Assembly (NCBI RefSeq): GCF_013141825.1
Contig: NZ_RZNH01000011.1
Coordinates: forward strand, 62,351-126,350
DNA: 64,000 bases
Direction of reading: 5' to 3'
DNA from: Marinifilum caeruleilacunae
GTDB lineage: Bacteria; Bacteroidota; Bacteroidia; Bacteroidales; Marinifilaceae
Shown: positions 1 to 64,000 of the stretch, in pieces
Numbering within the stretch: the stretch's first letter is position 1
How the letters are laid out: each line of letters opens with the position of its first letter
Notes under the pieces: generated by a model
Database searches by the model: none
Told to the model about the DNA's origin: nothing
What the model saw: only the letters and a program-made list of their open reading frames with translations
Translations under genes and position numbers: made by a program

Positions 1-2354
1 TCAATTTTTTGCGCACGAACATATGTTCAAACATATCAACAAATAAAATTAAAGTTTTCCTGATATCAGGTTTAATGATATTGACTCTATCCTGTGAGAG
101 CCAGATTGAGCCAATCGAACTTGTGAATCCCAATATTGGAACAGCACACAGCAGGTGGTTTTTCTATACCCCGGCAGCATTGCCATTTGGAATGGCAAAA
201 CCGGCACCAAGTACCAATGGTCATTATGGAAATAAATGGGGCTGGGAAGCTGTAGGATATGATGACAGACATACTTCTATCGAAGGATTTGTGAATGCTC
301 ACGAGTTTCAAATTGGTGGAATTTCGCTAATGCCAACATGTGGGGTGTTGAAAACCATTCCCGGAAAACTAGACAATCCTGAAGAGGGCTATCGTTCCCG
401 TTTTAGCAAAGAAAATGAAATTGCCAAACCCGGCTACTACAGTGTTGTGCTCGATGATTACCAGGTGAAAGTGGAGCTTACTGCATCGAAACGGGTAGCT
501 TTTCACCGGTATACTTTTCCCGAAAAAACCGATGCCCATCTTATTTTTGATATTGGCAGACGACAAGGCGAGAGTGGCGCTGTAATTGACGCAATGGTGA
601 ATTGGACTTCTGCCAATACCATTGAAGGATGGGTGAGAACAGAACCCGAATATGTAAAGAAATATCAAAAAGGAGCCTACATTGACATCTTCTTCTCAGC
701 AAAAATCAACAAAGAAATTAAAGATCATGGTGTTTTTAGAAATGATTCAATTATGGTCAATGCAAACCAGCTTTCAGGAATTGGATCTGGTGCATATGCC
801 TCTTTTAAAACAAAAGAATCGGAAGTTGTCGAAGTACAAGTAGCTCTTTCCTACACTTCCATCGATAATGCCAGGGAGAGCCTGGAGGCCGAATCAACTT
901 CTTTTGATAAAGCAAGAAAATCGGCCGAGGAAATCTGGAATCATGAATTGAGCAAAATACAGGTTCGTGGTGGTTCTCATCAGGATCAGATCAAATTCTA
1001 TACTGGCCTGTATCATGCTTTACTGGGAAGAGGATTGGCCAGTGATGCAAACGGTGCTTACCCTAAAAATGATGGTTCGATTGGTCAGATTCCTTTGGAT
1101 AAAGACGGAAAACCACAATTCAACTTTTACAATACAGATGCGGTTTGGGGCGCATTTTGGAACCTGAGTCAATTGTGGACCCTGGCTTGGCCCGAATATT
1201 ACAACGACTTTGTGCAATCTCATCTGCTGGTTTATCAGGATACAGGTTGGCTGGGCGATGGTTTGGCCAATAGTCGATATGTTTCCGGGGTGGGGACCAA
1301 TTTTGTGGGTTTGATTATCGCTTCGGCATACAATTGCGGAATTCGAAACCATGATATTGATTTGGCTTTCGAAGCGGCACTTAAGAATGAGCTGGAGTGG
1401 AACAACCGACCTTATGGAGCCGGAAAACTGGATGTGAAAAGCTTTGTTGAACTGGGTTTCATTCCCCACCAGGAGGAGTGGGCAGATATTCCCGAAGCCA
1501 ATGCATTTTCGGCATCTCATGTGCTGGAATATTCGTTTAGTGCACATGCGGTGGCCAATTTTGCCAAAGCACTTGGTAAAGAGAGTGAACACAAGCAATT
1601 GGAACAGCTTTCGCATGGATGGAAAAAGATTTTTAATCCGGCAACAGGATTTATCCACCCCAAAGATGCAGGGGGAAAGTTCATTTCCAATTTTGATCCA
1701 ATGCAAGCTTGGAGAGGATTCCAGGAAGGAAATTCATGGCAGTACAGTTTCTATGTACCACATGATATTGAAGAGTTGGTTGAAAAAATTGGAGAAATAG
1801 AATTCAACCAACGCCTGGATTCCATATTTCTTTCGTCGAGAGAAATGGCTTTTGGAGGAGGAAAGGAAATTGATGCCTTTGCCGGAGTTGAAACTTTGTA
1901 CAATCATGGCAATCAGCCTAGTTTGCATATTCCCTGGTTGTACAATTTTTCGGGTCAGCCAGAGAAAAGCCAATACTGGACACGCATGATTTGCAATGAG
2001 TTCTATGGAACGGATCCAATTCATGGATATGGTTATGGACAAGATGAAGATCAGGGTCAATTGGGAGCCTGGTTTGTGATGGCTTCTATTGGTTTGTTCG
2101 ACGTGGCAGGCCTGACTCATGAAAATCCAAGCATGCAAATTGGAAGTCCTGCCTTCGATGAAATTAACATTCACTTAAATCAGGATTATTACCCTGGCAA
2201 GAAAATCCAAATCAGGCAAACGAATCATTCGGCTGAAAACCTGTTGGTGGAATCGGTAAAATTAAATGGAAAACCATTCAGCAAGCTATCAATTCCTTTT
2301 CAGGATTTGGTGAAGGGAGCAAGTCTGGAAATCAGGAAAAAATCAAAAAAATAA
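1..2354 (+). CDS. GH92 family exo-alpha-mannosidase-type lipoprotein (5' end probably outside window)
   Basis: Predicted exo-acting, calcium-dependent alpha-mannosidase of family GH92. A hydrophobic stretch ending in LTLSC gives a lipobox, so it should be a lipid-anchored periplasmic or surface enzyme. Early GH92 hallmarks are NPNIGTAHSRWFF and GWEAVGYDDRHTSIEGF. Counting from a TTG at base 9, the EGNSWQY motif carries Glu573 (catalytic acid position in characterised GH92s) and DEDQGQ carries Asp679/Asp681 (base position). The frame is open to the left edge. The only early in-frame ATG falls inside the signal peptide, so the true start is probably upstream; TTG at 9 is the only start visible. 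The next gene follows after 11 bp, indicating an operon. The linkage specificity cannot be read from the sequence. Confidence 0.88.
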   Translation, partial: NFLRTNICSNISTNKIKVFLISGLMILTLSCESQIEPIELVNPNIGTAHSRWFFYTPAALPFGMAKPAPSTNGHYGNKWGWEAVGYDDRHTSIEGFVNAHEFQIGGISLMPTCGVLKTIPGKLDNPEEGYRSRFSKENEIAKPGYYSVVLDDYQVKVELTASKRVAFHRYTFPEKTDAHLIFDIGRRQGESGAVIDAMVNWTSANTIEGWVRTEPEYVKKYQKGAYIDIFFSAKINKEIKDHGVFRNDSIMVNANQLSGIGSGAYASFKTKESEVVEVQVALSYTSIDNARESLEAESTSFDKARKSAEEIWNHELSKIQVRGGSHQDQIKFYTGLYHALLGRGLASDANGAYPKNDGSIGQIPLDKDGKPQFNFYNTDAVWGAFWNLSQLWTLAWPEYYNDFVQSHLLVYQDTGWLGDGLANSRYVSGVGTNFVGLIIASAYNCGIRNHDIDLAFEAALKNELEWNNRPYGAGKLDVKSFVELGFIPHQEEWADIPEANAFSASHVLEYSFSAHAVANFAKALGKESEHKQLEQLSHGWKKIFNPATGFIHPKDAGGKFISNFDPMQAWRGFQEGNSWQYSFYVPHDIEELVEKIGEIEFNQRLDSIFLSSREMAFGGGKEIDAFAGVETLYNHGNQPSLHIPWLYNFSGQPEKSQYWTRMICNEFYGTDPIHGYGYGQDEDQGQLGAWFVMASIGLFDVAGLTHENPSMQIGSPAFDEINIHLNQDYYPGKKIQIRQTNHSAENLLVESVKLNGKPFSKLSIPFQDLVKGASLEIRKKSKK

Positions 2355-2365
2355 TTGATATCAAC

Positions 2366-3658
2366 ATGAAAAGTAGGATAATGTTACTATGGCTTGCCAT
2401 TGCAACAATGGCTTGTACGCAGCAAACGAAAGTGAGCAAGGAATTGAAACAATCCATTCAAAAAAATGAGAGCTTCGAATATGTGAAGAAAAGAGCATTG
2501 GAGGTTGTAAAAACAGGCTTTAATGCTGGAGATGGTTATGGTGAAGTGTGGATTCGCGATTACAATACATTCATTGAACTCTCAGCCGAAGTGTATGCAC
2601 AAGAGGAACTAAAGGAAAACTTGCGTGTATTTTTCCGTTTGCAAGGTGATGATGGAAATATCATAGACGGATTTATTCCCAAAGAAAAAGCGGTTGATGT
2701 TGATGGTGGATACACCTATATCTACAACGATTTGGAACCTACCTATTGCGGACATAAAAACACGGTAGAAACCGATCATGAAGCCTCTTTGATTCAGGCT
2801 GTTTACAAGTATGTTCAGAAAACAGGCGACAAGGCATTTTTGCTTGAAAAAATTGGAGACAAAAGTGTTATTGATCGATTGGAATGGTCATTGGAGTTTT
2901 TACGAAATCACCGCTGGAGCAAAGAGCATGGAATGATTTTCGGAGCCACAACTTCCGATTGGGGAGATGTTCAACATTGTCATCCCTGGGGAGTATACAT
3001 TACAGAAGATACCAAGTATTGTGTGGATATTTACGACAATGCCATGTTCCTAATTGCCATTGATAATTTAATGGATCTGGATCCTTCCAAATCCGAGAAG
3101 TGGCAAGAAAGAAGAGACCAATTGGCTAAAAACACAATGAAACATTTATGGGATGAGGAAAACCAGAAATTCATTCCTCATGTCTATCTCGATGGTTCCC
3201 CATTTCCTGAAAACTTTAAGGAAAATGAGATCTACTACCATGGAGGAACAGCCATTGCCATTGAAGCTGGTTTACTGTCAAAAGATCAAATTAAAACCGC
3301 TCTGGAGAAAATGATTTCCAACGTAAAAGCCTCAGGTGCTGGTTCCATTGGTCTAACCATGTATCCGCCATATCCGGAAGGGTATTTTGAGAACAAAGGA
3401 ATGTATCCTTACGGATATCAAAACGGAGGCGACTGGACCTGGTTTGGAGGCAGGATGATTCAACAACTGGTGCACTATGGTTTCTACCAGGAAGCCTACG
3501 AAAACTTACTTCCAATGACTGATAGAGTGATGCAGAATAAAGGCTTTTACGAATGGTACACGGTAAAAAATGAGCCAACTGGTTCGGGCACCTTTCGTGG
3601 ATCGGCAGGAGTGCTCTACAAAGCAATTGAAATGTTAGAAGATGCAGTTGAAAAATAG
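2366..3658 (+). CDS. Exported (alpha/alpha)6-barrel glycosidase, lipoprotein, specificity unknown
   Basis: A 430-residue lipoprotein (lipobox ending ATMAC, Cys17). The body looks like a six-hairpin glycosidase: [35 protein letters not shown] and a C-terminal [15 protein letters not shown] resemble the alpha/alpha barrels of GH63/GH37-type enzymes. It sits 11 bp after the first GH92 and runs into the isomerase-like gene, so it is most likely co-expressed and acts on the same mannose-containing glycan. The Trp-Ile-Arg-Asp and Ser-Asp-Trp-Gly-Asp clusters are candidate catalytic sites, by analogy only. The fold class is fairly clear but the family number and substrate are not. Confidence 0.7.
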
Positions 3659-3665
3659 AACGGTA

Positions 3666-5426
3666 ATGGAGAAAAGAAAATCAGAGCAATATCTGCTTCC
3701 TCTTCAAAGGAAAGAGACTGAAAAAGGAAAATACGATTTGTATCCATCTCTTAAAATAGAAGATGGGAAAATTGAAGTGGGATACAAGAAGCTGGTTCAG
3801 GAGTTAAAGCACGAAAAGTGCATCATTATCGATGGATATGTTGGTGTTTTCTATTATGAAATGAAAGATCAAATCAACACTGAATTCGAAAAGCTGGGCA
3901 AAAAAGTACAGTGGACCGATGTGTCTGAGTGCATGAAACCCGAATCGAAGATTGATGAGCTGATTGAGCCATTTTTAGGTGGCGATAATCCAATTTTTGG
4001 AACAAGGGCAAGCATTTCACTTCATGATTTTTTCGATCAGCGAAAGCTGAATTCTACAGCTGAGAATTTGAATGCCGATGTGAATATTATTTACGGTCCT
4101 GGAGCTTCTTTGTGCAATTGGAAAGGCAAATTGATCTATATTGATTTGCCAAAGAATGAGCTGCAATTTAGAGCTCGTGCGCAAAGCATTTGCAATTTAG
4201 GAGCAAGTGTTCCATTCGAGATCAAACCCATGTACAAACGCTTCTATTTTGTCGATTGGATTGTTCTGAATGAACACAAACAAAAACTACTTCCTGAAAT
4301 TGATTTTGTAATTGATGAACAACGCCTGGATGTAATCACCTGGATGAGGGGAGTTGATTTGAGAGATGGATTACAAAATATGGCAAACAATATCTTTCGC
4401 GTTCGCCCCTGGTTCGAGCCGGGTGCGTGGGGAGGACAATGGGCCATGAATAAAATAGATGGACTGAACAAAGAGGTGGTAAACTATGCATGGTCCTTCG
4501 AACTGATTGTTCCCGAAAATGGCCTGCTTTTCGAAAGTGGAGGAAACTTGCTTGAGATATCCTTCGATTGCATCATGTATCAGGAAAGCGAAGCAGTTAT
4601 GGGAAAACACTCAAAGCAGTTCGGATATGAGTTCCCAATCCGATTCGACTTTCTGGATACTTTTGATGGAGGGAACCTCTCCATCCAATGTCACCCGCAA
4701 ACAGAATATATCCAAAAACATTTTGGCGAGAGCTTTACACAGGAAGAAACCTATTATATACTCGATGCGGGGAAAGATGCAAAATGTTACCTGGGTTTTC
4801 AGGAAGATATTGATCCTAAAAAATTTGAGGCCGATTTACAATTCAGCTTCGAAAACAAAAAGGCAATTGATATCACCAAACATGTACAAATCCATGACTC
4901 CAGGAAGCATGATTTGTTCCTGATTCCTCCAGGAACCATACATGGGTCGGGAATCGATAACCTGGTACTTGAAATCAGCACAACACCATACATCTTCACC
5001 TTTAAAATGTACGATTGGCTGCGCGTGGATTTCGATGGGAAACCTCGTCCGATAAATGTTGAAAGAGGCATGGAAAACCTTTGTTTCGATCGCAAAGGAG
5101 AGTATGTACAAGAGAAGTTGATCTCTCATCCTTATCTTCTGAATGAAGGCTTGGATTGGAAGCAATATCACCTACCAACACATGAAAAACATACTTACGA
5201 TGTACACAGGTATCATTTGCTTACAGAAGTAGAAATTGATACCGAAAACCGCTGTAATGTTCTTTCGCTTGTAGAAGGCCAGAGCATTGTGGTTGAAAGC
5301 AAAAATGGAATGCGCCAACGCTTCAACTATGCTGAAACCTTTGTAATTCCTGCTGCAGCTGGCTCTTATAAAATCATTAACGAGTCGGAAGAAGAAATCA
5401 TGCTGGTAAAAGCTTTTATGAAATAA
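3666..5426 (+). CDS. Class I mannose-6-phosphate isomerase-like protein with extra N-terminal domain
   Basis: 586 residues without a signal peptide, so cytoplasmic. The C-terminal half carries the type I phosphomannose isomerase signature: GAWGGQW, then [10 protein letters not shown] (Gln and His zinc ligands), ETYYILD (Glu ligand) and PPGTIHGSG (His ligand). The zinc site therefore appears complete. It would convert mannose-6-phosphate to fructose-6-phosphate, fitting its place among alpha-mannosidase genes. The first ~230 residues are not part of classical Man[17 protein letters not shown] resembles the start of a nucleotide-kinase fold but lacks a GKS/T P-loop. The ATG at 3666 is preferred because it follows the upstream stop; an ATG at 3642 would overlap the previous gene by 17 bp. 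The total is well above the 300-400 residues usual for ManA. Confidence 0.75.
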
Positions 5427-5450
5427 TTATTTGCCCAAAATAGATCTAAA

Positions 5451-8400
5451 ATGAAGAAACTTAGCTTAATAATAACCTTGGCTAGCCTGATAATATCATC
5501 CTGTACTTCCCCTCAAAAAACCATATGGAAGATTGGTGAGAATGACAATTCAGGTGCCGAGTTTGCCTTATCCAATCATGGGTATAAGGATTATATTGCA
5601 AACGATTTTGGTTGGGAAGACAAATATTTCCTGGTTGGAAAATCGGAAGAAAAGAAAGATTGGCCATACATCATTCCGGGAATTAGCGATACCTGGGGAG
5701 GAACCTACGGAACATCAGGCTGGAGATCCAGCACTTTAAATATTCTGTTTGGTATCGATAAATTACCAAAATCGGGAGAGTGGAAACTAACTGTTGACGT
5801 GCTGGATTGTAACTCTGAAGATTTGCCGCTTTTTAAGATTACTGTAAATGGTAAATCGTGGAAATATCGTTTGCCAGCAATGAATAAAAATTCCAAAATT
5901 GATGTTTCACCAATAGATTCATCGGAATATCTGATTGAAATTCCTTTGTCGAATGAAATTATGAAAGAAGGGGGAAATGAAATTTCTCTAAGTACGATTG
6001 AAGGTTCATGGATCAAGTTCGATCAAATTAAATTGGAAGGACCAGGAAAGGCAGAACTTCGTCAGGCAAATTCAATTCACTTGCGTGATGTTTCGGCTGC
6101 AGATTATGAACTGGAATTAGATGGAAAATCGTACCAGGCATTGCTTGTTGATCTTGAACATTTATCGGGCAAACCAGAGCTGAAAGTGTTCTTGGATGGA
6201 GAAGAAATCTTTACTGAATTTGTTGAAAAAGGAAGATATCAGTTTGAAGCTCCAATGCCATCGGTTCAAAGCAAAATGAAAAGCAAGTATAGCATTTATG
6301 TAGATGAAAAGGAGGTTGAATCTGGCGAAATAGATCGAATGCCTTGCGACACGATAACACCTGCAGAATATGTTGATACAAAAATGGGAGCGGGGCATTC
6401 TCGCTGGATGATTGCACCCGGACCTTGGATGCCCTTTAGTATGGTGAAATTGAGTCCGGATAATCAAAACGCCGCCTGGCAGGGAGGATATGAACCAAAT
6501 TTTGAATCGATTGGTTGCTTTAGCCACATTCATGAATGGACCATTGCCGGCTTGGGAATGATGCCAACTAATGGGCCACTGCAAATTAAGGTGGGAGATC
6601 AGATGGATCCGGATAGTGGATATCGATCAAGAATCGATAAATCGACAGAAGAAGCTCCTTTGGGCTATTATCGTGTGGATTTGAGCGATTATAACATTAC
6701 GGCAGAACTTACTTCTACAACCCGATGTGGATTCCAGAGATATACTTTCCCGGATTCTTTGGAAAACAGAATCTTAATCGATTTGCAAATTCCTTGTGAA
6801 TATACTTACCAGAATAAGGAAGTTGAACTGAAACAGGTGAATGAATATCGAATTGAAGGCTTTTCGCACCAGTTAACCGAAAATACCTGGGCTGGCGGAA
6901 TCGATCAGGAATACACCATTTACTTTGTGATTGAGTTCGATCAGCCAATTCATAAAATGGGAACATGGATTAATGATATAGTGTCAGATTCAAAATCCAT
7001 CCGAGCAAAAGAGGTAAAAGATACAGGTTGTTTTGTTGAGTTTGATACTAATGCACAAAAGCAGGTACAAGTTCGAACCGGAATTTCATATGTGAGCATA
7101 AAAAATGCTGGAGAAAACCTTAAAAAGGAGATCAGTGATCCGTTCGGTTGGAGTTTTGAAGCTGTTCGAAATTACCATGTATCGGAATGGAACAAACTGA
7201 TGGGGCGAGTGAAGATTTCGACCCATGACAGAACTGAGAAAAAGCGTTTTTACAATGCCACGTATCGTTCCATTTGTAGCCGAAATATTTTCTCGGATGT
7301 AAACGGAGAATGGCGCGATGCCGATGAGAAAATCAGGAGAATGAAAGATCCTTCTTCACCAGCACTGGGTTGCGATGCATTCTGGAACACCTTCTGGAAT
7401 TTAAATCAGTTTTGGAACCTTATTACACCAGAATGGAGCAACCGTTGGGTAAAATCGCAACTGGCCATGTACGATGCTAATGGCTGGTTGGCCAAAGGAC
7501 CTGCAGGAATGGAGTATGTTCCGGTAATGGTAGCTGAGCACGAAATTCCTCTAATTGTTGGTGCTTACCAAATGGGAATTCGCGATTATGATGTTGAGAA
7601 AGCATACCAGGCGGTAAGAAAGATGCAAACTACTCCGGCCCGAAAAGTGGGTGGCGGATTTGCAGGCAACCGTGATTTAGTCACTTATCTGAAGCATGGA
7701 TATGTGCCTTATGATGAAGGCCGTTTCTCCAATTCACTGGAATACTCATACGATGATTGGACGGTGTCGCAATTTGCAAAAGCGCTTGGCAAAACATCCG
7801 ATTATCAAATGTTTTTAAAGCGAGGATATAACTGGCGAAATGTAATTGATAAAGACATGGGATATGCCAGAATGAAGGATGCTAAAGGCAATTGGAAAGA
7901 AGATTTTGATCCGTATCAATCGGGTGCAAACCACCATTACGTGGAAGGGAATTCCTGGCAGTTGACCTATTTTGTGCCCCAGGATGTTCCTGCACTGGCT
8001 AAAGCCATTGGAAAAGAGCGATTTATAAAACGATTGGATTGGGGATTTACCGAGAGTGATAAAACCCGTTTCAACGGAATGAATGATCAGTATTGGAACT
8101 ATCCGGTGATGCAGGGAAATCAACAATCCATGCACTTTGCATTCTTATTTAATTGGGTTGGAAAACCATGGTTAACGCAAAAGTGGAGCCGTGCAATCAT
8201 CGATAGATATTACGGAATAGGCGTTTCCAATGCTTATTTGGGCGATGAGGATCAGGGACAAATGAGTGGCTGGTTGGTGATGGCCTCTTTAGGATTGTTC
8301 CAAACCGATGGAGGTTGTAGTACAGAACCCGTTTATGAAATTGCAAGTCCGCTTTACGAAAAGGTAGAAATAGATTTGGGCCGCCAATTCGGAAGAGGCG

Positions 8401-8582
8401 AAAAGTTTGTGATTGAAGCGAAAAATGCCTCACGACTCAACAAATACGTGCAATCTGCAAACTTAAATGGCGAGACTTTACAAGACTTTAAATTTCCTGC
8501 AAGGGAACTGTTAAAAGGAGGGAAGTTGGAGTTAGAAATGGGGCCTGAGCCGAATAAGAATTGGGGAGTTATTGAACAATAA
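5451..8582 (+). CDS. GH92 alpha-mannosidase-type lipoprotein with N-terminal carbohydrate-binding-like modules
   Basis: 1043 residues. Signal peptide ends IISSC (lipobox). Residues ~25-200 (TIWKIGENDNSG through SWIKFDQIKLEGPG) resemble the beta-sandwich third domain of PL4-type rhamnogalacturonan lyases, probably carbohydrate binding. A second small beta-rich region follows to ~300. GH92 starts near residue 305 (DTKMGAGHSRWMIAPGPW). Glu832 in EGNSWQL and Asp932/Asp934 in GDEDQGQMSGW occupy the acid and base positions, and SLEYSYDDW is the usual GH92 core motif. It differs from the other GH92 in having SHIHEWTIAGLG where that one has AHEFQIGG, so the two enzymes probably prefer different linkages or aglycones. 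It lies 24 bp after the isomerase gene in the same run. Confidence 0.88.
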   Translation: MKKLSLIITLASLIISSCTSPQKTIWKIGENDNSGAEFALSNHGYKDYIANDFGWEDKYFLVGKSEEKKDWPYIIPGISDTWGGTYGTSGWRSSTLNILFGIDKLPKSGEWKLTVDVLDCNSEDLPLFKITVNGKSWKYRLPAMNKNSKIDVSPIDSSEYLIEIPLSNEIMKEGGNEISLSTIEGSWIKFDQIKLEGPGKAELRQANSIHLRDVSAADYELELDGKSYQALLVDLEHLSGKPELKVFLDGEEIFTEFVEKGRYQFEAPMPSVQSKMKSKYSIYVDEKEVESGEIDRMPCDTITPAEYVDTKMGAGHSRWMIAPGPWMPFSMVKLSPDNQNAAWQGGYEPNFESIGCFSHIHEWTIAGLGMMPTNGPLQIKVGDQMDPDSGYRSRIDKSTEEAPLGYYRVDLSDYNITAELTSTTRCGFQRYTFPDSLENRILIDLQIPCEYTYQNKEVELKQVNEYRIEGFSHQLTENTWAGGIDQEYTIYFVIEFDQPIHKMGTWINDIVSDSKSIRAKEVKDTGCFVEFDTNAQKQVQVRTGISYVSIKNAGENLKKEISDPFGWSFEAVRNYHVSEWNKLMGRVKISTHDRTEKKRFYNATYRSICSRNIFSDVNGEWRDADEKIRRMKDPSSPALGCDAFWNTFWNLNQFWNLITPEWSNRWVKSQLAMYDANGWLAKGPAGMEYVPVMVAEHEIPLIVGAYQMGIRDYDVEKAYQAVRKMQTTPARKVGGGFAGNRDLVTYLKHGYVPYDEGRFSNSLEYSYDDWTVSQFAKALGKTSDYQMFLKRGYNWRNVIDKDMGYARMKDAKGNWKEDFDPYQSGANHHYVEGNSWQLTYFVPQDVPALAKAIGKERFIKRLDWGFTESDKTRFNGMNDQYWNYPVMQGNQQSMHFAFLFNWVGKPWLTQKWSRAIIDRYYGIGVSNAYLGDEDQGQMSGWLVMASLGLFQTDGGCSTEPVYEIASPLYEKVEIDLGRQFGRGEKFVIEAKNASRLNKYVQSANLNGETLQDFKFPARELLKGGKLELEMGPEPNKNWGVIEQ

Positions 8583-8597
8583 AAAAACATTAACGAG

Positions 8598-10766
8598 ATG
8601 AAAAGGATAAAAATTCTAATTGTAAGTTTGCTAATAAGCTTAACAGGAATTACTCAGCATAAAATTACACCTGCCAGTCCTGAATATTATGCAATGGATC
8701 GGGAAGATATCCATTTTGATGATCAACAGGTGCTTTTGGTCAACTATCGTGGTTTTGTATCGCCTCAGCAGTATAGTGTTACCCAGTTTACCAATGTGCA
8801 GTTTGAACCCATAGAGGCACACAAATATCAATTTAACTTGAATTTTTATGATAAGGACACAAAACGTCTAATCGAGGATGATGTACCGACCAAATGGAAA
8901 TCGTGGATTGATGATGGTAAAAGTTACGATCCATTAGGTTCTAATTTTCGACCCAATTCACCATCCATTATGGTAACACAAGATGAAAAATGGCAACCTA
9001 ACCAATATTATCGTTCGGCCACATTTCATAAAGAATATAACAACACTTGGGTGAGTTTTGGAGCAAAAAGCTGGACCAGTGTAGCCAATAATGATGATGA
9101 GGTTTTTATCAAATTGCAATTGAGCAACAGGAATTCAAAGAATCTTGAGATGACCCTGATTCCAAACCAGATTGCTGAACACCTGTATTGCTCTTTTAGA
9201 GAAGGCAATACAACGGCAAAACAAATAGATGCTTTTACCATTGGAAGTGAAGTGGCTCATGCAAGAGTTTCTTCATCCATCAAGGAAATTAGTGATAAAG
9301 GTTTTGAGATATCGATACCAGCTGGAAAAACGAAAACCTACTTTTTTGCCATTAAATTTTACCAGCCGGATCAATCAGAACCTGCAATTGTTCAAAATGA
9401 TATCAAAGAACGAATGGAGGTGGCTGATCAAAAAACAAGAGAGATGCTTGCCTGGGCTTACAATCAATTACCTCAACTCTCTTCTGCAAACCAGGAATTG
9501 GTGGAGTATTACTACCGATGCATGTTATCAGTAATGATGTGTCGATATGAAAACCCAAACTACATTACAGACGTGTTTTGGGCAGTTGGTACCTGGCCAT
9601 TTACCATTAGTTGGGATAATTCATATTCTTCAGATGTACTTGCAATGCTCGAACCGGAAAGCCTGAAAGGAGCAATTTTAACCGATTTTGAACATGTAAA
9701 AATGAAACGTACCTATGTGGGCTGGAACGGCGCTTTTTGGGATAATTTATACATACAGGAGCCTTTTGCCTTGCAGGTGATGATCGAGGCTTATTTGCGT
9801 CATACAAATGACTATTCATTATTTACAACAAAAGCCTCTGGAAAATCTGTTTGGGAATGGATGCAAGGATGGGTGAATGAACTTGAAAACAATTATACCA
9901 ACGATTTGGGCTTAATTGATGTAGGATATAACACCGAAAAAATCATTGAAATCAGAACTGATGGATACAATCATGTTGTTCCCATTACGAATACTTTAAC
10001 CATTGATTTGTTGTATACAATGGCAGAATGGGCTGAGAGACTTGGCGATAAAAAGCTACAAGCAAAGTATTTTAAGAATGCAAAAAAACTGGAAACTTTG
10101 GTCGATAAACATCTTTGGAATCAAGAATTAGCCTGGTTTGATAATCTTTATCCTGATGGCTCAAAAACAAGCATCTGGACCTACCATTTGTTTGATATGT
10201 TGGGAGCAGATTACCTGTCTGATCAGCAATCCTATGGATTGGTTAGTCATTTGCAGGAAGGTGAGTTTCTTGGGAAATTTGGCGTTTATTCTATTGCCCG
10301 CCGCGATTCTGTCCACTGGGATTTAATTGATTCAGATTGGGGTGGAGGCGGACAATATGCCGGAATGCCTGGAAGAATATCCCGCAACTTGTATCAAAAA
10401 GGCTTCGCGGGAAAAGGTTGGGATGTGCTAAAACGCAACATCAGGTATATTGAGTATTTTCCTTACCTGCCACAAAATCCACGTATCGATACTCCGGAAC
10501 AAGATCGTTCTTCAATGCCTGTACAAATAGCAGCTGGGGCAGGAATGGAGGCCGTTATTTTTGGAACATTTGGTATAAACATAGAAGGCGATACTCTTAG
10601 TATTAAACCATTTAATCACGAAGATATTGGAGAAGCTATACTTAGCAATATCAAGTTTAAGGGGAGAACCTTTGGAATTCAGTTAAACAGAAAAACATTC
10701 TTGGTATATGAGAATGATAAACTGATTGCCACCAAATTCTATGGAGAATCATTTCTGATAAAATAA
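8598..10766 (+). CDS. Exported glycoside hydrolase with (alpha/alpha)6 barrel, family not assigned
   Basis: 722 residues with an N-terminal signal segment (KILIVSLLISLTGIT) and no lipobox Cys. The first ~270 residues are beta-rich. The remainder looks like a mannosylglycerate-hydrolase/GH63-like alpha barrel: DVFWAVGTWPFTISWDNSYSSDVLAML, GWNGAFWDNLYIQEPFALQVMIEAYL, LWNQELAWFDNLYPDG and DLIDSDWGGGGQYAGMPGRI. These Trp/Asp-rich segments are typical of inverting six-hairpin glycosidases. It starts 15 bp after the second GH92. It may trim side chains or core residues left by the mannosidases. The fold is reasonably supported, the specificity unknown. Confidence 0.65.
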   Translation: MKRIKILIVSLLISLTGITQHKITPASPEYYAMDREDIHFDDQQVLLVNYRGFVSPQQYSVTQFTNVQFEPIEAHKYQFNLNFYDKDTKRLIEDDVPTKWKSWIDDGKSYDPLGSNFRPNSPSIMVTQDEKWQPNQYYRSATFHKEYNNTWVSFGAKSWTSVANNDDEVFIKLQLSNRNSKNLEMTLIPNQIAEHLYCSFREGNTTAKQIDAFTIGSEVAHARVSSSIKEISDKGFEISIPAGKTKTYFFAIKFYQPDQSEPAIVQNDIKERMEVADQKTREMLAWAYNQLPQLSSANQELVEYYYRCMLSVMMCRYENPNYITDVFWAVGTWPFTISWDNSYSSDVLAMLEPESLKGAILTDFEHVKMKRTYVGWNGAFWDNLYIQEPFALQVMIEAYLRHTNDYSLFTTKASGKSVWEWMQGWVNELENNYTNDLGLIDVGYNTEKIIEIRTDGYNHVVPITNTLTIDLLYTMAEWAERLGDKKLQAKYFKNAKKLETLVDKHLWNQELAWFDNLYPDGSKTSIWTYHLFDMLGADYLSDQQSYGLVSHLQEGEFLGKFGVYSIARRDSVHWDLIDSDWGGGGQYAGMPGRISRNLYQKGFAGKGWDVLKRNIRYIEYFPYLPQNPRIDTPEQDRSSMPVQIAAGAGMEAVIFGTFGINIEGDTLSIKPFNHEDIGEAILSNIKFKGRTFGIQLNRKTFLVYENDKLIATKFYGESFLIK

Positions 10767-10826
10767 AGTGTGAGCAAAATAAGGAGGTGTGATAGTTTAC
10801 AGTGGATCTTCACATCTAATAATTAC

Positions 10827-10859
10827 AAGATTAATAAATCGAATTGCCTTGTTAATCTT
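10827..10859. other. Inverted repeat between glycosidase and GH3 genes
   Basis: Perfect 8-bp arms (AAGATTAA at 10827-10834, TTAATCTT at 10852-10859) around a 17-nt loop, followed by a weakly T-rich stretch. It could be a poor terminator closing the GH92 operon or a regulatory site for the GH3 gene. The arms are AT-rich and short, so chance is possible. Confidence 0.3.
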
Positions 10860-10944
10860 CTTTTAACCCAAAACTAAGCATGTTCAACTAATCTTGAAGA
10901 AAAATTAGAACATGAAGTATAACCAACCCAAATATTTAATCATA

Positions 10945-13602
10945 ATGAATCGATTCTATTTTTTGCTTATCGCCACTTTCTTACTCTTTGGATTCACGAA
11001 AAAAGAGAAACTTCCAGCATATAAAAATGCTAAACTCGATATTGAAACACGCGTTGCCGATTTGCTGTCGCGAATGACACTTGAAGAAAAAGTGATGCAG
11101 CTGGATATGTATTCGGCTGGCGACCTGGTAATTGATGGTAGAGTAGAGCCTGTTAGAGCTGCAAAGGCATTAAATGGAATGAGTATAGGCTCGGTGCACG
11201 ATTATTATCCGGAAACGGCGGTACATGCAAACGAGCTTCAAAAATACATTGTAGAAAACACGCGCTTGGGAATTCCAGCTTTGTTTATTGAAGAGGCACT
11301 ACACGGTTATCAAGGTAAAAAGTCGACGGCTTTTCCTGTGCCTATCGGACTGGGAAGTATGTGGGATGTTGATTTAATGCAAAAAATAGGCAAGGTGATA
11401 GGTGCAGAAACCCGTTCGGTTGGTGTGCACATGGTATTATCGCCAGTTTTGGGCATTGGCAGGGAACCACGTTGGGGACGAGTGCAGGAAACTTATGGCG
11501 AAGATGCATATTTAGCAGCTCGAAATGGGGTAGCTATAATCAAAGGAATGCAGGGCGAAGATTTAACTGCAAATAATACAGTTGTTGCAGAACCGAAACA
11601 TTTTGGGATTCATAGTATTCCGACAAAAGGATTAAATACAGGAACTGTCTATATTGGTGAACGCGAAGCTCGCAGTCACTTTTTATATGTATTCGAGAAA
11701 GCATTCAAGGAAGCAGGAGCGCTTGGTGCTATGGCCGCTTATCACGAGTGGGATGGTGTTCCTGCAGCTGGCGATCCCTGGTTGTTAAAAGAATTATTGC
11801 GCGATGAGTGGGGCTTTAAAGGATTTGTTTTGTCCGATCTTGGTGCCATAGCAAAACAGCACAACTCGCACCATACCTCTCCAACAGCCGAAGATGCGAT
11901 TTTAACCTCAATTCGTTCGGGTTTGGATATGCAATTCTACGATTATACTCACGATAAATTTCAGAATACGATTATTGAAGCAGTAAAGAACGGAAGTCTT
12001 GATATGAAAGATGTTGATCGTGCCGTATCAAGCGTGTTATATGTAAAATTCCGTTTGGGATTATTCGAAAATCCATATGTAGATCCAAAACTTCAAGCCG
12101 AAAGATACCACTGCCAGGCACATCAGGATTTGGCCTTGGAATCAGCTCAAAAATCAATTACTCTATTGCAAAACAATAACAACATTTTGCCTTTTGGCGA
12201 TGATGTTAAGAAAGTAACAATTGTTGGCGATATGGCCGATAAGGTATTGTTGGGTGGCTACTCTCCAAAAGAAGTGGAAGGAACCTCAATTGTTGATGCT
12301 TTTCAAGATGCTGAATATGAGGTAAATTTTGTGGATGTTGGAGTCCCAACGAACACAGCTGAGCAAATTGACTCGAAATATTTACTTAGTGAAAATGGAG
12401 AAGAAGGCCTGTTGGCAGAATATTTTAATAATTCTGATTGTGCTGGAAAGCCAGTTTTTTCAAAAGTTGAAACAAGTTTGGCGAGATATTGGCACAATTT
12501 GAGTCCCGAAGCCGGAGTTGTTGATGATAACTTCTCTGTGCGTTGGTCGGGTTACATTGTTCCACCAATAGATGGAACTTACGAGTTTTCATTAATTGCT
12601 GATGATATTGCAAGATTTTCTATCAATGGTGAGCAACTGATTGATAACTGGGACAAAGAACTAAAAAACAAGTGGACGAAGCGGAAAATTCGTTTGGAGA
12701 AAGGAAAGAAATATCCAATTGTTCTAGACTTCGCTGAATTTGATGCTTATGCAGCAGTTTTTCTTCATTGGAAAATACAACCTGAAGTATCGAATAAAGT
12801 TAGCATGTTCGAGAAAACAGTTGCAGCTGCAAAAGATGCTGATGTTGTAGTATTGGTTCTTGGCGAAAAGGAAGAGGAATGTGGGGAAGGAAAAGACCGT
12901 CAAAGCCTGGAATTGAATACCTACAGCAAACGATTATTGAATGAGCTTACAAGTGCTGGAAAACCTGTTATTTTGGTGCTTCAAAATGGTAGACCTTTGG
13001 TATTAACAGAGGAACATAAAAAGGTGGATGCCATTTTGGAAACCTGGTATGCTGGTGAGTTAAGTGGACGAGCAACAGTTGATATCCTTACCGGTAAGGT
13101 GAACCCTTCTGGTAAACTGCCAATTACCTTTCCACGCAGCGAAGGACAATTGCCAGTATTCTATAATCATCAACCTTCGGCAAATCATGATTATGTGGAT
13201 GGAACGAGTAAGCCATTGTTTGCCTTTGGTCATGGATTAAATTACAGCAAGTTTGAGTATTCTGACTTGAAAATCATGAAACCAGAAATCGAGAAAACAG
13301 AAAACCAAATTGTTACAATTAAGGTGAAAAATACATCAGATAGAGATGGAACAGAAGTGGTTCAACTTTATATTACAGATACCTATAGCTCGGTGGCTAC
13401 ACCTGTTATGCAGTTAAGAGGATTTCAACGAGTTGATCTAAAAGCAGGCGAAGAAAAAGAGATTAGTTTTAGGCTGCTTCCCGACGATTTGGCATTGTGG
13501 AACAGAAAGATGAGACGTGTGGTTGAACCAGGTGAATTTAAAGTGAAAATAGGAGCTGCATCAGACGATATTCGTTTGGAATCGAAGTTTAGAGTGAAGT
13601 AG
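10945..13602 (+). CDS. GH3 family beta-glycosidase with PA14 insertion
   Basis: 885 residues from the ATG at 10945, which puts the signal peptide (MNRFYFLLIATFLLFGF) at the N-terminus; an ATG at 10912 would add 11 polar residues. GH3 N-domain motifs include LSRMTLEEKVMQL, GIGREPRWGRVQETYGED and AEPKHFGIHS. The nucleophile is expected at Asp298 in GFVLSDLGA. The GH3 C-domain is interrupted by a PA14 module (~residues 490-620, LLAEYFNNSDC through HWKIQPE), known in GH3s as a sugar-binding insert near the active site. A fibronectin-III-like tail ends the protein. GH3s cleave terminal beta-linked glucose, xylose, GlcNAc and others. It follows the mannosidase run after 178 bp and ends in a strong terminator. 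Confidence 0.9.
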   Translation: MNRFYFLLIATFLLFGFTKKEKLPAYKNAKLDIETRVADLLSRMTLEEKVMQLDMYSAGDLVIDGRVEPVRAAKALNGMSIGSVHDYYPETAVHANELQKYIVENTRLGIPALFIEEALHGYQGKKSTAFPVPIGLGSMWDVDLMQKIGKVIGAETRSVGVHMVLSPVLGIGREPRWGRVQETYGEDAYLAARNGVAIIKGMQGEDLTANNTVVAEPKHFGIHSIPTKGLNTGTVYIGEREARSHFLYVFEKAFKEAGALGAMAAYHEWDGVPAAGDPWLLKELLRDEWGFKGFVLSDLGAIAKQHNSHHTSPTAEDAILTSIRSGLDMQFYDYTHDKFQNTIIEAVKNGSLDMKDVDRAVSSVLYVKFRLGLFENPYVDPKLQAERYHCQAHQDLALESAQKSITLLQNNNNILPFGDDVKKVTIVGDMADKVLLGGYSPKEVEGTSIVDAFQDAEYEVNFVDVGVPTNTAEQIDSKYLLSENGEEGLLAEYFNNSDCAGKPVFSKVETSLARYWHNLSPEAGVVDDNFSVRWSGYIVPPIDGTYEFSLIADDIARFSINGEQLIDNWDKELKNKWTKRKIRLEKGKKYPIVLDFAEFDAYAAVFLHWKIQPEVSNKVSMFEKTVAAAKDADVVVLVLGEKEEECGEGKDRQSLELNTYSKRLLNELTSAGKPVILVLQNGRPLVLTEEHKKVDAILETWYAGELSGRATVDILTGKVNPSGKLPITFPRSEGQLPVFYNHQPSANHDYVDGTSKPLFAFGHGLNYSKFEYSDLKIMKPEIEKTENQIVTIKVKNTSDRDGTEVVQLYITDTYSSVATPVMQLRGFQRVDLKAGEEKEISFRLLPDDLALWNRKMRRVVEPGEFKVKIGAASDDIRLESKFRVK

Positions 13603-13631
13603 GCAGGAAATCCAATTGTAAGCAAAAGGAA

Positions 13632-13668
13632 ATGGGATGTCAAATTGATCTTGACATCCCATTTTTTT
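13632..13668 (+). terminator. Rho-independent terminator of the GH3 gene
   Basis: Perfect 12-bp stem (13632-13643 with 13651-13662), 7-nt loop, then a run of Ts. It sits between convergent genes and could block read-through into the methyltransferase gene. Confidence 0.9.
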
Positions 13669-14539
13669 ATTCTTTACAGCTTGCAATGATAAAAGTGATA
13701 TTTTCTCCTAACCAACAATCTCCAGCAGGCAATACCTTGTCTGAGCTTTGAAGGATTTGATACCCATTTTCATGAAGCTTATTTTCAATGTCTGCCATGT
13801 CAAAATAATGAGTCCAGAAACGATATACTTTTGGCTTGCTATCATTTTGAATCACAATGTGCTGAAACATAAGAACTTTATTTTCTGAATAATGAAAGGG
13901 TTCAGACAAACACAAGTATGGTTCAGGGCTCCAAAATCCTGTTTGGGCAGCTTCCCAGTTTTTTGTACCAATTTTTTGATCCAGGTTTCGCTCGTTGTTT
14001 ACATCGAAAGCAAACACTCCACCTGGTTTCAAAGCTCTCTTAATTTTCATAAGTAGCAGCTCTTGTTCTTCGGGCAAAAGAATGCAAAAATCAGTATAGA
14101 TCAATATGACCAGGTCAAACTGATTTTCAAAGTCCATTTCCAAATAATTCAAACAAATGTAACTAATGTCAAAACCTTTTACTTCTGCTTGTTCTTTGGC
14201 ATAACGAATAGAATTTTCAGAAAAATCTACCCCAGTAACCTGATGACCTCGTTTTGTTAATTCCTCGGCATAAAGTCCGGGGCCACAACCCAAATCAAGA
14301 ATGTGTAAATTTGAATCATTTTTGTACTCAAGTATCCAATTTAAACTTGCCTGGATTGAATCAGGTTTCCTGCTAGCTAAGTTGATCTCAGGATTTAGGT
14401 GTACTTCTAATAAATTCTTCGAAATATATGGATCGGTCCACATTTGATCTGTTCCTTTTTCATATATTTTTGGTCGATTGCTTACAGCTATAATCTTATT
14501 AACGTTCATATCTTTTACGTTTGAATGCAACAATTCCAT
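13667..14539 (-). CDS. Class I SAM-dependent methyltransferase
   Basis: 290 residues. Rossmann SAM-binding motif I is ILDLGCGPGLYAEELTKRG, followed by VTGVDFSENSIRYAKEQA (acidic motif II) and FDLVILIYTDFCILL (motif IV region). There is no signal peptide, so it is cytoplasmic. The substrate is not evident; it resembles generic small-molecule methyltransferases. Other in-frame starts exist at 14509 (MNVNK) and 14443 (MWTDPYISK), and the last may be the true one because conserved sequence begins there. It is convergent with the GH3 gene and monocistronic. Confidence 0.75.
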   Translation of the reverse strand: MELLHSNVKDMNVNKIIAVSNRPKIYEKGTDQMWTDPYISKNLLEVHLNPEINLASRKPDSIQASLNWILEYKNDSNLHILDLGCGPGLYAEELTKRGHQVTGVDFSENSIRYAKEQAEVKGFDISYICLNYLEMDFENQFDLVILIYTDFCILLPEEQELLLMKIKRALKPGGVFAFDVNNERNLDQKIGTKNWEAAQTGFWSPEPYLCLSEPFHYSENKVLMFQHIVIQNDSKPKVYRFWTHYFDMADIENKLHENGYQILQSSDKVLPAGDCWLGENITFIIASCKE

Positions 14540-14579
14540 TGCATTAAATTCTTAAATAATATAAAATTTTTGATTGAAT

Positions 14580-14630
14580 ATTGGGGTACGCAACAATAGG
14601 TACACCAATACCAATTGGTGTCTCCCCAAT
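14580..14630. repeat. Nested inverted repeats upstream of the methyltransferase
   Basis: An inner perfect palindrome, ACACCAAT (14602-14609), 4-nt loop, ATTGGTGT (14614-14621), lies within outer arms ATTGGGG (14580-14586) and CCCCAAT (14624-14630). It is 40-90 bp upstream of the methyltransferase start and could be an operator or a structured leader RNA. Confidence 0.5.
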
Positions 14631-14740
14631 TCACTTTTCAGGATGAAAAGCTTTTTGATATGATACTAAAGAGCCATAAGTGGCACAAAACTAAGTATTT
14701 TATCTGTCTGCTACAAATTTGCATGAATTTTCTTTGGCAC

Positions 14741-14769
14741 AAAAAAATCCCCACCGCAAGGTGAGGATC
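14741..14769 (-). terminator. Terminator of the Na/Pi cotransporter gene
   Basis: Read on the minus strand: a 9-bp stem with one mismatch (14747-14755 with 14760-14768), 4-nt loop, then seven Ts. It lies 40 bp after the stop codon of the cotransporter gene. Confidence 0.85.
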
Positions 14770-14808
14770 TTTCTACCTAATACTAACGAGCTTTTGCCCG
14801 TAGCTAAT

Positions 14809-16503
14809 CTATTCTTTTATTTCATTAATTGCTTCACTTACGTTGATACAGTAATCGCCAATCTTTTCGCATTCCGAGAACATATCGTTGTAAATGATAC
14901 CTGCCTGGTACTTGTATTTCTTCTCCTCCACATTGGCAAGGTGTTCTGTTTTTAGAGCAGTACGGTAATCGTTGATTTCACGCTCAATTTCCCATGCCTT
15001 CTTAATTCTTACTTCCGAAAACTCATTTTTCGTGTTCTCAAGCATCATGTCCAAAGCATTGTCTACCAATTCGAACATTTTATTGATATTATCGCGCAAT
15101 TCCTGTGGGAACCAGGCTTTTTGCTCGCGTTTACGTTTCATCGCCTTGGCAATGTTTAAAGCAGAATCTCCAACACTCTCGATATCACTTACCATTTTAA
15201 AGTAGGCACGCACTCGTTCCGAATTTTCTTTGCTCAGGCGAGTTTCCGAAACAGAGGTCAGGAAGTTTGCAATTTCCACTTCCATATCATCACTCTCATC
15301 TTCGCGTTGAGAAATTTTATCGAAAAGCTTATTAAACGATTTATCATTGGTTTCGTTGAATGCATCTTTCGTATACCCAAACATTTTCTTGGTACTTTTT
15401 GCATACATTGAGATTTCCTTTTTGGCAAGGAAAAGTGACGCTTCAGGAGTTGATAGAGTACCAGTTTTGATGTGTTGTAGTTTGAATTCCTCTTCCACAT
15501 CTTCGCGCACAGGAACCAAGGTAGTAACCACTTTCACAATGAATTTGGCAAACCATATCATAAGCAAAACATTCAGGATATTAAAACCTGTGTGGAACAA
15601 AGATAAGGTTACTGGCACAGCTGCAGCTTCGGTAAATGCATTGCCTTGTCCGAAGAAATTCTGACTTACCCAGGAAACAGACTCTAAGAAATATGGCAGT
15701 ACCAATAACATCCAAATCACCCCAATCGAGTTAAAAATAAGGTGAGCACGTGCTGCACGTTTCGCCGAAGTATTGGCAATCATTGCAGCCAGGTTGGCAG
15801 TAATGGTTGTACCGATATTTTCACCCAATACCATAGCAGCTGCAATTTCGAAGCTGATCCATCCCGAATTACACATTACCAGTGTAAGTGCCATGGTTGC
15901 CGATGAGGATTGAATCAATATTGTTAGCAAAGTACCAATACCCATAAACAATAGGGTAGAAGCAAAGCCCATATCGGTATAGTTTGCTAAGAAGTTTAGG
16001 ATCTCAGGATTGCTCTTGATATCAGGCATTGATGTTTTCAAAAACTGTAGGCCGATAAACAGAAGTGCAAAACCCATAATCAGCTCGCCCCAATTCTTTT
16101 TACCACGATTTTGCGAAAACAGGAATGGCAAGCCAAGACCAATTAATGGCAAGGAAATAGCACTCATACTCACTTTAAAACCCAGAATAGAGATTAACCA
16201 GGCAGTAACAGTAGTACCAATATTTGCACCCATAATCACACCTACCGATTCAACCAATGAAAGCAATCCGGCATTTACAAAACTAACTACCATTACAGTA
16301 GTTGCGGATGATGATTGAATTAAAGCAGTGATTAATACTCCAGTGAATACACCTTTTACTCGATTAGATGTCATTGCTGCGAGAATAGATCTCATTTTAT
16401 CTCCAGCAACCTTTTGAAGAGCCTCGCTCATTAGTTTCATTCCGTAAAGGAATAATCCAAGAGAACCAATAAGCCTTAAAATATCGGCTATTCCATAATC
16501 CAT
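14809..16503 (-). CDS. Na+/phosphate cotransporter (NptA type) with C-terminal PhoU-like domain
   Basis: 564 residues, inner membrane. Two inverted Na/Pi-cotransporter repeats each carry a QSSSAT motif (LIQSSSATTVMVVSF near residue 62 and ILIQSSSATMALTL near 197), the substrate/sodium-binding signature. About eight hydrophobic segments run to residue ~335. The C-terminal ~220 residues are helical and PhoU-like. It probably imports phosphate, or another anion, using the sodium gradient, which suits a marine bacterium. A good Bacteroidota promoter lies just upstream (16553-16583) and a terminator just downstream, so it is transcribed alone. Confidence 0.9.
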   Translation of the reverse strand: MDYGIADILRLIGSLGLFLYGMKLMSEALQKVAGDKMRSILAAMTSNRVKGVFTGVLITALIQSSSATTVMVVSFVNAGLLSLVESVGVIMGANIGTTVTAWLISILGFKVSMSAISLPLIGLGLPFLFSQNRGKKNWGELIMGFALLFIGLQFLKTSMPDIKSNPEILNFLANYTDMGFASTLLFMGIGTLLTILIQSSSATMALTLVMCNSGWISFEIAAAMVLGENIGTTITANLAAMIANTSAKRAARAHLIFNSIGVIWMLLVLPYFLESVSWVSQNFFGQGNAFTEAAAVPVTLSLFHTGFNILNVLLMIWFAKFIVKVVTTLVPVREDVEEEFKLQHIKTGTLSTPEASLFLAKKEISMYAKSTKKMFGYTKDAFNETNDKSFNKLFDKISQREDESDDMEVEIANFLTSVSETRLSKENSERVRAYFKMVSDIESVGDSALNIAKAMKRKREQKAWFPQELRDNINKMFELVDNALDMMLENTKNEFSEVRIKKAWEIEREINDYRTALKTEHLANVEEKKYKYQAGIIYNDMFSECEKIGDYCINVSEAINEIKE

Positions 16504-16552
16504 AATAGACTAATTTTGTTTGTTTTTCAATTTGTTAGTTTGATAAGGTCGG

Positions 16553-16583
16553 CAAAAATAGGATATTTTGAATGTAAAGCAAA
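16553..16583 (-). promoter_or_regulatory. Predicted promoter of the Na/Pi cotransporter gene
   Basis: On the minus strand, TTTG, 19 nt, then TATTTTTG: an exact match to the Bacteroidota sigma-ABfr pattern (TTTG / TAnnTTTG). It is 50 bp before the start codon. Confidence 0.6.
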
Positions 16584-16872
16584 TGTTAAGAAAAAGAAAA
16601 GTTAATGTTAAGAGACTAATTAGATTGGTTCGATTTAAGGATTTTTAACGATGTGATATTGTTCAGAAAATCAGCACACTATGAATATTGAAAATCGTTT
16701 TGAACCATAGGGTTGTAATTGTATTTAACGATAAATGCCCAGGAAGAAGTCGATAACAATAATGTTTTATAATTAATTGATTAAATGTCAGAAGGTTTGG
16801 TGCTTTTTGCTTAATTTTATGTCATTGCCCAAAAAGATAAAGTTCGAGATTGATATAACAGATTGTACATCT
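16584..16872. other. Central part of a divergent intergenic region
   Basis: AT-rich sequence between two divergent promoters. I see no open frame, structured RNA or repeat here. Confidence 0.4.
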
Positions 16873-16903
16873 TTTGAAAAAATGATTTTAAGTCGTATTT
16901 TCG
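16873..16903 (+). promoter_or_regulatory. Predicted promoter of the RND exporter gene
   Basis: TTTG at 16873-16876, 19-nt spacer, then TATTTTCG at 16896-16903: one mismatch to TAnnTTTG. It lies 38 bp before the start codon. Confidence 0.5.
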
Positions 16904-16941
16904 CCGAACTCTAAAGGAAACAGGGAAATAAATATTTAAGT

Positions 16942-19365
16942 ATGTGGAATAGGATTGCAGGAATAATTCTAAGGAATAGAATTTTACTTTTGGTTGTTGT
17001 TGGGCTGGTTACTTCATTTATGGCGTACAAGGCACAGTTTGTGGAGATGTCCTATACGTATGCTGCTCTGCTTCCCGAAGACGATCCTGCATCGGTAGAA
17101 TATGAGCGCTTCAAAAACACTTTCGGACAAGAAGGGAACATGATGTTCTTTGCTGTTCAGGATCCAGATTTTTATGAGCTTGAAAAATTCAACGACTGGA
17201 TTGCCCTAGGTGATCGCCTGGGATCTTTAGATGGAATCGATGCAGTAGTTTCCATTGCTCACACCTGGAATATCAATAAAAACAAGGAGAAAAAGCGTTT
17301 CGAGTTTGGAACCATTTTTCCAAAACAAGTTAAAACACAGGCCGAACTCGATAGCCTGGCTGCCATTGCCGAAGCTCTTCCATTTTATCAGGGTAGCCTA
17401 ATCAATAAGGAAAGCAATACCTACCTGATGGGGATTACGGTGAATGCAAAAATTATCAATTCCAAGGCACGCGAACCAATGGTTGCACAAGTTCGCGAAA
17501 TTACAGATGAATTTACGGAAAAGTACGGACTGAATATGAAATATTCGGGCTTGCCATACATTCGTGTGGTTACAGCCCAAATGATTAAAGGCGAGATGAA
17601 CATGTTCATTTACCTTTCGCTTTTGGTAACAGCAATTATCCTTTTCATGTTCTTCCGCTCGTTCAAGGTAGTGTTCTTCTGTATGTTGGTGGTAGGACTA
17701 AGTGTGATTTGGGCTGTTGGCTCAATGGTACTATTCGATTACAAAATTACTTTGCTTACCGCGATGCTTCCTCCACTCCTGGTGGTTATTGGAATTCCAA
17801 ACTCAGTCTTCCTCATTAACAAATATCATGGCGAATACATTCGTCACAGGAATAAAATCAAGGCATTGCAAAGGGTAGTAGCAAAAATTGGGAATGCTAC
17901 TTTCCTAACTAACCTGACTACAGCATCGGGTTTTGCTACTTTTATCGTGACTTCAAGTCAGATTTTAAAAGAGTTCGGTGTAATTGCCGCATTAAATATC
18001 ATGGTAGTTTTCGTACTATCCTTATTACTGATTCCTATCATTTTTAGTTTCTTGGCTCCACCAGATCAGAAAGCAACCAAACACCTTGATAATAAATTAA
18101 CCGTTTGGTTTGTAGGGAGATTGGAGAAGATTGTACTGAACCATAGGAGTTTGGTTTATGTTGTTGCCATTACCCTATTGGTTTTGGGAGGATTTGGAAT
18201 CAGTAAAATGAAGAGTACAGGTTATATGGTTGACGACCTTCCACACGATAACGAAATTTACCAGGATCTGAAATTCTTCGAAAAGAACATGGATGGAATC
18301 ATGCCTCTGGAGGTGATGATCGAAACCAAAAAGAAAGCAGGAGTTTTAAAAACTTCAACGCTGAAACGCTTGAACAAATTAAACGATTCTCTGAGAGCTT
18401 ACCCGGAAATATCAGGCTCTGTCTCAATTGTTGAGGCTGCAAAATTTGCGAACCAGGCTTATTTCAACGGAAAAGAAAAATATTACAAACTGCCAAGCAA
18501 TCAAACCAAAGATATTATACTGTCATACCTGGCAAAAGCCGAAACGGGAGCCGATTCCAAGGTGTTGGAAACTTTCGTAGATTCTACCCAATCTATAACC
18601 CGAATGAGTTTTAGAATGAAGGATATTGGTACCACACGCATGGCAGAAATGGAACAGAAAATTCTGGGTCATGTGAACGAGATCTTCTCCAAAGAAAAAT
18701 ACAATGTACATGTAACAGGATCGAGTATTGTATTCTTCAAAGGAACCCAATACCTGATTCGAAACCTGTTTTTAAGCCTTGCATTGGCCATATTCCTGAT
18801 TGCCTCATTCATGGCATGGATGTTCTCATCCAAACGAATGGTGATGGTAGCCTTAATTCCAAACCTGTTGCCACTAATTGTAACGGCTGCCTTAATGGGC
18901 TATTTCGGTATACCGATAAAGGCTTCAACCATATTGGTATTTAGTATTGCCTTTGGGATTTCTGTAGATGATACCATTCACTACCTGGCCAAATATCGTC
19001 AGGAGTTAAAGGCAACCAATTGGAGCATTCGTTCTTCTGTGGTTCTGGCCCTTCGCGAAACAGGTCAGAGCATGATGTATACTTCAATTATTCTCTTCTT
19101 CGGATTTAGCATATTTGCCATGTCTGAGTTTGGTGGAACCGTTTCATTGGGCGTATTGGTGTCCATTACATTGCTTTCGGCCATGTTGTCCAACCTGGTA
19201 TTGCTGCCATCATTACTACTAACGCTCGAAAAAGCAATTACCAACCGATCATTTAAAGAACCATTACTTCAAATTTTCGATGAAGAAGAAGATATCGAAC
19301 TGGATGATTTGCGAATTGCCGTAATCGAAAATAAAGAAGAAGAAAAAGAAACCGCTGCTAGCTAA
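16942..19365 (+). CDS. RND-superfamily (MMPL/HAE3-type) exporter
   Basis: 807 residues with the two-fold RND layout: TM1 near residues 11-29, a periplasmic loop to ~215, five TM helices (MFIYLSLLVTAIILFMFF onward), then the same pattern repeated from ~400 with a second periplasmic loop (430-610) and five final helices. The highly charged tail is EDIELDDLRIAVIENKEEEK. HAE3/MMPL members move hydrophobic or lipid-like substrates by proton-motive force. The next gene makes polyprenyl diphosphates, 52 bp downstream, hinting at an isoprenoid lipid substrate, but this is only inference. No membrane-fusion or TolC-type gene is adjacent. Confidence 0.85.
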   Translation: MWNRIAGIILRNRILLLVVVGLVTSFMAYKAQFVEMSYTYAALLPEDDPASVEYERFKNTFGQEGNMMFFAVQDPDFYELEKFNDWIALGDRLGSLDGIDAVVSIAHTWNINKNKEKKRFEFGTIFPKQVKTQAELDSLAAIAEALPFYQGSLINKESNTYLMGITVNAKIINSKAREPMVAQVREITDEFTEKYGLNMKYSGLPYIRVVTAQMIKGEMNMFIYLSLLVTAIILFMFFRSFKVVFFCMLVVGLSVIWAVGSMVLFDYKITLLTAMLPPLLVVIGIPNSVFLINKYHGEYIRHRNKIKALQRVVAKIGNATFLTNLTTASGFATFIVTSSQILKEFGVIAALNIMVVFVLSLLLIPIIFSFLAPPDQKATKHLDNKLTVWFVGRLEKIVLNHRSLVYVVAITLLVLGGFGISKMKSTGYMVDDLPHDNEIYQDLKFFEKNMDGIMPLEVMIETKKKAGVLKTSTLKRLNKLNDSLRAYPEISGSVSIVEAAKFANQAYFNGKEKYYKLPSNQTKDIILSYLAKAETGADSKVLETFVDSTQSITRMSFRMKDIGTTRMAEMEQKILGHVNEIFSKEKYNVHVTGSSIVFFKGTQYLIRNLFLSLALAIFLIASFMAWMFSSKRMVMVALIPNLLPLIVTAALMGYFGIPIKASTILVFSIAFGISVDDTIHYLAKYRQELKATNWSIRSSVVLALRETGQSMMYTSIILFFGFSIFAMSEFGGTVSLGVLVSITLLSAMLSNLVLLPSLLLTLEKAITNRSFKEPLLQIFDEEEDIELDDLRIAVIENKEEEKETAAS

Positions 19366-19417
19366 TTTTTTATATTTTAGTGAGCTGTAAAAAATACACA
19401 CTAAACTTATAGCTCAC

Positions 19418-20392
19418 ATGTATAGTTTCAAAGAACTCCAGGATAAAGTGCAGAAAGAAATTGATGGACTGGAGTTTTCAACACCACCGGAAGGTTTATT
19501 CGAACCCATGAAATACATTCTTGGGATTGGAGGAAAACGCCTTCGTCCAATATTGGTATTGCTAAGTGCCAACCTGTTTAAAGAAGACCTGACAAAAGTT
19601 TATCTGCCGGCCATTGGAATTGAGGTATTCCACAATTTTACATTGTTACACGACGATGTAATGGATAATGCTCCAATTCGTCGAAGCAAAGCTACCGTGC
19701 ACGAAAAGTGGAACAGCAATGTTGCCATTCTTTCTGGCGATGCCATGTCAATTAAAGCATATCAGTACATTGTAAGTTGCGAAGATCGACACTTGCGTGA
19801 TGTACTTACCGTATTTAATCAAACAGCACTTGAAGTGTGTGAAGGGCAGCAATTCGATATGGAATTCGAGGACCGAAGAGATGTTCAGATCGATGAATAC
19901 TTGAATATGATTCGTCTGAAAACTGCAGTTTTACTCGGAGGAAGTTTAAAAATGGGTGCCATCATGGGAGATGCAGATCCTAAGGATGCAGAACTCTTGT
20001 ATCATTTTGGTGTGAACCTGGGTATGGCTTTCCAGTTACAGGATGATTACCTTGATGTATTTGGAGATGAAGAGGTATTTGGTAAAAAGATCGGGGGAGA
20101 TATTCTTTGCAATAAGAAAACCTTTTTGCTGATCAAAGCATACGAAATGGCCACAGGCGAAATAAAAAGTGAATTGGAATCCTGGATTTCTGCAAAAGAT
20201 TTTAATCCGAAAGAAAAAATTAATTCGGTCAGATCCATCTACGAAAAATTAGAGGTGAAAGATCAGTCGCAAGCTAAGATCGATGAGTATTTTAGCCTTT
20301 GTTTGGAGTATCTGGATAAAGTGAATATTCCGGCTGAAAAGAAATCAGAATTATACACTTTGGTGAAAAAATTGGTAAATCGTTCCGTTTAA
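19418..20392 (+). CDS. Polyprenyl diphosphate synthase (trans-isoprenyl synthase)
   Basis: 324 residues, cytoplasmic. The first aspartate-rich motif is LLHDDVMDNAPIRR (DDxxD), the second FQLQDDYLDVFGD. GGKRLRP near residue 39 is the usual isopentenyl-diphosphate-binding start. Length and motifs fit octaprenyl/solanesyl-type synthases that make menaquinone side chains; chain length cannot be called from the sequence alone. It probably shares a transcript with the RND exporter upstream. Confidence 0.88.
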   Translation: MYSFKELQDKVQKEIDGLEFSTPPEGLFEPMKYILGIGGKRLRPILVLLSANLFKEDLTKVYLPAIGIEVFHNFTLLHDDVMDNAPIRRSKATVHEKWNSNVAILSGDAMSIKAYQYIVSCEDRHLRDVLTVFNQTALEVCEGQQFDMEFEDRRDVQIDEYLNMIRLKTAVLLGGSLKMGAIMGDADPKDAELLYHFGVNLGMAFQLQDDYLDVFGDEEVFGKKIGGDILCNKKTFLLIKAYEMATGEIKSELESWISAKDFNPKEKINSVRSIYEKLEVKDQSQAKIDEYFSLCLEYLDKVNIPAEKKSELYTLVKKLVNRSV

Positions 20393-20486
20393 GTGTGTTA
20401 AAATTTAAGATAAGATTCTCCTTTATTCGTAAAAAATTTTAAATTTGTCATCACGCGATATTAATGATCCAAAAATTTAATAGTAA

Positions 20487-21998
<1,512 letters not shown>

Positions 21999-22058
21999 TT
22001 TATTAATTATTAATGATTATTGTCTTGAAACATTGATCATTAAGCATTAAACATTAAT

Positions 22059-22298
22059 ATGCATTTAGAAATAGTAACACCGGAAAAAAGTCTTTATTCA
22101 GGCGAAGTTGTTTTGGTTCAGCTTCCTGGTAAGGATGGATCTTTCGAGATACTGAAAAATCACGCTCCAATTGTTTCTACCCTTGAAAAAGGAACCATTA
22201 AACTGAGACCTTTGGAAGGAGATGATATCTTCTTCGAAATTGGTGGAGGAGTTGTAGAATGCAAGAAAAATGTAATTTCAGTATTGGCTGATAATTAA
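22059..22298 (+). CDS. atpC: F1Fo ATP synthase subunit epsilon
   Basis: 79 residues covering the N-terminal beta-sandwich of epsilon (MHLEIVTPEKSLYSGEV, LPGKDGSFEILKNHAPIVS). The two-helix C-terminal domain that inhibits ATP hydrolysis in E. coli is absent, as is usual for short Bacteroidota epsilon subunits. It completes the central stalk. A strong terminator follows. Confidence 0.95.
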   Translation: MHLEIVTPEKSLYSGEVVLVQLPGKDGSFEILKNHAPIVSTLEKGTIKLRPLEGDDIFFEIGGGVVECKKNVISVLADN

Positions 22299-22328
22299 GA
22301 TGAAAACTTAATTGTAAATGATATATGA

Positions 22329-22354
22329 AGCCCGGATTTAATCCGGGCTTTTTT
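22329..22354 (+). terminator. Terminator of atpDC
   Basis: Eight-bp GC-rich stem (22329-22336 with 22342-22349), 5-nt loop, then Ts. Confidence 0.92.
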
Positions 22355-22488
22355 ATTGGATTTATATTCATCTTTGGAATCATTGCAGGAATTGAGTAAA
22401 TCGATCTGCAAAGTCTCTCGAATTGTTTATTTTTGTACCCCATAGAAGCGAAATTTTGTTGTACCTAACATCTCACATCTAGTAAAAT

Positions 22489-23526
22489 ATGCCTAAAAAA
22501 TTCCTGATTATCCGCTTTAGCTCCATTGGAGATATCATTCAATGTATGACTGCCGTCGATGGAATCTTAAATCATTATCCTGATGCCGAAATACATTGGA
22601 TCGCAAGAAAGGACATGTCCTCTTTTCTGGCCATGGATCAACGAATTCATAAGGTGTGGGGATTCGATCGTGAAAAGGGATTTAAAGGCCTCTTGCAGCA
22701 AGCAAAACAGCTTAAACAGGAACAATTCGATTATGTGTACGATGCGCATTCAAATATTCGCTCAATTGTTTTAAAAACCGTTTTGGTTCCACGCTGGAAA
22801 CGCTGGTTTGGCATAGGTCCAAAATTTACCATGAGAAGTAAGGACAGAATCAAAAGAATTTTGCTTTTCAAATTTAGAATCGATCGCTTTCCAATGCCAT
22901 TTAGAGGCATGCTCTCATTCCGAAAACCGCTCGAAAAATGGGGAATAAACGATTATTCGAAGGTGAATGAAGCTTGGCATTTCCCAGCTGAACTGAAAGA
23001 AAAAATGAATGAGCAGGTAATGGGCAAACTGAAAGGAGAGAAGGATAAACTCGTTACCCTGGTACCATCGGCTGCCTGGCAAATGAAACGCTGGCCGGTT
23101 TCTCACTGGCAAAAACTGGTGGATCTTCTGCCTGATTATCATTTTATGATTCTTGCCGGACCGGCAGATGTTTTCTGTAAAGAGATTGAAGAAGTTGCTC
23201 CGGAACGAGTACTTAACCTAAGTGGAAAAACCAACCTGTTGGAATCCTGTTACCTGGTTCAAAAATCCAATTTGGTGATATCGGGCGATACCGGATTTCT
23301 GCATGCAGCAGATAAGTTCAAAATACCTGCTCTTTCCTTAATGGGTCCAACTGCATTTGGATTTACCACTGGCGATCATATCAAAACCCTCGAAGTTGAT
23401 ATGAAATGTCGCCCTTGTACCAAGGATGGATCAGGCAAGTGCAAAATGAAAATTTACCAACAATGTATGGTAGATATTAGCCCAAACTGGCTTGCCGATG
23501 AGGTGAAAATGTTAATGGAATCTTAA
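22489..23526 (+). CDS. Glycosyltransferase family 9 (heptosyltransferase-like)
   Basis: 345 residues. GT9 features are the N-terminal KKFLIIRFSSIGDIIQ (Rossmann entry), VTLVPSAAWQMKRWP at the domain junction, and NLVISGDTGFLHAADKFKIPALSLMGPT in the sugar-nucleotide-binding half. It would add heptose or a related sugar to the lipopolysaccharide core on the cytoplasmic face. The Cys-rich end (CRPCTKDGSGKCKMKIYQQC) is also seen in Bacteroidota GT9s. A single gene, with a TATTTTTG -7-like element at 22428-22435. Confidence 0.88.
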   Translation: MPKKFLIIRFSSIGDIIQCMTAVDGILNHYPDAEIHWIARKDMSSFLAMDQRIHKVWGFDREKGFKGLLQQAKQLKQEQFDYVYDAHSNIRSIVLKTVLVPRWKRWFGIGPKFTMRSKDRIKRILLFKFRIDRFPMPFRGMLSFRKPLEKWGINDYSKVNEAWHFPAELKEKMNEQVMGKLKGEKDKLVTLVPSAAWQMKRWPVSHWQKLVDLLPDYHFMILAGPADVFCKEIEEVAPERVLNLSGKTNLLESCYLVQKSNLVISGDTGFLHAADKFKIPALSLMGPTAFGFTTGDHIKTLEVDMKCRPCTKDGSGKCKMKIYQQCMVDISPNWLADEVKMLMES

Positions 23527-23606
23527 ATCAGACACAAAAGTATTTTATTTCTTCCGACTTCGTGAATTTTATGATATCTTAGATATCCAAATCAAAACAA
23601 AAATTC

Positions 23607-24272
23607 ATGAAAAAATTAGCATTACTACTTATCGTATTGGTAGGAGTTTATACCAGTGAGACCATTGCCCAGGAAAAAGAAAAAAAAGAGTGTAAGAATG
23701 AGTGTTGCTCTAAAAAGAAGTGCGACAGCAAAAGCTTATACAGCTATAAAATGAACTCTCTGCAAGGCGAAGAGGTGAATCTGGACAAATACAAAGGAAA
23801 ATTAGTTTTAGTGGTGAATACGGCAAGCAAATGCGGTTTAACTCCACAATACAAAGGTTTGGAAGCCATGTACCAAAAATACAAAGATCAAGGATTGGTA
23901 ATTTTAGGTTTCCCTTGTAACCAATTTTTAGGACAGGAGCCCGGATCGGCCAAAGAAATTGGAGAGTTTTGTCAGAAAAACTATGGTGTAAGCTTCCCAA
24001 TGTTCGAAAAGATTGAAGTTCGTGGCGAGAATGCCCATCCTTTATACCAAATGTTGGTGTCCGAAAAGTCCTTCAAAGGCTTTGATGATTCAGAATCCGG
24101 ACAAAAATTCAAAGGCTTTTTAAGTCAGAAATTTCCTGAAATTTACGAAGGTGATGGCGTAAAATGGAACTTTACAAAATTCCTGATCGACAGAGAAGGG
24201 AAAGTAGTTCAGCGAATTGAACCCAATATCACTCCTGAGAGTATGGAAGAAGATGTGAAGAAATTATTATAA
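23607..24272 (+). CDS. Exported glutathione-peroxidase-family thiol peroxidase
   Basis: 221 residues with a signal peptide ([21 protein letters not shown]). The GPx core reads [13 protein letters not shown] (peroxidatic Cys in place of Sec), [13 protein letters not shown] (second Cys and the Gln) and [10 protein letters not shown] (Trp/Asn of the tetrad). It should reduce peroxides in the envelope using thioredoxin-like donors. Between signal peptide and core is a short Cys-rich stretch ([11 protein letters not shown]), unusual for the family. It stands alone with its own terminator. Confidence 0.88.
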
Positions 24273-24278
24273 AAGAGA

Positions 24279-24303
24279 AGAGCTCCAAAAGGAGCTCTTT
24301 TTT
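24279..24303 (+). terminator. Terminator of the peroxidase gene
   Basis: Perfect 8-bp stem (AGAGCTCC, 24279-24286, with 24291-24298), AAAA loop, then Ts. Confidence 0.9.
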
Positions 24304-24416
24304 ATTTAAAAATGCTTGAGATCGGACCCTTTCATAACAATCCCAAGTGAGATATAATCAATAGAAAAACTATCCATTTTCGTGAATCAGTTTGACTGTT
24401 TTTTCAATCGGCTATC

Positions 24417-25418
24417 TTATGCAACAATTTCTTTGATATGAATTCTTTTAAACCACTCCACAAAAAGTTTCATTCCCTCTTCGAAGCTAAACTTTGGGTC
24501 GTATCCAATTAGATCTTGTGCTTTTCGAATGTTTGCAAAAGTTTGATTTACATCGCCAGCTTGCATTGGCATCCGATTGATGATGGGCCTAATGCCCGAA
24601 GTTTTTGCAATACTTTCTATCATTTCGCTCAAGCGAATTGGATAACTGTTTCCCAGGTTAATGGTTTCGAATACATTTTTATTTGCAAACAAGTATTCGC
24701 AGGTTTTCAGAATCCCATCCACAGTATCTTCTACATAGGTATAGTCGCGGGCGGTGCTGCCTTCGCCAAATACAGGAATGGCTTCTTCTTTCATCATCAG
24801 GTTTAGGAATTTATGAATGGCCAAATCGGGGCGCTGACGCGGACCAAATACGGTAAAAAACCTCATGTTTACAATATCCAAATTGTACAAGTGGTGATAA
24901 GAGTGATTTAAAAGTTCACATGCTTTTTTCGAGAAGGCATAGGGAGAAATTACATGATCCACATTCTGATCTTCGGTAAATGGAACGAGTTTATTGTTTC
25001 CGTAAACCGATGAGGAGGAGGCAAAGGCTAGTTTCTTAATGCCTCGTTTGTTCATAAAATCCAGAATGTTCCGTGTTGCACTGATATTACTGTCGATATA
25101 GCCTTGCGGATCTTCAATTGATGGTCGTACACCAGCTTTGCCTGCCAGGTGTACAATTAGGGAAACATCTTCCTGAACTCTTTGTAAAGTAGCACCCTGG
25201 CAAAGGTCCAGCTGGTAAAAGGAAAAAGCTTTGTGTCTTTTAAAGCCCTCCATATTTTCCATTTTTTGATCGATGGAGTAAAAAGGGTCGAAATTATCGA
25301 TACCAACCACAGGATAGCCCACTTGTAATAATCTTTCACACAAATGAGAACCGATAAATCCGGCACAACCAGTTACAAGAATTTTCTGTTTCCTTTTATT
25401 TTCCTGTTTCATTTTCAT
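24417..25418 (-). CDS. NAD-dependent sugar epimerase (UDP-glucuronate 4-epimerase-like SDR)
   Basis: 333 residues of the extended SDR family. NAD motif ILVTGCAGFIGSHLCERL, catalytic Ser run FASSSSVYGNN and Tyr-x3-Lys in SPYAFSKKA; RFFTVFGPRQRPDL is typical of the GalE/UDP-GlcA epimerase group. It probably makes a nucleotide sugar for the lipid glycosylation genes upstream. It is the last gene of the minus-strand run and its start overlaps the end of the ArnT-like gene by 23 bp, indicating translational coupling. The exact substrate is inferred. Confidence 0.82.
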   Translation of the reverse strand: MKMKQENKRKQKILVTGCAGFIGSHLCERLLQVGYPVVGIDNFDPFYSIDQKMENMEGFKRHKAFSFYQLDLCQGATLQRVQEDVSLIVHLAGKAGVRPSIEDPQGYIDSNISATRNILDFMNKRGIKKLAFASSSSVYGNNKLVPFTEDQNVDHVISPYAFSKKACELLNHSYHHLYNLDIVNMRFFTVFGPRQRPDLAIHKFLNLMMKEEAIPVFGEGSTARDYTYVEDTVDGILKTCEYLFANKNVFETINLGNSYPIRLSEMIESIAKTSGIRPIINRMPMQAGDVNQTFANIRKAQDLIGYDPKFSFEEGMKLFVEWFKRIHIKEIVA

Positions 25419-27135
25419 AGATATTTTCTGAATTTCCTTCTACGATTTCTGTTTTTCCAACTGCCGAAATGGGCGTGATCAAACTCACATACTTTTTGAA
25501 ATGTTCCTTGTTTCGTCTCTTTCCCGGACGCTGTTTGTTGTTGTCGAAATAATCGAGAACCTCCAGTTTGAATTTTGCCTTTTGCTGACTGGTAAACAAG
25601 TCATTCGGATGTTCGGACGACAGCACAACAAAAGGCTGTGTTTCAGGAAGAGAGTTTTGGGATTGGATCTTCCATTCTTTTACCTCTTTCCCAATTTCAT
25701 ATACCAATTCAATTCTGAAGTCGTGCTTTCCAATTCTGTAATAGTTGTATTTGTTGATTTCAGGCTGATTGCGAAGTGCGGCAATACTTTTAAAATTCGG
25801 ATTCTGATTGAGAAGATCATCGGTAGATGGAATGATAAAAATGATGACCACAAGCATGAGTCCGACCGCATTAAGTAGCATTGCTCTCACATTTTTATTG
25901 TGCCAGCAAATGATAAGGCTAATGCATATCAACTCTGAAAGAATTGTAAACAGAACAAAGGCAGGAAGCGATATCAGCTTTGCTTTTAAAAAGATGATAA
26001 AAACACCGGCTGGAGCTGCAAATGCCGCCAAAATCAATATCCAAATGTTCATTCCAAAAAGGATTCGATCCATTTTTTTGTGCGTGTGATTTTTAAATAC
26101 CAGGTAAAAATGATGAAACAACTGTCCGGCCAGCATTGCAGAAGGTATTAAAACCGGTAAAAGGTATCGATCTTTTTTCTCCGGAATAAAGGACAGGAGA
26201 ATGACCGAAGAGAGTGTCCATATCAATGCAAATTTGTATTCTTTTTTTGCCTTAAAATTTTTGAGGGCATAAGGAACAAGCAAACTAGAAAAAATGGCAA
26301 CTGTCCAAATTCCCGATTGAATGGGGAAGTTCCAATAGTAATAAAAAGGGCGAACATGGCGATTGATCCACGATCCTGATTCCAATTTGGCAACAGCCGC
26401 TGCCTCCTGGGCATGTGCTATTGAAATGTAAACCGGCCACCAAAAACTGATGATTGCAAAAATGATGAGACAAAGAACAACAGGTTTTACATTTTGCCTT
26501 AGTTTTTTAGGCTTGTAAATTGTAAAATAAGCAATTAGAAAGGGCAAAAGGAGAGCAAAAAATGCCACCGGACCTTTACTTAAAAAGGATAATCCTAACA
26601 AAACGCCTGCGAACGAAAACTTAATCCATAAACCTTTACTGTTATGATTATTAAAGGCGCTATGCAGAAGCCAGATGGCACCCAACATGAAACTGTGACA
26701 ATAAATATCCCAGGTTCCTGTTCTGCTCATATAAAGTACATAAAAGCTGGTAATCAGCACGATGCTGTTGTTTAAAGCTTTTAGTTTATTTCCACTTAAT
26801 TTTAGGCTGAACCGATACATGAAAAAGACCATCAGTGTGCCCATTATGCCTGCTGGAAATCTTAGCATGGCCAAATTTTCCATACCAAACAGGCTACCAA
26901 AAATTGCGGTAATCCAGGTGGGAAAGGGAGGCTTGGCCAATCGCAATTCCCCATTCATGGTTGGTACAAGCCAATTGCCTTTTTCAATCATTTCGCGGGC
27001 GGTAACAAAGTTTCTTGCTTCCATGATATTCACAAAGAACTCATCGTTGAAAAGAAAGAAGCTTATATAGCAGACAATGGCAAGTAAAAAGGCATGTCCA
27101 TACCTGTTTTGGTCTAATCTGTTTTCAAAATTCAT
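25396..27135 (-). CDS. ArnT/PMT-type lipid-linked sugar glycosyltransferase
   Basis: 579 residues, inner membrane, ~11-12 TM helices followed by a short periplasmic C-terminal part. The GT-C signature lies in the first loop: an acidic/aromatic start (FFVNIMEARNFVTAREMI) then LRLAKPPFPTWITAIFG, matching the ArnT/PMT family in which the early acidic residue is catalytic. Such enzymes move a sugar from undecaprenyl phosphate to lipid A or a protein on the periplasmic side. It lies directly after the GT2 and LAB_N genes (5-bp gap), as expected for an Arn-like pathway. The acceptor is unknown. Confidence 0.85.
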   Translation of the reverse strand: MNFENRLDQNRYGHAFLLAIVCYISFFLFNDEFFVNIMEARNFVTAREMIEKGNWLVPTMNGELRLAKPPFPTWITAIFGSLFGMENLAMLRFPAGIMGTLMVFFMYRFSLKLSGNKLKALNNSIVLITSFYVLYMSRTGTWDIYCHSFMLGAIWLLHSAFNNHNSKGLWIKFSFAGVLLGLSFLSKGPVAFFALLLPFLIAYFTIYKPKKLRQNVKPVVLCLIIFAIISFWWPVYISIAHAQEAAAVAKLESGSWINRHVRPFYYYWNFPIQSGIWTVAIFSSLLVPYALKNFKAKKEYKFALIWTLSSVILLSFIPEKKDRYLLPVLIPSAMLAGQLFHHFYLVFKNHTHKKMDRILFGMNIWILILAAFAAPAGVFIIFLKAKLISLPAFVLFTILSELICISLIICWHNKNVRAMLLNAVGLMLVVIIFIIPSTDDLLNQNPNFKSIAALRNQPEINKYNYYRIGKHDFRIELVYEIGKEVKEWKIQSQNSLPETQPFVVLSSEHPNDLFTSQQKAKFKLEVLDYFDNNKQRPGKRRNKEHFKKYVSLITPISAVGKTEIVEGNSENIYENETGK

Positions 27136-27140
27136 TGATC

Positions 27141-27782
27141 TTATTTTTCAGATGATAGTAAGACGTTATTTTTCCTGATTAGGATGATGTTGCGAGCGTA
27201 AACAATCATGCCAAATCCTTGTCCGATAAAAAGTACAGGATCTGTTCGATAGATTGCATAGGATAAAATCATGCATGAACCGATCATGCTAATGAGCCAG
27301 AATCCCAGGGGCAAACACGATTTTCCTTTGTGTTCGGAGTAGATCCACTGGTAAACGAATCGGAAAGTGAATATGATTTGTCCTGCCACGCCCCAAAGCA
27401 GAAGCAGAAAAGGAATTTCTTCGTTTTTGAACAGGAGAGCATAGTTCATGTCCCAGTTTTGTAAAATGCTGGCTATGGCAATTACAGGAGTCGCAAGAGC
27501 TAAAATCCTGGTAATAAAAGGCAGTGCTTTCCAGCGATTTTGTAGCTGAAGATTGCGAATGTAAATCGTATAGGCAATCATTTGTCCAAGGATAATGGCA
27601 AAATCGTTGCGCAATAATCCATACAAAAACAAGAGCCAGGAAGCCAGGATGCTTAACTGCCAGAATATGGCCGGCGAAAGCGATTTTCCGGCTTTTTCGG
27701 ACTTTATCCACTGCACCAGCAAACGAGCTGAGAAAAGAGCCTGGGCTAAAAATCCTACCGAATAAAGCAAGACACTTTCCAT
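27141..27782 (-). CDS. Tandem LAB_N-domain membrane protein
   Basis: 213 residues from the ATG at 27782; a longer frame to 27845 runs into the previous gene. Two LAB_N repeats are visible: LAQALFSARLLVQWIKSEKA with GKSLSPAIFWQLSI (residues ~10-85) and AGQIIFTFRFVYQWIYSEHK with CLPLGFWLISM (~130-205). Each has three hydrophobic helices, giving a 3+3 layout. The name comes from its occurrence near lipid-A genes, but no enzyme activity is established. TAATG overlap with the GT2 gene shows translational coupling. Position and topology make it a candidate translocator for the lipid-linked sugar; that is inference. Confidence 0.85.
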   Translation of the reverse strand: MESVLLYSVGFLAQALFSARLLVQWIKSEKAGKSLSPAIFWQLSILASWLLFLYGLLRNDFAIILGQMIAYTIYIRNLQLQNRWKALPFITRILALATPVIAIASILQNWDMNYALLFKNEEIPFLLLLWGVAGQIIFTFRFVYQWIYSEHKGKSCLPLGFWLISMIGSCMILSYAIYRTDPVLFIGQGFGMIVYARNIILIRKNNVLLSSEK

Positions 27783-28510
27783 TAGCCTTGATTCGAGATT
27801 TCGTAATTGATGTATCGTTTTTTCATCCAGCGGTAAGCAAAACAATCTTTAAAAGGACCTACCAATCGGTTGAACAAATGGTATTTTGCTTCTCCCGCAA
27901 TTCGTGGGAAGTGATTCACGGGAACTTGTTTCATTTCTCCATTTTGTAGCATGATTAATGCTGGTATAAAGCGATGCATGCCTGTAAAAAATGGAATTTT
28001 CTGAGCATATTTTGTTTGCATCACTTTTAACGGACAACCTGTATCAATGGCTTTGTCTTTGGTCATGAATCGGCGAAAGCCATTGGCTATGGTCGAACTC
28101 ATATTTTTCACAAAGCTATCTTGCCTGTTTCGTCGATAACCGGTAACCAGGGCATAATCATGGCGATATTCCATCAGGAAATCAAAATCGAAAGGAGAGG
28201 TTTGCAAATCAGAATCAATATAGCCTACAAACTCGGTGTCGGCATGGTCTATTCCGGCTTTAAGCGCCGCGCTTAATCCCATGTTTCTGCTTAGTTCAAG
28301 GTATTGATATCGGTCGGAACTTTTGCAAATGTTCTCAATCATCATCTGACTGTAGTCCGACGATCCATCGTTCACAAACAATACTTTGGAACGATAAGGA
28401 GATGTGGAAAAGTAAGAGTTGAATTCTTCTTTTAGCCTTACCAGGTTATCTTCCTCATTGTAAACCGGAACTACAATGGTAAGTTCAAATTTTGGATGCG
28501 ATAAATTCAT
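27782..28510 (-). CDS. Glycosyltransferase family 2 (ArnC/DPM1-like)
   Basis: 242 residues from the ATG at 28510 (MNLSHPKFELTIVVPVYNEEDN); a longer frame to 28567 has no conserved sequence. Donor-site motifs are VVPVYNEEDN, NDGSSDYS, RNMGLSAALKAGIDHA and GYIDSDLQ (metal-binding DSD), then the ArnC/DPM1-type TGYRRNRQDSFVKN and FFTGMHRFIPAL. It lacks the two C-terminal TM helices of ArnC, so it should be a peripheral enzyme. It probably loads a sugar from a nucleotide donor onto undecaprenyl phosphate for the ArnT-like enzyme. It starts 72 bp after the histidine kinase gene. Confidence 0.88.
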   Translation of the reverse strand: MNLSHPKFELTIVVPVYNEEDNLVRLKEEFNSYFSTSPYRSKVLFVNDGSSDYSQMMIENICKSSDRYQYLELSRNMGLSAALKAGIDHADTEFVGYIDSDLQTSPFDFDFLMEYRHDYALVTGYRRNRQDSFVKNMSSTIANGFRRFMTKDKAIDTGCPLKVMQTKYAQKIPFFTGMHRFIPALIMLQNGEMKQVPVNHFPRIAGEAKYHLFNRLVGPFKDCFAYRWMKKRYINYEISNQG

Positions 28511-28582
28511 GATATGATCTGTTAATTCTTCTGTTCCCATTAAAAACATGGAACAAAAGTCTGTCACAGATCTAACAAAAAT

Positions 28583-29839
28583 CTAACAGGCAGGAAATTC
28601 AAATGTGAAAGTATGTTTAAAATCCTTAAAGGAGTATTTGATATTCATTTGATAATGGTCGGCAATTTTCTTTACAATGGCCAGGCCAATTCCCGATGAT
28701 TCCTTGCCCCGGTTTTCTTTGTAAAATCGATTAAAAATCTGCTCGGGTTGCTGAATGGCTTCGTCGCCAAAGTTGCTGACAGATAGTTTGTTTCCATTCA
28801 AAATGATATCCAGCTCTTTGCTTTTTGGAGAGTTTTTAATGGCATTTACCAAAATATTCTGAACCCACAAAATGGCCAAACGTTTGTCCATAAATAGCAT
28901 ACAGTCATTTACAGTACTCAGATTGATTTTCAGATCATATTCCTCAATTACCTCGGCATAAAAATCCAGCTTTTCCCGAATAATTTCTGTCATGCAGATT
29001 TTTTCCTCTTCGTTGAACTGTCCATGATCTATTTTAGCCAGAAGCAACAAGGCTTTCGTAATGCCAGATAAGCGGTCTGTTTCTTTATAGATATCATGAA
29101 TGGAATGGATGGCAGATTCTTTTACATCACTCTCGGAAAGAAGATCCTCGCATTTGTTTCTGATAATGGCCAAAGGGGTTTGCAGTTCGTGGGCTGCATT
29201 GGCCGAAAATTCTTTGGAAGCCAGGTAATCTCTGCTCAGGCGGTCCGACATTTTTTCCAGTACCTGGTTTAAACCATCAAATTCATCGATATTGGTTTTT
29301 TCCAATACCAACCGATCAGGCGAAGCAAATGAGTATTTATTCAGAAGTTCTGAATTACGTTCGAAAACTCCCCATATTTGCCTGCTCATAATTCGAGTAT
29401 AGAAAAGCAATGCCAAAAATATAATCAGCAACAAGCCGGTAATCACCAAAGTAACCTGTAAAAAGAGTTGTGGATAGGTAAAAGTTCTATGGCGATGTGT
29501 AATCAAGTAATTTGTACCATTTATCACCGAAGAAAAACGATATTCCAGGAAGTCATCCATGTGTTGATCTTCCGGATCAAACATGATTGTATCTTTGAAT
29601 ACCCCTTCAACCACGATGTCAGAATCAATTTCTTCAACCGTGTATATGGGAGGGATATTTGGAAAGTGGCCATGATATTTAATTACATCTACAACCTCTG
29701 TTGCGCCAATTCTTAATTCGTGCAAAGTTTCCTTACGATCTAAATAAGAAACCAGTAGTATTACGATAAGATCTATCGCAAGAAATAAGATACTGCCATA
29801 CTTTAAGTAATTGCGATTAATTTTTGTAAGTAGCTTCAT
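28583..29839 (-). CDS. Membrane sensor histidine kinase
   Basis: 418 residues. TM1 ~14-31, a ~95-residue periplasmic sensor, TM2 ~125-148, a linker, then the dimerisation domain with the phospho-accepting His217 in ANAAHELQTPLAIIRN. ATPase motifs follow: N box VQNILVNAIKNSP, FNRFYKENRGKESSGIGLAIVKK (F and G2 boxes). It pairs with the regulator whose stop is 3 bp upstream. The sensor is short, as in PmrB/QseC-like kinases, and resembles no sensing domain I recognise. It is co-transcribed with the lipid glycosylation genes. Confidence 0.92.
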   Translation of the reverse strand: MKLLTKINRNYLKYGSILFLAIDLIVILLVSYLDRKETLHELRIGATEVVDVIKYHGHFPNIPPIYTVEEIDSDIVVEGVFKDTIMFDPEDQHMDDFLEYRFSSVINGTNYLITHRHRTFTYPQLFLQVTLVITGLLLIIFLALLFYTRIMSRQIWGVFERNSELLNKYSFASPDRLVLEKTNIDEFDGLNQVLEKMSDRLSRDYLASKEFSANAAHELQTPLAIIRNKCEDLLSESDVKESAIHSIHDIYKETDRLSGITKALLLLAKIDHGQFNEEEKICMTEIIREKLDFYAEVIEEYDLKINLSTVNDCMLFMDKRLAILWVQNILVNAIKNSPKSKELDIILNGNKLSVSNFGDEAIQQPEQIFNRFYKENRGKESSGIGLAIVKKIADHYQMNIKYSFKDFKHTFTFEFPAC

Positions 29840-29842
29840 GTT

Positions 29843-30526
29843 TTATTGATTTTGCAACTTGTATCCGATTCCATGCACGGTTTTGATATAATTTTTCCCG
29901 GTATGCTTTTTAATTTTCCTTCTCAATCGGTTGATATGAGTATATATAAAATCGGAATTATCCATAAAAACAGAGTTTTCTCCCCAAACATGCTCATACA
30001 AATTCTCTTTTGTGAGCACACGGTTTTTATTCTCAAAAAAGTAGAGCAGCAAATCGAACTCTTTTCTACTAAACTCGACTGGAATTCCCGAAATTTTAAT
30101 GCTGTTTAAGTAGGTATCGATTTCGATTTCTTCAAACGAAAGTGTACTCTTGTCGAAATGAGGATTCCTTCTCAGAATTACATTGATTCTTGCATTTAAT
30201 TCCGACAAGTGAAAAGGTTTCACCAGGTAGTCATCAGCACCAAGATTCAATCCATCCACGCGATCTTCCAGCTTGTCGCGAGCCGAAATGATAATTACAC
30301 CTGTTTGGTCCCAAATGGATTTGATAAAAGGAATGCAATCCAGACCATCCCCATCGGGCAAGCCCAAATCAAGCAAAACAATGGGATAAAACTTTTTATC
30401 GAACAAGAGTTTTCCCTCAGCAATACTGGCGGCACATACACAAGTAAAGCCCGAGGAATTCAAATAGTCGGCAACGGTTTTTTGCAGACTCAAATCATCT
30501 TCAATCAATAAAATCTCTTTATTCAT
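29843..30526 (-). CDS. OmpR/PhoB-family response regulator
   Basis: 227 residues. Receiver domain 1-~118 with the acidic pocket (LLIEDD), phospho-acceptor Asp53 in VLLDLGLPDGDG and Lys103 in LVKPF; winged-helix DNA-binding domain ~130-225 (EFSRKEFDLLLYF, HINRLRRKIKKHTGKNYIKTVHGIGYKL). It is first in the minus-strand run and presumably autoregulates it. The gap to the serine hydrolase gene behind it is only 66 bp, so read-through from that gene is also possible. Confidence 0.95.
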   Translation of the reverse strand: MNKEILLIEDDLSLQKTVADYLNSSGFTCVCAASIAEGKLLFDKKFYPIVLLDLGLPDGDGLDCIPFIKSIWDQTGVIIISARDKLEDRVDGLNLGADDYLVKPFHLSELNARINVILRRNPHFDKSTLSFEEIEIDTYLNSIKISGIPVEFSRKEFDLLLYFFENKNRVLTKENLYEHVWGENSVFMDNSDFIYTHINRLRRKIKKHTGKNYIKTVHGIGYKLQNQ

Positions 30527-30592
30527 GTGGCTTGCATTTAAGAAGTGGGATTCTTAGTTTGCAAATAAACGAGAATTTGCTTCAAATCTTGC

Positions 30593-31675
30593 CTATTTCA
30601 TAAACAGATTGGCAATATCGTGACTAAAACTCCTGAATCTTACCCTCGATAAGTTGGTTAAAACCACTACACAAACCTCTTCTTTAGGGTAAACAATCAT
30701 GTGTGTGGTTGCTCCAATTGAACCACCGGAATGACCATAGTAGTAGTGCCCATTATTGTCGGTACCACTGGCCCAGCCAATGCCGTATTCGGTAATAGTT
30801 CCATTTGTAGTTTTTTGCGAACGGGTCAGTTCATCAATCTGTTTCTGGTTTAGGTAACCGGCTTTGCTATGCGCTACTGCAAATCGCATAACATCTTCCG
30901 AGGTAGATAAAAATCCGCCACCGGCCCATTTAATGCTATTGTCAACATAGGCGCCGTTTACAATTTTGTTGTTCTCAATTCTCTGGTAAAACCCAGTTCT
31001 GTTCGGAATAATGCTGTCGGTATGATCGGCTATGGTATTGTGCATTTCCAACGGATCGAAAACATGCTTTTGCATATAGGCAAGAAAGTCTTCGCCCGAA
31101 GCTTTTTCAACAATTCGACTCAATAAATTCCATCCATAGCTTGAATAATGGTACTCCCTGCCGGGATATGAAATCAGCGGATCATTCTCAAAAATTTCCA
31201 GCGCATCGTTGATGCTATTGTAGTGTTTTGCACTTAAAAACTCGTTACCATTGTAATGACGAATTCCGGCCAAATGCCCAGCTACCATTCTGCTGGTAAT
31301 TTTTGCCTGTTTTTTCGGAAAATCAGGAAGGTAATACTGTATGGAAGAGTCAAGCTGAAGTTTGTTTTGATCCCACAGTTGAATTAAAGCATCGGCACTT
31401 ACAGGTTTCGAGATACTGCCAATTCGGAACCTTGTTTTGGCCGGATCAACTTTGGTTTGAGCTTCCAGGTTTCCATATCCGAAACCTTTGGAAAGTACAT
31501 TTTTACCCTTTACCGATACGGTAATAGCAAGTCCGGGAATATTATTTTTTGCGATAAACTCATGGGTCAGTTCAATGGCTTGTTTTACCTCTGTGCTTGC
31601 TTCCTTTTTTTTACTTTGGCAGGATAAGGCTGCTAGAACAAAGACGAATGTCAGGGAAAGTTTTAAGAATTTCAT
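30593..31675 (-). CDS. Serine hydrolase lipoprotein of the beta-lactamase/class C PBP family
   Basis: 360 residues from the ATG at 31675, which opens a lipoprotein signal (KFLKLSLTFVFVLAALSC). The beta-lactamase fold shows SxxK in RIGSISKPVSA, a Tyr motif in YSSYGWNLLSR (YSS in place of YSN) and HSGGSIG as the third motif. It could be a D-amino-acid/peptidoglycan hydrolase or an esterase; family membership does not decide. It lies upstream of the two-component genes on the same strand. Confidence 0.85.
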   Translation of the reverse strand: MKFLKLSLTFVFVLAALSCQSKKKEASTEVKQAIELTHEFIAKNNIPGLAITVSVKGKNVLSKGFGYGNLEAQTKVDPAKTRFRIGSISKPVSADALIQLWDQNKLQLDSSIQYYLPDFPKKQAKITSRMVAGHLAGIRHYNGNEFLSAKHYNSINDALEIFENDPLISYPGREYHYSSYGWNLLSRIVEKASGEDFLAYMQKHVFDPLEMHNTIADHTDSIIPNRTGFYQRIENNKIVNGAYVDNSIKWAGGGFLSTSEDVMRFAVAHSKAGYLNQKQIDELTRSQKTTNGTITEYGIGWASGTDNNGHYYYGHSGGSIGATTHMIVYPKEEVCVVVLTNLSRVRFRSFSHDIANLFMK

Positions 31676-31819
31676 AAGTATTGTTTTGGTGGATGATGAC
31701 TTAAAATTATAAAAATATTCAGACATGAGTATTGCAATGATGTGACCTGTGCTATTTGTCAAATCATATCCTTTTGATTAATTTGCGAACTATAAGATCT
31801 ATTATAAAAACCACAATTA

Positions 31820-33157
31820 ATGAGTAAAATTCGCGAATATTTCGATCTGACAATGAACTTTTTGAGCCGTGGAGTTTGGAACATGCGTTTGAAAGATTTA
31901 TCGGGACACCGGTATTTTTTAATCAGGCAATTGCGAATTTACCTCCTGGCAGTGAAAGGCTTTTACGAAGACAAATGCCAGTTAAGGGCATCGGCTTTGA
32001 CTTTTTATTCCTTGTTATCGGTGGTTCCTGTATTGGCCATGGCATTTGGAATTGCAAAAGGTTTTGACCTGGAAGGAAAACTGGAAACGGAATTGAAAGC
32101 CAACCTGGCTGGCCAACAAGAGGTTTTAACCTGGCTGATAGAGTTTGCCAATAAAATGTTGGAAAATACCAAGGGATCCTTAATAGCTGGTTTGGGATTC
32201 GTGATTTTGTTCTGGTCTGTAATTAAGGTTTTGAGCAATATCGAGGAATCGTTTAACGATGTTTGGCGAATTAAAAAGCCCAGGTCGTGGGGAAGAAAAT
32301 TCAGCGATTATACCGCTCTGATGATTTTTGCACCAATTCTATTGATTGGTTCCAGTGGTGCAACCGTAGTGCTGAAAACCATGATCGAGGAAATTACCCA
32401 GGGAAGTGGACTGATGGAAACTGTAGGGCCGGTTCTTACTTTTTTAATTCAGTTGGCACCTTTCTTTCTGGTTTGGATCTTGTTTACCTTGCTCTATACT
32501 TTCATGCCCAATACCCATGTGAAATTCAAATCGGGCTTAATTGCCGGTATCATTGCCGGAACCATTTACCAACTGTTCCAGGTGCTGTATATCGAGTTCC
32601 AGAGAATGGTAACCACTTACAATGCTGTATATGGTAGTTTTGCTGCCTTGCCGCTCTTCCTAATGTGGCTACAACTGAGTTGGCTAGTGGTGCTTTTTGG
32701 CGCAGAAATCTCTTTTGCCGAGCAGAATGTCGAAAATTACGAGTACGAAGCCGAAACTACCGAAATATCATACGATTACAAGCGATTGTTGAGCCTCTAT
32801 GTTTTGAATTTAATCGTGCAGAATTTCAAACAAGATAAAAAGCCATTGTGCTCGCAGGAGATATCGCACGAATTGGAAATGCCAATCAGGTTGGTTCGGG
32901 AAATTCTGTTTAATCTCAATAATTCAGGATTGATATCGGAACTGACCACCGAAAAAGACAAACAAATGGCCTATCAGCCTGCTTTCGATATCAACGAAAT
33001 GACGGTAAGTAAGGTAATTGATTTGCTTGAAAAAACAGGATCAGATAACATTCCTGTGCTGGAAACAGAAGTCTACGCCGATTTAAAGTTGATCATTGCC
33101 GAATATCGAAAATCTTTCTCGGTAGAAGGAAGAGAGATCTTGCTAAAAGACATTTAA
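31820..33157 (+). CDS. YihY/BrkB-family membrane protein
   Basis: 445 residues. Core YihY region with about six TM helices: RASALTFYSLLSVVPVLAMAFGIA, SLIAGLGFVILFWSVIKVLSNIEESFNDVWRIKKPRSW, YTALMIFAPILLIGSS and PLFLMWLQLSWLVVLFGAEISFAEQNV. The ~150-residue soluble C-terminal extension is helical, and EISHELEMPIRLVREILFNLNNSGLI looks like a winged helix. The family was once misnamed RNase BN; its function remains uncertain, with possible roles in envelope integrity or transport. It is divergent from the serine hydrolase gene. Confidence 0.88.
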   Translation: MSKIREYFDLTMNFLSRGVWNMRLKDLSGHRYFLIRQLRIYLLAVKGFYEDKCQLRASALTFYSLLSVVPVLAMAFGIAKGFDLEGKLETELKANLAGQQEVLTWLIEFANKMLENTKGSLIAGLGFVILFWSVIKVLSNIEESFNDVWRIKKPRSWGRKFSDYTALMIFAPILLIGSSGATVVLKTMIEEITQGSGLMETVGPVLTFLIQLAPFFLVWILFTLLYTFMPNTHVKFKSGLIAGIIAGTIYQLFQVLYIEFQRMVTTYNAVYGSFAALPLFLMWLQLSWLVVLFGAEISFAEQNVENYEYEAETTEISYDYKRLLSLYVLNLIVQNFKQDKKPLCSQEISHELEMPIRLVREILFNLNNSGLISELTTEKDKQMAYQPAFDINEMTVSKVIDLLEKTGSDNIPVLETEVYADLKLIIAEYRKSFSVEGREILLKDI

Positions 33158-33207
33158 ACAATGAATAATGGTCAATTCTTAATTTGATATTAAAACCTTT
33201 ATAACCT

Positions 33208-33441
33208 ATGATCTTCATCTTCGGAGCCAACGATAAGGTGATCGAACAGCGCCAATCCTATCAGCAGGAACACTGCTACAATTGCAACAATACAACTCAC
33301 TGGACTTTGGAAAAAAATGCTACCTATGCCAGCCTGTTTTTCATTTCGGTTTTTCCGATTAAAACCAGGTATATCTACTATTGTCCAATATGCAGGAATG
33401 GCAGGCAAATGGAAAAGGAAGAATATGAGAGGATGAGGTGA
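33208..33441 (+). CDS. Small zinc-ribbon protein
   Basis: 77 residues. Cys23-x2-Cys26 and Cys59-x2-Cys62 form a treble-clef/zinc-ribbon pair around a hydrophobic segment ending FFISVFPIKTRY. This matches small Bacteroidota zinc-ribbon proteins that start with a hydrophobic FIFG strand. The function is unknown. It lies 50 bp after the YihY gene. Confidence 0.75.
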   Translation: MIFIFGANDKVIEQRQSYQQEHCYNCNNTTHWTLEKNATYASLFFISVFPIKTRYIYYCPICRNGRQMEKEEYERMR

Positions 33442-33670
33442 GATCAGTTAACAAGGAACAATTCAATCTAAAACTTACATCAAAAGACAAGTAGAGAGGT
33501 GAAGCAAGATATCTGCAGATCAAAATCATAATTGATCATATAGAATCGTAATAATCTGTGTCGAGAATATCGTTGTCTTGAAAAGAACTGCATTAATCAT
33601 TATTTTTACCAGCATATAGAGATATTAAAGTATCCCAAAAGCCAAATCTGAATACCTAAATTTCAAATTG

Positions 33671-35230
33671 ATGAACAACAAATCTGTTATCGCGATTTTT
33701 GTTTTGTGCATGCTGATGATTTCATCCTGTGCAAAAAAAGAGAAGAAAGAACTGCCTAAAATTGCCATTGCAGGATTCTGGATTGAATCCAGCACTTTTT
33801 CGCCTGCAAGGAGCGATGTGAGTGCCTTTAAGCAATTAAGAGGTGATGAAATATTCGATTACTATCCATTTTTTGGAGTGGATTCAATCCTTCGAAAGCA
33901 AGCTGATTGGGTACCAACCCTAAGAGCACGTGCCATTCCTGGCGGAATTGTTACCCGCGAAACTTACGAATCATTCGCTAAAGAGATCGTAGATAAACTA
34001 AAGGCAAACGGACCATTTGATGCCATGTTCCTGGATATTCACGGAGCAAGCAGCGTGGAAGGAATAGATGATCCGGAAGGAGATCTGATTACAAGGATTA
34101 GAGAAGTAGTTGGAACTGATTGTATGATTTCTACAAGCATGGATTTGCATGGAAATGTTACGCCTGAACTGGTAAAACATTCCGACTTGATTACCTGTTT
34201 CCGTTTGGCACCGCACGAAGATGCCATGGAGACCAGGAGAAGGGCTGTAACAAACCTTCTGGAGCGCCTGGAAAGCGGAAAAGGCAAGCCTAAATACAAA
34301 GCCTGGATTCCGGTTCCGGTTCTTTTACCGGGCGAAAAAACAAGTACCCGAATTGAACCAGGAAAAAGCTTGTATTCCAAAATCGATCCGCTAACCCAAA
34401 AAGAAGGCGTGATTGATGCTGCCATTTGGGTAGGTTATGCCTGGGGCGATGCACCAAGAAATACAGCAACCGTTACTGCTTATGGCGATAGCAAAGAAGA
34501 AGTAGCAAAAGCGGCCGAATACCTGGCCAAAAGCTTTTGGGAGGTAAGAAAAGACTTCGAATTTGTTGCTCCGGTTGCTTCACTCGATGAGAGTTTGAAT
34601 AAAGCAATAAAGAGCGATAAAAAGCCATTTATCATTAGCGATATGGGTGATAACCCAACAGCCGGTGGAGCAGGTGATGTAACCTGGACACTTGCTGAGC
34701 TCTTAAAAAGACCAGAGTTTAAGAAGGCTGATGGACCTTCCTTGATTTACGCCTCGATTCCAGGGCCAAAATTCGTTGAGAAAGCGGTAAAATTGGGAGA
34801 AGGCGCAACAATTGAAGCCGAAGCAGGAGCTAATGTGGATGCTCGTTATTCAGGACCGGTTATGCTGAAAGGAAAGATTGAAAAAATCAGACATGGTGAT
34901 AAACATGCCGAAACCGAAGTGGTTGTTAAGGTGGGAAGTATGTATGTAATTGTGACCAAAATCCGTAAGCCATATCATTACGAAAAAGATTTTACCAATT
35001 TGGGATTAGATCCGCGCAAGACGGATATTGTGATGGTGAAAATTGGCTATTTGGTGCCAGAACTGTACAACATGCGTGGCGATTGGCTAATGGCACTAAC
35101 GCCGGGAGGAGTAGACCAGGATTTGATACGCCTGGGACACAAACGAATTAAACGTCCAATGTTCCCATTCGATGCAGATATGGAGAATCCGGATCTGTCG
35201 GCACGAATGATTCCTTTGGCGGATCAATAG
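33671..35230 (+). CDS. M81 (MlrC/microcystinase-like) metallopeptidase-family lipoprotein
   Basis: 519 residues from the ATG at 33671. A lipobox (MLMISSCAKK) indicates export and lipid anchoring. The MlrC N-domain shows its metal-binding motifs FLDIHGASSVEG, SMDLHGNVTPE and APHEDAMET. The C-terminal MlrC domain starts near FIISDMGDNPTAGGAGDVTW and ends at GWVDQ-like GGVDQDLIRLGHKRIKRPMFPFD. MlrC opens linearised microcystin peptides; most relatives are of unknown substrate and are typically cytoplasmic, so the lipoprotein signal is notable. The gene is alone and ends with a terminator. Confidence 0.85.
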   Translation: MNNKSVIAIFVLCMLMISSCAKKEKKELPKIAIAGFWIESSTFSPARSDVSAFKQLRGDEIFDYYPFFGVDSILRKQADWVPTLRARAIPGGIVTRETYESFAKEIVDKLKANGPFDAMFLDIHGASSVEGIDDPEGDLITRIREVVGTDCMISTSMDLHGNVTPELVKHSDLITCFRLAPHEDAMETRRRAVTNLLERLESGKGKPKYKAWIPVPVLLPGEKTSTRIEPGKSLYSKIDPLTQKEGVIDAAIWVGYAWGDAPRNTATVTAYGDSKEEVAKAAEYLAKSFWEVRKDFEFVAPVASLDESLNKAIKSDKKPFIISDMGDNPTAGGAGDVTWTLAELLKRPEFKKADGPSLIYASIPGPKFVEKAVKLGEGATIEAEAGANVDARYSGPVMLKGKIEKIRHGDKHAETEVVVKVGSMYVIVTKIRKPYHYEKDFTNLGLDPRKTDIVMVKIGYLVPELYNMRGDWLMALTPGGVDQDLIRLGHKRIKRPMFPFDADMENPDLSARMIPLADQ

Positions 35231-35261
35231 AATGTAAATTTGAAAAGAAATATCTATAAAT

Positions 35262-35292
35262 GGCAGTGCAAGTTTTTGTACTGCCTTTTTTT
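35262..35292 (+). terminator. Terminator of the M81 family gene
   Basis: Ten-bp stem with one G-U pair (35262-35271 with 35276-35285), 4-nt loop, then seven Ts. Confidence 0.88.
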
Positions 35293-35344
35293 ATGCAGAT
35301 AAATCACGAAAAGGAAGTCACAAAAATAAAATTCATTTTGGTGC

Positions 35345-35373
35345 AGGGTATTCTTAATTTTAATCATCATATA
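35345..35373 (+). promoter_or_regulatory. Leader element shared with the downstream hydrolase gene (copy 1)
   Basis: AGGGTATTCTTA followed by an AT-rich stretch with TTTAATCATC, ~52 bp before the start codon. A near-identical element lies ~50 bp before the gene at 36653. Probably a promoter or operator duplicated between the two genes; no factor is known. Confidence 0.4.
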
Positions 35374-35396
35374 GATATATCTAAAAACAAGATGCC

Positions 35397-36590
35397 ATGA
35401 AACTGATACACAAGCTTCTTCTAGTTACTCTATTCTTTTCTTTTTTCTCTTTCGAACTGTATGGCCAGAGCCAATTGCTTTGGGATTTCTCTAGCAAAGC
35501 TGGTATTTATTCAACTCCTGCAATAGATGAAAGCACAGTTTACATTGGAAGCAAGGACTCATGTTTGTATGCTTTAAACAAGGAAAATGGTCGCTTAGAA
35601 TGGAAATTTAAAAGCAAAGGAGAAATAAAATCTAAGGCATTGCTGTACAAAGCTTCGGTGATTTTTAATAGTAGCGATGGATTGGTGTATTCTCTTGACC
35701 AGAAAAGCGGAAAGAAGCAATGGACTTTTCAAACTGAAGGTGAAAAAAGACTGGATATGTGGGACTATTACCTGTCATCGCCTGTATATGCAAATGACAA
35801 GCTTTTTGTGGGCAGTGGCGATGGACATGTTTATGCCCTAAATCCAGCCAATGGTGAATTACTATGGAAATATAAAACAGGTGGAATTGTGCATGCAAGC
35901 CCCTTGGTGCATAAAGAAAAGGTGTATGTGGGTAGTTTTGATGGATTCTTTTATGCCTTAGATTCTAATAATGGAGAATTGGTTTGGAAATTTAATACCG
36001 TTGGCGATACTTATTTTCCCAAAGGTGAAATTCAGCGAGGAGCTGCCATCTACCAAAACTCAGTAATTTTCGGAAGCAGGGATTACAATGTTTATTCACT
36101 AAACCTGGAAACCGGCACAGGCATGTGGAATATGAAAGAGAAAGGAAGCTGGGTGATAGCACCTCCACTTGTTGTTGATGATTTGGTGTATTTTGGAACT
36201 TCTGATTCCCATAGGTTCTTTGCTTTGTCGGCTAAAAGCGGGCATGAAAAACTCTCTTTTCCTGTTAACATGCGGGTTTATGGCAGGGCATTATCCTTCG
36301 AAAATGAGATTTATTTTGGCTGTTTCAATGGGAAATTATACAAACTCGATCAGTCGAAACAGAAATTAGAAGAGGTTTTTCAGACGCATGGAAGCAAGAA
36401 GAATTACCGTAAGGTTTACAACGAAAAAGATGAGTTTCGAAGCGATTTTAAACTGTATGGAGAAGACATTATAGGTTCTGAGAAAACAATTCTTGGATTG
36501 GGAGCCATTCTTTCGACGCCAATTATAGAAAATGGAATCGTATATTTTGGTGATGCAAATGGCGTATTTTATGCCTACAAATTAAAATAA
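35397..36590 (+). CDS. Exported PQQ-like beta-propeller repeat protein
   Basis: 397 residues with a signal peptide (LLLVTLFFSFFSFELYGQ). Seven or so repeats of the PQQ/BamB propeller type, each like DGHVYALNPANGELLWKYKT: A-W motif strands at VYIGSKDSCLYALNKENGRLEWKF, VYSLDQKSGKKQWTF, VYALNPANGELLWKY, FYALDSNNGELVWKF, VYSLNLETGTGMWNM. No dehydrogenase domain or cytochrome is present, so it is a binding scaffold rather than an obvious enzyme. Its specific role is unknown. Confidence 0.85.
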   Translation: MKLIHKLLLVTLFFSFFSFELYGQSQLLWDFSSKAGIYSTPAIDESTVYIGSKDSCLYALNKENGRLEWKFKSKGEIKSKALLYKASVIFNSSDGLVYSLDQKSGKKQWTFQTEGEKRLDMWDYYLSSPVYANDKLFVGSGDGHVYALNPANGELLWKYKTGGIVHASPLVHKEKVYVGSFDGFFYALDSNNGELVWKFNTVGDTYFPKGEIQRGAAIYQNSVIFGSRDYNVYSLNLETGTGMWNMKEKGSWVIAPPLVVDDLVYFGTSDSHRFFALSAKSGHEKLSFPVNMRVYGRALSFENEIYFGCFNGKLYKLDQSKQKLEEVFQTHGSKKNYRKVYNEKDEFRSDFKLYGEDIIGSEKTILGLGAILSTPIIENGIVYFGDANGVFYAYKLK

Positions 36591-36604
36591 ATTTATTTTC
36601 TGAT

Positions 36605-36633
36605 AGGGTATTCTTACATTTAATCATCTTACT
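36605..36633 (+). promoter_or_regulatory. Leader element shared with the PQQ-propeller gene (copy 2)
   Basis: AGGGTATTCTTA followed by CATTTAATCATC. It differs from copy 1 at only a few positions over ~25 bp and has the same distance to the start codon. Confidence 0.4.
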
Positions 36634-36652
36634 AATACACACTAAATTATAA

Positions 36653-37450
36653 ATGATGAAAAAACTTCCTATAATTGCCTTGTTACTGGCTGTAATCCTA
36701 TTTTCGTGTCAGCAAAAAGCCCCAAAAGCAGATGCTACAACTAAAGCAGTAAAAACGGAGAAATTGCAACAATCTCCAAAAGTATTGGAATTTCCTTCTT
36801 TAGACTCACTTACCATTACAGCACATCTGTATCAGATTGATGAAACATCGCCATTTATTTTGCTTTGTCACCAGGCAAGATTCAATAAGTTCGAATATTC
36901 GGGCATTGCCGAGAGGTTGAACCAAATGGGTTTCAATTGTATGGCTATCGATCAACGTTCAGGAGGACCAATTGGAAAAACTCAGAACGAAACCTACCTA
37001 AGAGCTGTTGAAAAGGGATTGGCAATAGAATATGTAGACGCAGAACCTGATATTCGTGCGGCAATTCAATATGTAAGTAAGAATTTTTCAGATAAAATGA
37101 TCCTTTGGGGATCATCCTATTCTTCGACCCTGGCACTCTATTTAGGTGTTGAAATGGAAGAAGTTTCGGCTGTAATATCATTTAGTCCTGGTAATTATTT
37201 GGCTGACAAAAAAGGTTCTTTAATTGACAAATTAGAAGGCTTTGAAAAACCAATGTTCCTGACCAGTTCGAATCGGGAAGCTCAGTACGTAGAAGCACTT
37301 TTGGAAAAACACAAACTTGGTGAAAAACAAGTGCAATTTGTGCCAGAAGGAGCAGGGCATCATGGTTCGCGTGCCTTGTGGACAAATCAGCAGGGTGGGG
37401 AAGAATACTGGAATGCAATTACAGAATTTTTAAAAGAAATTAAGAATTAG
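36653..37450 (+). CDS. Alpha/beta hydrolase lipoprotein
   Basis: 265 residues, lipobox LLLAVILFSC. The alpha/beta-hydrolase fold is shown by the nucleophile elbow LWGSSYSSTLAL (GxSxS), an upstream strand PFILLCHQARFNKFEYSGIAERL and the expected catalytic His in EGAGHHGSRAL. It resembles the dienelactone-hydrolase/acyl-peptidase-like group. The substrate is unknown. Two ATGs (36653, 36656) are possible starts. Confidence 0.82.
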   Translation: MMKKLPIIALLLAVILFSCQQKAPKADATTKAVKTEKLQQSPKVLEFPSLDSLTITAHLYQIDETSPFILLCHQARFNKFEYSGIAERLNQMGFNCMAIDQRSGGPIGKTQNETYLRAVEKGLAIEYVDAEPDIRAAIQYVSKNFSDKMILWGSSYSSTLALYLGVEMEEVSAVISFSPGNYLADKKGSLIDKLEGFEKPMFLTSSNREAQYVEALLEKHKLGEKQVQFVPEGAGHHGSRALWTNQQGGEEYWNAITEFLKEIKN

Positions 37451-37519
37451 TTATGGTTAGAAAAACCGCAGATTGGTAAAGTTACAATTGCGGGATAAGT
37501 TAAGATTCACAGACTTGGT

Positions 37520-37555
37520 AAGGGAAGGGTATTTTGTGCTCTTCCCTTTATTTTT
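37520..37555 (+). terminator. Terminator of the alpha/beta hydrolase gene
   Basis: Perfect 8-bp stem (37520-37527 with 37541-37548), 13-nt loop, then a T-rich run. Confidence 0.7.
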
Positions 37556-37613
37556 ATGGCATGATGTATGATTTATAAAATATATTATTTTTACAAAAAA
37601 ATGAATTTTGAAA

Positions 37614-38075
37614 ATGGAATCGATCACGAAAATAGAAATAAAGACAAAAGCCAATTTGGGAAAACGAATAAGCGCAGCTTTTATTGATTACTCAATTGTG
37701 CTAACTTTTATAAGTGTCATGTTCTATTTTTATGCTGAGCCAATAGAAAATGGATATTTATTATCAGGACTTCCGTTTTGGGTAATTATTGTGTTCTGGG
37801 GATTTATGACGATTGGAATGGAACAAGTTCTTGGAGCAACATTAGGGAATTACCTGTCAGATTTAAAACCTGTCTCCATTCAATCTTTCGAAAATCAAAA
37901 ACTAAGTTTTGGACAGTCAGTAAAGAGGCATATTCCTGATTTAATTGATTTATTCATGTTCGGATTAATTGGATTTTTGTTCATCGCAAATACGAGATAT
38001 CATCAACGTCTTGGTGATATTTGGGGCCATACAATTGTAATAGATACGACCGATAAAGAACAAGGAATTCAGTAG
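37614..38075 (+). CDS. RDD-family membrane protein
   Basis: 153 residues from the ATG at 37614. The RDD-type start (NLGKRISAAFIDYSIVLTFI, Arg and Asp in TM1) is followed by TM2 (WVIIVFWGFMTIGMEQVLGATLGNYL) and TM3 (LIDLFMFGLIGFLFIA), then QRLGDIWGHTIVI. Family members are small inner-membrane proteins of largely unknown function; some are linked to ion transport or stress. Confidence 0.82.
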   Translation: MESITKIEIKTKANLGKRISAAFIDYSIVLTFISVMFYFYAEPIENGYLLSGLPFWVIIVFWGFMTIGMEQVLGATLGNYLSDLKPVSIQSFENQKLSFGQSVKRHIPDLIDLFMFGLIGFLFIANTRYHQRLGDIWGHTIVIDTTDKEQGIQ

Positions 38076-38145
38076 ATATTCCAATCCTTAAAAATTCATC
38101 AATTCAGATACAAGTTGTAACTTAAAGTATCTTAACTGCATTATC

Positions 38146-38643
38146 ATGAGATACTTATTTCTAAGCATATTTTTGACCTTCTGCTTTTCTTGCACCAATC
38201 CTATTGATGAGAAAAGGCTTATTGATATGAATCAATTTGAAGAGCTTGTTTCCCAAAAAGACAAAACATTGGTGTACATCTGGACCACCTGGTGCAGTGG
38301 TTGTCGCAAAAGTTTGGAGTATAGCTTACCAAAATTGATGAAGGATCTCAATCAGGATGAATATCAATTGATATTAATTGCAGCAAGTAAAAACAAGGAA
38401 GAGGTAGACTCATTGGTTACGGCCAGTGGTTTGGAGAATGCATCCTACTTTCTCGATTTTTTAGGGCCCGACAAAGGCAAATTCCAAGCTGTTGGCATCA
38501 GGCAATTTATGTCGGCAAATTTTAAAGGGGAAGAAATATATACTGGCGGTATTCCCGTGTTTTTCCTGGTAAATCGTGAAATGAAGGTATTGCATAAAAA
38601 ACTGCCTCACACCTACGATGAGGCCATAGAATTACTCCAATAA
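38146..38643 (+). CDS. Thioredoxin-like lipoprotein (TlpA/ResA type)
   Basis: 165 residues, lipobox FCFSC, so membrane-anchored on the periplasmic side. The thioredoxin active site is TTWCSGCRKS (CxxC), followed by the cis-Pro region GIPVFFLVN. It probably reduces disulfides of envelope proteins. It is monocistronic; the short spacer before the convergent kamA holds three 16-bp repeats. Confidence 0.85.
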   Translation: MRYLFLSIFLTFCFSCTNPIDEKRLIDMNQFEELVSQKDKTLVYIWTTWCSGCRKSLEYSLPKLMKDLNQDEYQLILIAASKNKEEVDSLVTASGLENASYFLDFLGPDKGKFQAVGIRQFMSANFKGEEIYTGGIPVFFLVNREMKVLHKKLPHTYDEAIELLQ

Positions 38644-38664
38644 ATTCGCCAAACCCAAACTTCC

Positions 38665-38712
38665 AGACTCTTCGACCTTTAGACTTTTCGACTCTTGAAC
38701 TTTTCGACTTTC
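38665..38712. repeat. Three tandem 16-bp repeats
   Basis: Units at 38665-38680, 38681-38696 and 38697-38712, consensus AGACTTTTCGACTYTT, each with 2-3 differences. They lie between convergent genes and end just before the kamA terminator. Non-coding. Confidence 0.7.
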
Positions 38713-38714
38713 CC

Positions 38715-38747
38715 AAAAAAAAGACCCATCAGAAAACTGACAGGTCT
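38715..38747 (-). terminator. Terminator of kamA
   Basis: Minus strand: 11-bp stem with two G-U pairs (38722-38732 with 38737-38747), TTTT loop, then eight Ts. Confidence 0.9.
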
Positions 38748-38769
38748 TGAATAAAAATATCTTGATAGC

Positions 38770-40047
38770 TTAAGCCTCTTCGTAGAAAAATTGATCAGCG
38801 AAAGCTGGTTTCAAATCATCTAACCAAAGAGCTTTAGGATCGTATTTTGCAAAGAAAGGACGTCCAACCCAGTCGGAATTTCTTCCCTGGATAAAGTTCA
38901 GAACGTAAACCTTTTCGCCATTGATTTCGGTTACACCCGATACTTGCACCTTACCAGGATTAGCCGACATACTTGGTCCGCGAACTGTACGACATACACC
39001 ACTAACCTGTGCATATGCCTTACGGAAGATATCCCATGCTTCTTCAAGTGTTACTGCGAAATATTCCTGAGCTCCAGTTTCGCGAGCAATAAACATGTAG
39101 TAAGGAATCATTCCCCAATCTACCTGCTTTCTCCACATGCGAGCCCACATATCTGCATCAGCATTTAGATTTTTCATGATTGGCGACTGTGTGCGAATAA
39201 CAGCACCTGTTGCACGAATATTCTTCACAGCCTGTTCTACTGCTTCTGTGCTCATTTCGTTAATGTGGTTGAAGTGAGCCATAATCGAAAGATTCAAGCC
39301 ATTGTCATGGATCTTTTTGAATACATCCAATAGTTGCTGTGCATCATCATCGCTTGTGTAACGATATGGCCAGTAACCTAATGTTTTGGTACCAATTCTA
39401 ATGGTTTTTAGGTTTGGTATATCGGCAGCAATAATTGCATCGATGTATTGTTCGAATACCTTCGATTTCATAACCATCGGATCACCACCTGTAAACAACA
39501 AATCGGTAATGGAAGGATTCTGACGCAAGTATTCAATAATCAAATCAACCTGTTTCATGGCAAACTTTAGTTCATCGATACCGGTGAACTGTGGCCAACG
39601 GAAACAGAAAGTACAGTATGCATGACATGTTTGACCCTGAGATGGGAAAAACAACATGGTTTCGTCGTATTTATGCTGGATACCAACCAATTTTTCGCCG
39701 TTTAATTCAGGAACATTGTGAACCTGACCAGCCGGATTTGGATTCAACTCCATTCTAATTTGGTTGGCAGCTTTGGTGATTTCGGGTCTCGAAGCACCAC
39801 TTCTTACTAATTCGGCCATTCTGTTGTAGTGTTCGGCCGAAAGCATATCTTTTTGAGGAAAGGTTAGAATAAAAATCGGATCGTTCTCGAAATTATCCCA
39901 ATCGATCAACTCATCAACTACATAATTGTTTGCTTTAAATGGAAGGACCTCTCCAACAACTTCAATATCAAAAATCTGCTCCTCGCTCAGTTTACTAATC
40001 TGAGGAATTTTCTTAAAGGTCTTCAGTGTGTAAGCTCTATACTTCAT
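38770..40047 (-). CDS. kamA: KamA-family radical SAM protein (lysine 2,3-aminomutase-like)
   Basis: 425 residues. The radical-SAM cluster motif is CHAYCTFC (Cys141, 145, 148; Cx3Cx2C). GGDPMVMK binds the SAM amino group, and a Lys in ANPGKVQVSG is the probable PLP attachment site. Lysine 2,3-aminomutase moves the amino group from C2 to C3 to give beta-lysine, for lysine fermentation, osmolyte synthesis or antibiotics. No lysine-degradation gene and no EF-P gene is next to it, so the pathway is open; in a marine bacterium an acetyl-beta-lysine osmolyte would be plausible. Confidence 0.8.
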   Translation of the reverse strand: MKYRAYTLKTFKKIPQISKLSEEQIFDIEVVGEVLPFKANNYVVDELIDWDNFENDPIFILTFPQKDMLSAEHYNRMAELVRSGASRPEITKAANQIRMELNPNPAGQVHNVPELNGEKLVGIQHKYDETMLFFPSQGQTCHAYCTFCFRWPQFTGIDELKFAMKQVDLIIEYLRQNPSITDLLFTGGDPMVMKSKVFEQYIDAIIAADIPNLKTIRIGTKTLGYWPYRYTSDDDAQQLLDVFKKIHDNGLNLSIMAHFNHINEMSTEAVEQAVKNIRATGAVIRTQSPIMKNLNADADMWARMWRKQVDWGMIPYYMFIARETGAQEYFAVTLEEAWDIFRKAYAQVSGVCRTVRGPSMSANPGKVQVSGVTEINGEKVYVLNFIQGRNSDWVGRPFFAKYDPKALWLDDLKPAFADQFFYEEA

Positions 40048-40318
40048 AGGCTAATATCTGGTTTTGATGTTTTAACAAGTAAGCGCGTGTGAACACGATT
40101 ACTCCCCCTGGTTGTAATTATTTACTCAAAAACAAGCTATTAGGATATGGTAGCGCAGATGTACGTGTGAAACTCTTCAGAGTTATAGGCTACAAATGAG
40201 ATTCCCCATAGTTCAAGTTAGGGAAAAATTGGGACATTTTCCACATAAACTGTTCATTGTCAGCTGTAAAGGAAGACTAATGTCCCAGCGTATCAAATAG
40301 CTGTGGCACAAATGTATA
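40048..40318. other. Long upstream region of kamA
   Basis: No open frame, repeat or recognisable riboswitch. If the promoter at 40319-40349 is real this is a 270-nt leader. Confidence 0.3.
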
Positions 40319-40349
40319 ATATTTAAAATTTTTAAACAAGCATGTTTGC
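40319..40349 (-). promoter_or_regulatory. Possible kamA promoter
   Basis: Minus strand: TTG, 20 nt, TACATTTG. It fits the Bacteroidota pattern but lies ~270 bp before the start codon, so it would give a long leader; a closer unrecognised promoter may exist. Confidence 0.3.
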
Positions 40350-40405
40350 GAGTTAAGTGTTTGTAATCCTGTTAGATTTAACTTTTTAAGGAGCACTTAT
40401 TTATA

Positions 40406-40436
40406 TTGCAGGAATGGGCGATAAAGATTACTTTTG
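40406..40436 (+). promoter_or_regulatory. Predicted promoter of the U32 peptidase gene
   Basis: TTG at 40406-40408, 20-nt spacer, TACTTTTG at 40429-40436: fits the Bacteroidota consensus. A second -7-like TATTTTTG (40509-40516) lies nearer the start codon but lacks a partner element. Confidence 0.45.
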
Positions 40437-40530
40437 CTGAGGATCAGGAGGAAGGCTTTCAAAAGCTAAAGGCTTAATTTAACAGCTAATATCCCTGTTC
40501 TAAATTAATATTTTTGTTTATCTGGAATTA

Positions 40531-41787
40531 ATGAAAAGAAGTGATATAGAGTTAATGGCACCAGTAGGATCATATGAATCCCTAATGGCTGCCATACAAG
40601 GAGGAGCCAATTCGATATACTTTGGTATTGAGCAATTAAACATGCGATCGAGATCGGCCAATAACTTTGGTTTCGAGGATCTTAAAAAAATTGCAAGCAC
40701 CTGTAAAGAAAACAATGTAAAATCATATCTCACCGTAAATACGGTATTGTTCGATCACGATATCAAATTAATGTATAAAATTGTTGATGCAGCAAAGGAA
40801 AGTGGCGTTACCGCGATTATTGCTTCCGATGTGTCGGCCATTATGTATGCTCGATCGATTGATGTTGAGGTTCATATCTCAACTCAATGTAATATCACCA
40901 ATATCGAGGCGGTAAAATTCTACGCCCAATTTGCCGATGTGGTGGTGCTGGCTCGCGAATTGGATCTGAACCAGGTGAAAGCCATTTACGATCAGATTGT
41001 AGCGCAGGATATTCGTGGTCCGAAAGGCGAATTGGTGCAAATCGAGATGTTTGCCCACGGTGCGTTGTGCATGGCGGTGTCGGGAAAATGTTACCTGAGT
41101 TTGCACGAGAAAAACTCTTCGGCCAATCGTGGCGCTTGTATGCAAACCTGCAGAAAAGCCTATACGGTAACCGAAAAAGAATCGGGTAACGAATTGGAAA
41201 TCGATAATGAATACATCATGTCGCCAAAAGATTTGTGTACCATCGGATTTCTGAATAAAATGCTTGACGCAGGTGTTCGTGTTCTTAAATTTGAAGGTCG
41301 TGCACGTTCCCCGGAATATGTAAAAACAGTGGTAAGCTGCTATAACGAAGCTGTGGATTCCTACCTGGATGAATCGTACAATAAAGAAAAAATCGATGCC
41401 TGGATGGAACGCTTGTCAACCGTCTTTAATCGTGGATTTTGGGATGGTTATTACCTGGGACAAAAATTGGGAGAGTGGAGCAACGAATATGGAAACCGTG
41501 CTACCAAACGTAAGATGTTGGTGGGCAAAGGAACCAATTACTTTACGAAGATTCAGGTTGCCGAATTCCTTTTGGAATCGAACGAACTTGCAGTGGGTGA
41601 TCATATCCTGATTACAGGGCCAACAACCGGTGTTGTGGAAACCACCATAAAAGAGATTCGTGTAGATCTGAAACCAGTTGAAAAAGCAGTAAAAGGCGAC
41701 AGTTTCTCCATTGCATTGGATACTATGATTCGCAGATCGGACAAATTGTACAAGATTGTAGAAGTAACCAACGATTTAATTCAATAA
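40531..41787 (+). CDS. Peptidase U32-family protein (tRNA hydroxylation TrhP-like)
   Basis: 418 residues, cytoplasmic. U32 signature EMFAHGALCMAVSGKCYLSL followed by NRGACMQTCRKAY; the Cys residues here are the candidate iron-sulfur ligands of the family. The N-terminal barrel begins ELMAPVGSYESLMAAIQGGANSIYFG. Members include TrhP (5-hydroxyuridine at tRNA position 34) and RlhA (23S rRNA hydroxylation). The length fits the short TrhP-type group, but the exact RNA target cannot be called. Confidence 0.82.
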   Translation: MKRSDIELMAPVGSYESLMAAIQGGANSIYFGIEQLNMRSRSANNFGFEDLKKIASTCKENNVKSYLTVNTVLFDHDIKLMYKIVDAAKESGVTAIIASDVSAIMYARSIDVEVHISTQCNITNIEAVKFYAQFADVVVLARELDLNQVKAIYDQIVAQDIRGPKGELVQIEMFAHGALCMAVSGKCYLSLHEKNSSANRGACMQTCRKAYTVTEKESGNELEIDNEYIMSPKDLCTIGFLNKMLDAGVRVLKFEGRARSPEYVKTVVSCYNEAVDSYLDESYNKEKIDAWMERLSTVFNRGFWDGYYLGQKLGEWSNEYGNRATKRKMLVGKGTNYFTKIQVAEFLLESNELAVGDHILITGPTTGVVETTIKEIRVDLKPVEKAVKGDSFSIALDTMIRRSDKLYKIVEVTNDLIQ

Positions 41788-41833
41788 TACAAATCAAGAA
41801 GCACAAATTAGTGCCTTGCTAAACCAACAAAGC

Positions 41834-42337
41834 ATGAAAAAATTACTCCTTACCTTTATCGCAATTGTTGCGGTATCTGCCTTGTTTGCAGACAATCACC
41901 AGGGATCCTTACTAAAAACCGGAGAGCAGGTTCCTGAATTTTCGGTAACTACACTGGATGGAAAAGAAATTGCCATTACTGAACTAAAAGGAAAAGTGGT
42001 TTTAATCAACTTTTTTGCTACCTGGTGCGGACCATGTATGAAAGAACTGCCAGAGGTTCAAAAACAATTGTGGCCAAAATTCAAGGATGAAAATTTTGTG
42101 ATGGTTTCCATTGGGCGAGAGCATACCAAAGAGGAGTTGAGCAAGTGGAACAAAAAGAAAGGCTTTACATTTCCAATTGCTCCCGATTCTAAACGAGAAG
42201 TATATTCAAAATTTGCCAGTCAGTACATTCCTCGTAACTTTATTGTCGATAAATCAGGAAAAATCATTTGGCAAGGCGTTGGATTCGACCAGAAAGAGCT
42301 GGATGAAATGATGAAAACCATTCAAGAAAACTTATAG
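41834..42337 (+). CDS. Exported TlpA-family thioredoxin
   Basis: 167 residues from the ATG at 41834; an in-frame TTG at 41816 precedes it. Signal peptide KKLLLTFIAIVAVSALFA. Redox site FFATWCGPCMKELP and cis-Pro region YIPRNFIVDKSG are canonical for TlpA/ResA. A periplasmic disulfide reductase. The DUF2797 gene follows 3 bp after its stop, so they are co-expressed. Confidence 0.9.
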   Translation: MKKLLLTFIAIVAVSALFADNHQGSLLKTGEQVPEFSVTTLDGKEIAITELKGKVVLINFFATWCGPCMKELPEVQKQLWPKFKDENFVMVSIGREHTKEELSKWNKKKGFTFPIAPDSKREVYSKFASQYIPRNFIVDKSGKIIWQGVGFDQKELDEMMKTIQENL

Positions 42338-42340
42338 TTC

Positions 42341-43135
42341 ATGCAAGGAAATATCAGGAAAATGCGCACCGAATTGGGTGAAACGGTTCAGTATCATTTG
42401 CCTATTGGCGATGATCTTACAGCCATGAATCAGCTAATTGGGAAAGAGATCAGTTTGCAGTTTTTGGATCAGATTAACTGTATTCACTGTGGTAAAAAAA
42501 CAAAAACATCCTTTTCGCAAGGATATTGTTATTCCTGTTTTACCACCCTGCCACAAACCGATCCAAGCATTGTTCGCCCGGAGTTGGATTTATCATATCT
42601 GGGCATTTCCCGCGATATGGAATGGGCAAAAGAGAATTCCTTGCGCCCACACTATGTATATTTGGCCTATTCGGGCAATTTAAAAGTGGGTGTAACCCGC
42701 GAAAGCCAGGTTCCTACCCGTTGGATCGATCAGGGTGCAAGCAAAGCCATCAAACTTGCCAAAACCCCAAACCGACATATTGCCGGGGTGATTGAAGTTG
42801 CTTTGAAAGAGCATTTTTCCGATAAAACCAATTGGAGAGAAATGCTGAAGCAAGATGGATCGACAGATATTGATCTTTTGGAAGAGAAGCAAAAAGCAGC
42901 AGAGAAACTACATCCGGAATTGAAACAGTACCTTTGTGGGGAAGATGAGGTTTGGGATATCAACTACCCGGTTGAAGAGCTTCCTCAAAAAGTAACAAGC
43001 TTTGGTTTTGACAAAACGAAAGAGTTTACAGGAGTTTTAAAAGGAATCAAAGGACAGTACCTGATTTTTGAAGGAGGAAAAGTTATAAATATTCGTAAAC
43101 ACAACGGATATCTTATCGAATTGAAAGTAAAATAA
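42341..43135 (+). CDS. DUF2797 protein (zinc ribbon plus GIY-YIG-like segment)
   Basis: 264 residues, cytoplasmic, function unknown. Cys47, Cys50, Cys63 and Cys66 form a zinc-ribbon-like C-x2-C-x12-C-x2-C. The segment HYVYLAYSGNLKVGVTR with RWIDQGA resembles the first strands of the GIY-YIG endonuclease fold (Tyr, then a conserved Arg), suggesting a nucleic-acid role. This resemblance was seen by eye only. It is coupled to the thioredoxin gene by a 3-bp gap. Confidence 0.78.
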   Translation: MQGNIRKMRTELGETVQYHLPIGDDLTAMNQLIGKEISLQFLDQINCIHCGKKTKTSFSQGYCYSCFTTLPQTDPSIVRPELDLSYLGISRDMEWAKENSLRPHYVYLAYSGNLKVGVTRESQVPTRWIDQGASKAIKLAKTPNRHIAGVIEVALKEHFSDKTNWREMLKQDGSTDIDLLEEKQKAAEKLHPELKQYLCGEDEVWDINYPVEELPQKVTSFGFDKTKEFTGVLKGIKGQYLIFEGGKVINIRKHNGYLIELKVK

Positions 43136-43245
43136 GAAAAAAAGTGTGAATTTGTAGTTAAAATCAGCAAATTTCTTAATACATTTGTCTACAGTATTTT
43201 AAAAACAATAAGCAAAAAACACTAATCGATAAATTCAAATCTGAA

Positions 43246-44262
43246 ATGGAAAACATTAACTGGAAAGAATTTGGTTTTGGATATACTAAAACTGATTACA
43301 ACGTTCGTTGTCACTACCGTGATGGAAAATGGGGAGAATTAGAAGTTTCATCTTCTGATCAAATCAATGTTCACATTGCATCTACAGGTTTGCACTACGG
43401 ACAACAAGCATTCGAAGGCTTAAAAGCATTTAAAGGTCCTGATGGAAAAGTAAGAGTTTTCCGTATCGACGAAAATGGCAAACGTCTTCAGAGCTCTTCT
43501 CACGGTATCATGATGGCTGAAATGCCTTTGGATCTGTTCCGCGAGGCTGTAATCAAAGCGATTAAACTGAACGAAAGATGGATTCCTCCATATGAATCAG
43601 GTGCATCTCTTTACATTCGTCCGGTACTATTTGGAAACGGAGCACAGGTAGGAGTGAAGGCTTCTGAGGAATACACATTTGCAGTATTTGTAATGCCTGT
43701 AGGACCTTATTTCAAAGAAGGATTCAAACCAACCGATTATGTAATTTATCGTGAGTACGACCGTGCAGCTCCACAAGGAACCGGTATTTACAAAGTAGGT
43801 GGTAACTATGCAGCTTCCTTAAGAGGCGGTAACAGAGCACACGCCGAAGGTTTTTCTGCAGTATTGTTCTTAGATGCTAAAGAAAAGAAATACATCGATG
43901 AGTGTGGTCCAGCTAACTTCTTCGGAATTAAGAACAACACTTACGTAACACCAAAGTCTAATACCATTCTTCCTTCGATCACAAACAAGAGTTTGTGTCA
44001 GATTGCTGAAGATTTGGGAATGAACGTTGAGCGTCGTCCAATTACTGTTGATGAGTTGGCAGACTTCTCTGAAGCAGGAGCATGTGGTACAGCGGCTGTA
44101 ATTTCTCCAATTCGCAAGATTGTTGATGCAGATAACAATATCGACTACAAGTATGGCGATGAGGCAGGAGAGATTAGCTTCAAGCTATATGAAACCCTTC
44201 GTGGCATTCAATATGGTACTGTTGAAGACAAACACAACTGGAATACAATTATTGAATTTTAA
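43246..44262 (+). CDS. ilvE: Branched-chain amino acid aminotransferase
   Basis: 338 residues, fold-type IV PLP enzyme. PLP Lys in IYKVGGNYAASL, substrate loop YIDECGPANFFGIKNN and phosphate-binding SEAGACGTAAVISPI. Length and sequence fit the longer BCAT type found in eukaryotes and many bacteria. It interconverts Leu/Ile/Val with their 2-oxoacids. Single gene with a strong terminator; a TACATTTG -7-like element lies ~60 bp upstream. Confidence 0.95.
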   Translation: MENINWKEFGFGYTKTDYNVRCHYRDGKWGELEVSSSDQINVHIASTGLHYGQQAFEGLKAFKGPDGKVRVFRIDENGKRLQSSSHGIMMAEMPLDLFREAVIKAIKLNERWIPPYESGASLYIRPVLFGNGAQVGVKASEEYTFAVFVMPVGPYFKEGFKPTDYVIYREYDRAAPQGTGIYKVGGNYAASLRGGNRAHAEGFSAVLFLDAKEKKYIDECGPANFFGIKNNTYVTPKSNTILPSITNKSLCQIAEDLGMNVERRPITVDELADFSEAGACGTAAVISPIRKIVDADNNIDYKYGDEAGEISFKLYETLRGIQYGTVEDKHNWNTIIEF

Positions 44263-44280
44263 TCAATAATTAATGATATA

Positions 44281-44318
44281 AAAAAAGAGCATCTGGAATA
44301 TCCGGATGCTTTTTTTTT
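44281..44318 (+). terminator. Terminator of ilvE
   Basis: Ten-bp stem with one G-U pair (44288-44297 with 44301-44310), 3-nt loop, T run on the right and A run on the left, so it may also stop transcripts from the other strand. Confidence 0.9.
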
Positions 44319-44487
44319 GACACAGATTCTTATGAAATTAATGATTTACGCTGATTTTATGGAGTTATTAGTTTTCAGCTATAATTAGTTTTCTTGATCT
44401 AGTCAGCGATGGCTATCGGGATTTTGCTTACTTTTTCATCAATGGAAAAAGTGAGAATCAATACAAGCTGATAAGATTAGTGATATT

Positions 44488-46047
44488 TTAATTTGCAAGT
44501 AGCAAACCTTTTATCTTATCGTCAAAGGCCGAAAGAGCAGCTTTAGAGCCTTCTCCCATGGCAATCACAATTTGCTTGTAAGGAACGATTGAAACGTCTC
44601 CTGCAGCGTAAATTCCGGCCTGATTGGTTCTACAATGCGAATCAATTTCAATTTCTCCAATTTTATTGGTCTTAACAGTATCGGCAAATACTTTACTATT
44701 GGCATTTAATCCAATTTGCACAAATACACCATCGGTGCTAAGTACTTCTTCTTTATTGGAGCTTCTGTCTTTGTATTTTAAGGCATTTACCTTCTTTCCA
44801 TCACCATCAATACTTGTGGTTTGGGCATTGGTGGTAACGCTTACATTCGGTAATTCTTTAATCTTGTCCTGCAAAACCTGGTCGCCTTTTAGCTCATCCA
44901 TAAATTCGAGTACATGAACCTCCGAAGCAATGGCCGATAAATCGATGGCAGCTTCAAGTCCAGAGTTTCCTCCACCAACTACCACAACTTTTTTGCCTTT
45001 GTAAAAGGGTCCGTCACAATGTGTACAGAATGCAACGCCAGATCCGATGTAATCGCTTTCGCCCTGTACATTCAGCTTTCGCCAACTTGCACCAGTAGCA
45101 ATAATCAAAGCCGGGGCACTAAGTGTTTCGTTTAAAGATGTTTTGATGTTTTTTACACCATCCACCACTTCCAGCTTTTCAATCACACGATTATCCAGAA
45201 TATCGATAGGATAATCGTTCAAATGTTTCATCAGGTTGCCCGATAATTCTGTACCGCTGGTTTTTGGAACCGAAATCATATTTTCGATAGATACGGTTTC
45301 AGTTACCTGTCCGCCAATTTTTTCGGCAACAATGGCTACCGAAAAGCCTTTTCGAGCCGAATAAACTGCTGCCGAAACGCCCGCAGGTCCACCACCGGCT
45401 ATAATTACATCATACTCCTTCTTTTGTTCTTCAGATGGCTTAAATGCAGATCCAGTTTGTTCTTCAATTTTGCTTAGTAGTTCGCCCAGCGACGATCGTC
45501 CCACATGCAGTTGTTTGTCGTTGGCATAAATCGTTGGAACCGCCTGAACATTTAATCGTTCAGCTTCTTCCACATTAATGGCTCCATCAATAATCTCATG
45601 CGAAATGTTCGGATTTAAAAAAGCCATGATATTTAAAGCTTGAACAACGTCAGGACAATTGGTACAGGATAGAGAAATAAAACTTTTTAGCTCTACTTTT
45701 GTTGATATTGCTTTGATTCTCTGCGAAAATATCTCATCTGGCAAGTTTTTACCAATTCCATCGAGGTTGAGCACTGCCAAAAGCAAGCTAGTAAATTCGT
45801 GGCCGTTTGGTACAGCTTTAAAAATTACATTAGTCGATTCTCCGTTTTTAAGGATCTCAAAAGACAAAGCATCGCCTTCAGTAACTTCGAGTTTTACTTG
45901 ATCGCTACATGAAGCAACATCCTTTAAAAGAGATATTAATTCTTGCTTGCTTTTGTGAGTAGATGATACCTGTACCTGAAAAGTATATTGATTTTTTAAG
46001 GATTTAAATAAATCAATAACCTGATTTTTTATTTGTTGTTCCAGCAT
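44488..46047 (-). CDS. ahpF: Alkyl hydroperoxide reductase subunit F
   Basis: 519 residues from the ATG at 46047; a longer frame to 46083 adds 12 non-conserved residues. N-terminal tandem thioredoxin-fold with SCTNCPDVVQALN (CxxC), then a thioredoxin-reductase-like module: FAD GGGPAGVSAAVYSARKG, NADPH VVGGGNSGLEAAIDL, redox CTHCDGPF (CxxC) and C-terminal YAAGDVSIVPYKQIVIAMGEGSKAAL. It passes electrons from NAD(P)H to AhpC. It lies 101 bp behind ahpC on the same strand. Confidence 0.96.
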   Translation of the reverse strand: MLEQQIKNQVIDLFKSLKNQYTFQVQVSSTHKSKQELISLLKDVASCSDQVKLEVTEGDALSFEILKNGESTNVIFKAVPNGHEFTSLLLAVLNLDGIGKNLPDEIFSQRIKAISTKVELKSFISLSCTNCPDVVQALNIMAFLNPNISHEIIDGAINVEEAERLNVQAVPTIYANDKQLHVGRSSLGELLSKIEEQTGSAFKPSEEQKKEYDVIIAGGGPAGVSAAVYSARKGFSVAIVAEKIGGQVTETVSIENMISVPKTSGTELSGNLMKHLNDYPIDILDNRVIEKLEVVDGVKNIKTSLNETLSAPALIIATGASWRKLNVQGESDYIGSGVAFCTHCDGPFYKGKKVVVVGGGNSGLEAAIDLSAIASEVHVLEFMDELKGDQVLQDKIKELPNVSVTTNAQTTSIDGDGKKVNALKYKDRSSNKEEVLSTDGVFVQIGLNANSKVFADTVKTNKIGEIEIDSHCRTNQAGIYAAGDVSIVPYKQIVIAMGEGSKAALSAFDDKIKGLLLAN

Positions 46048-46148
46048 TGTTTTTTTTGATTTTTGGGGAGAATCTGCCCCCATGCAGCCAAACTTTAATC
46101 GGATATTAAAAAACTACATCGAGACAGACTCAGGTATTTTTGTTTGAA

Positions 46149-46712
46149 TTAAATCTTACCAACAAGGTCGATACTTGGTTGAAGGGTTTCTGCACCCTCT
46201 TCCCATTTGGCAGGACAAACTTCCGATGGATTTTGAGCTACAAATTGTAATGCTTTCAGTCTTCTTAATAGTTCTTCGGCATTTCTACCTACATTGCCGG
46301 CAACCACTTCGTAGGCTACAATTTCTCCTTCTGGATTTACAATGAAAGTACCTCGCTCTGCCAATCCTACTTCCTCAATCATTACATCAAATCCGCGCGA
46401 TAAAACTCCTGTTGGATCTGCCAGCATTGGATACTGAATTTTTCTAATTGTATCCGAAGTATCGTGCCATGCTTTGTGAACAAAGTGTGTATCGGTTGAT
46501 ACCGAGTAAATTTCACAATCTACTGCTTTAAATTCAGGGTACAGATTGGCAAGATCTTCCAACTCGGTTGGACAAACAAAGGTGAAATCGGCAGGGTAAA
46601 AGAAAAATACCGACCATTTGCCTAATAAATCTGATTTTTTTACGCTTTTAAAATCGTTGTTTGCGAATGCTTGAACTTCAAAATCTACTACTTGTTTTCC
46701 AATTTGTGACAT
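46149..46712 (-). CDS. ahpC: Peroxiredoxin, alkyl hydroperoxide reductase subunit C
   Basis: 187 residues, typical 2-Cys peroxiredoxin. Peroxidatic Cys47 in DFTFVCPTELED, resolving Cys166 in EVCPAKWEEG. It reduces hydrogen peroxide and organic peroxides with AhpF. A textbook Bacteroidota promoter sits 51 bp upstream. In Bacteroides ahpCF is under OxyR control; I could not identify an OxyR site here. Confidence 0.97.
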   Translation of the reverse strand: MSQIGKQVVDFEVQAFANNDFKSVKKSDLLGKWSVFFFYPADFTFVCPTELEDLANLYPEFKAVDCEIYSVSTDTHFVHKAWHDTSDTIRKIQYPMLADPTGVLSRGFDVMIEEVGLAERGTFIVNPEGEIVAYEVVAGNVGRNAEELLRRLKALQFVAQNPSEVCPAKWEEGAETLQPSIDLVGKI

Positions 46713-46762
46713 CTTGTGTGTTTTTAATATGAATATTTATTGTTTTATTTTTTTCTCTGATG

Positions 46763-46794
46763 CAAAACTAGAATACCAGACCATATAAATCAAA
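46763..46794 (-). promoter_or_regulatory. Predicted ahpCF promoter
   Basis: Minus strand: TTTG, 20 nt, TAGTTTTG: an exact match to the Bacteroidota -33/-7 pattern. Confidence 0.65.
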
Positions 46795-46891
46795 TAGATA
46801 ATAATTAAAAAGCGATAGAAAAAGTCAATAAAGGTGCGTCAAAATGCAGAAACAAAGGTGTTTGTGTTTATATTGTTTGCGCGATTTATTG

Positions 46892-46928
46892 AAAAAAATA
46901 AACGAGCACAACCGGAATTGTGCTCGTT
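46892..46928 (-). terminator. Terminator of the aminotransferase gene
   Basis: Perfect 11-bp stem (46901-46911 with 46918-46928), 6-nt loop, then a T-rich run on the minus strand. Confidence 0.9.
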
Positions 46929-47001
46929 TTTCTCATTGTAAGGTGAGAATTAGGATTTATAATTATAAAAAATGTGTTTGGTTCAAAAAGAACGCAAACG
47001 G

Positions 47002-48225
47002 TTAAATTTCAACTTTCTTATTCATTAGTGCTTTTATCGATTCGGCTAATCGTTGAACACCAATTCTGTTTTGCTCTTCATCCATAAAAGAGAAATTGAT
47101 TCTCATGGTGTTTTTTCCACTTCCATCGCAATGGAATACCGATCCCAATACAAACGCAACATTCTTTTCAATGGCAATCTTAAACAGATCTTCTGCATCC
47201 ATTTCTTCGGGCAGACTCAGGAATAAAAACAATCCACCTTCCGGTTTTGTCCAGCTCACACCTTCGGGCATAAAATCTTCGAAAGCCTGTAGCATTACAT
47301 CTCTTTTTCGATGGTACATATCGATAATCTTCTTCAAGTTTTTATCGAATAGACCTTCCTCAAGATACTTAGCTGCAATCTTTTGAACAAAAGGAGCTGT
47401 GCATAAGTCTGTTGACTGCTTTGCCTTTACAAATTTATCAATTATTGCGTCATGTGCAAGTATCCAGCCAATTCTGAAGCCTGGAACAAAGATTTTCGAG
47501 AAAGTTCCCAGGCTTAATACTTGACCTGTGTTGTCCAGTTCATACATCATTCTTTGTGCTTCTCCTTCGAATCGGAGTTCACGATACGGACTGTCCTCAA
47601 TAATCAGAATATTGTATTTTCGTGCAATTTCGATAATTTCCATTCTTCGGAACTCGGGCATGGTAATTCCTGCAGGATTTTGAAAATCGGGAATTACATA
47701 AATGAATTTTGGCATTTCGCCTTCGCTCTGCATTTTATACAGCGTTTCTTCAAGCAAATCGGAACGCATACCATGCTCATCAAACTTAATCCCAACAGGA
47801 ACTCCACCATAGCTCGAAAAAGCTCCTAAACCGCCCAGATAGCTTGGCAATCCGCATATGTATTTATCGCCACGGTTTAAGAATATTTTCCCTGCCAAAT
47901 CCAATCCTTGCTGCGATGAGGTAAGAATTACAAGGTTCTCGGTAGTAATTTGCAGACCTTGATCCTGGTATCTTTTGGTCAGAATTTCACGAAGTTTCAT
48001 GTCTCCTTCGGTTGCACCATACTGAAGAGCAGAACTCCCTTCCTGGTCAAGAATTTTGCATGATATCTTTTTTAGATCATCAATCGGAAATGAACTTGGT
48101 GCTGGCAAACCTCCGGCAAAAGAAATGATGTCATCGCGCTGGGTTAGTTTTAACAATTCTCTAATCACCGAACGCTTCATTCCCTTAGCGCTATCGGAAA
48201 GAATGTTTTCTAAGTTTGTAATCAT
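47002..48225 (-). CDS. PLP-dependent aminotransferase (class I, 2-aminoadipate/LysN-like)
   Basis: 407 residues, fold-type I. IISFAGGLPAPSSFP is the conserved entry of the MocR/LysN aminotransferase group; VIPDFQNPAGITM, EDSPYRELRF and the PLP Lys in LSLGTFSKIFVPGFRIGW follow. No winged-helix domain, so it is an enzyme, not a MocR regulator. Likely substrates are 2-aminoadipate, aromatic or branched-chain amino acids. It is monocistronic. Confidence 0.88.
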   Translation of the reverse strand: MITNLENILSDSAKGMKRSVIRELLKLTQRDDIISFAGGLPAPSSFPIDDLKKISCKILDQEGSSALQYGATEGDMKLREILTKRYQDQGLQITTENLVILTSSQQGLDLAGKIFLNRGDKYICGLPSYLGGLGAFSSYGGVPVGIKFDEHGMRSDLLEETLYKMQSEGEMPKFIYVIPDFQNPAGITMPEFRRMEIIEIARKYNILIIEDSPYRELRFEGEAQRMMYELDNTGQVLSLGTFSKIFVPGFRIGWILAHDAIIDKFVKAKQSTDLCTAPFVQKIAAKYLEEGLFDKNLKKIIDMYHRKRDVMLQAFEDFMPEGVSWTKPEGGLFLFLSLPEEMDAEDLFKIAIEKNVAFVLGSVFHCDGSGKNTMRINFSFMDEEQNRIGVQRLAESIKALMNKKVEI

Positions 48226-48391
48226 TGTAATCCCCCTTTTTGTTTAGTTTTTTTTGATGATTTTGGTGAAAATCAGGATTTTCGCCACTAATAAATTTAC
48301 GTTTTTATAGTGGTAAAACCATAGAATTATAAACAAATGGGATTTCAGAATGACAATTTATAATAAATATGCGTTAAAAAGTTTAAAACAA

Positions 48392-49918
48392 TCAAATTAG
48401 CTCTCTTAGCTTTTCAAGCTGTTTGTTTTTGTTTACATTTCGCATATTTCGAGCAGTTTTTGTAAAATATTGGTGGTTTTCGATGAACTTAATTTGAAGT
48501 CTGTTCCACTCATCAATACTCTTAATTCTGCCATACTCTTTTAGTTCGCGATACAGGTTTCCTGAAACGGGAATAAAATCGGTTCGACCCAGATAATCCA
48601 AATCGGCATCGCACATGATCATCTCCAAAAGAGATTGAGGCTGTGGTGGATGCTTGGTATGCATGATCAAGTTGGTTACATCCTCAATTTGTTTTTCGCT
48701 GTACTTGTATTGCGGAAGAATGTGTTTTGCCAATTTCACACTAAACTCTTCATGATCGTTGTAAGACAGAATAAATCCTGTATCGTGGAAAAGGGCAGCA
48801 GTCTTTATAATTAGCATTTCGGCCTCGGTAATCCCCTCTTTTCGGCCAATAATTTCCACTTCCGTAATCACATCAATGGTGTGTTTCAGATTATGGTAGT
48901 ATAAGTTCTTAGGTAATTCATTCTCCATCTTGGTTAGAATGGTTTCTTCCAGGTCGTCGTACCTGAGCATTTGGAAGCTGGTCAGGAAATAATCGTTGGG
49001 CACCAACCCTTTCAAATCGGCCGACATGTTTGGCAAAAATCCTTTCACAAAATACATGTCGATATTTCCTTTGTATTTCACCGGCATTCTTCCTCTGTAT
49101 TCGCAAATAAAGAAATCTTTCACCAGCATATAGGTCATTCCTGATATATTGATTTCATTTACTGCCCCCGACGATTCCATTCTACTTGCCGTATTTACGG
49201 TATCGCCCCAAATGTCGTAACTGATTTTTTTTGTGCCAACCACCCCGGCAATTACCGGACCTGTATGAATTCCAATCCTTAATCCCCAAATGGCTTTTTT
49301 GCCATCTCTCGAATTGATTTTCATGTTGTTCATGTATTGCTGTATCTCTAATGCGGCCAGAATCACCTCGATTGGATTGGTTCTGTTCTTGTTCGGAATT
49401 CCACCTGCACACATGTATGCATCACCAACAGTTTTAATTTTTTCGATATTGTATTTTTCTACTACCGTATCAAAATGCATGAAAAACTTGTCGAGCTCAT
49501 CAATCAGATCTTCAGGATTCATTTGTTCTACAATCTTGGTAAATCCATGAATATCAGAAAAAAGAACCGTTACCATTCTAAAACGCCTGGAGCTTACTTT
49601 TCCTTTCGATTGTAACTCTTCAGCAGTCTGTTTTGGCAACAAATTGGACAGCAGTTTTTCAGCTTTCTCTTTCTTAAAAATCAACTCTTGATTTTTATTG
49701 TAAAATTCTCTTTCAATTTCGCTTCTTTGTCTTCTCAGCTCCACCCGGAACCATAAAAAGAGAAATACCACAATAATGGGAAGCAGCATTCCAAATAGGA
49801 TTAAATTCTGAGAAAATAGTCCGAACTCTACCTGCACCAACACCGGGATTGTGAAAAATGTTCTGAAAACAAGTAATAAGAGAGTAAATTGTGTCATTAC
49901 GGATCTGTTATTTACCAA
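48392..49918 (-). CDS. Membrane-bound class III adenylyl cyclase fused to an HD phosphohydrolase domain
   Basis: 508 residues. Two N-terminal hydrophobic segments (~8-30 and ~38-57), then a coiled linker. The cyclase domain (~112-295) has metal-binding Asp122 (FSDIHGFT) and Asp166 (TVGDAYM), Lys162 and Asp235 (YDIWGDT), the pair that selects ATP over GTP, and Asn242/Arg246 in VNTASRME for transition-state binding. All catalytic residues are present, so cAMP synthesis is predicted. Residues ~335-450 are an HD domain (His342/His346, His378-Asp379, His420, Asp437). A single chain may both make and break a signal. The start may be the second Met (49897). Confidence 0.88.
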   Translation of the reverse strand: MVNNRSVMTQFTLLLLVFRTFFTIPVLVQVEFGLFSQNLILFGMLLPIIVVFLFLWFRVELRRQRSEIEREFYNKNQELIFKKEKAEKLLSNLLPKQTAEELQSKGKVSSRRFRMVTVLFSDIHGFTKIVEQMNPEDLIDELDKFFMHFDTVVEKYNIEKIKTVGDAYMCAGGIPNKNRTNPIEVILAALEIQQYMNNMKINSRDGKKAIWGLRIGIHTGPVIAGVVGTKKISYDIWGDTVNTASRMESSGAVNEINISGMTYMLVKDFFICEYRGRMPVKYKGNIDMYFVKGFLPNMSADLKGLVPNDYFLTSFQMLRYDDLEETILTKMENELPKNLYYHNLKHTIDVITEVEIIGRKEGITEAEMLIIKTAALFHDTGFILSYNDHEEFSVKLAKHILPQYKYSEKQIEDVTNLIMHTKHPPQPQSLLEMIMCDADLDYLGRTDFIPVSGNLYRELKEYGRIKSIDEWNRLQIKFIENHQYFTKTARNMRNVNKNKQLEKLRELI

Positions 49919-49923
49919 AGATA

Positions 49924-50241
49924 AGCGATGACACTAAAAATAGGGAAGAATTTTTAATTATCGGACTTAAACAGAAAATAATACCGATTAGAAATTAAAA
50001 GGAGCCTTCGATTCACGAACTCCCAAAGCCTCTTTATTTTTATATCCACATTAACTATCGAAATGGAAAGGAGATAAGCGATTGCATTATCTTTGATTGT
50101 CAACATCTCAATAGGATATCCCTTAAAATAAAAAGCAAGCTCTAACTGGTGGAATAAATTTGTTGTTCTAGCAAAAAATACCTAAATTGATCTCCAGTTA
50201 TGTTAATACAGATATTTACTGTTCCCCTTTTAAACTAAACT
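49924..50241. other. Divergent intergenic region before the universal stress gene
   Basis: No gene-length frame. A weak hairpin (GGAG...TTCG/CGAA...CTCC) lies around 50001-50025, and a TAAATTTG -7-like element at 50155-50162 lacks a clear -33 partner. Confidence 0.3.
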
Positions 50242-51069
50242 ATGGAAAGTACAAAAAGATCTTTACTTGTAGCTTGGGATTTTTCAAATGTTGCAGAATA
50301 TGCATTCGATCATGCATCTATTTTTGCCGAAAATGTTGACGCTGAGGTGATATTGGTGCACATTGTAAAAAAAGAGTCTCAGATCGAAGAAGCCAAAGGC
50401 AAAATGGCTGAGGCAGTTGAAGGAATCTACAAGGAGAAGAATGTTCGACCTGAATTTATTGTTCGCGACGGAAGTATTTTTACCACAATAAACGATGTTG
50501 CAAAAGAAATGAATGCCATGTTGGTTCTTATGGGAACGCACGGTATTAAAGGAATGCAGAAACTAACTGGAAGTTGGGCACTAAAAGTAATCGTGGGCTC
50601 AAGGGTACCTTTTGTGGTAGTTCAGGCTCCTCCGGTTCAGAAAAAGTATTCATCGGTAGTTCTTCCTGTCGACTTTAAGAAGGAGAATAAAGAGAAGTTG
50701 AGCTGGGCCGAATTTCTGGGTAAATTCTTTAAGGCAAAAATGCGAATTATTACGCCAAAAATGCCTGATGGACAAATGTTGCAAAGAACAAAGGCCAATC
50801 TTGTATTTGCCAAGAAATATCTGGAAAACAGGGGAATCGATTACGAAATTGATACCGCCGACGGTGGCAATGATTTTGCCATGGAAACAGTTGATTTTGC
50901 TAAGAAAATTGATGCAGATATCATCCTGATTATGACCACAAAGAATATTTCTTTCCAGGATTACATGTTGGGTGCACATGAGCAGTTTGTCATTGCCAAT
51001 TCCGCACATATACCTGTAATGTGTGTCAACCCAAGAACAGATTTATCCAAATACGGAAGTTTTTACTAA
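50242..51069 (+). CDS. Universal stress protein, two UspA domains
   Basis: 275 residues: domain 1 ~1-140 (RSLLVAWDFSNVAEYAFDHASIFAE, LVLMGTHGIKGMQKLTGSWALKVIVGSRVPFVVV) and a more diverged domain 2 (SSVVLPVDFKKENKEKLSWAEFLGKFF onward). The first domain keeps much of the ATP-binding glycine pattern; the second does not. Tandem UspA proteins are stress-responsive nucleotide-binding proteins. It is alone and has its own terminator. Confidence 0.9.
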   Translation: MESTKRSLLVAWDFSNVAEYAFDHASIFAENVDAEVILVHIVKKESQIEEAKGKMAEAVEGIYKEKNVRPEFIVRDGSIFTTINDVAKEMNAMLVLMGTHGIKGMQKLTGSWALKVIVGSRVPFVVVQAPPVQKKYSSVVLPVDFKKENKEKLSWAEFLGKFFKAKMRIITPKMPDGQMLQRTKANLVFAKKYLENRGIDYEIDTADGGNDFAMETVDFAKKIDADIILIMTTKNISFQDYMLGAHEQFVIANSAHIPVMCVNPRTDLSKYGSFY

Positions 51070-51096
51070 AGCATATTTTATTAATCTCTATATTTG

Positions 51097-51124
51097 AACA
51101 ACGGTTTTTCAGCCGTTGTTTTTT
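51097..51124 (+). terminator. Terminator of the universal stress gene
   Basis: Perfect 8-bp stem (51097-51104 with 51113-51120), 8-nt loop, then Ts. Confidence 0.85.
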
Positions 51125-51208
51125 GTTGGATTGAATCGATCGGGAAAGATTTCTACTCTCCATGATCTTCATGTTTAATACAATGCTTTAAAAATAAATT
51201 ATCATCAT

Positions 51209-51787
51209 ATGAAATTAGTTTTTGCTACCAATAACCAAAACAAATTAAAAGAGTTACAGCACTTACTTGGCGAAAAAGTTGAATTGCTTAGTTTGGCTGA
51301 TATTAATTGTACCGACGAAATTCCGGAGGATCATGATACACTGGAAGAGAATGCGACCCAAAAAGCAGAATACATTTACAAAAAATACAATGTAAATTGT
51401 TTTGCTGATGATACGGGCTTGGAGATTAGTGCTTTGAACGGAGAGCCTGGTGTATACTCTGCACGTTACGCTGGTGTAGACAAAGATGCAAAAGCCAATA
51501 TGAAAAAGGTGCTGGCAAAAATGGATGGTAAGCAGGATAGAAGTTCAAGGTTCAGAACCGTAATTTCTTTAATTTTAGATGATAAAGAATACCAGTTCGA
51601 AGGCATTGTGAATGGAAATATTCTGGAAGCAGAAAGAGGCAAGGATGGATTTGGTTACGATCCGATTTTTGAACCAAAAGGTTATTCCGTGTCCTTTGCA
51701 GAAATGGAAATGAGCGAGAAAAACAAAATTAGCCACAGGGGTTTGGCAGTGCAGAAACTTGTTCAGTTTTTATTGGGGTATAAATAA
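51209..51787 (+). CDS. rdgB: RdgB/HAM1 non-canonical purine NTP pyrophosphatase
   Basis: 192 residues. N-terminal [15 protein letters not shown] (SxNxxK-type), [39 protein letters not shown] and GFGYDPIF are all canonical. It hydrolyses dITP/XTP to monophosphates, protecting DNA. It starts a run rdgB-porZ-recO with gaps of 12 and 6 bp. Confidence 0.97.
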
Positions 51788-51799
51788 GGGTAATAGATT

Positions 51800-54055
51800 A
51801 TGAAACAGGTTGCTATTGTAGTTTTATTGACGTTTTACTTGATGTCATCCTATGCCCAGAACTTTGTGGGATGGAACGAACATTTGCCATATCGAAAGGC
51901 GACACAATTGCTAGCCTCTTCTGATCGAATCTATTGTCTTACCGAATCGGGTGTATTTTATTATTCTCTAAATGACAATGAAATAAGACCATTTAGTAAA
52001 ACAAATACTTTATCAGACTCTGATGTATCAGCCATAAGTTGGTCTGCCGATCAAAACCTATTAATTGTTGGCTATCGAAATGGAAATATCGATCTGATAT
52101 CTGAGAATTCAGTTTTTAATATATCAGATATAAAAAACTTTGCAGGATTTGGCAATAAAGAGGTGAATTCGATTCATTCAAGAGGCGATATCGCCTATCT
52201 TTCAACAAGTTTTGGAATTGTTGTTCTTAACCTGGAAAAGCAGGAGATAGCAGATACTTATTTGATTGGTGCCAATGGTTCGCAATTGCAAGTAAATGAA
52301 ATTATTACCAGTGATTCTGAAATTTGGGCTGCAACAGAGAATGGCATTTATCAGGCGGACTTAAACTCATCTAATCTGGCCGATTTTAACAATTGGCAAT
52401 TTGTGAGTGAGATTCCAAACAGTACAAGAGCTTGCGTGGATCTTGAACTGATAGGCACCGATTTATTTGTAATGCGAAATGTTACATCAACTGCAAGTGA
52501 AATATATAAACTAAGCAATCAAAACTGGAGTGAATTTTTGACAGAATCGAATTTAATTCATTCAATTAAAAGTTCTAATAGTGGATTGTATGTTGTTTTA
52601 AATGAGTTGATAAAAGAATACAATGCTTCTGGAAATAAACTGAGCGATATTGCAAACTTCCCATCTTATTCTTTCAGGGATGTTGTAAGCATTTCAAATC
52701 GCATATTCATTGCCGATTTTGAAAAATCACTTCTTGAGTTGGAAGGAAATGATTTTACACAAATCAAACCGGATGGACCATTACGTTCAGAAATATCGGC
52801 TGTTTATTCAGCAGGAGACCAAACCTGGGCAGCTGCGGGTATTGCTAACGCAGATTTACCAGCCGAGTTGTATTTGTTGAGCGATTCGGAATGGAAGAAT
52901 TTTACAGCTGATGAAGTTCCCGAATTTGTTGGAAAAACAGATATCAATAACATCAGCGGGAACAAAAGGAATGAAGCTCGAATTTATGCAGGTACATGGG
53001 GCGATGGTCTTTTTGAGTTTCAGAACCAGGAATTAATCAATTCTTTCAATTCAACCAATTCTCCTTTAAATAATGTGGGAATCAACTCGATGGACTCAGA
53101 TGAAAATGGTACCCTTTGGATACTGGATGCCAGTTCGAGCCAGGGCGTTAAGGCTTTGAGCTACGATCATGAATGGGTTTCATTGTCGTACAATAGCCTG
53201 GACAATCGTTCTGATTCCCGAAAAATTATTGCATTACAGAATGGTGATAAATGGGTGTTAAGAGGCTTAGGCAGTACTTTGTTTGCCTTTAACGAGAATG
53301 GAACCCTTTCCAACAATGATGACGATGTGACCAGCACTTTTAGTGTGCGCGATGAGAATAATTCGAGCATCAGCTCGCAGATTTATGACATTACAGAAGA
53401 TCAGGACGGCAGTGTTTGGGTGGGAACATCGAGTGGGGTTGCAATTTATGGCGATCCAGGAACCATTTTTCGGGATGGAAGCTTCTTTGCTTACCGCCCA
53501 ATCATTACAATCGATGGCTCTACGCAATTCCTCCTTTCTACCGAGAAAGTGCAGAGTATTGCAGTAAATGGCGCCAATCAGAAATGGTTGGGAACCGAAA
53601 ATTCCGGCGCTTTTTTGGTATCTGAAAATGGAGATGAGCAGTTGGCCCAATTCAATAGCTTAAACAGTCCTTTGCCATCAAATAACATCCAGAAAATATC
53701 GGTAAATCCGGGAACGGGAGAAGTGTTCTTTCTTACCGATAAGGGAATGGTTTCGTACAGGGGAAAAGTGACCGAAGGAACCGAGAATTACAATGATTTG
53801 TACGTGTATCCAAACCCTGTTAGAGAGACTTACAGGGGCGATATCACGGTAAGTGGACTAATGAGTAACTCGACAGTGAAAATTACCAATGTGAGCGGTA
53901 ATTTGGTGTGGGAAGGCAAATCGGAAGGTGGCCAGTTCATTTGGGATGGCCGAAACTTTAAAGGCTCCAGGGTTCATACCGGGGTGTATCTCATTTTTTG
54001 TTCCAATTCGGACGGATCAAAATCGAAAGTGATTAAGTTGTTGTTTATCAACTAA
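51800..54055 (+). CDS. porZ: PorZ-like type IX secretion protein, two beta-propellers and sorting domain
   Basis: 751 residues, signal peptide ending SSYAQ. Two-component-regulator-type propeller repeats fill ~25-660 (for example WAATENGIYQADL, SVWVGTSSGVAIY, KWLGTENSGAFLV). The last ~85 residues are a type IX sorting domain: LYVYPNPVRETYRGDITVSG, TVKITNVSGNLVWEG and HTGVYLIFCSNSDG. Architecture and length match PorZ, the surface component of the T9SS attachment complex that binds anionic LPS. Its presence implies a T9SS in this organism. It could also be another propeller cargo, but the rdgB/recO context speaks for PorZ. Confidence 0.75.
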   Translation: MKQVAIVVLLTFYLMSSYAQNFVGWNEHLPYRKATQLLASSDRIYCLTESGVFYYSLNDNEIRPFSKTNTLSDSDVSAISWSADQNLLIVGYRNGNIDLISENSVFNISDIKNFAGFGNKEVNSIHSRGDIAYLSTSFGIVVLNLEKQEIADTYLIGANGSQLQVNEIITSDSEIWAATENGIYQADLNSSNLADFNNWQFVSEIPNSTRACVDLELIGTDLFVMRNVTSTASEIYKLSNQNWSEFLTESNLIHSIKSSNSGLYVVLNELIKEYNASGNKLSDIANFPSYSFRDVVSISNRIFIADFEKSLLELEGNDFTQIKPDGPLRSEISAVYSAGDQTWAAAGIANADLPAELYLLSDSEWKNFTADEVPEFVGKTDINNISGNKRNEARIYAGTWGDGLFEFQNQELINSFNSTNSPLNNVGINSMDSDENGTLWILDASSSQGVKALSYDHEWVSLSYNSLDNRSDSRKIIALQNGDKWVLRGLGSTLFAFNENGTLSNNDDDVTSTFSVRDENNSSISSQIYDITEDQDGSVWVGTSSGVAIYGDPGTIFRDGSFFAYRPIITIDGSTQFLLSTEKVQSIAVNGANQKWLGTENSGAFLVSENGDEQLAQFNSLNSPLPSNNIQKISVNPGTGEVFFLTDKGMVSYRGKVTEGTENYNDLYVYPNPVRETYRGDITVSGLMSNSTVKITNVSGNLVWEGKSEGGQFIWDGRNFKGSRVHTGVYLIFCSNSDGSKSKVIKLLFIN

Positions 54056-54061
54056 AACCAG

Positions 54062-54793
54062 ATGCTTCACCAGACCAAAGGCATAGTGTTAAATCGTGTT
54101 CAGTATGGAGAAACCAGTCTGATTGTGCATGTATACACCGAAAAGTTTGGTCGACAAAGCTATATGGTAAAAGGCGGACGCTCCAAGAAATCGAAGAGCA
54201 AAAGCAACTTGTTCAGGCCTTTTTTTCTGCTCGATATGGAGGTGTATCACCGCGAAGGAAAAAACATACAATCTTTAAAGGAAGCACGAATTTCCGAAAC
54301 CTTAAATAGACTGATTTTTGATGTGCGCAAAAGTACCTTGGCACTCTTTTTAACCGAAGTTCTTTCTAAAGTTTTGCGCGAAGAGGAAGCCAACCCGGAT
54401 TTGTTTGTTTTCCTCTACAACAGCATACGCTACCTCGATTTAACGGATGAATCGGTAGATCTGTTTCACCTTTATTTCTTAAGCAAATTATCTCGTTTTC
54501 TAGGCTTTTTCCCTCAGATGAACTGGTCGGCAGAAAATTGTATTTTCGATATGGACAATGGACGTTTTGTTGCCCAGGTTAATTCGCATGCTCATTGCCT
54601 TGGAAAAGAGGAAAGTGAAATTCTGTTTGCTTTATTTAATACTTCCATTGATCAGTTAAACAGTTTAAAAATCAGCAAGAAACATGTTGGGGTTATTTTA
54701 AGAGGACTACTCAATTTTTACGCACTACAGAGCCAGGGCTTTACCTCATTAAAATCGCTCGCGGTGATTGAGGAACTTTTTAATCATGATTAA
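54062..54793 (+). CDS. recO: DNA repair protein RecO
   Basis: 243 residues. N-terminal OB fold (TKGIVLNRVQYGETSLIVHVYTEKFGRQSYMVKGGRSKKSKSK), then the helical domain (NFYALQSQGFTSLKSL at the end). It helps RecR load RecA onto SSB-coated DNA. The zinc-binding Cys cluster of some RecO proteins is reduced here. It starts 6 bp after porZ. Confidence 0.93.
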   Translation: MLHQTKGIVLNRVQYGETSLIVHVYTEKFGRQSYMVKGGRSKKSKSKSNLFRPFFLLDMEVYHREGKNIQSLKEARISETLNRLIFDVRKSTLALFLTEVLSKVLREEEANPDLFVFLYNSIRYLDLTDESVDLFHLYFLSKLSRFLGFFPQMNWSAENCIFDMDNGRFVAQVNSHAHCLGKEESEILFALFNTSIDQLNSLKISKKHVGVILRGLLNFYALQSQGFTSLKSLAVIEELFNHD

Positions 54794-54860
54794 TAATAAA
54801 ATTTATTAATGCTATGTTTTGATCTTCGCAAGTGATTAAATACATTTGCATGACCTACAT

Positions 54861-54932
54861 GGCCCCATAGTTCAAGGGATAGAATAGTTGTTTCCTAAAC
54901 AATAGATCCAGGTTCGAGTCCTGGTGGGGCTA
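54861..54932 (+). tRNA. tRNA-Arg (anticodon CCT)
   Basis: 72 nt without CCA. All arms fold: acceptor GGCCCCA with TGGGGCT (one G-T pair), D arm GTTC/GAAT, anticodon stem GTTGT/ACAAT with loop TTCCTAA (anticodon CCT), T arm CCAGG-TTCGAGT-CCTGG, discriminator A. Degenerate copies of its 3' end recur at 58496 and 59698. Confidence 0.96.
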
Positions 54933-54941
54933 CAAAGAATT

Positions 54942-54967
54942 AAAGCTGACGGTTTTGTCAGCTTTTT
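54942..54967 (+). terminator. Terminator of the tRNA-Arg gene
   Basis: Perfect 9-bp stem (54942-54950 with 54957-54965), 6-nt loop, then Ts. Confidence 0.9.
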
Positions 54968-55001
54968 CTTTATAATTCATTTTGCTTTTTCTATTCTCGT
55001 T

Positions 55002-56891
55002 TCAATAATTAAATCCGATCAAATTAAAATACGCTAACCAAGGAATAAAAAACAGAGCTGTAGCAATAATTAGTGATTGATAAACCAAATCAAAAGTTCC
55101 AAGCTCTTTAAAACGAATTGCTTTAATTATTAAATAGATTGTAAAAAACACCAAAGGAATAATGATAAATGGCAACACTAAGGCAATTTTAATGAGCATA
55201 GGTACGCCATAGAAAAATTCCATTGGGTCAGTTGTTAGTAATGCAAAAGCAAGTATAAACACGAAAACGATGATTAATGACGCAATGCAAAAATTGGTTT
55301 TCTTAACAAGATGGTTCTTTTTGTTGCAAACAAATAGTTTAATGATTGTGCATGTAATGATGTAAATGGATAAAATAAGAACAATACTTCCAATCCAGAA
55401 TTTCAGAAATGTAGCAGGTTCATACCACCTTAATTTCTCATATGAATGGGCTTCCGCAAAAAAATAGCCTATTTCGCCTTTTGCATTTCTGCCAAATGCC
55501 TGGTGCCAACCGCGTTTCGAGTAGAATGTTAAACCGGATACAGGCAAAAATGTATCGTTCCATGGCATAACCTCTAGTGTACTGTCTTTTGCTACAATTT
55601 CAATTTCTGGAGCTAATCCAATTAAAATACCTACTTTTTCAAAAGTTGTATGTGAATTAAGAGTATACCGATAATGACCTGCAAACTTCTCCAAAGGTTC
55701 ATCTACCGAACCAATCTTAGGTTCAGTTTTAGCTTTATGCCTGTTATTTAAATCAGTGGGCATTATTCGTGTCAAAAGCTCATTAATAAATTGATCAATA
55801 AATACACGACTTTTTCCAGTTACATAATTCGATGAGTTAACTGAAATAAACAAGCCTATGTTTTTTTCAGGAAATAATGACATTTGATTTGTAAAGCCTA
55901 GATATCTACCGCTGTGTCCGAAATATTTCATACCCTTCCATTGGTATTCTGGAAAACCAAGCAGCCATCCGCATCCGGCCTTTTCATATTGCTTAAAGGG
56001 TGTATGTGTCATTTTTACGAGCGTAGTAGAATCTAAAATTTGCTTTCCATTAAACTTGCCATTATTCAAAAACATAGAAATATAGTGTCCCATGTCCGAA
56101 GCTGTTGATTGAAATGAAGCGGAAGGATAAAAAAGAGGGAAATCTGGCTTGTGAGGAATCAACTGTCCGTTCTTTTGCAAATAACTTGTAACGTAGTTCT
56201 CTTTGAGTTCAGTTTGTCTTTTAAAACCGCTAAAATTCATTTCTAGTGGCTTTAATATTTTTTGTCTGACGTATTCATCAAAAGCAAAGCCTGAGACTTC
56301 TTCAACAATAAGTCCCAATAGCGCATATCCCTGATTGGAATAGCTTGCAACCTTACCCGAAGGCCTTATTTGTGAAGGCATTTGCTTTTTCAAATATTGA
56401 GCCAGGGGAATGACCTCCTTTTCGGTTCGAACCGATGAACTTATATTGCAATAATCTATACCGGCAGTGTGAGTTAATAGTTGTCTTACGGTAATCGGAG
56501 AGTCGAATTTATAGCTAATTTGAAATGATGTGAGATAAGTGTTCACATCCCGATCGAGTTCTAACTTTCCATTCTCAACTAATTGCATAATTGCTGTAGC
56601 CACAAAAGTTTTTGAAATGGAACCGATTCCAAATATAGAGGAGCTGCTATTTACAGGCTTATTGGATCTGATATCTGTAACTCCATATCCGTTCATGTGA
56701 AGAATAGAATCTCCTTGCATCAAAACAAAGGTAGCCCCGGCAATATTAAAGCTATTTAGACCTTCTGTAAATTGAGAATCGATCCAGGCATTTAAATTGC
56801 TTGTTTTGTTATCAGGATTTTGGGCACAGACTTTATTTTCTAATGAGAAAAAAGAACATAAAATTGAAAATACAATAAGTAATTGTTTCAT
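55002..56891 (-). CDS. Serine hydrolase (beta-lactamase family) with C-terminal membrane domain
   Basis: 629 residues, signal peptide ending KVCAQ. The beta-lactamase/PBP domain (~30-375) has SxxK in GIGSISKTFVATAI, YSN in YSNQGYALLG and HSGRYLG. A ~100-residue beta region follows, then four TM helices (~500-629: FLKFWIGSIVLILSIYIITCTI onward). This architecture is seen in Bacteroidota proteins near LytTR regulators. It may process a peptide or cell-wall fragment. First gene after tRNA-Arg, convergent with it. Confidence 0.85.
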   Translation of the reverse strand: MKQLLIVFSILCSFFSLENKVCAQNPDNKTSNLNAWIDSQFTEGLNSFNIAGATFVLMQGDSILHMNGYGVTDIRSNKPVNSSSSIFGIGSISKTFVATAIMQLVENGKLELDRDVNTYLTSFQISYKFDSPITVRQLLTHTAGIDYCNISSSVRTEKEVIPLAQYLKKQMPSQIRPSGKVASYSNQGYALLGLIVEEVSGFAFDEYVRQKILKPLEMNFSGFKRQTELKENYVTSYLQKNGQLIPHKPDFPLFYPSASFQSTASDMGHYISMFLNNGKFNGKQILDSTTLVKMTHTPFKQYEKAGCGWLLGFPEYQWKGMKYFGHSGRYLGFTNQMSLFPEKNIGLFISVNSSNYVTGKSRVFIDQFINELLTRIMPTDLNNRHKAKTEPKIGSVDEPLEKFAGHYRYTLNSHTTFEKVGILIGLAPEIEIVAKDSTLEVMPWNDTFLPVSGLTFYSKRGWHQAFGRNAKGEIGYFFAEAHSYEKLRWYEPATFLKFWIGSIVLILSIYIITCTIIKLFVCNKKNHLVKKTNFCIASLIIVFVFILAFALLTTDPMEFFYGVPMLIKIALVLPFIIIPLVFFTIYLIIKAIRFKELGTFDLVYQSLIIATALFFIPWLAYFNLIGFNY

Positions 56892-56985
56892 AAGATTTGA
56901 TTTAAATATTAAATTTTGGGGTGTATGATGCCAGTCGGTTAGTAAACCGAGAATACATATTGATAGAATAAAACTAATACGGAGT

Positions 56986-57393
56986 TTAAGCGGAATACTG
57001 GTTTCCGAGCTTCTTCTTATTTAATTTTAATGCGATAAAGACTAAAAAAATTGAGAGCAGATAAATAAGAATTCCATAAATGCTAACAATCATTGTGGTT
57101 TTTAAGGCTGCAAATATTACCACTGGCTCATAATTAAGAGATTTGACAGCTCCTTCTTTCGCAGCCCTAAAGCATCCAAAAAATCCAAACATCTGACCCA
57201 AAATTCCAGTAACAAGGGCAAATAATCCTATTGATTTTCCATATCCAAGTTTTCGTAAAAAAACTGCTTTATCGATTTGTTGAGAACTGTATACAAGAAT
57301 AATGTGATAAATAATCCAGGCAAGTGTAATTATTAACAAAAGCGTAAGTACCCACATGAAAAAAGGTCCTCCAATAATAAATAAATCTTTCAT
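56986..57393 (-). CDS. Small MotA/TolQ/ExbB-like membrane protein
   Basis: 135 residues, three TM helices: FFMWVLTLLLIITLAWIIYH, GLFALVTGILGQMFGFFGCF and ALKTTMIVSIYGILIYLLSIFLVFIAL. The ALKTTM...YG segment and GxLGQMFG resemble the TolQ/ExbB channel core, but the protein lacks most of the cytoplasmic loop. No ExbD/TolR partner is adjacent, so proton-channel activity is doubtful. It lies 95 bp behind (upstream of) the serine hydrolase on the same strand. Confidence 0.7.
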   Translation of the reverse strand: MKDLFIIGGPFFMWVLTLLLIITLAWIIYHIILVYSSQQIDKAVFLRKLGYGKSIGLFALVTGILGQMFGFFGCFRAAKEGAVKSLNYEPVVIFAALKTTMIVSIYGILIYLLSIFLVFIALKLNKKKLGNQYSA

Positions 57394-57544
57394 AATTAAT
57401 TAATTTTGTACTTAATGCTTCTGCCAAATTATAAGAGATAAGAAGATTCACAAAGGTCGAATCCGCATCTTATCCGGTTGTTGGTCCACTCTAAATGGTA
57501 ATAAAGAGAACTTTGCCGAAATTAGCTCGAAAAAAATAAATATA

Positions 57545-58315
57545 ATGAATATAAAACCGAAAAATCTCCATTTACATATTGCCTATTGGATTTTTACTCT
57601 ACTCGTTTTAATCCGGGCATTTGGGTTTTCATGGGAAGATAAAACCCATGCATTTTACTTCGTAGGAACGATTTTTCTGATTGTAATAGGAACATCATAT
57701 TTTTTCAATTATGTGCTAGTACGGAAATTTTACTATACAAAAAGATATGGAAGATTTACATTTTATACCTTTTGTATGGCTATCATTTCGTTTTACCTTG
57801 AAATGCTGGTTTTACTATTTTTTTATATCTATCTGGTAGACTTGAATTATTTTGGTTTAGATCCTGATGCAGCTCAACCATTACTTCTGGCAGTTGTATT
57901 GTATTTTTTGATACTTGTAGGTAGCTTTTTATTGATGATTACCCAAATCAAAGAAAATCAGCAAGTAATTCAACAACTGGTGGATGAAAAAGAGAAGATG
58001 AAAAATTCTTTTCTTGAAATCATGTCGAATCGGAAAATGGCCAAAATACCTTATGATAATATTGTTTACATTGAAAGCTTATCGAATTACATTAAGGTAA
58101 TTACATTAGACAATGAAATTATAAGCAAAGAGAAAATAAGTAAACTATATGAGAGATTACCTGATGGTTTTTTAAGAATTCATCGTTCATTTATTATCAA
58201 TACAGAAAGAATTAAAGAGCGCTCACTCGATGAGGTTTTGGTTGAGGATGTTAGGCTAAATATTGGAAGGACTTACAGAAAAGAAGTAAAAGAGTTGCTT
58301 AATCAGAGAGCTTAA
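57545..58315 (+). CDS. Membrane-anchored LytTR transcriptional regulator
   Basis: 256 residues: four N-terminal TM helices (~10-135), a coiled linker (QIKENQQVIQQLVDEKEKMKNSF), and a LytTR DNA-binding domain (~165-256: IPYDNIVYIESLSNYIKVIT, FLRIHRSFIINTERI, IGRTYRKEVKELL). There is no receiver or kinase domain, so it is a one-component regulator sensing at the membrane. It is divergent from the ExbB-like/hydrolase pair, which it probably controls. Confidence 0.9.
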   Translation: MNIKPKNLHLHIAYWIFTLLVLIRAFGFSWEDKTHAFYFVGTIFLIVIGTSYFFNYVLVRKFYYTKRYGRFTFYTFCMAIISFYLEMLVLLFFYIYLVDLNYFGLDPDAAQPLLLAVVLYFLILVGSFLLMITQIKENQQVIQQLVDEKEKMKNSFLEIMSNRKMAKIPYDNIVYIESLSNYIKVITLDNEIISKEKISKLYERLPDGFLRIHRSFIINTERIKERSLDEVLVEDVRLNIGRTYRKEVKELLNQRA

Positions 58316-58421
58316 AATTATTATTTATAAATATCATAGCCGATCCCTGCTCTATAGTTTTGCGCTCGGTGAAATACATGTGTTTTGTATAATTAGTAAG
58401 TTAACTTCCTTAAGTTCAACG
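58316..58421. other. Spacer before first repeat unit
   Basis: AT-rich, no gene or structure seen. Confidence 0.3.
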
Positions 58422-58518
58422 GGGAGTAAATTAGGGTAAATCAACAAAAGTAAATGTTTGTAAATCGCATTAAAACAGCTGGTTACAAATAAAAGTCAAG
58501 GTTCTGGTGGGGTCACAA
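58422..58518 (+). repeat. 97-bp repeat unit, copy 1, ending in a degenerate tRNA-Arg 3' end
   Basis: Begins GGGAGTAAATTAGGG and ends with a 23-bp block (58496-58518, core GGTTCTGGTGGGGTCACAA). It matches copy 2 (59624-59720) without gaps: the first 15 and last 23 bp are identical and the 59-bp middle is ~63% identical by eye. The tail corresponds to the T arm and acceptor end of tRNA-Arg(CCT) with ~6 nt of the T loop missing, and the similarity to the tRNA locus continues into the following terminator. Interpreted as a remnant attachment site; the interpretation is inference. Confidence 0.75.
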
Positions 58519-58525
58519 GTAATTG

Positions 58526-58551
58526 AAGCTGATAGAGTTATCAGCTTTTTT
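58526..58551 (+). terminator. Terminator following repeat copy 1
   Basis: Nine-bp stem (58526-58534 with 58539-58547), 4-nt loop, T run. Its stem sequence (AAGCTGAT/ATCAGCTT) resembles the tRNA-Arg terminator. Confidence 0.75.
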
Positions 58552-58809
58552 ATGGAGTCCTGATGTTACTTAACACACTCGATTAAAAATTTCATCCTTT
58601 CAATATGATTATTTAGAATGCCCATTAGGCTTGTTTTATCCGCTTTGCGGTCTAAAATCTATCCATAAAGTCAATTTGTTGATAAATACTTGAAGCCTTT
58701 TAAAAAAGGCTAAAAGGTGCTTCTATGCTATTCGGTTAACCATTTATTTTGCATTCGTAGTTCTTTTGTTGTTAATTTCTATATTTATAACTTGAAGATC
58801 CTAAATATT
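58552..58809. other. Upstream region of the orphan lipoprotein gene
   Basis: AT-rich, with a short ACTTGAAG... repeat-like stretch around 58690-58720; no gene, promoter match or RNA recognised. Confidence 0.25.
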
Positions 58810-59556
58810 ATGAATTTATTCATTCCAATTGTAATGATGAGATTTTATGTTTTAATAATGATAACACTCACAATTTTTCTTACCTCATGTTTAAAAGTGA
58901 AGAAGAATAATTTTACGAGTGAAATTCAACAAGAAACCGAAGGGGAAGCTCCTTCTATGGCATCTTCTCCAACTAAAGAAGTTTATTACAGGACGAAAAA
59001 TGGAATTACAGATACTATCGTTGTCGATTCTACATTAGTTAAAGCTTTTATAGTTGATATGGATACAATAGACAATAAAATCTACATAGCGTATTCAAAA
59101 TCAGAAGTAAAATATTCCGTTAAAGCAGATTCAAGTATTTTTTATATTGCACACTTTTTTAATTCTGTGGATTTAAATAGTGAACCTTTAAAAAAGTATC
59201 ACCTTTTCAAGCATGGTAAGATTAAACCTAATGAACAAGAACTAAAAATAACGGATTTTGGTTGGTATGAAGACCATATTGAAATAAAACAAATAAAGAA
59301 AATACCTTTTGCTGACTCTATTACTTATGTAAAAACAAGATCTTTTCATGATGATGGCTTATACGTACATACCTTGATAGAGGATTCAAGTGATGGATTT
59401 CTTAAATTATTTGAAATTCAATGTTCTAATAAATCGATCGACTTCAAAGTTGTTAGTGATTCCATAATTCAAGTTCACTTTTATATTTACAACGATCAAA
59501 TTAGTTTGAAAGATAGCCTTAGCTATAATTTAGGATCAAGAAAGAGATTAAATTAA
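58810..59556 (+). CDS. Hypothetical lipoprotein
   Basis: 248 residues; not recognised. A lipoprotein signal ends LTIFLTSC, and starts at 58834 or 58837 would shorten the n-region to the usual length. The rest is soluble, beta-rich and acidic-to-mixed (TDTIVVDSTLVKAFIVDMDTIDNK, SYNLGSRKRLN at the end) and may form a beta-sandwich. It lies between the two 97-bp repeat units, is more AT-rich than the flanking chromosome and has no neighbour on its transcript, consistent with acquired DNA. Confidence 0.65.
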   Translation: MNLFIPIVMMRFYVLIMITLTIFLTSCLKVKKNNFTSEIQQETEGEAPSMASSPTKEVYYRTKNGITDTIVVDSTLVKAFIVDMDTIDNKIYIAYSKSEVKYSVKADSSIFYIAHFFNSVDLNSEPLKKYHLFKHGKIKPNEQELKITDFGWYEDHIEIKQIKKIPFADSITYVKTRSFHDDGLYVHTLIEDSSDGFLKLFEIQCSNKSIDFKVVSDSIIQVHFYIYNDQISLKDSLSYNLGSRKRLN

Positions 59557-59623
59557 GTATAAAAATGCCTTATATATTGGGACTCTTATTTATGGTCAGT
59601 TTGTAATATCCTAAAAACTAGCA

Positions 59624-59720
59624 GGGAGTAAATTAGGGGATGTTCTCAAAAATATAAGCCTGTAAAATGCATAAACACAGGTGTATATAAGGAAAAATCA
59701 AGGTTCTGGTGGGGTCACAA
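59624..59720 (+). repeat. 97-bp repeat unit, copy 2, ending in a degenerate tRNA-Arg 3' end
   Basis: Same 15-bp head and 23-bp tail as copy 1, with the same 74-bp distance from head to tail start. The 15-bp head contains GGGAGT and runs into GGGGAT, a direct-repeat look typical of recombinase arm sites. The tail carries the same 6-nt T-loop deletion relative to tRNA-Arg. Confidence 0.75.
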
Positions 59721-59731
59721 AATATTATAAG

Positions 59732-59764
59732 CTCCGAATCCAAAAAGGATTACGGAGTTTTTTT
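59732..59764 (+). terminator. Terminator following repeat copy 2
   Basis: Ten-bp stem with a one-base bulge (59732-59741 with 59747-59757), AAAAA loop, seven Ts. The style is that of tRNA terminators. Confidence 0.8.
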
Positions 59765-59944
59765 GCTTAAGTGAAACAAGTTATATACGCCTACCTCTTG
59801 CTATTCCAGATACTAAAGAACCTAAATAAATCAGAAAGCATATTTCATGAAGCACACAAGCAAAAGAGCTGTTTTTTAATGCTTAGATAGAATTGATTAC
59901 AAGAATTTATTGCTTAATGGTGAGGTTTATTTTATTTCAATTAG
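59765..59944. other. Spacer upstream of the Fur-family regulator
   Basis: AT-rich; no gene seen. Confidence 0.3.
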
Positions 59945-59982
59945 TATATTTGCAACAATGTTGCATATGAATCGCTGTTGCA
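59945..59982 (+). promoter_or_regulatory. Metalloregulator operator overlapping the -7 promoter element
   Basis: TATATTTG (59945-59952) matches the Bacteroidota -7 element. It overlaps a perfect 7-1-7 palindrome TGCAACAATGTTGCA (59951-59965), the geometry used by Fur/Zur proteins. A further half site TGTTGCA (59976-59982) ends 3 bp before the regulator's start codon. Autorepression of the operon by its first gene is the likely function. Confidence 0.7.
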
Positions 59983-59985
59983 AAA

Positions 59986-60387
59986 ATGAAACAAATTTCT
60001 AAAATATTACAAGAAAGAGATTTGGTACGTACTTCATGTCGTGAAGAAATTATTGAGGCTATTGTTGAGTCGCCAACTCCTTTGTCGGAAGAGGAAATAA
60101 AAACTGTTATTTCCGGCAATTTCGACAGGACAACTTTGTACCGTACTTTTAAAACTCTTCTTGAAAAGGAGGTCATTCACAAAATTGTAATTGACAAAAC
60201 CCTTGTAAAATATGCAATTACTGAGAAGCTGAACCGAAGCAAGCAACATGCCCATTTTTATTGCCTGAAATGTAGCGAGGTGTATTGCATTCCTGAGGTA
60301 AATTGGGATTATAAAGGTTTGCCTGATAATTATAAACCTAAGCAATCCGAGCTTTTAATAAAAGGATATTGTTCAAATTGTAATTAA
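59986..60387 (+). CDS. Fur-family metalloregulator, probably Zur
   Basis: 133 residues. N-terminal winged helix (RTSCREEIIEAIVESPTPLSEEEIKTVI, DRTTLYRTFKTLLEKEVIHKI) and a short dimerisation/metal domain with HAHFYCLKCSEVYC and a terminal CSNC, giving two CxxC pairs for the structural zinc. The truncated C-terminus is usual for Bacteroidota Zur-like proteins. Context (COG0523 GTPases next to it) favours zinc over iron or peroxide sensing. It is the first gene of the run, 10 bp before the GTPase gene. Confidence 0.85.
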   Translation: MKQISKILQERDLVRTSCREEIIEAIVESPTPLSEEEIKTVISGNFDRTTLYRTFKTLLEKEVIHKIVIDKTLVKYAITEKLNRSKQHAHFYCLKCSEVYCIPEVNWDYKGLPDNYKPKQSELLIKGYCSNCN

Positions 60388-60397
60388 TCAAAAAAAT

Positions 60398-61456
60398 ATG
60401 GATAGTAGAATCCCAGTAACAATTATAACAGGATTTTTAGGGGCTGGAAAAACAACTTTACTCAATCAATTGATAAAAGACCATCCTCAAAAAAAGTTTG
60501 CCATTATTGAGAATGAGTTTGGTGAAATTGGAATTGATGGTGGTTTAATAGTAGGTACAGACGAGAACATTTTCGAACTCTCCAATGGCTGTATCTGCTG
60601 TTCATTAAGCGAAGGTTTTTATGAAACGATTACAAAGTTATTGGACAGTCCTCATCCGTTTAATCACCTACTGATTGAAACCACAGGAATAGCCGATCCG
60701 GACTCTATTATTAAGGCCTTTCTTTCAATGGAAGTAATTCAGATGAACTTTAGACTCGATAGCGTTATTTGTCTAGCTGATTGTGCCAATATGGAAGATC
60801 TGATCGATGAGCAGCCTGAAGTTAGAAAACAATTGGCATTGGCAGATGTGGTGCTTTTAAATAAAGCAGACACGATTCAAGAGAACTATTTGAAAAAATT
60901 ACAAGCTGTGATAATTGGGATCAATTCCACTGCAACAATTTATCCTGTAGAATTCGCAAATCTGAGTGGTGTTGATTTGCTTGATTTAAAAGCATTCTCG
61001 GCTCGAACCATTGAGAAATCAAGCATGTCGTTTCAAAACTTATCGATAGTAGGTGATGCGATTGATCCTCAGCCTTCATTATTAAGTAAGCCAATTGTTC
61101 ATTCAACCAAACACCATCATGAACATCAGCACGATATAAAATCTTTTGGGTTTAAGATTCCAGGGAGTTTTGATATGATGAAATTTGATATATGGATGGA
61201 GAGTTTTCTCTACTTTAATCAAGATACCGTATTCAGAGTAAAAGGAATACTTAGCTTTGATAATGTTCCGGAGAAAGGAATTTTTCAGGCGGTTAGGAGC
61301 AACTACATGATTGAAGCCGGAGAGAAATGGGGAACAGAAGCCCGTTTTAGCATCTTAATTTTTATTGGAAAAGAACTTAACCAGAAAATGCTGGATGAAA
61401 ACCTCTGCCAACTGCTTGCAAAACCTGTTGAAGCGATCAAATCGGAAGCTGGATAA
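60398..61456 (+). CDS. COG0523 (CobW/YciC) GTPase with His-rich loop
   Basis: 352 residues, cytoplasmic. Walker A GFLGAGKT (12-19), the metal-binding CxCC motif in NGCICCSL (Cys65, 67, 68), Walker-B-like ETTGIADP and NKAD (155-158). A His-rich stretch (HSTKHHHEHQHD, ~235-246) separates the G domain from the C-terminal CobW_C domain (FRVKGILSF onward). COG0523 proteins deliver zinc or other metals to client enzymes at the cost of GTP. The His loop could store or hand over metal. Confidence 0.9.
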   Translation: MDSRIPVTIITGFLGAGKTTLLNQLIKDHPQKKFAIIENEFGEIGIDGGLIVGTDENIFELSNGCICCSLSEGFYETITKLLDSPHPFNHLLIETTGIADPDSIIKAFLSMEVIQMNFRLDSVICLADCANMEDLIDEQPEVRKQLALADVVLLNKADTIQENYLKKLQAVIIGINSTATIYPVEFANLSGVDLLDLKAFSARTIEKSSMSFQNLSIVGDAIDPQPSLLSKPIVHSTKHHHEHQHDIKSFGFKIPGSFDMMKFDIWMESFLYFNQDTVFRVKGILSFDNVPEKGIFQAVRSNYMIEAGEKWGTEARFSILIFIGKELNQKMLDENLCQLLAKPVEAIKSEAG

Positions 61457-61522
61457 TAAATCAATTTTATTGACTTTAAATGTACAATCATTCCAGACCT
61501 TATACTTAAAAATAAGAAATCA

Positions 61523-61909
61523 ATGAAAATCTCAGCAGATAATATTGGTATGGCAAGCACAACTTTATGTCTTGTACATTGTATTTTAACTCCATTTATT
61601 TTTATTGCCCAGGCTTGTGCTGCAAGCTGCTGCGCTGAGAGCCCTGTTTGGTGGCGAGTTATAGACTTCCTTTTTCTTGTTATCTCCTTTATTGCCGTTT
61701 ATTTTGCAGCCAAAAACAGCTCAAAGCGATGGGTAAAGATAGCACTCTATGTTCTTTTTGCTTTTCTAAGCTTTTTCATTATTAATGAACATGCTGGCAG
61801 TTTACAATTAAATAGAATTTTCTTGTATACACCTGCATTTTTATTATTTGCCTTGCATTTGTACAACAAAAAGTATTGCCAATGCCAGGATGAATGTTAT
61901 ACTGTCTAA
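61523..61909 (+). CDS. MerC-domain membrane protein
   Basis: 128 residues, four TM helices. The MerC signature lies in TM1 ([18 protein letters not shown], with Cys and His), plus AASCCAESP between helices and a Cys-rich tail CQCQDEC. MerC was named from mercury uptake, but no other mer gene is here; within a COG0523 operon a role in moving zinc or a similar metal is more likely. It lies 10 bp before the second GTPase. Confidence 0.85.
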
Positions 61910-61919
61910 AAAACAAAAT

Positions 61920-63122
61920 ATGATGACTAAAAAGTTACCAGTTACAGTTTTAAGCGGTTTTTTGGGAGCTGGCAAAACAACCTTGCTTAACCACATTTTG
62001 CATAACAAAGAAAATCTTCGTGCTGCTGTTATTGTCAACGATATGAGCGAGGTAAACATAGATGCACAATTGGTTGAAAATGAAAATGTTCTCTCGCGTA
62101 CTGATGAGAAACTTGTTGAAATGAGCAACGGTTGCATTTGCTGTACCTTGCGTGAAGACCTTGTAAAAGAAGTCGAAAAACTGGCACAGCAGAATCGCTT
62201 CGATTATCTATTTATAGAAAGTACGGGTATTAGCGAACCCATACCTGTGGCACAAACATTTACATATGCTTTTGAAGAATCAGGAATTGACCTTACGAAA
62301 TGGGCAAGGCTTGATACCATGGTAACCGTTGTGGATGCTTTCAATTTTGAAAAAGATTTTGATAGCTTAGATACCATAGCAAACCGGGGCATGAATGATG
62401 ATGATCCTGAAGATCAGCGTACAATTGTAAACTTATTGACTGACCAGATTGAATTTGCCAATGTGATTATCATTAACAAAGCCGACTTGATTAGTGAGGA
62501 AAGACTGGTGCAATTAAAAGCAATCATTCATAAATTGAATCCAGTAGCCAAAATATTGGAATCAAGTTTTGCAAAAATTAACCTGAAAGAGATTGTAAAT
62601 ACTGAACTATTCAATTTTGAAGAAGCTTCTTCGGCTGCAGGTTGGATTAAAGAACTTGAGGGAGAACATACCCCAGAAACAGAGGAGTATGACATTTCTT
62701 CCTTTATTTTCCGAGATAAACGGCCTTTTCATCCTGAAAGGTTTTGGCGTTATGTGAATTTCGAATGGGATGGAGCAATTATCCGAAGTAAAGGACTGTT
62801 CTGGATTGCCTCACGACCTAAAGAGGCTATAAACTGGAGTCAGGCCGGAGGATCATTACGAGCTGATAAAGCAGGTGTTTGGTGGGCTTCCCTTGATATA
62901 ATTGAACGGAATCAACATCCAGCGTTTCAGCAAAACGAAGAATACATTATGAGCAAATGGGACCAACGTTTTGGCGACAGGCAAAACGAACTTGTTATTA
63001 TAGGACAGGATATGGATGAAGAAGCAATAAAACAGGAATTGCAAGCTTGTTTATGCACCGAAGCAGAAATTAGAACTATGGAATTGAATGCAGATAATTT
63101 TGTGGATGAATGGCCAGTTTAA
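61920..63122 (+). CDS. COG0523 GTPase, ZigA-type zinc metallochaperone
   Basis: 400 residues from the ATG at 61920, just after MerC; the frame is open further upstream but that part overlaps merC and is not conserved. Walker [10 protein letters not shown], CxCC in [16 protein letters not shown] (Cys72, 74, 75), ESTGISEP and NKAD. Length and the C-terminal domain ([40 protein letters not shown]) match ZigA-type proteins, a different subgroup from the 352-residue protein upstream. Two subgroups in one operon suggests different clients. Confidence 0.92.
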
Positions 63123-63194
63123 ATATTTTTAACAATGAATTGTAATTTAAGCAGAACCAAAAACGATAATTTTAAAATTTGTAATTGAATAAAT

Positions 63195-63830
63195 ATGGCC
63201 CTTATAAAAACGGAAGCTCTTTCGTATCAATATCCCGGAGGAAAGATTTTAAATTTCCCCGCTTTGCAAATTGGAATAAATGAATCATGGCTGCTTACAG
63301 GAAACTCAGGAAGTGGAAAAACTACCTTGCTTCATTTAATTTCAGGCATTTTAATGCCATCTAGCGGAACATTGCAAATTGCCAATACATTGCTAAATAA
63401 TTTAAGACCAGCAGAGATTGATGTCTACCGAGCCAAAAACATTGGCATGGTTTTTCAAAAAAGCTATTTTATTGATGCCTTAAGCATGCATAAGAATTTG
63501 TTGTACTTCGCTGAATTATCGGGAAAAAAGGCAGATATAGAATTTGTGAATAAACTTTTGAACGATTTAGGAATAGCAAATTTAGCACGCAAGAAACCTA
63601 CAACACTAAGTAGTGGAGAACTTCAGCGTTTTTCAATTGCAAGAGCCCTTATAAATAAACCTGGAATTATTTTAGCCGATGAACCTACGTCTAGCCTAGA
63701 TGACGATAATTGTAAGCGTTTTATCGAGTTAATTATTGGTATTTGCAAAAGTTACGGTGTAACTCTTGTAGTAGCAACTCATGATGCACGATTGAAAAAA
63801 GAATTTGTAAATACAATCCAACTAAATTAA
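63195..63830 (+). CDS. ABC transporter ATP-binding protein (LolD/MacB type)
   Basis: 211 residues. Walker A GNSGSGKTT (36-44), Q loop MVFQKSYF, signature LSSGELQ (138-143), Walker B ILADEPTSSLD (159-169), H loop VVATHD. It pairs with the FtsX-like permease starting 2 bp after its stop. LolD/MacB-type transporters work by mechanotransmission on periplasmic partners rather than by import. The Zur-regulated PA4063-PA4066 genes of Pseudomonas aeruginosa include a transporter of this type, which supports a zinc link. Confidence 0.9.
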   Translation: MALIKTEALSYQYPGGKILNFPALQIGINESWLLTGNSGSGKTTLLHLISGILMPSSGTLQIANTLLNNLRPAEIDVYRAKNIGMVFQKSYFIDALSMHKNLLYFAELSGKKADIEFVNKLLNDLGIANLARKKPTTLSSGELQRFSIARALINKPGIILADEPTSSLDDDNCKRFIELIIGICKSYGVTLVVATHDARLKKEFVNTIQLN

Positions 63831-63832
63831 GT

Positions 63833-64000
63833 ATGCTGACAATAGTAAAAATAGCAGTTGCAAAATTGCTTCATAAACCATACAATAGTGCGTTAAGTGT
63901 ACTTTTATTTGCAATAGGTGTAGCACTTATTTCATTGATAATAAAAACAGAAACCTTGCTGAATAATCAATACAAAAACAATTTAGCAGGAATCGATTTA
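63833..64000 (+). CDS. FtsX-like ABC permease (3' part beyond window)
   Basis: The first 56 codons are visible: MLTIVKIAVAKLLHKPYN, a TM helix (SVLLFAIGVALISLII) and the start of a periplasmic domain (LLNNQYKNNLAGIDL). This is the N-terminal pattern of MacB/FtsX-type permeases. It is the partner of the ATPase just upstream and is cut by the window edge. Confidence 0.82.
   Translation, partial: MLTIVKIAVAKLLHKPYNSALSVLLFAIGVALISLIIKTETLLNNQYKNNLAGIDL

Follow-up and report, generated by a model that had tools for sequence, protein, structure and literature searches.

A probable zinc-starvation operon behind a Zur-type box in a Bacteroidota genome joins a MerC-family protein to two COG0523 GTPases and a Zrg-type transporter

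Results and Discussion

The window (the whole stretch of DNA analysed, 64 kb) ends in a run of genes that is probably a Zur-controlled zinc-starvation operon, in which MerC and a Zrg-type transporter would move the metal, COG0523 proteins would deliver it and HemB2 would spare it. The core of this reading had been put forward in a preliminary description of this DNA: a zinc-starvation module in which a Zur-type regulator goes with a pair of COG0523 proteins and a transporter of the PA4063-4066 type. It is supported by the box, a second target operon, targets elsewhere, a HemB paralogue free of zinc cysteines and an operon of similar make-up in an alphaproteobacterium. Given the box, its targets and the partner genes, we regard the Zur zinc reading as well supported.

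Organization of the gene run

Six co-directional genes follow the palindrome TGCAACAATGTTGCA, with intergenic gaps of 10, 66, 13, 72 and 2 bp (Table 1), and gene reading together with domain scores confirmed the placement of all six in the preliminary description. On contig C3 the run continues beyond the 64-kb window in the same direction, where the rest of the permease is followed after 2 bp by a gene for a secreted DUF3299/ZrgE-like protein and, after another 76 bp, by a HemB gene. We infer from the layout that the run is co-transcribed, with the caveat that HemB2 stands off by 76 bp. A scan for sigma-70 promoters and terminators gave matches that were not above chance, and Rfam at the gathering threshold gave zero matches between positions 56000 and 64000.

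Table 1. Features of the gene run, in positions of the window and of its continuation.
Feature	Position	Strand	Basis
Putative -7 promoter element TATATTTG, sharing bases with the operator	59945..59952	+	read from sequence
Putative Zur-type operator, perfect 15-bp palindrome TGCAACAATGTTGCA	59951..59965	.	genome and relative-locus scans
Degenerate second half-site region, TGTTGCA at its end (59976-59982)	59967..59987	.	inverted-repeat pair I2
Zur-like Fur-family regulator, 133 aa	59986..60387	+	PF01475 38 bits, cut-off 23.1
COG0523/CobW GTPase, CxCC and His-rich HHHEHQHD, 352 aa	60398..61456	+	PF02492, PF07683
MerC-family membrane protein, 128 aa	61523..61909	+	PF03203 67.1 bits, cut-off 27.6
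ZigA-like COG0523 GTPase, 399 aa	61923..63122	+	NF038288 571 bits
ABC ATPase, LolD/FtsE type, 211 aa; ZrgC/PA4064-like by context	63195..63830	+	profile matches
FtsX/MacB-type permease, 484 aa; only its start inside the window	63833..65287 (end = L007:7638)	+	profiles
Secreted protein, weakly DUF3299/ZrgE-like	65290-65760 (L007:7641-8111)	+	sequence likeness
HemB2	65837-66814 (L007:8188-9165)	+	without zinc cysteines

The operator and its regulator

TAnnTTTG is the -7 promoter pattern of Bacteroidota, and we take TATATTTG to fit it; the overlap between palindrome and -7 element that had been described before holds at the positions of Table 1. At the 62 short-MerC loci described below, TANNTT precedes 33 of 166 box readings as against 16 of 166 for ATNNAA, a weak enrichment in a count where every palindrome is read from both sides. 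The 5.27-Mb genome holds a single exact copy of TGCAACAATGTTGCA, about 0.02 being expected from the base composition of the window. The two sites with one mismatch, the only ones genome-wide, both precede a second Fur-type gene, whose operon (with a TonB receptor and DUF4625 lipoproteins) is the sole other bearer of the palindrome within one mismatch. There are 22 further sites with two mismatches versus 4 for the reversed control pattern, which contains CG pairs that may be rarer; 13 of the 14 such sites inspected in this genome lie inside unrelated reading frames.

The regulator shares 47% identity with the other Zur-like one of this genome, and its residues H65, H88, H90, C93, C96, C101, C129 and C132 are common to regulators near other MerC genes. 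With the E. coli-type Zur model PRK11639, which represents one lineage, it scores 19.9 bits, far under the cut-off of 167; the Bacteroidota box, too, presumably differs from the E. coli-type Zur box. Judged by sequence alone, the palindrome is common to zinc uptake, chaperone and zinc-sparing genes, and the regulator is probably a Zur-type sensor with zinc as its effector.

MerC and the box across Bacteroidota

MerC carries CxxHC in helix 1, HxxN in helix 4 and a KYCxC...C tail. Its AF2 model (mean pLDDT 75.8) has four helices at 5-36, 43-65, 69-91 and 99-119, and C16, H19, C20, H112, N115 and C121 are invariant across 33 MerC sequences. Searched against the PDB, the model gave no match with E <0.001 and the sequence profile no relevant match (best E 0.39); a search for plasmid-borne mercury MerC with the window protein as query gave a single match, in Persicobacter. 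Few genomes of the order to which the window belongs encode MerC (4 of 198 including its own, two of them above the cut-off), and 56 genomes of the class besides its own have one. We read 38 of these in 39 places and added a further genome from the window's order; 32 named loci were picked by likeness to the window MerC, and the sample is therefore not an even one. Ten loci with a 202-aa PF03203 family, which the MerC profile did not match, were for this reason kept apart from the 62 short-MerC loci.

The box TGCAAC-N3-GTTGCA was counted over an interval reaching from 260 bp ahead of the gene to 45 bp into it, both for MerC itself and for the gene that opens its run. With at most one mismatch it stands by MerC or the operon start at 43 of the 62 short-MerC loci, and with two at 47, while the 202-aa family has it at 0 of 10 and 1 of 10 loci, respectively. 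Among the 805 ORFs of 150 aa or more in these 62 loci, with the box targets kept in, the background is 29 at one mismatch, and 0 for the reversed pattern. A stricter pattern gave 71 matches within two mismatches versus 1 reversed in the 1.26 Mb of all 72 loci. Exact boxes numbered 37 versus 2 reversed in 26 whole genomes; 11 of the 37 lie in the window or MerC loci, 3 outside (G105, G211 and G275), and 23 in 20 further regions that we read (L147 overlaps L097). Eight of these 20 are TonB-receptor operons, and others are ZigA, COG0523/HisI, COG0523-MerC/Fur, DUF4625 and DUF3299-like genes. Partners of the box include ZigA, FolE, HisI, ZIP, DCD, PhoX, TonB receptors and the Zrg/PA4063-66-type transporter.

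The scan by gene starts left 15 of the 62 loci without a box within two mismatches. Six of them (L056, L067, L080, L105, L110 and L111) do have a nearby box in the stricter scan, overlooked because ORF starts were set mechanically, which also makes box-to-gene distances wrong for some genes. The nine loci without a box in either scan (L051, L052, L058, L073, L076-L079 and L115) include several cut contigs, and no Fur gene was seen at L073 and L076-L079.

Across the 62 loci a Fur gene lies in the MerC run or next upstream in 30 cases; an ABC ATPase accompanies MerC in 9 runs, an FtsX permease in 7, and a TonB receptor and a ZIP protein in 2 each. The preliminary description had singled out the placement of MerC and the paired GTPases as the unusual part. 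Given the recurrence of box and MerC across Bacteroidota, the placement is no local oddity, and neither is the pair: two COG0523 genes share one MerC run at 6 of 62 loci, one of which (L048) rests on a 67-aa fragment with 22 bits, and Haas et al. 2009 describe two COG0523 proteins within one Zur regulon (PMC2770081).

The same box before MerC in so many relatives suggests that the short MerC proteins of Bacteroidota handle zinc. A bolder and tentative proposal, which we would sooner doubt than assume, is that these proteins of about 120-165 residues are not mercury proteins but a widespread class of four-helix zinc importers under this Zur box, with an intramembrane C-x2-H-C / H-x2-N site and a Cys tail that would hand zinc directly to COG0523 chaperones. 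As the genome also encodes ZnuB and a ZIP protein, MerC is not the sole candidate importer there. The idea that MerC replaces ZnuB was dropped: a strong ABC-3 match occurs in 12 of 57 MerC genomes versus 62 of 238 without MerC, i.e. there is no anticorrelation in this tally, made by hand with the 202-aa type in the MerC set.

PhoX has a match in 74 of 295 class genomes. In the 9 genomes read that exceed 300 bits, it belongs to a ZigA or MerC/Zrg-type cluster in 3 (L160, L161 and L162, the cluster of L161 having no box within two mismatches) and lies outside such clusters in 6, and we rejected PhoX as generally zinc-linked. In a Deinococcus and a Paracoccus plasmid, an ATPase-permease pair of the same type has an alkaline phosphatase next to it, which is of the PhoA type (PF00245), not PhoX.

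Delivery, transport and sparing

Both GTPases have the CobW N and C domains (PF02492 and PF07683) and the CxCC motif (CICC). The best model for the first is the YjiA-type PRK11537 (192 bits, cut-off 361), not ZigA. The ATPase is paired with a separate MacB/FtsX-type permease in the architecture of Zrg and PA4063-4066. By a simple hydropathy scan this permease has about four helices, with a large domain between helix 1 and helix 2, and its His/Cys-rich loop holds 19 His and 4 Cys in 113 aa. Over 215 aa it is 29% identical to the permease of a Phaeobacter operon with the order Fur-ZrgA-ATPase-permease-DUF3299. A Pfam scan of the DUF3299-like protein gave sub-threshold CBM_3 and TetR_C_34 matches alone. 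The operon holds no ZrgA gene, and PF10986 (ZrgA) had zero matches in this genome and none in the control genomes either.

The genome has two HemB genes, and HemB2 has DVAMDPYSSDGHDG where the other has DICNCEYTTHGHCG; the zinc cysteines are missing from HemB2, whereas the other copy is of the zinc type. That copy lies between a hemC-like and a hemE-like gene, both named by eye. HemB2 is not preceded by a separate box, and the 72 relative loci yielded no HemB gene.

Proposed mechanism and its alternatives

With sufficient zinc the Fur-family protein would bind the 15-bp box over the -7 element and silence the operon, including the gene that encodes it; in zinc shortage it would release the box and the operon would be derepressed. 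At the outer membrane, the second operon would contribute its TonB receptor and the His-rich DUF4625 lipoproteins. MerC would most likely be a small inner-membrane importer in which Zn(II) moves by way of a Cys/His site (C16, H19, C20, H112) to the cytosolic tail, and the Zrg/PA4064-4065-type ATPase-permease would move metal across the inner membrane with the DUF3299-like helper, the His-rich permease loop probably standing in for the absent ZrgA neighbour. The two GTPases would deliver scarce zinc to priority enzymes, and HemB2, a porphobilinogen synthase copy without zinc cysteines, would spare zinc. Zinc import by MerC, as well as the direction and metal of the ABC transporter, are what we infer from sequence features.

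It is conceivable, if unlikely, that the operon is zinc-regulated and that MerC and the transporter move cobalt or a metal chelate, either because cobalt replaces zinc or because surplus chelated metal is exported, as was proposed for PA4063-4066. For PA4064-4065, export of a pyochelin-cobalt complex in the manner of MacB was put forward, and cobalt was reported to lower zinc demand (both in the available part of PMC11481552); the profile of our permease matches PDB chains of LolF, LolE and MacB. Against this, the zrg operon of V. cholerae has been presented as an importer of zinc that is required in addition to znuABC (available part of PMC9820375), siderophore genes are absent from the eight genes of the run, and the Cys-rich MerC tail would on chemical grounds favour soft metals over Co(II).

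We consider it somewhat less likely still that MerC is no zinc importer and instead serves as a membrane metal sensor or scavenger, tuning the regulator or guarding against Hg and Cd let in by induced zinc uptake. The Fur gene is a commoner companion of MerC than any transporter counted, the family owes its name to mercury transport and the ends of MerC are rich in cysteine; however, the eight genes include no other mer gene, helix 1 and helix 4 hold the invariant Cys/His residues, and transport by MerT and MerE requires the helix-1 cysteines (available part of PMC5715351). That the regulator senses iron, manganese or peroxide is very improbable: the NCBIfam Fur, PerR and Zur models all score far below their cut-offs, but a separate canonical Fur without H65 exists (C178, 95.8 bits), FolE, HisI, HemB2, ZIP, ZigA and Zrg-type genes lie behind the box in at least one genome, a non-systematic look noticed no catalase, peroxidase or siderophore genes among the box targets read, and the Zur targets given for cyanobacteria include hemB2 and folE2 (available part of PMC6103462).

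If the zinc-starvation reading is right, the box and its target list outline a Zur regulon that can be put to the test directly in a large bacterial group, and a function is suggested for a protein family named solely after mercury. Through PhoX, zinc shortage may also be connected to phosphorus metabolism in some marine Flavobacteriia. Neither a MerC-Zur nor a PhoX-Zur tie was found in the open-access literature among the matches listed, which were mostly titles and abstract openings.

Comparison with known systems

The MerC of mercury-resistance operons belongs to the same Pfam family (PF03203), but the window MerC lies outside a mer operon and keeps company with a Fur gene and a zinc-type box; the C-x2-H-C of helix 1 and the KYCxC tail, as read from the window protein, may further set it apart. 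The preliminary description had called the second GTPase ZigA-type. It is indeed ZigA-like, matching the model of this zinc metallochaperone (NF038288) over almost its whole length, but its score is under the family cut-off of 600.

It is instructive to compare the run with the Zur regulons of Haas et al. 2009, which likewise, in the available part of the paper (PMC2770081), have COG0523 (two in one regulon), HemB2 without zinc cysteines, HisI and a GTP cyclohydrolase behind a Zur-type box. Here, in contrast, the cyclohydrolase is of the PF01227 type and not FolE2, and MerC and DUF4625/TonB operons are added; Bacteroid* and mercur* do not occur in that part of the text, nor do Bacteroid* and Flavobacter* in the available part of a 2018 review of Zur regulons (PMC6103462).

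The ZrgABCDE system of Vibrio and PA4063-PA4066 of Pseudomonas (available parts of PMC9820375, PMC8561739 and PMC11481552) share with our run a separate ATPase, an approximately four-helix permease whose large domain sits between helices 1 and 2, and a zinc-type box, and the protein that follows the permease in our run is a candidate DUF3299/ZrgE counterpart; a Phaeobacter plasmid has the same ATPase-permease-DUF3299 order, plus Fur and ZrgA. The run described here differs from them in that the DUF3299 likeness is weak, that the operon holds no ZrgA gene, that a His-rich segment lies within the permease loop, and that the transporter is joined to MerC and two GTPases.

Extent and surroundings of the operon

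Rereading the window bears out the six genes, the gaps and the palindrome of the preliminary description. The window occupies C3:62351-126350 of a 5.27-Mb draft genome (C numbers are contigs) and the contig extends 5.1 kb past its end. As had been proposed, reading past 64 kb completes the permease, after which come a secreted protein of 156 aa containing CFFC and then HemB; the following long ORF runs on the opposite strand. This HemB2 carries DVAMDPYSSDGHDG at the place of the zinc cysteines, and the second HemB of the genome, which adjoins hemC-like and hemE-like genes (named by eye) on either side, has DICNCEYTTHGHCG. A passage of Haas et al. (PMC2770081) names HemB2 lacking zinc ligands as a putative target of Zur in Pseudomonas putida, and an excerpt of a Zur review (PMC6103462) has hemB2 among the cyanobacterial targets. 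The two 117-nt copies enclosing an ORF upstream of the operon are 74% alike and share the identical 22-mer CAAGGTTCTGGTGGGGTCACAA; its inner 20-mer has no other genomic site within 2 mismatches, and the copies showed no Rfam match and no notable folding.

The putative operator in this and other genomes

The exact box TGCAACANTGTTGCA is found once in the whole genome, and the only one-mismatch sites are a tandem pair directly 5' of another Fur-family gene. Its product shares 47% identity with the operon's Fur, and the gene is followed by those for a small protein rich in His and Cys, a TonB receptor and two lipoproteins of the DUF4625 type. There are 22 further two-mismatch sites versus 4 for the reversed pattern, and 13 of the 14 inspected lie within unrelated reading frames. 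A third COG0523 protein adjoins a nitroreductase-like gene (named by eye); the nearest operator-like site has 2 mismatches and is >10 kb off.

We collected 72 MerC loci, of them 32 named ones retrieved by likeness to the window MerC and 40 obtained via Pfam matches (order and class genomes); the nearest named ones, in Bacteroidales/Prolixibacteraceae MAGs, are 73-81% identical. Short MerC occurs in 62; the protein of the other ten is a relative of 202 aa, which escapes the short-MerC profile. The placement of MerC had been called unusual, but MerC proves a regular member: the box is near the MerC or run start in 43 of the 62 short-MerC loci at ≤1 mismatch (27 at 0, 47 at ≤2), and a whole-locus scan finds one nearby in 6 of the 15 misses (L056, L067, L080, L105, L110, L111). 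The 202-aa family gave 0/10, 0/10 and 1/10 at the same thresholds. When every ORF of 150 aa or more in the 62 short-MerC loci is counted, box targets among them, 29/805 have a box at 1 mismatch and 0/805 the reversed pattern. In 26 selected whole genomes, mostly MerC carriers, 37 exact boxes stand against 2 reversed matches. Twenty further places, covering 23 of the 37, were read; TonB-receptor operons follow the box in eight, and two (L152, L156) have no evident link. The FAD oxidoreductases come from three genomes belonging to different families, with Pyr_redox_2 in L143, the sole one scanned. The HupE/UreJ-type and DUF6702 genes behind the box hint at a possible link to nickel or cobalt.

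Features and their places (L numbers are loci read around genes of interest)
Feature	Place	Operator
COG0523-MerC/Fur	L151	exact
ZigA	L154	exact
COG0523/HisI	L144	exact
DUF4625	L159	exact
Run with DUF3299-like gene	L155	exact
Small His-rich protein	L158	exact
HupE/UreJ-type membrane protein and DUF6702 protein	L145:2430-3550	exact
Look-alike FAD-dependent oxidoreductase	L143:3638-4573	exact
Look-alike FAD-dependent oxidoreductase	L147:2511-3509	exact
Look-alike FAD-dependent oxidoreductase	L149:3530-4495	exact
MerC run with PhoX, Polaribacter irgensii	L065:9992-17951	boxed
Tandem sites, second Fur	C157:4560, C157:4588	one mismatch
Third COG0523 protein	L008:4934-5899	
Site nearest to third COG0523	C149:24243	two mismatches
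117-nt copies	window 58402-58518, 59604-59720	
Enclosed ORF	window 58717-59556	

MerC and its partners

In co-directional runs with MerC (n=62) we counted FolE 16, ZigA 13, ABC ATPase 9, FtsX permease 7, DUF3299-like 7, PhoX 3, ZIP 2, TonB receptor 2, HisI 1 and HemB2 0 times; Fur is in the run or next upstream in 30/62. The order Fur-COG0523-MerC-ZigA-...-ATPase-permease-DUF3299-like, sought in relatives as had been advised, recurs in L049 and L050, with ZIP inserted in both and HisI, DCD, DsrE and small ORFs in L049. Two loci on contigs labelled Chlamydiales/Chlamydiae MAGs (L051, L052) hold MerC proteins that share 68% and 62% identity with that of the window; these loci have no box within 2 mismatches and may reflect transfer or a binning error.

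PhoX is an alkaline phosphatase using iron and calcium, not zinc. It lies within boxed MerC runs in L065 (assigned by PF05787), L062 and L059. Clusters of ZigA or MerC/Zrg type hold it in L160, L161 and L162, two of these three with an exact box; all but the L065 protein were assigned by likeness. Among the open-access papers listed by our literature search, none appeared to connect PhoX with Zur. These clusters suggest that some marine Flavobacteriia scavenge phosphate in a zinc-sparing way.

Residues invariant in 33 MerC sequences include C16, H19, C20, T23, W43, W44, H112, N115 and C121, and helices are predicted, with no more than moderate confidence, at 5-36, 43-65, 69-91 and 99-119. Transport by MerE requires helix-1 cysteines and a histidine close by, according to a section of PMC5715351. 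Zur-type repression would suit import or sparing better than efflux. MerC may be a zinc importer, a tentative reading to which we give slightly less than even weight.

Comparison with known systems

The operon probably represents the Bacteroidota form of a regulon type that is already known; the open-access literature searched gave us no earlier description of the operator TGCAAC-N3-GTTGCA. Judged by comparison, the putative assignment to zinc is strong. The permease groups with LolE/LolF/MacB-type proteins and matches that of a Phaeobacter plasmid operon, Fur-ZrgA-ATPase-permease-DUF3299. ZrgB is described in part of PMC9820375 as a four-helix protein whose periplasmic domain follows helix 1 and precedes helix 2, and a hydropathy scan suggests a similar layout here. 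Unlike in Zrg operons, no ZrgA adjoins the window transporter. The permease segment linking the domain to helix 2 measures 113 aa in this genome, 19 of them His and 4 Cys; the two nearest relatives have 111 and 93 aa there, and the other 11 aligned sequences 19-45 aa. We infer that this loop would stand in for ZrgA as zinc collector. The Bacteroidota form of the regulon would also comprise a Zrg-type transporter that lacks an adjoining ZrgA.
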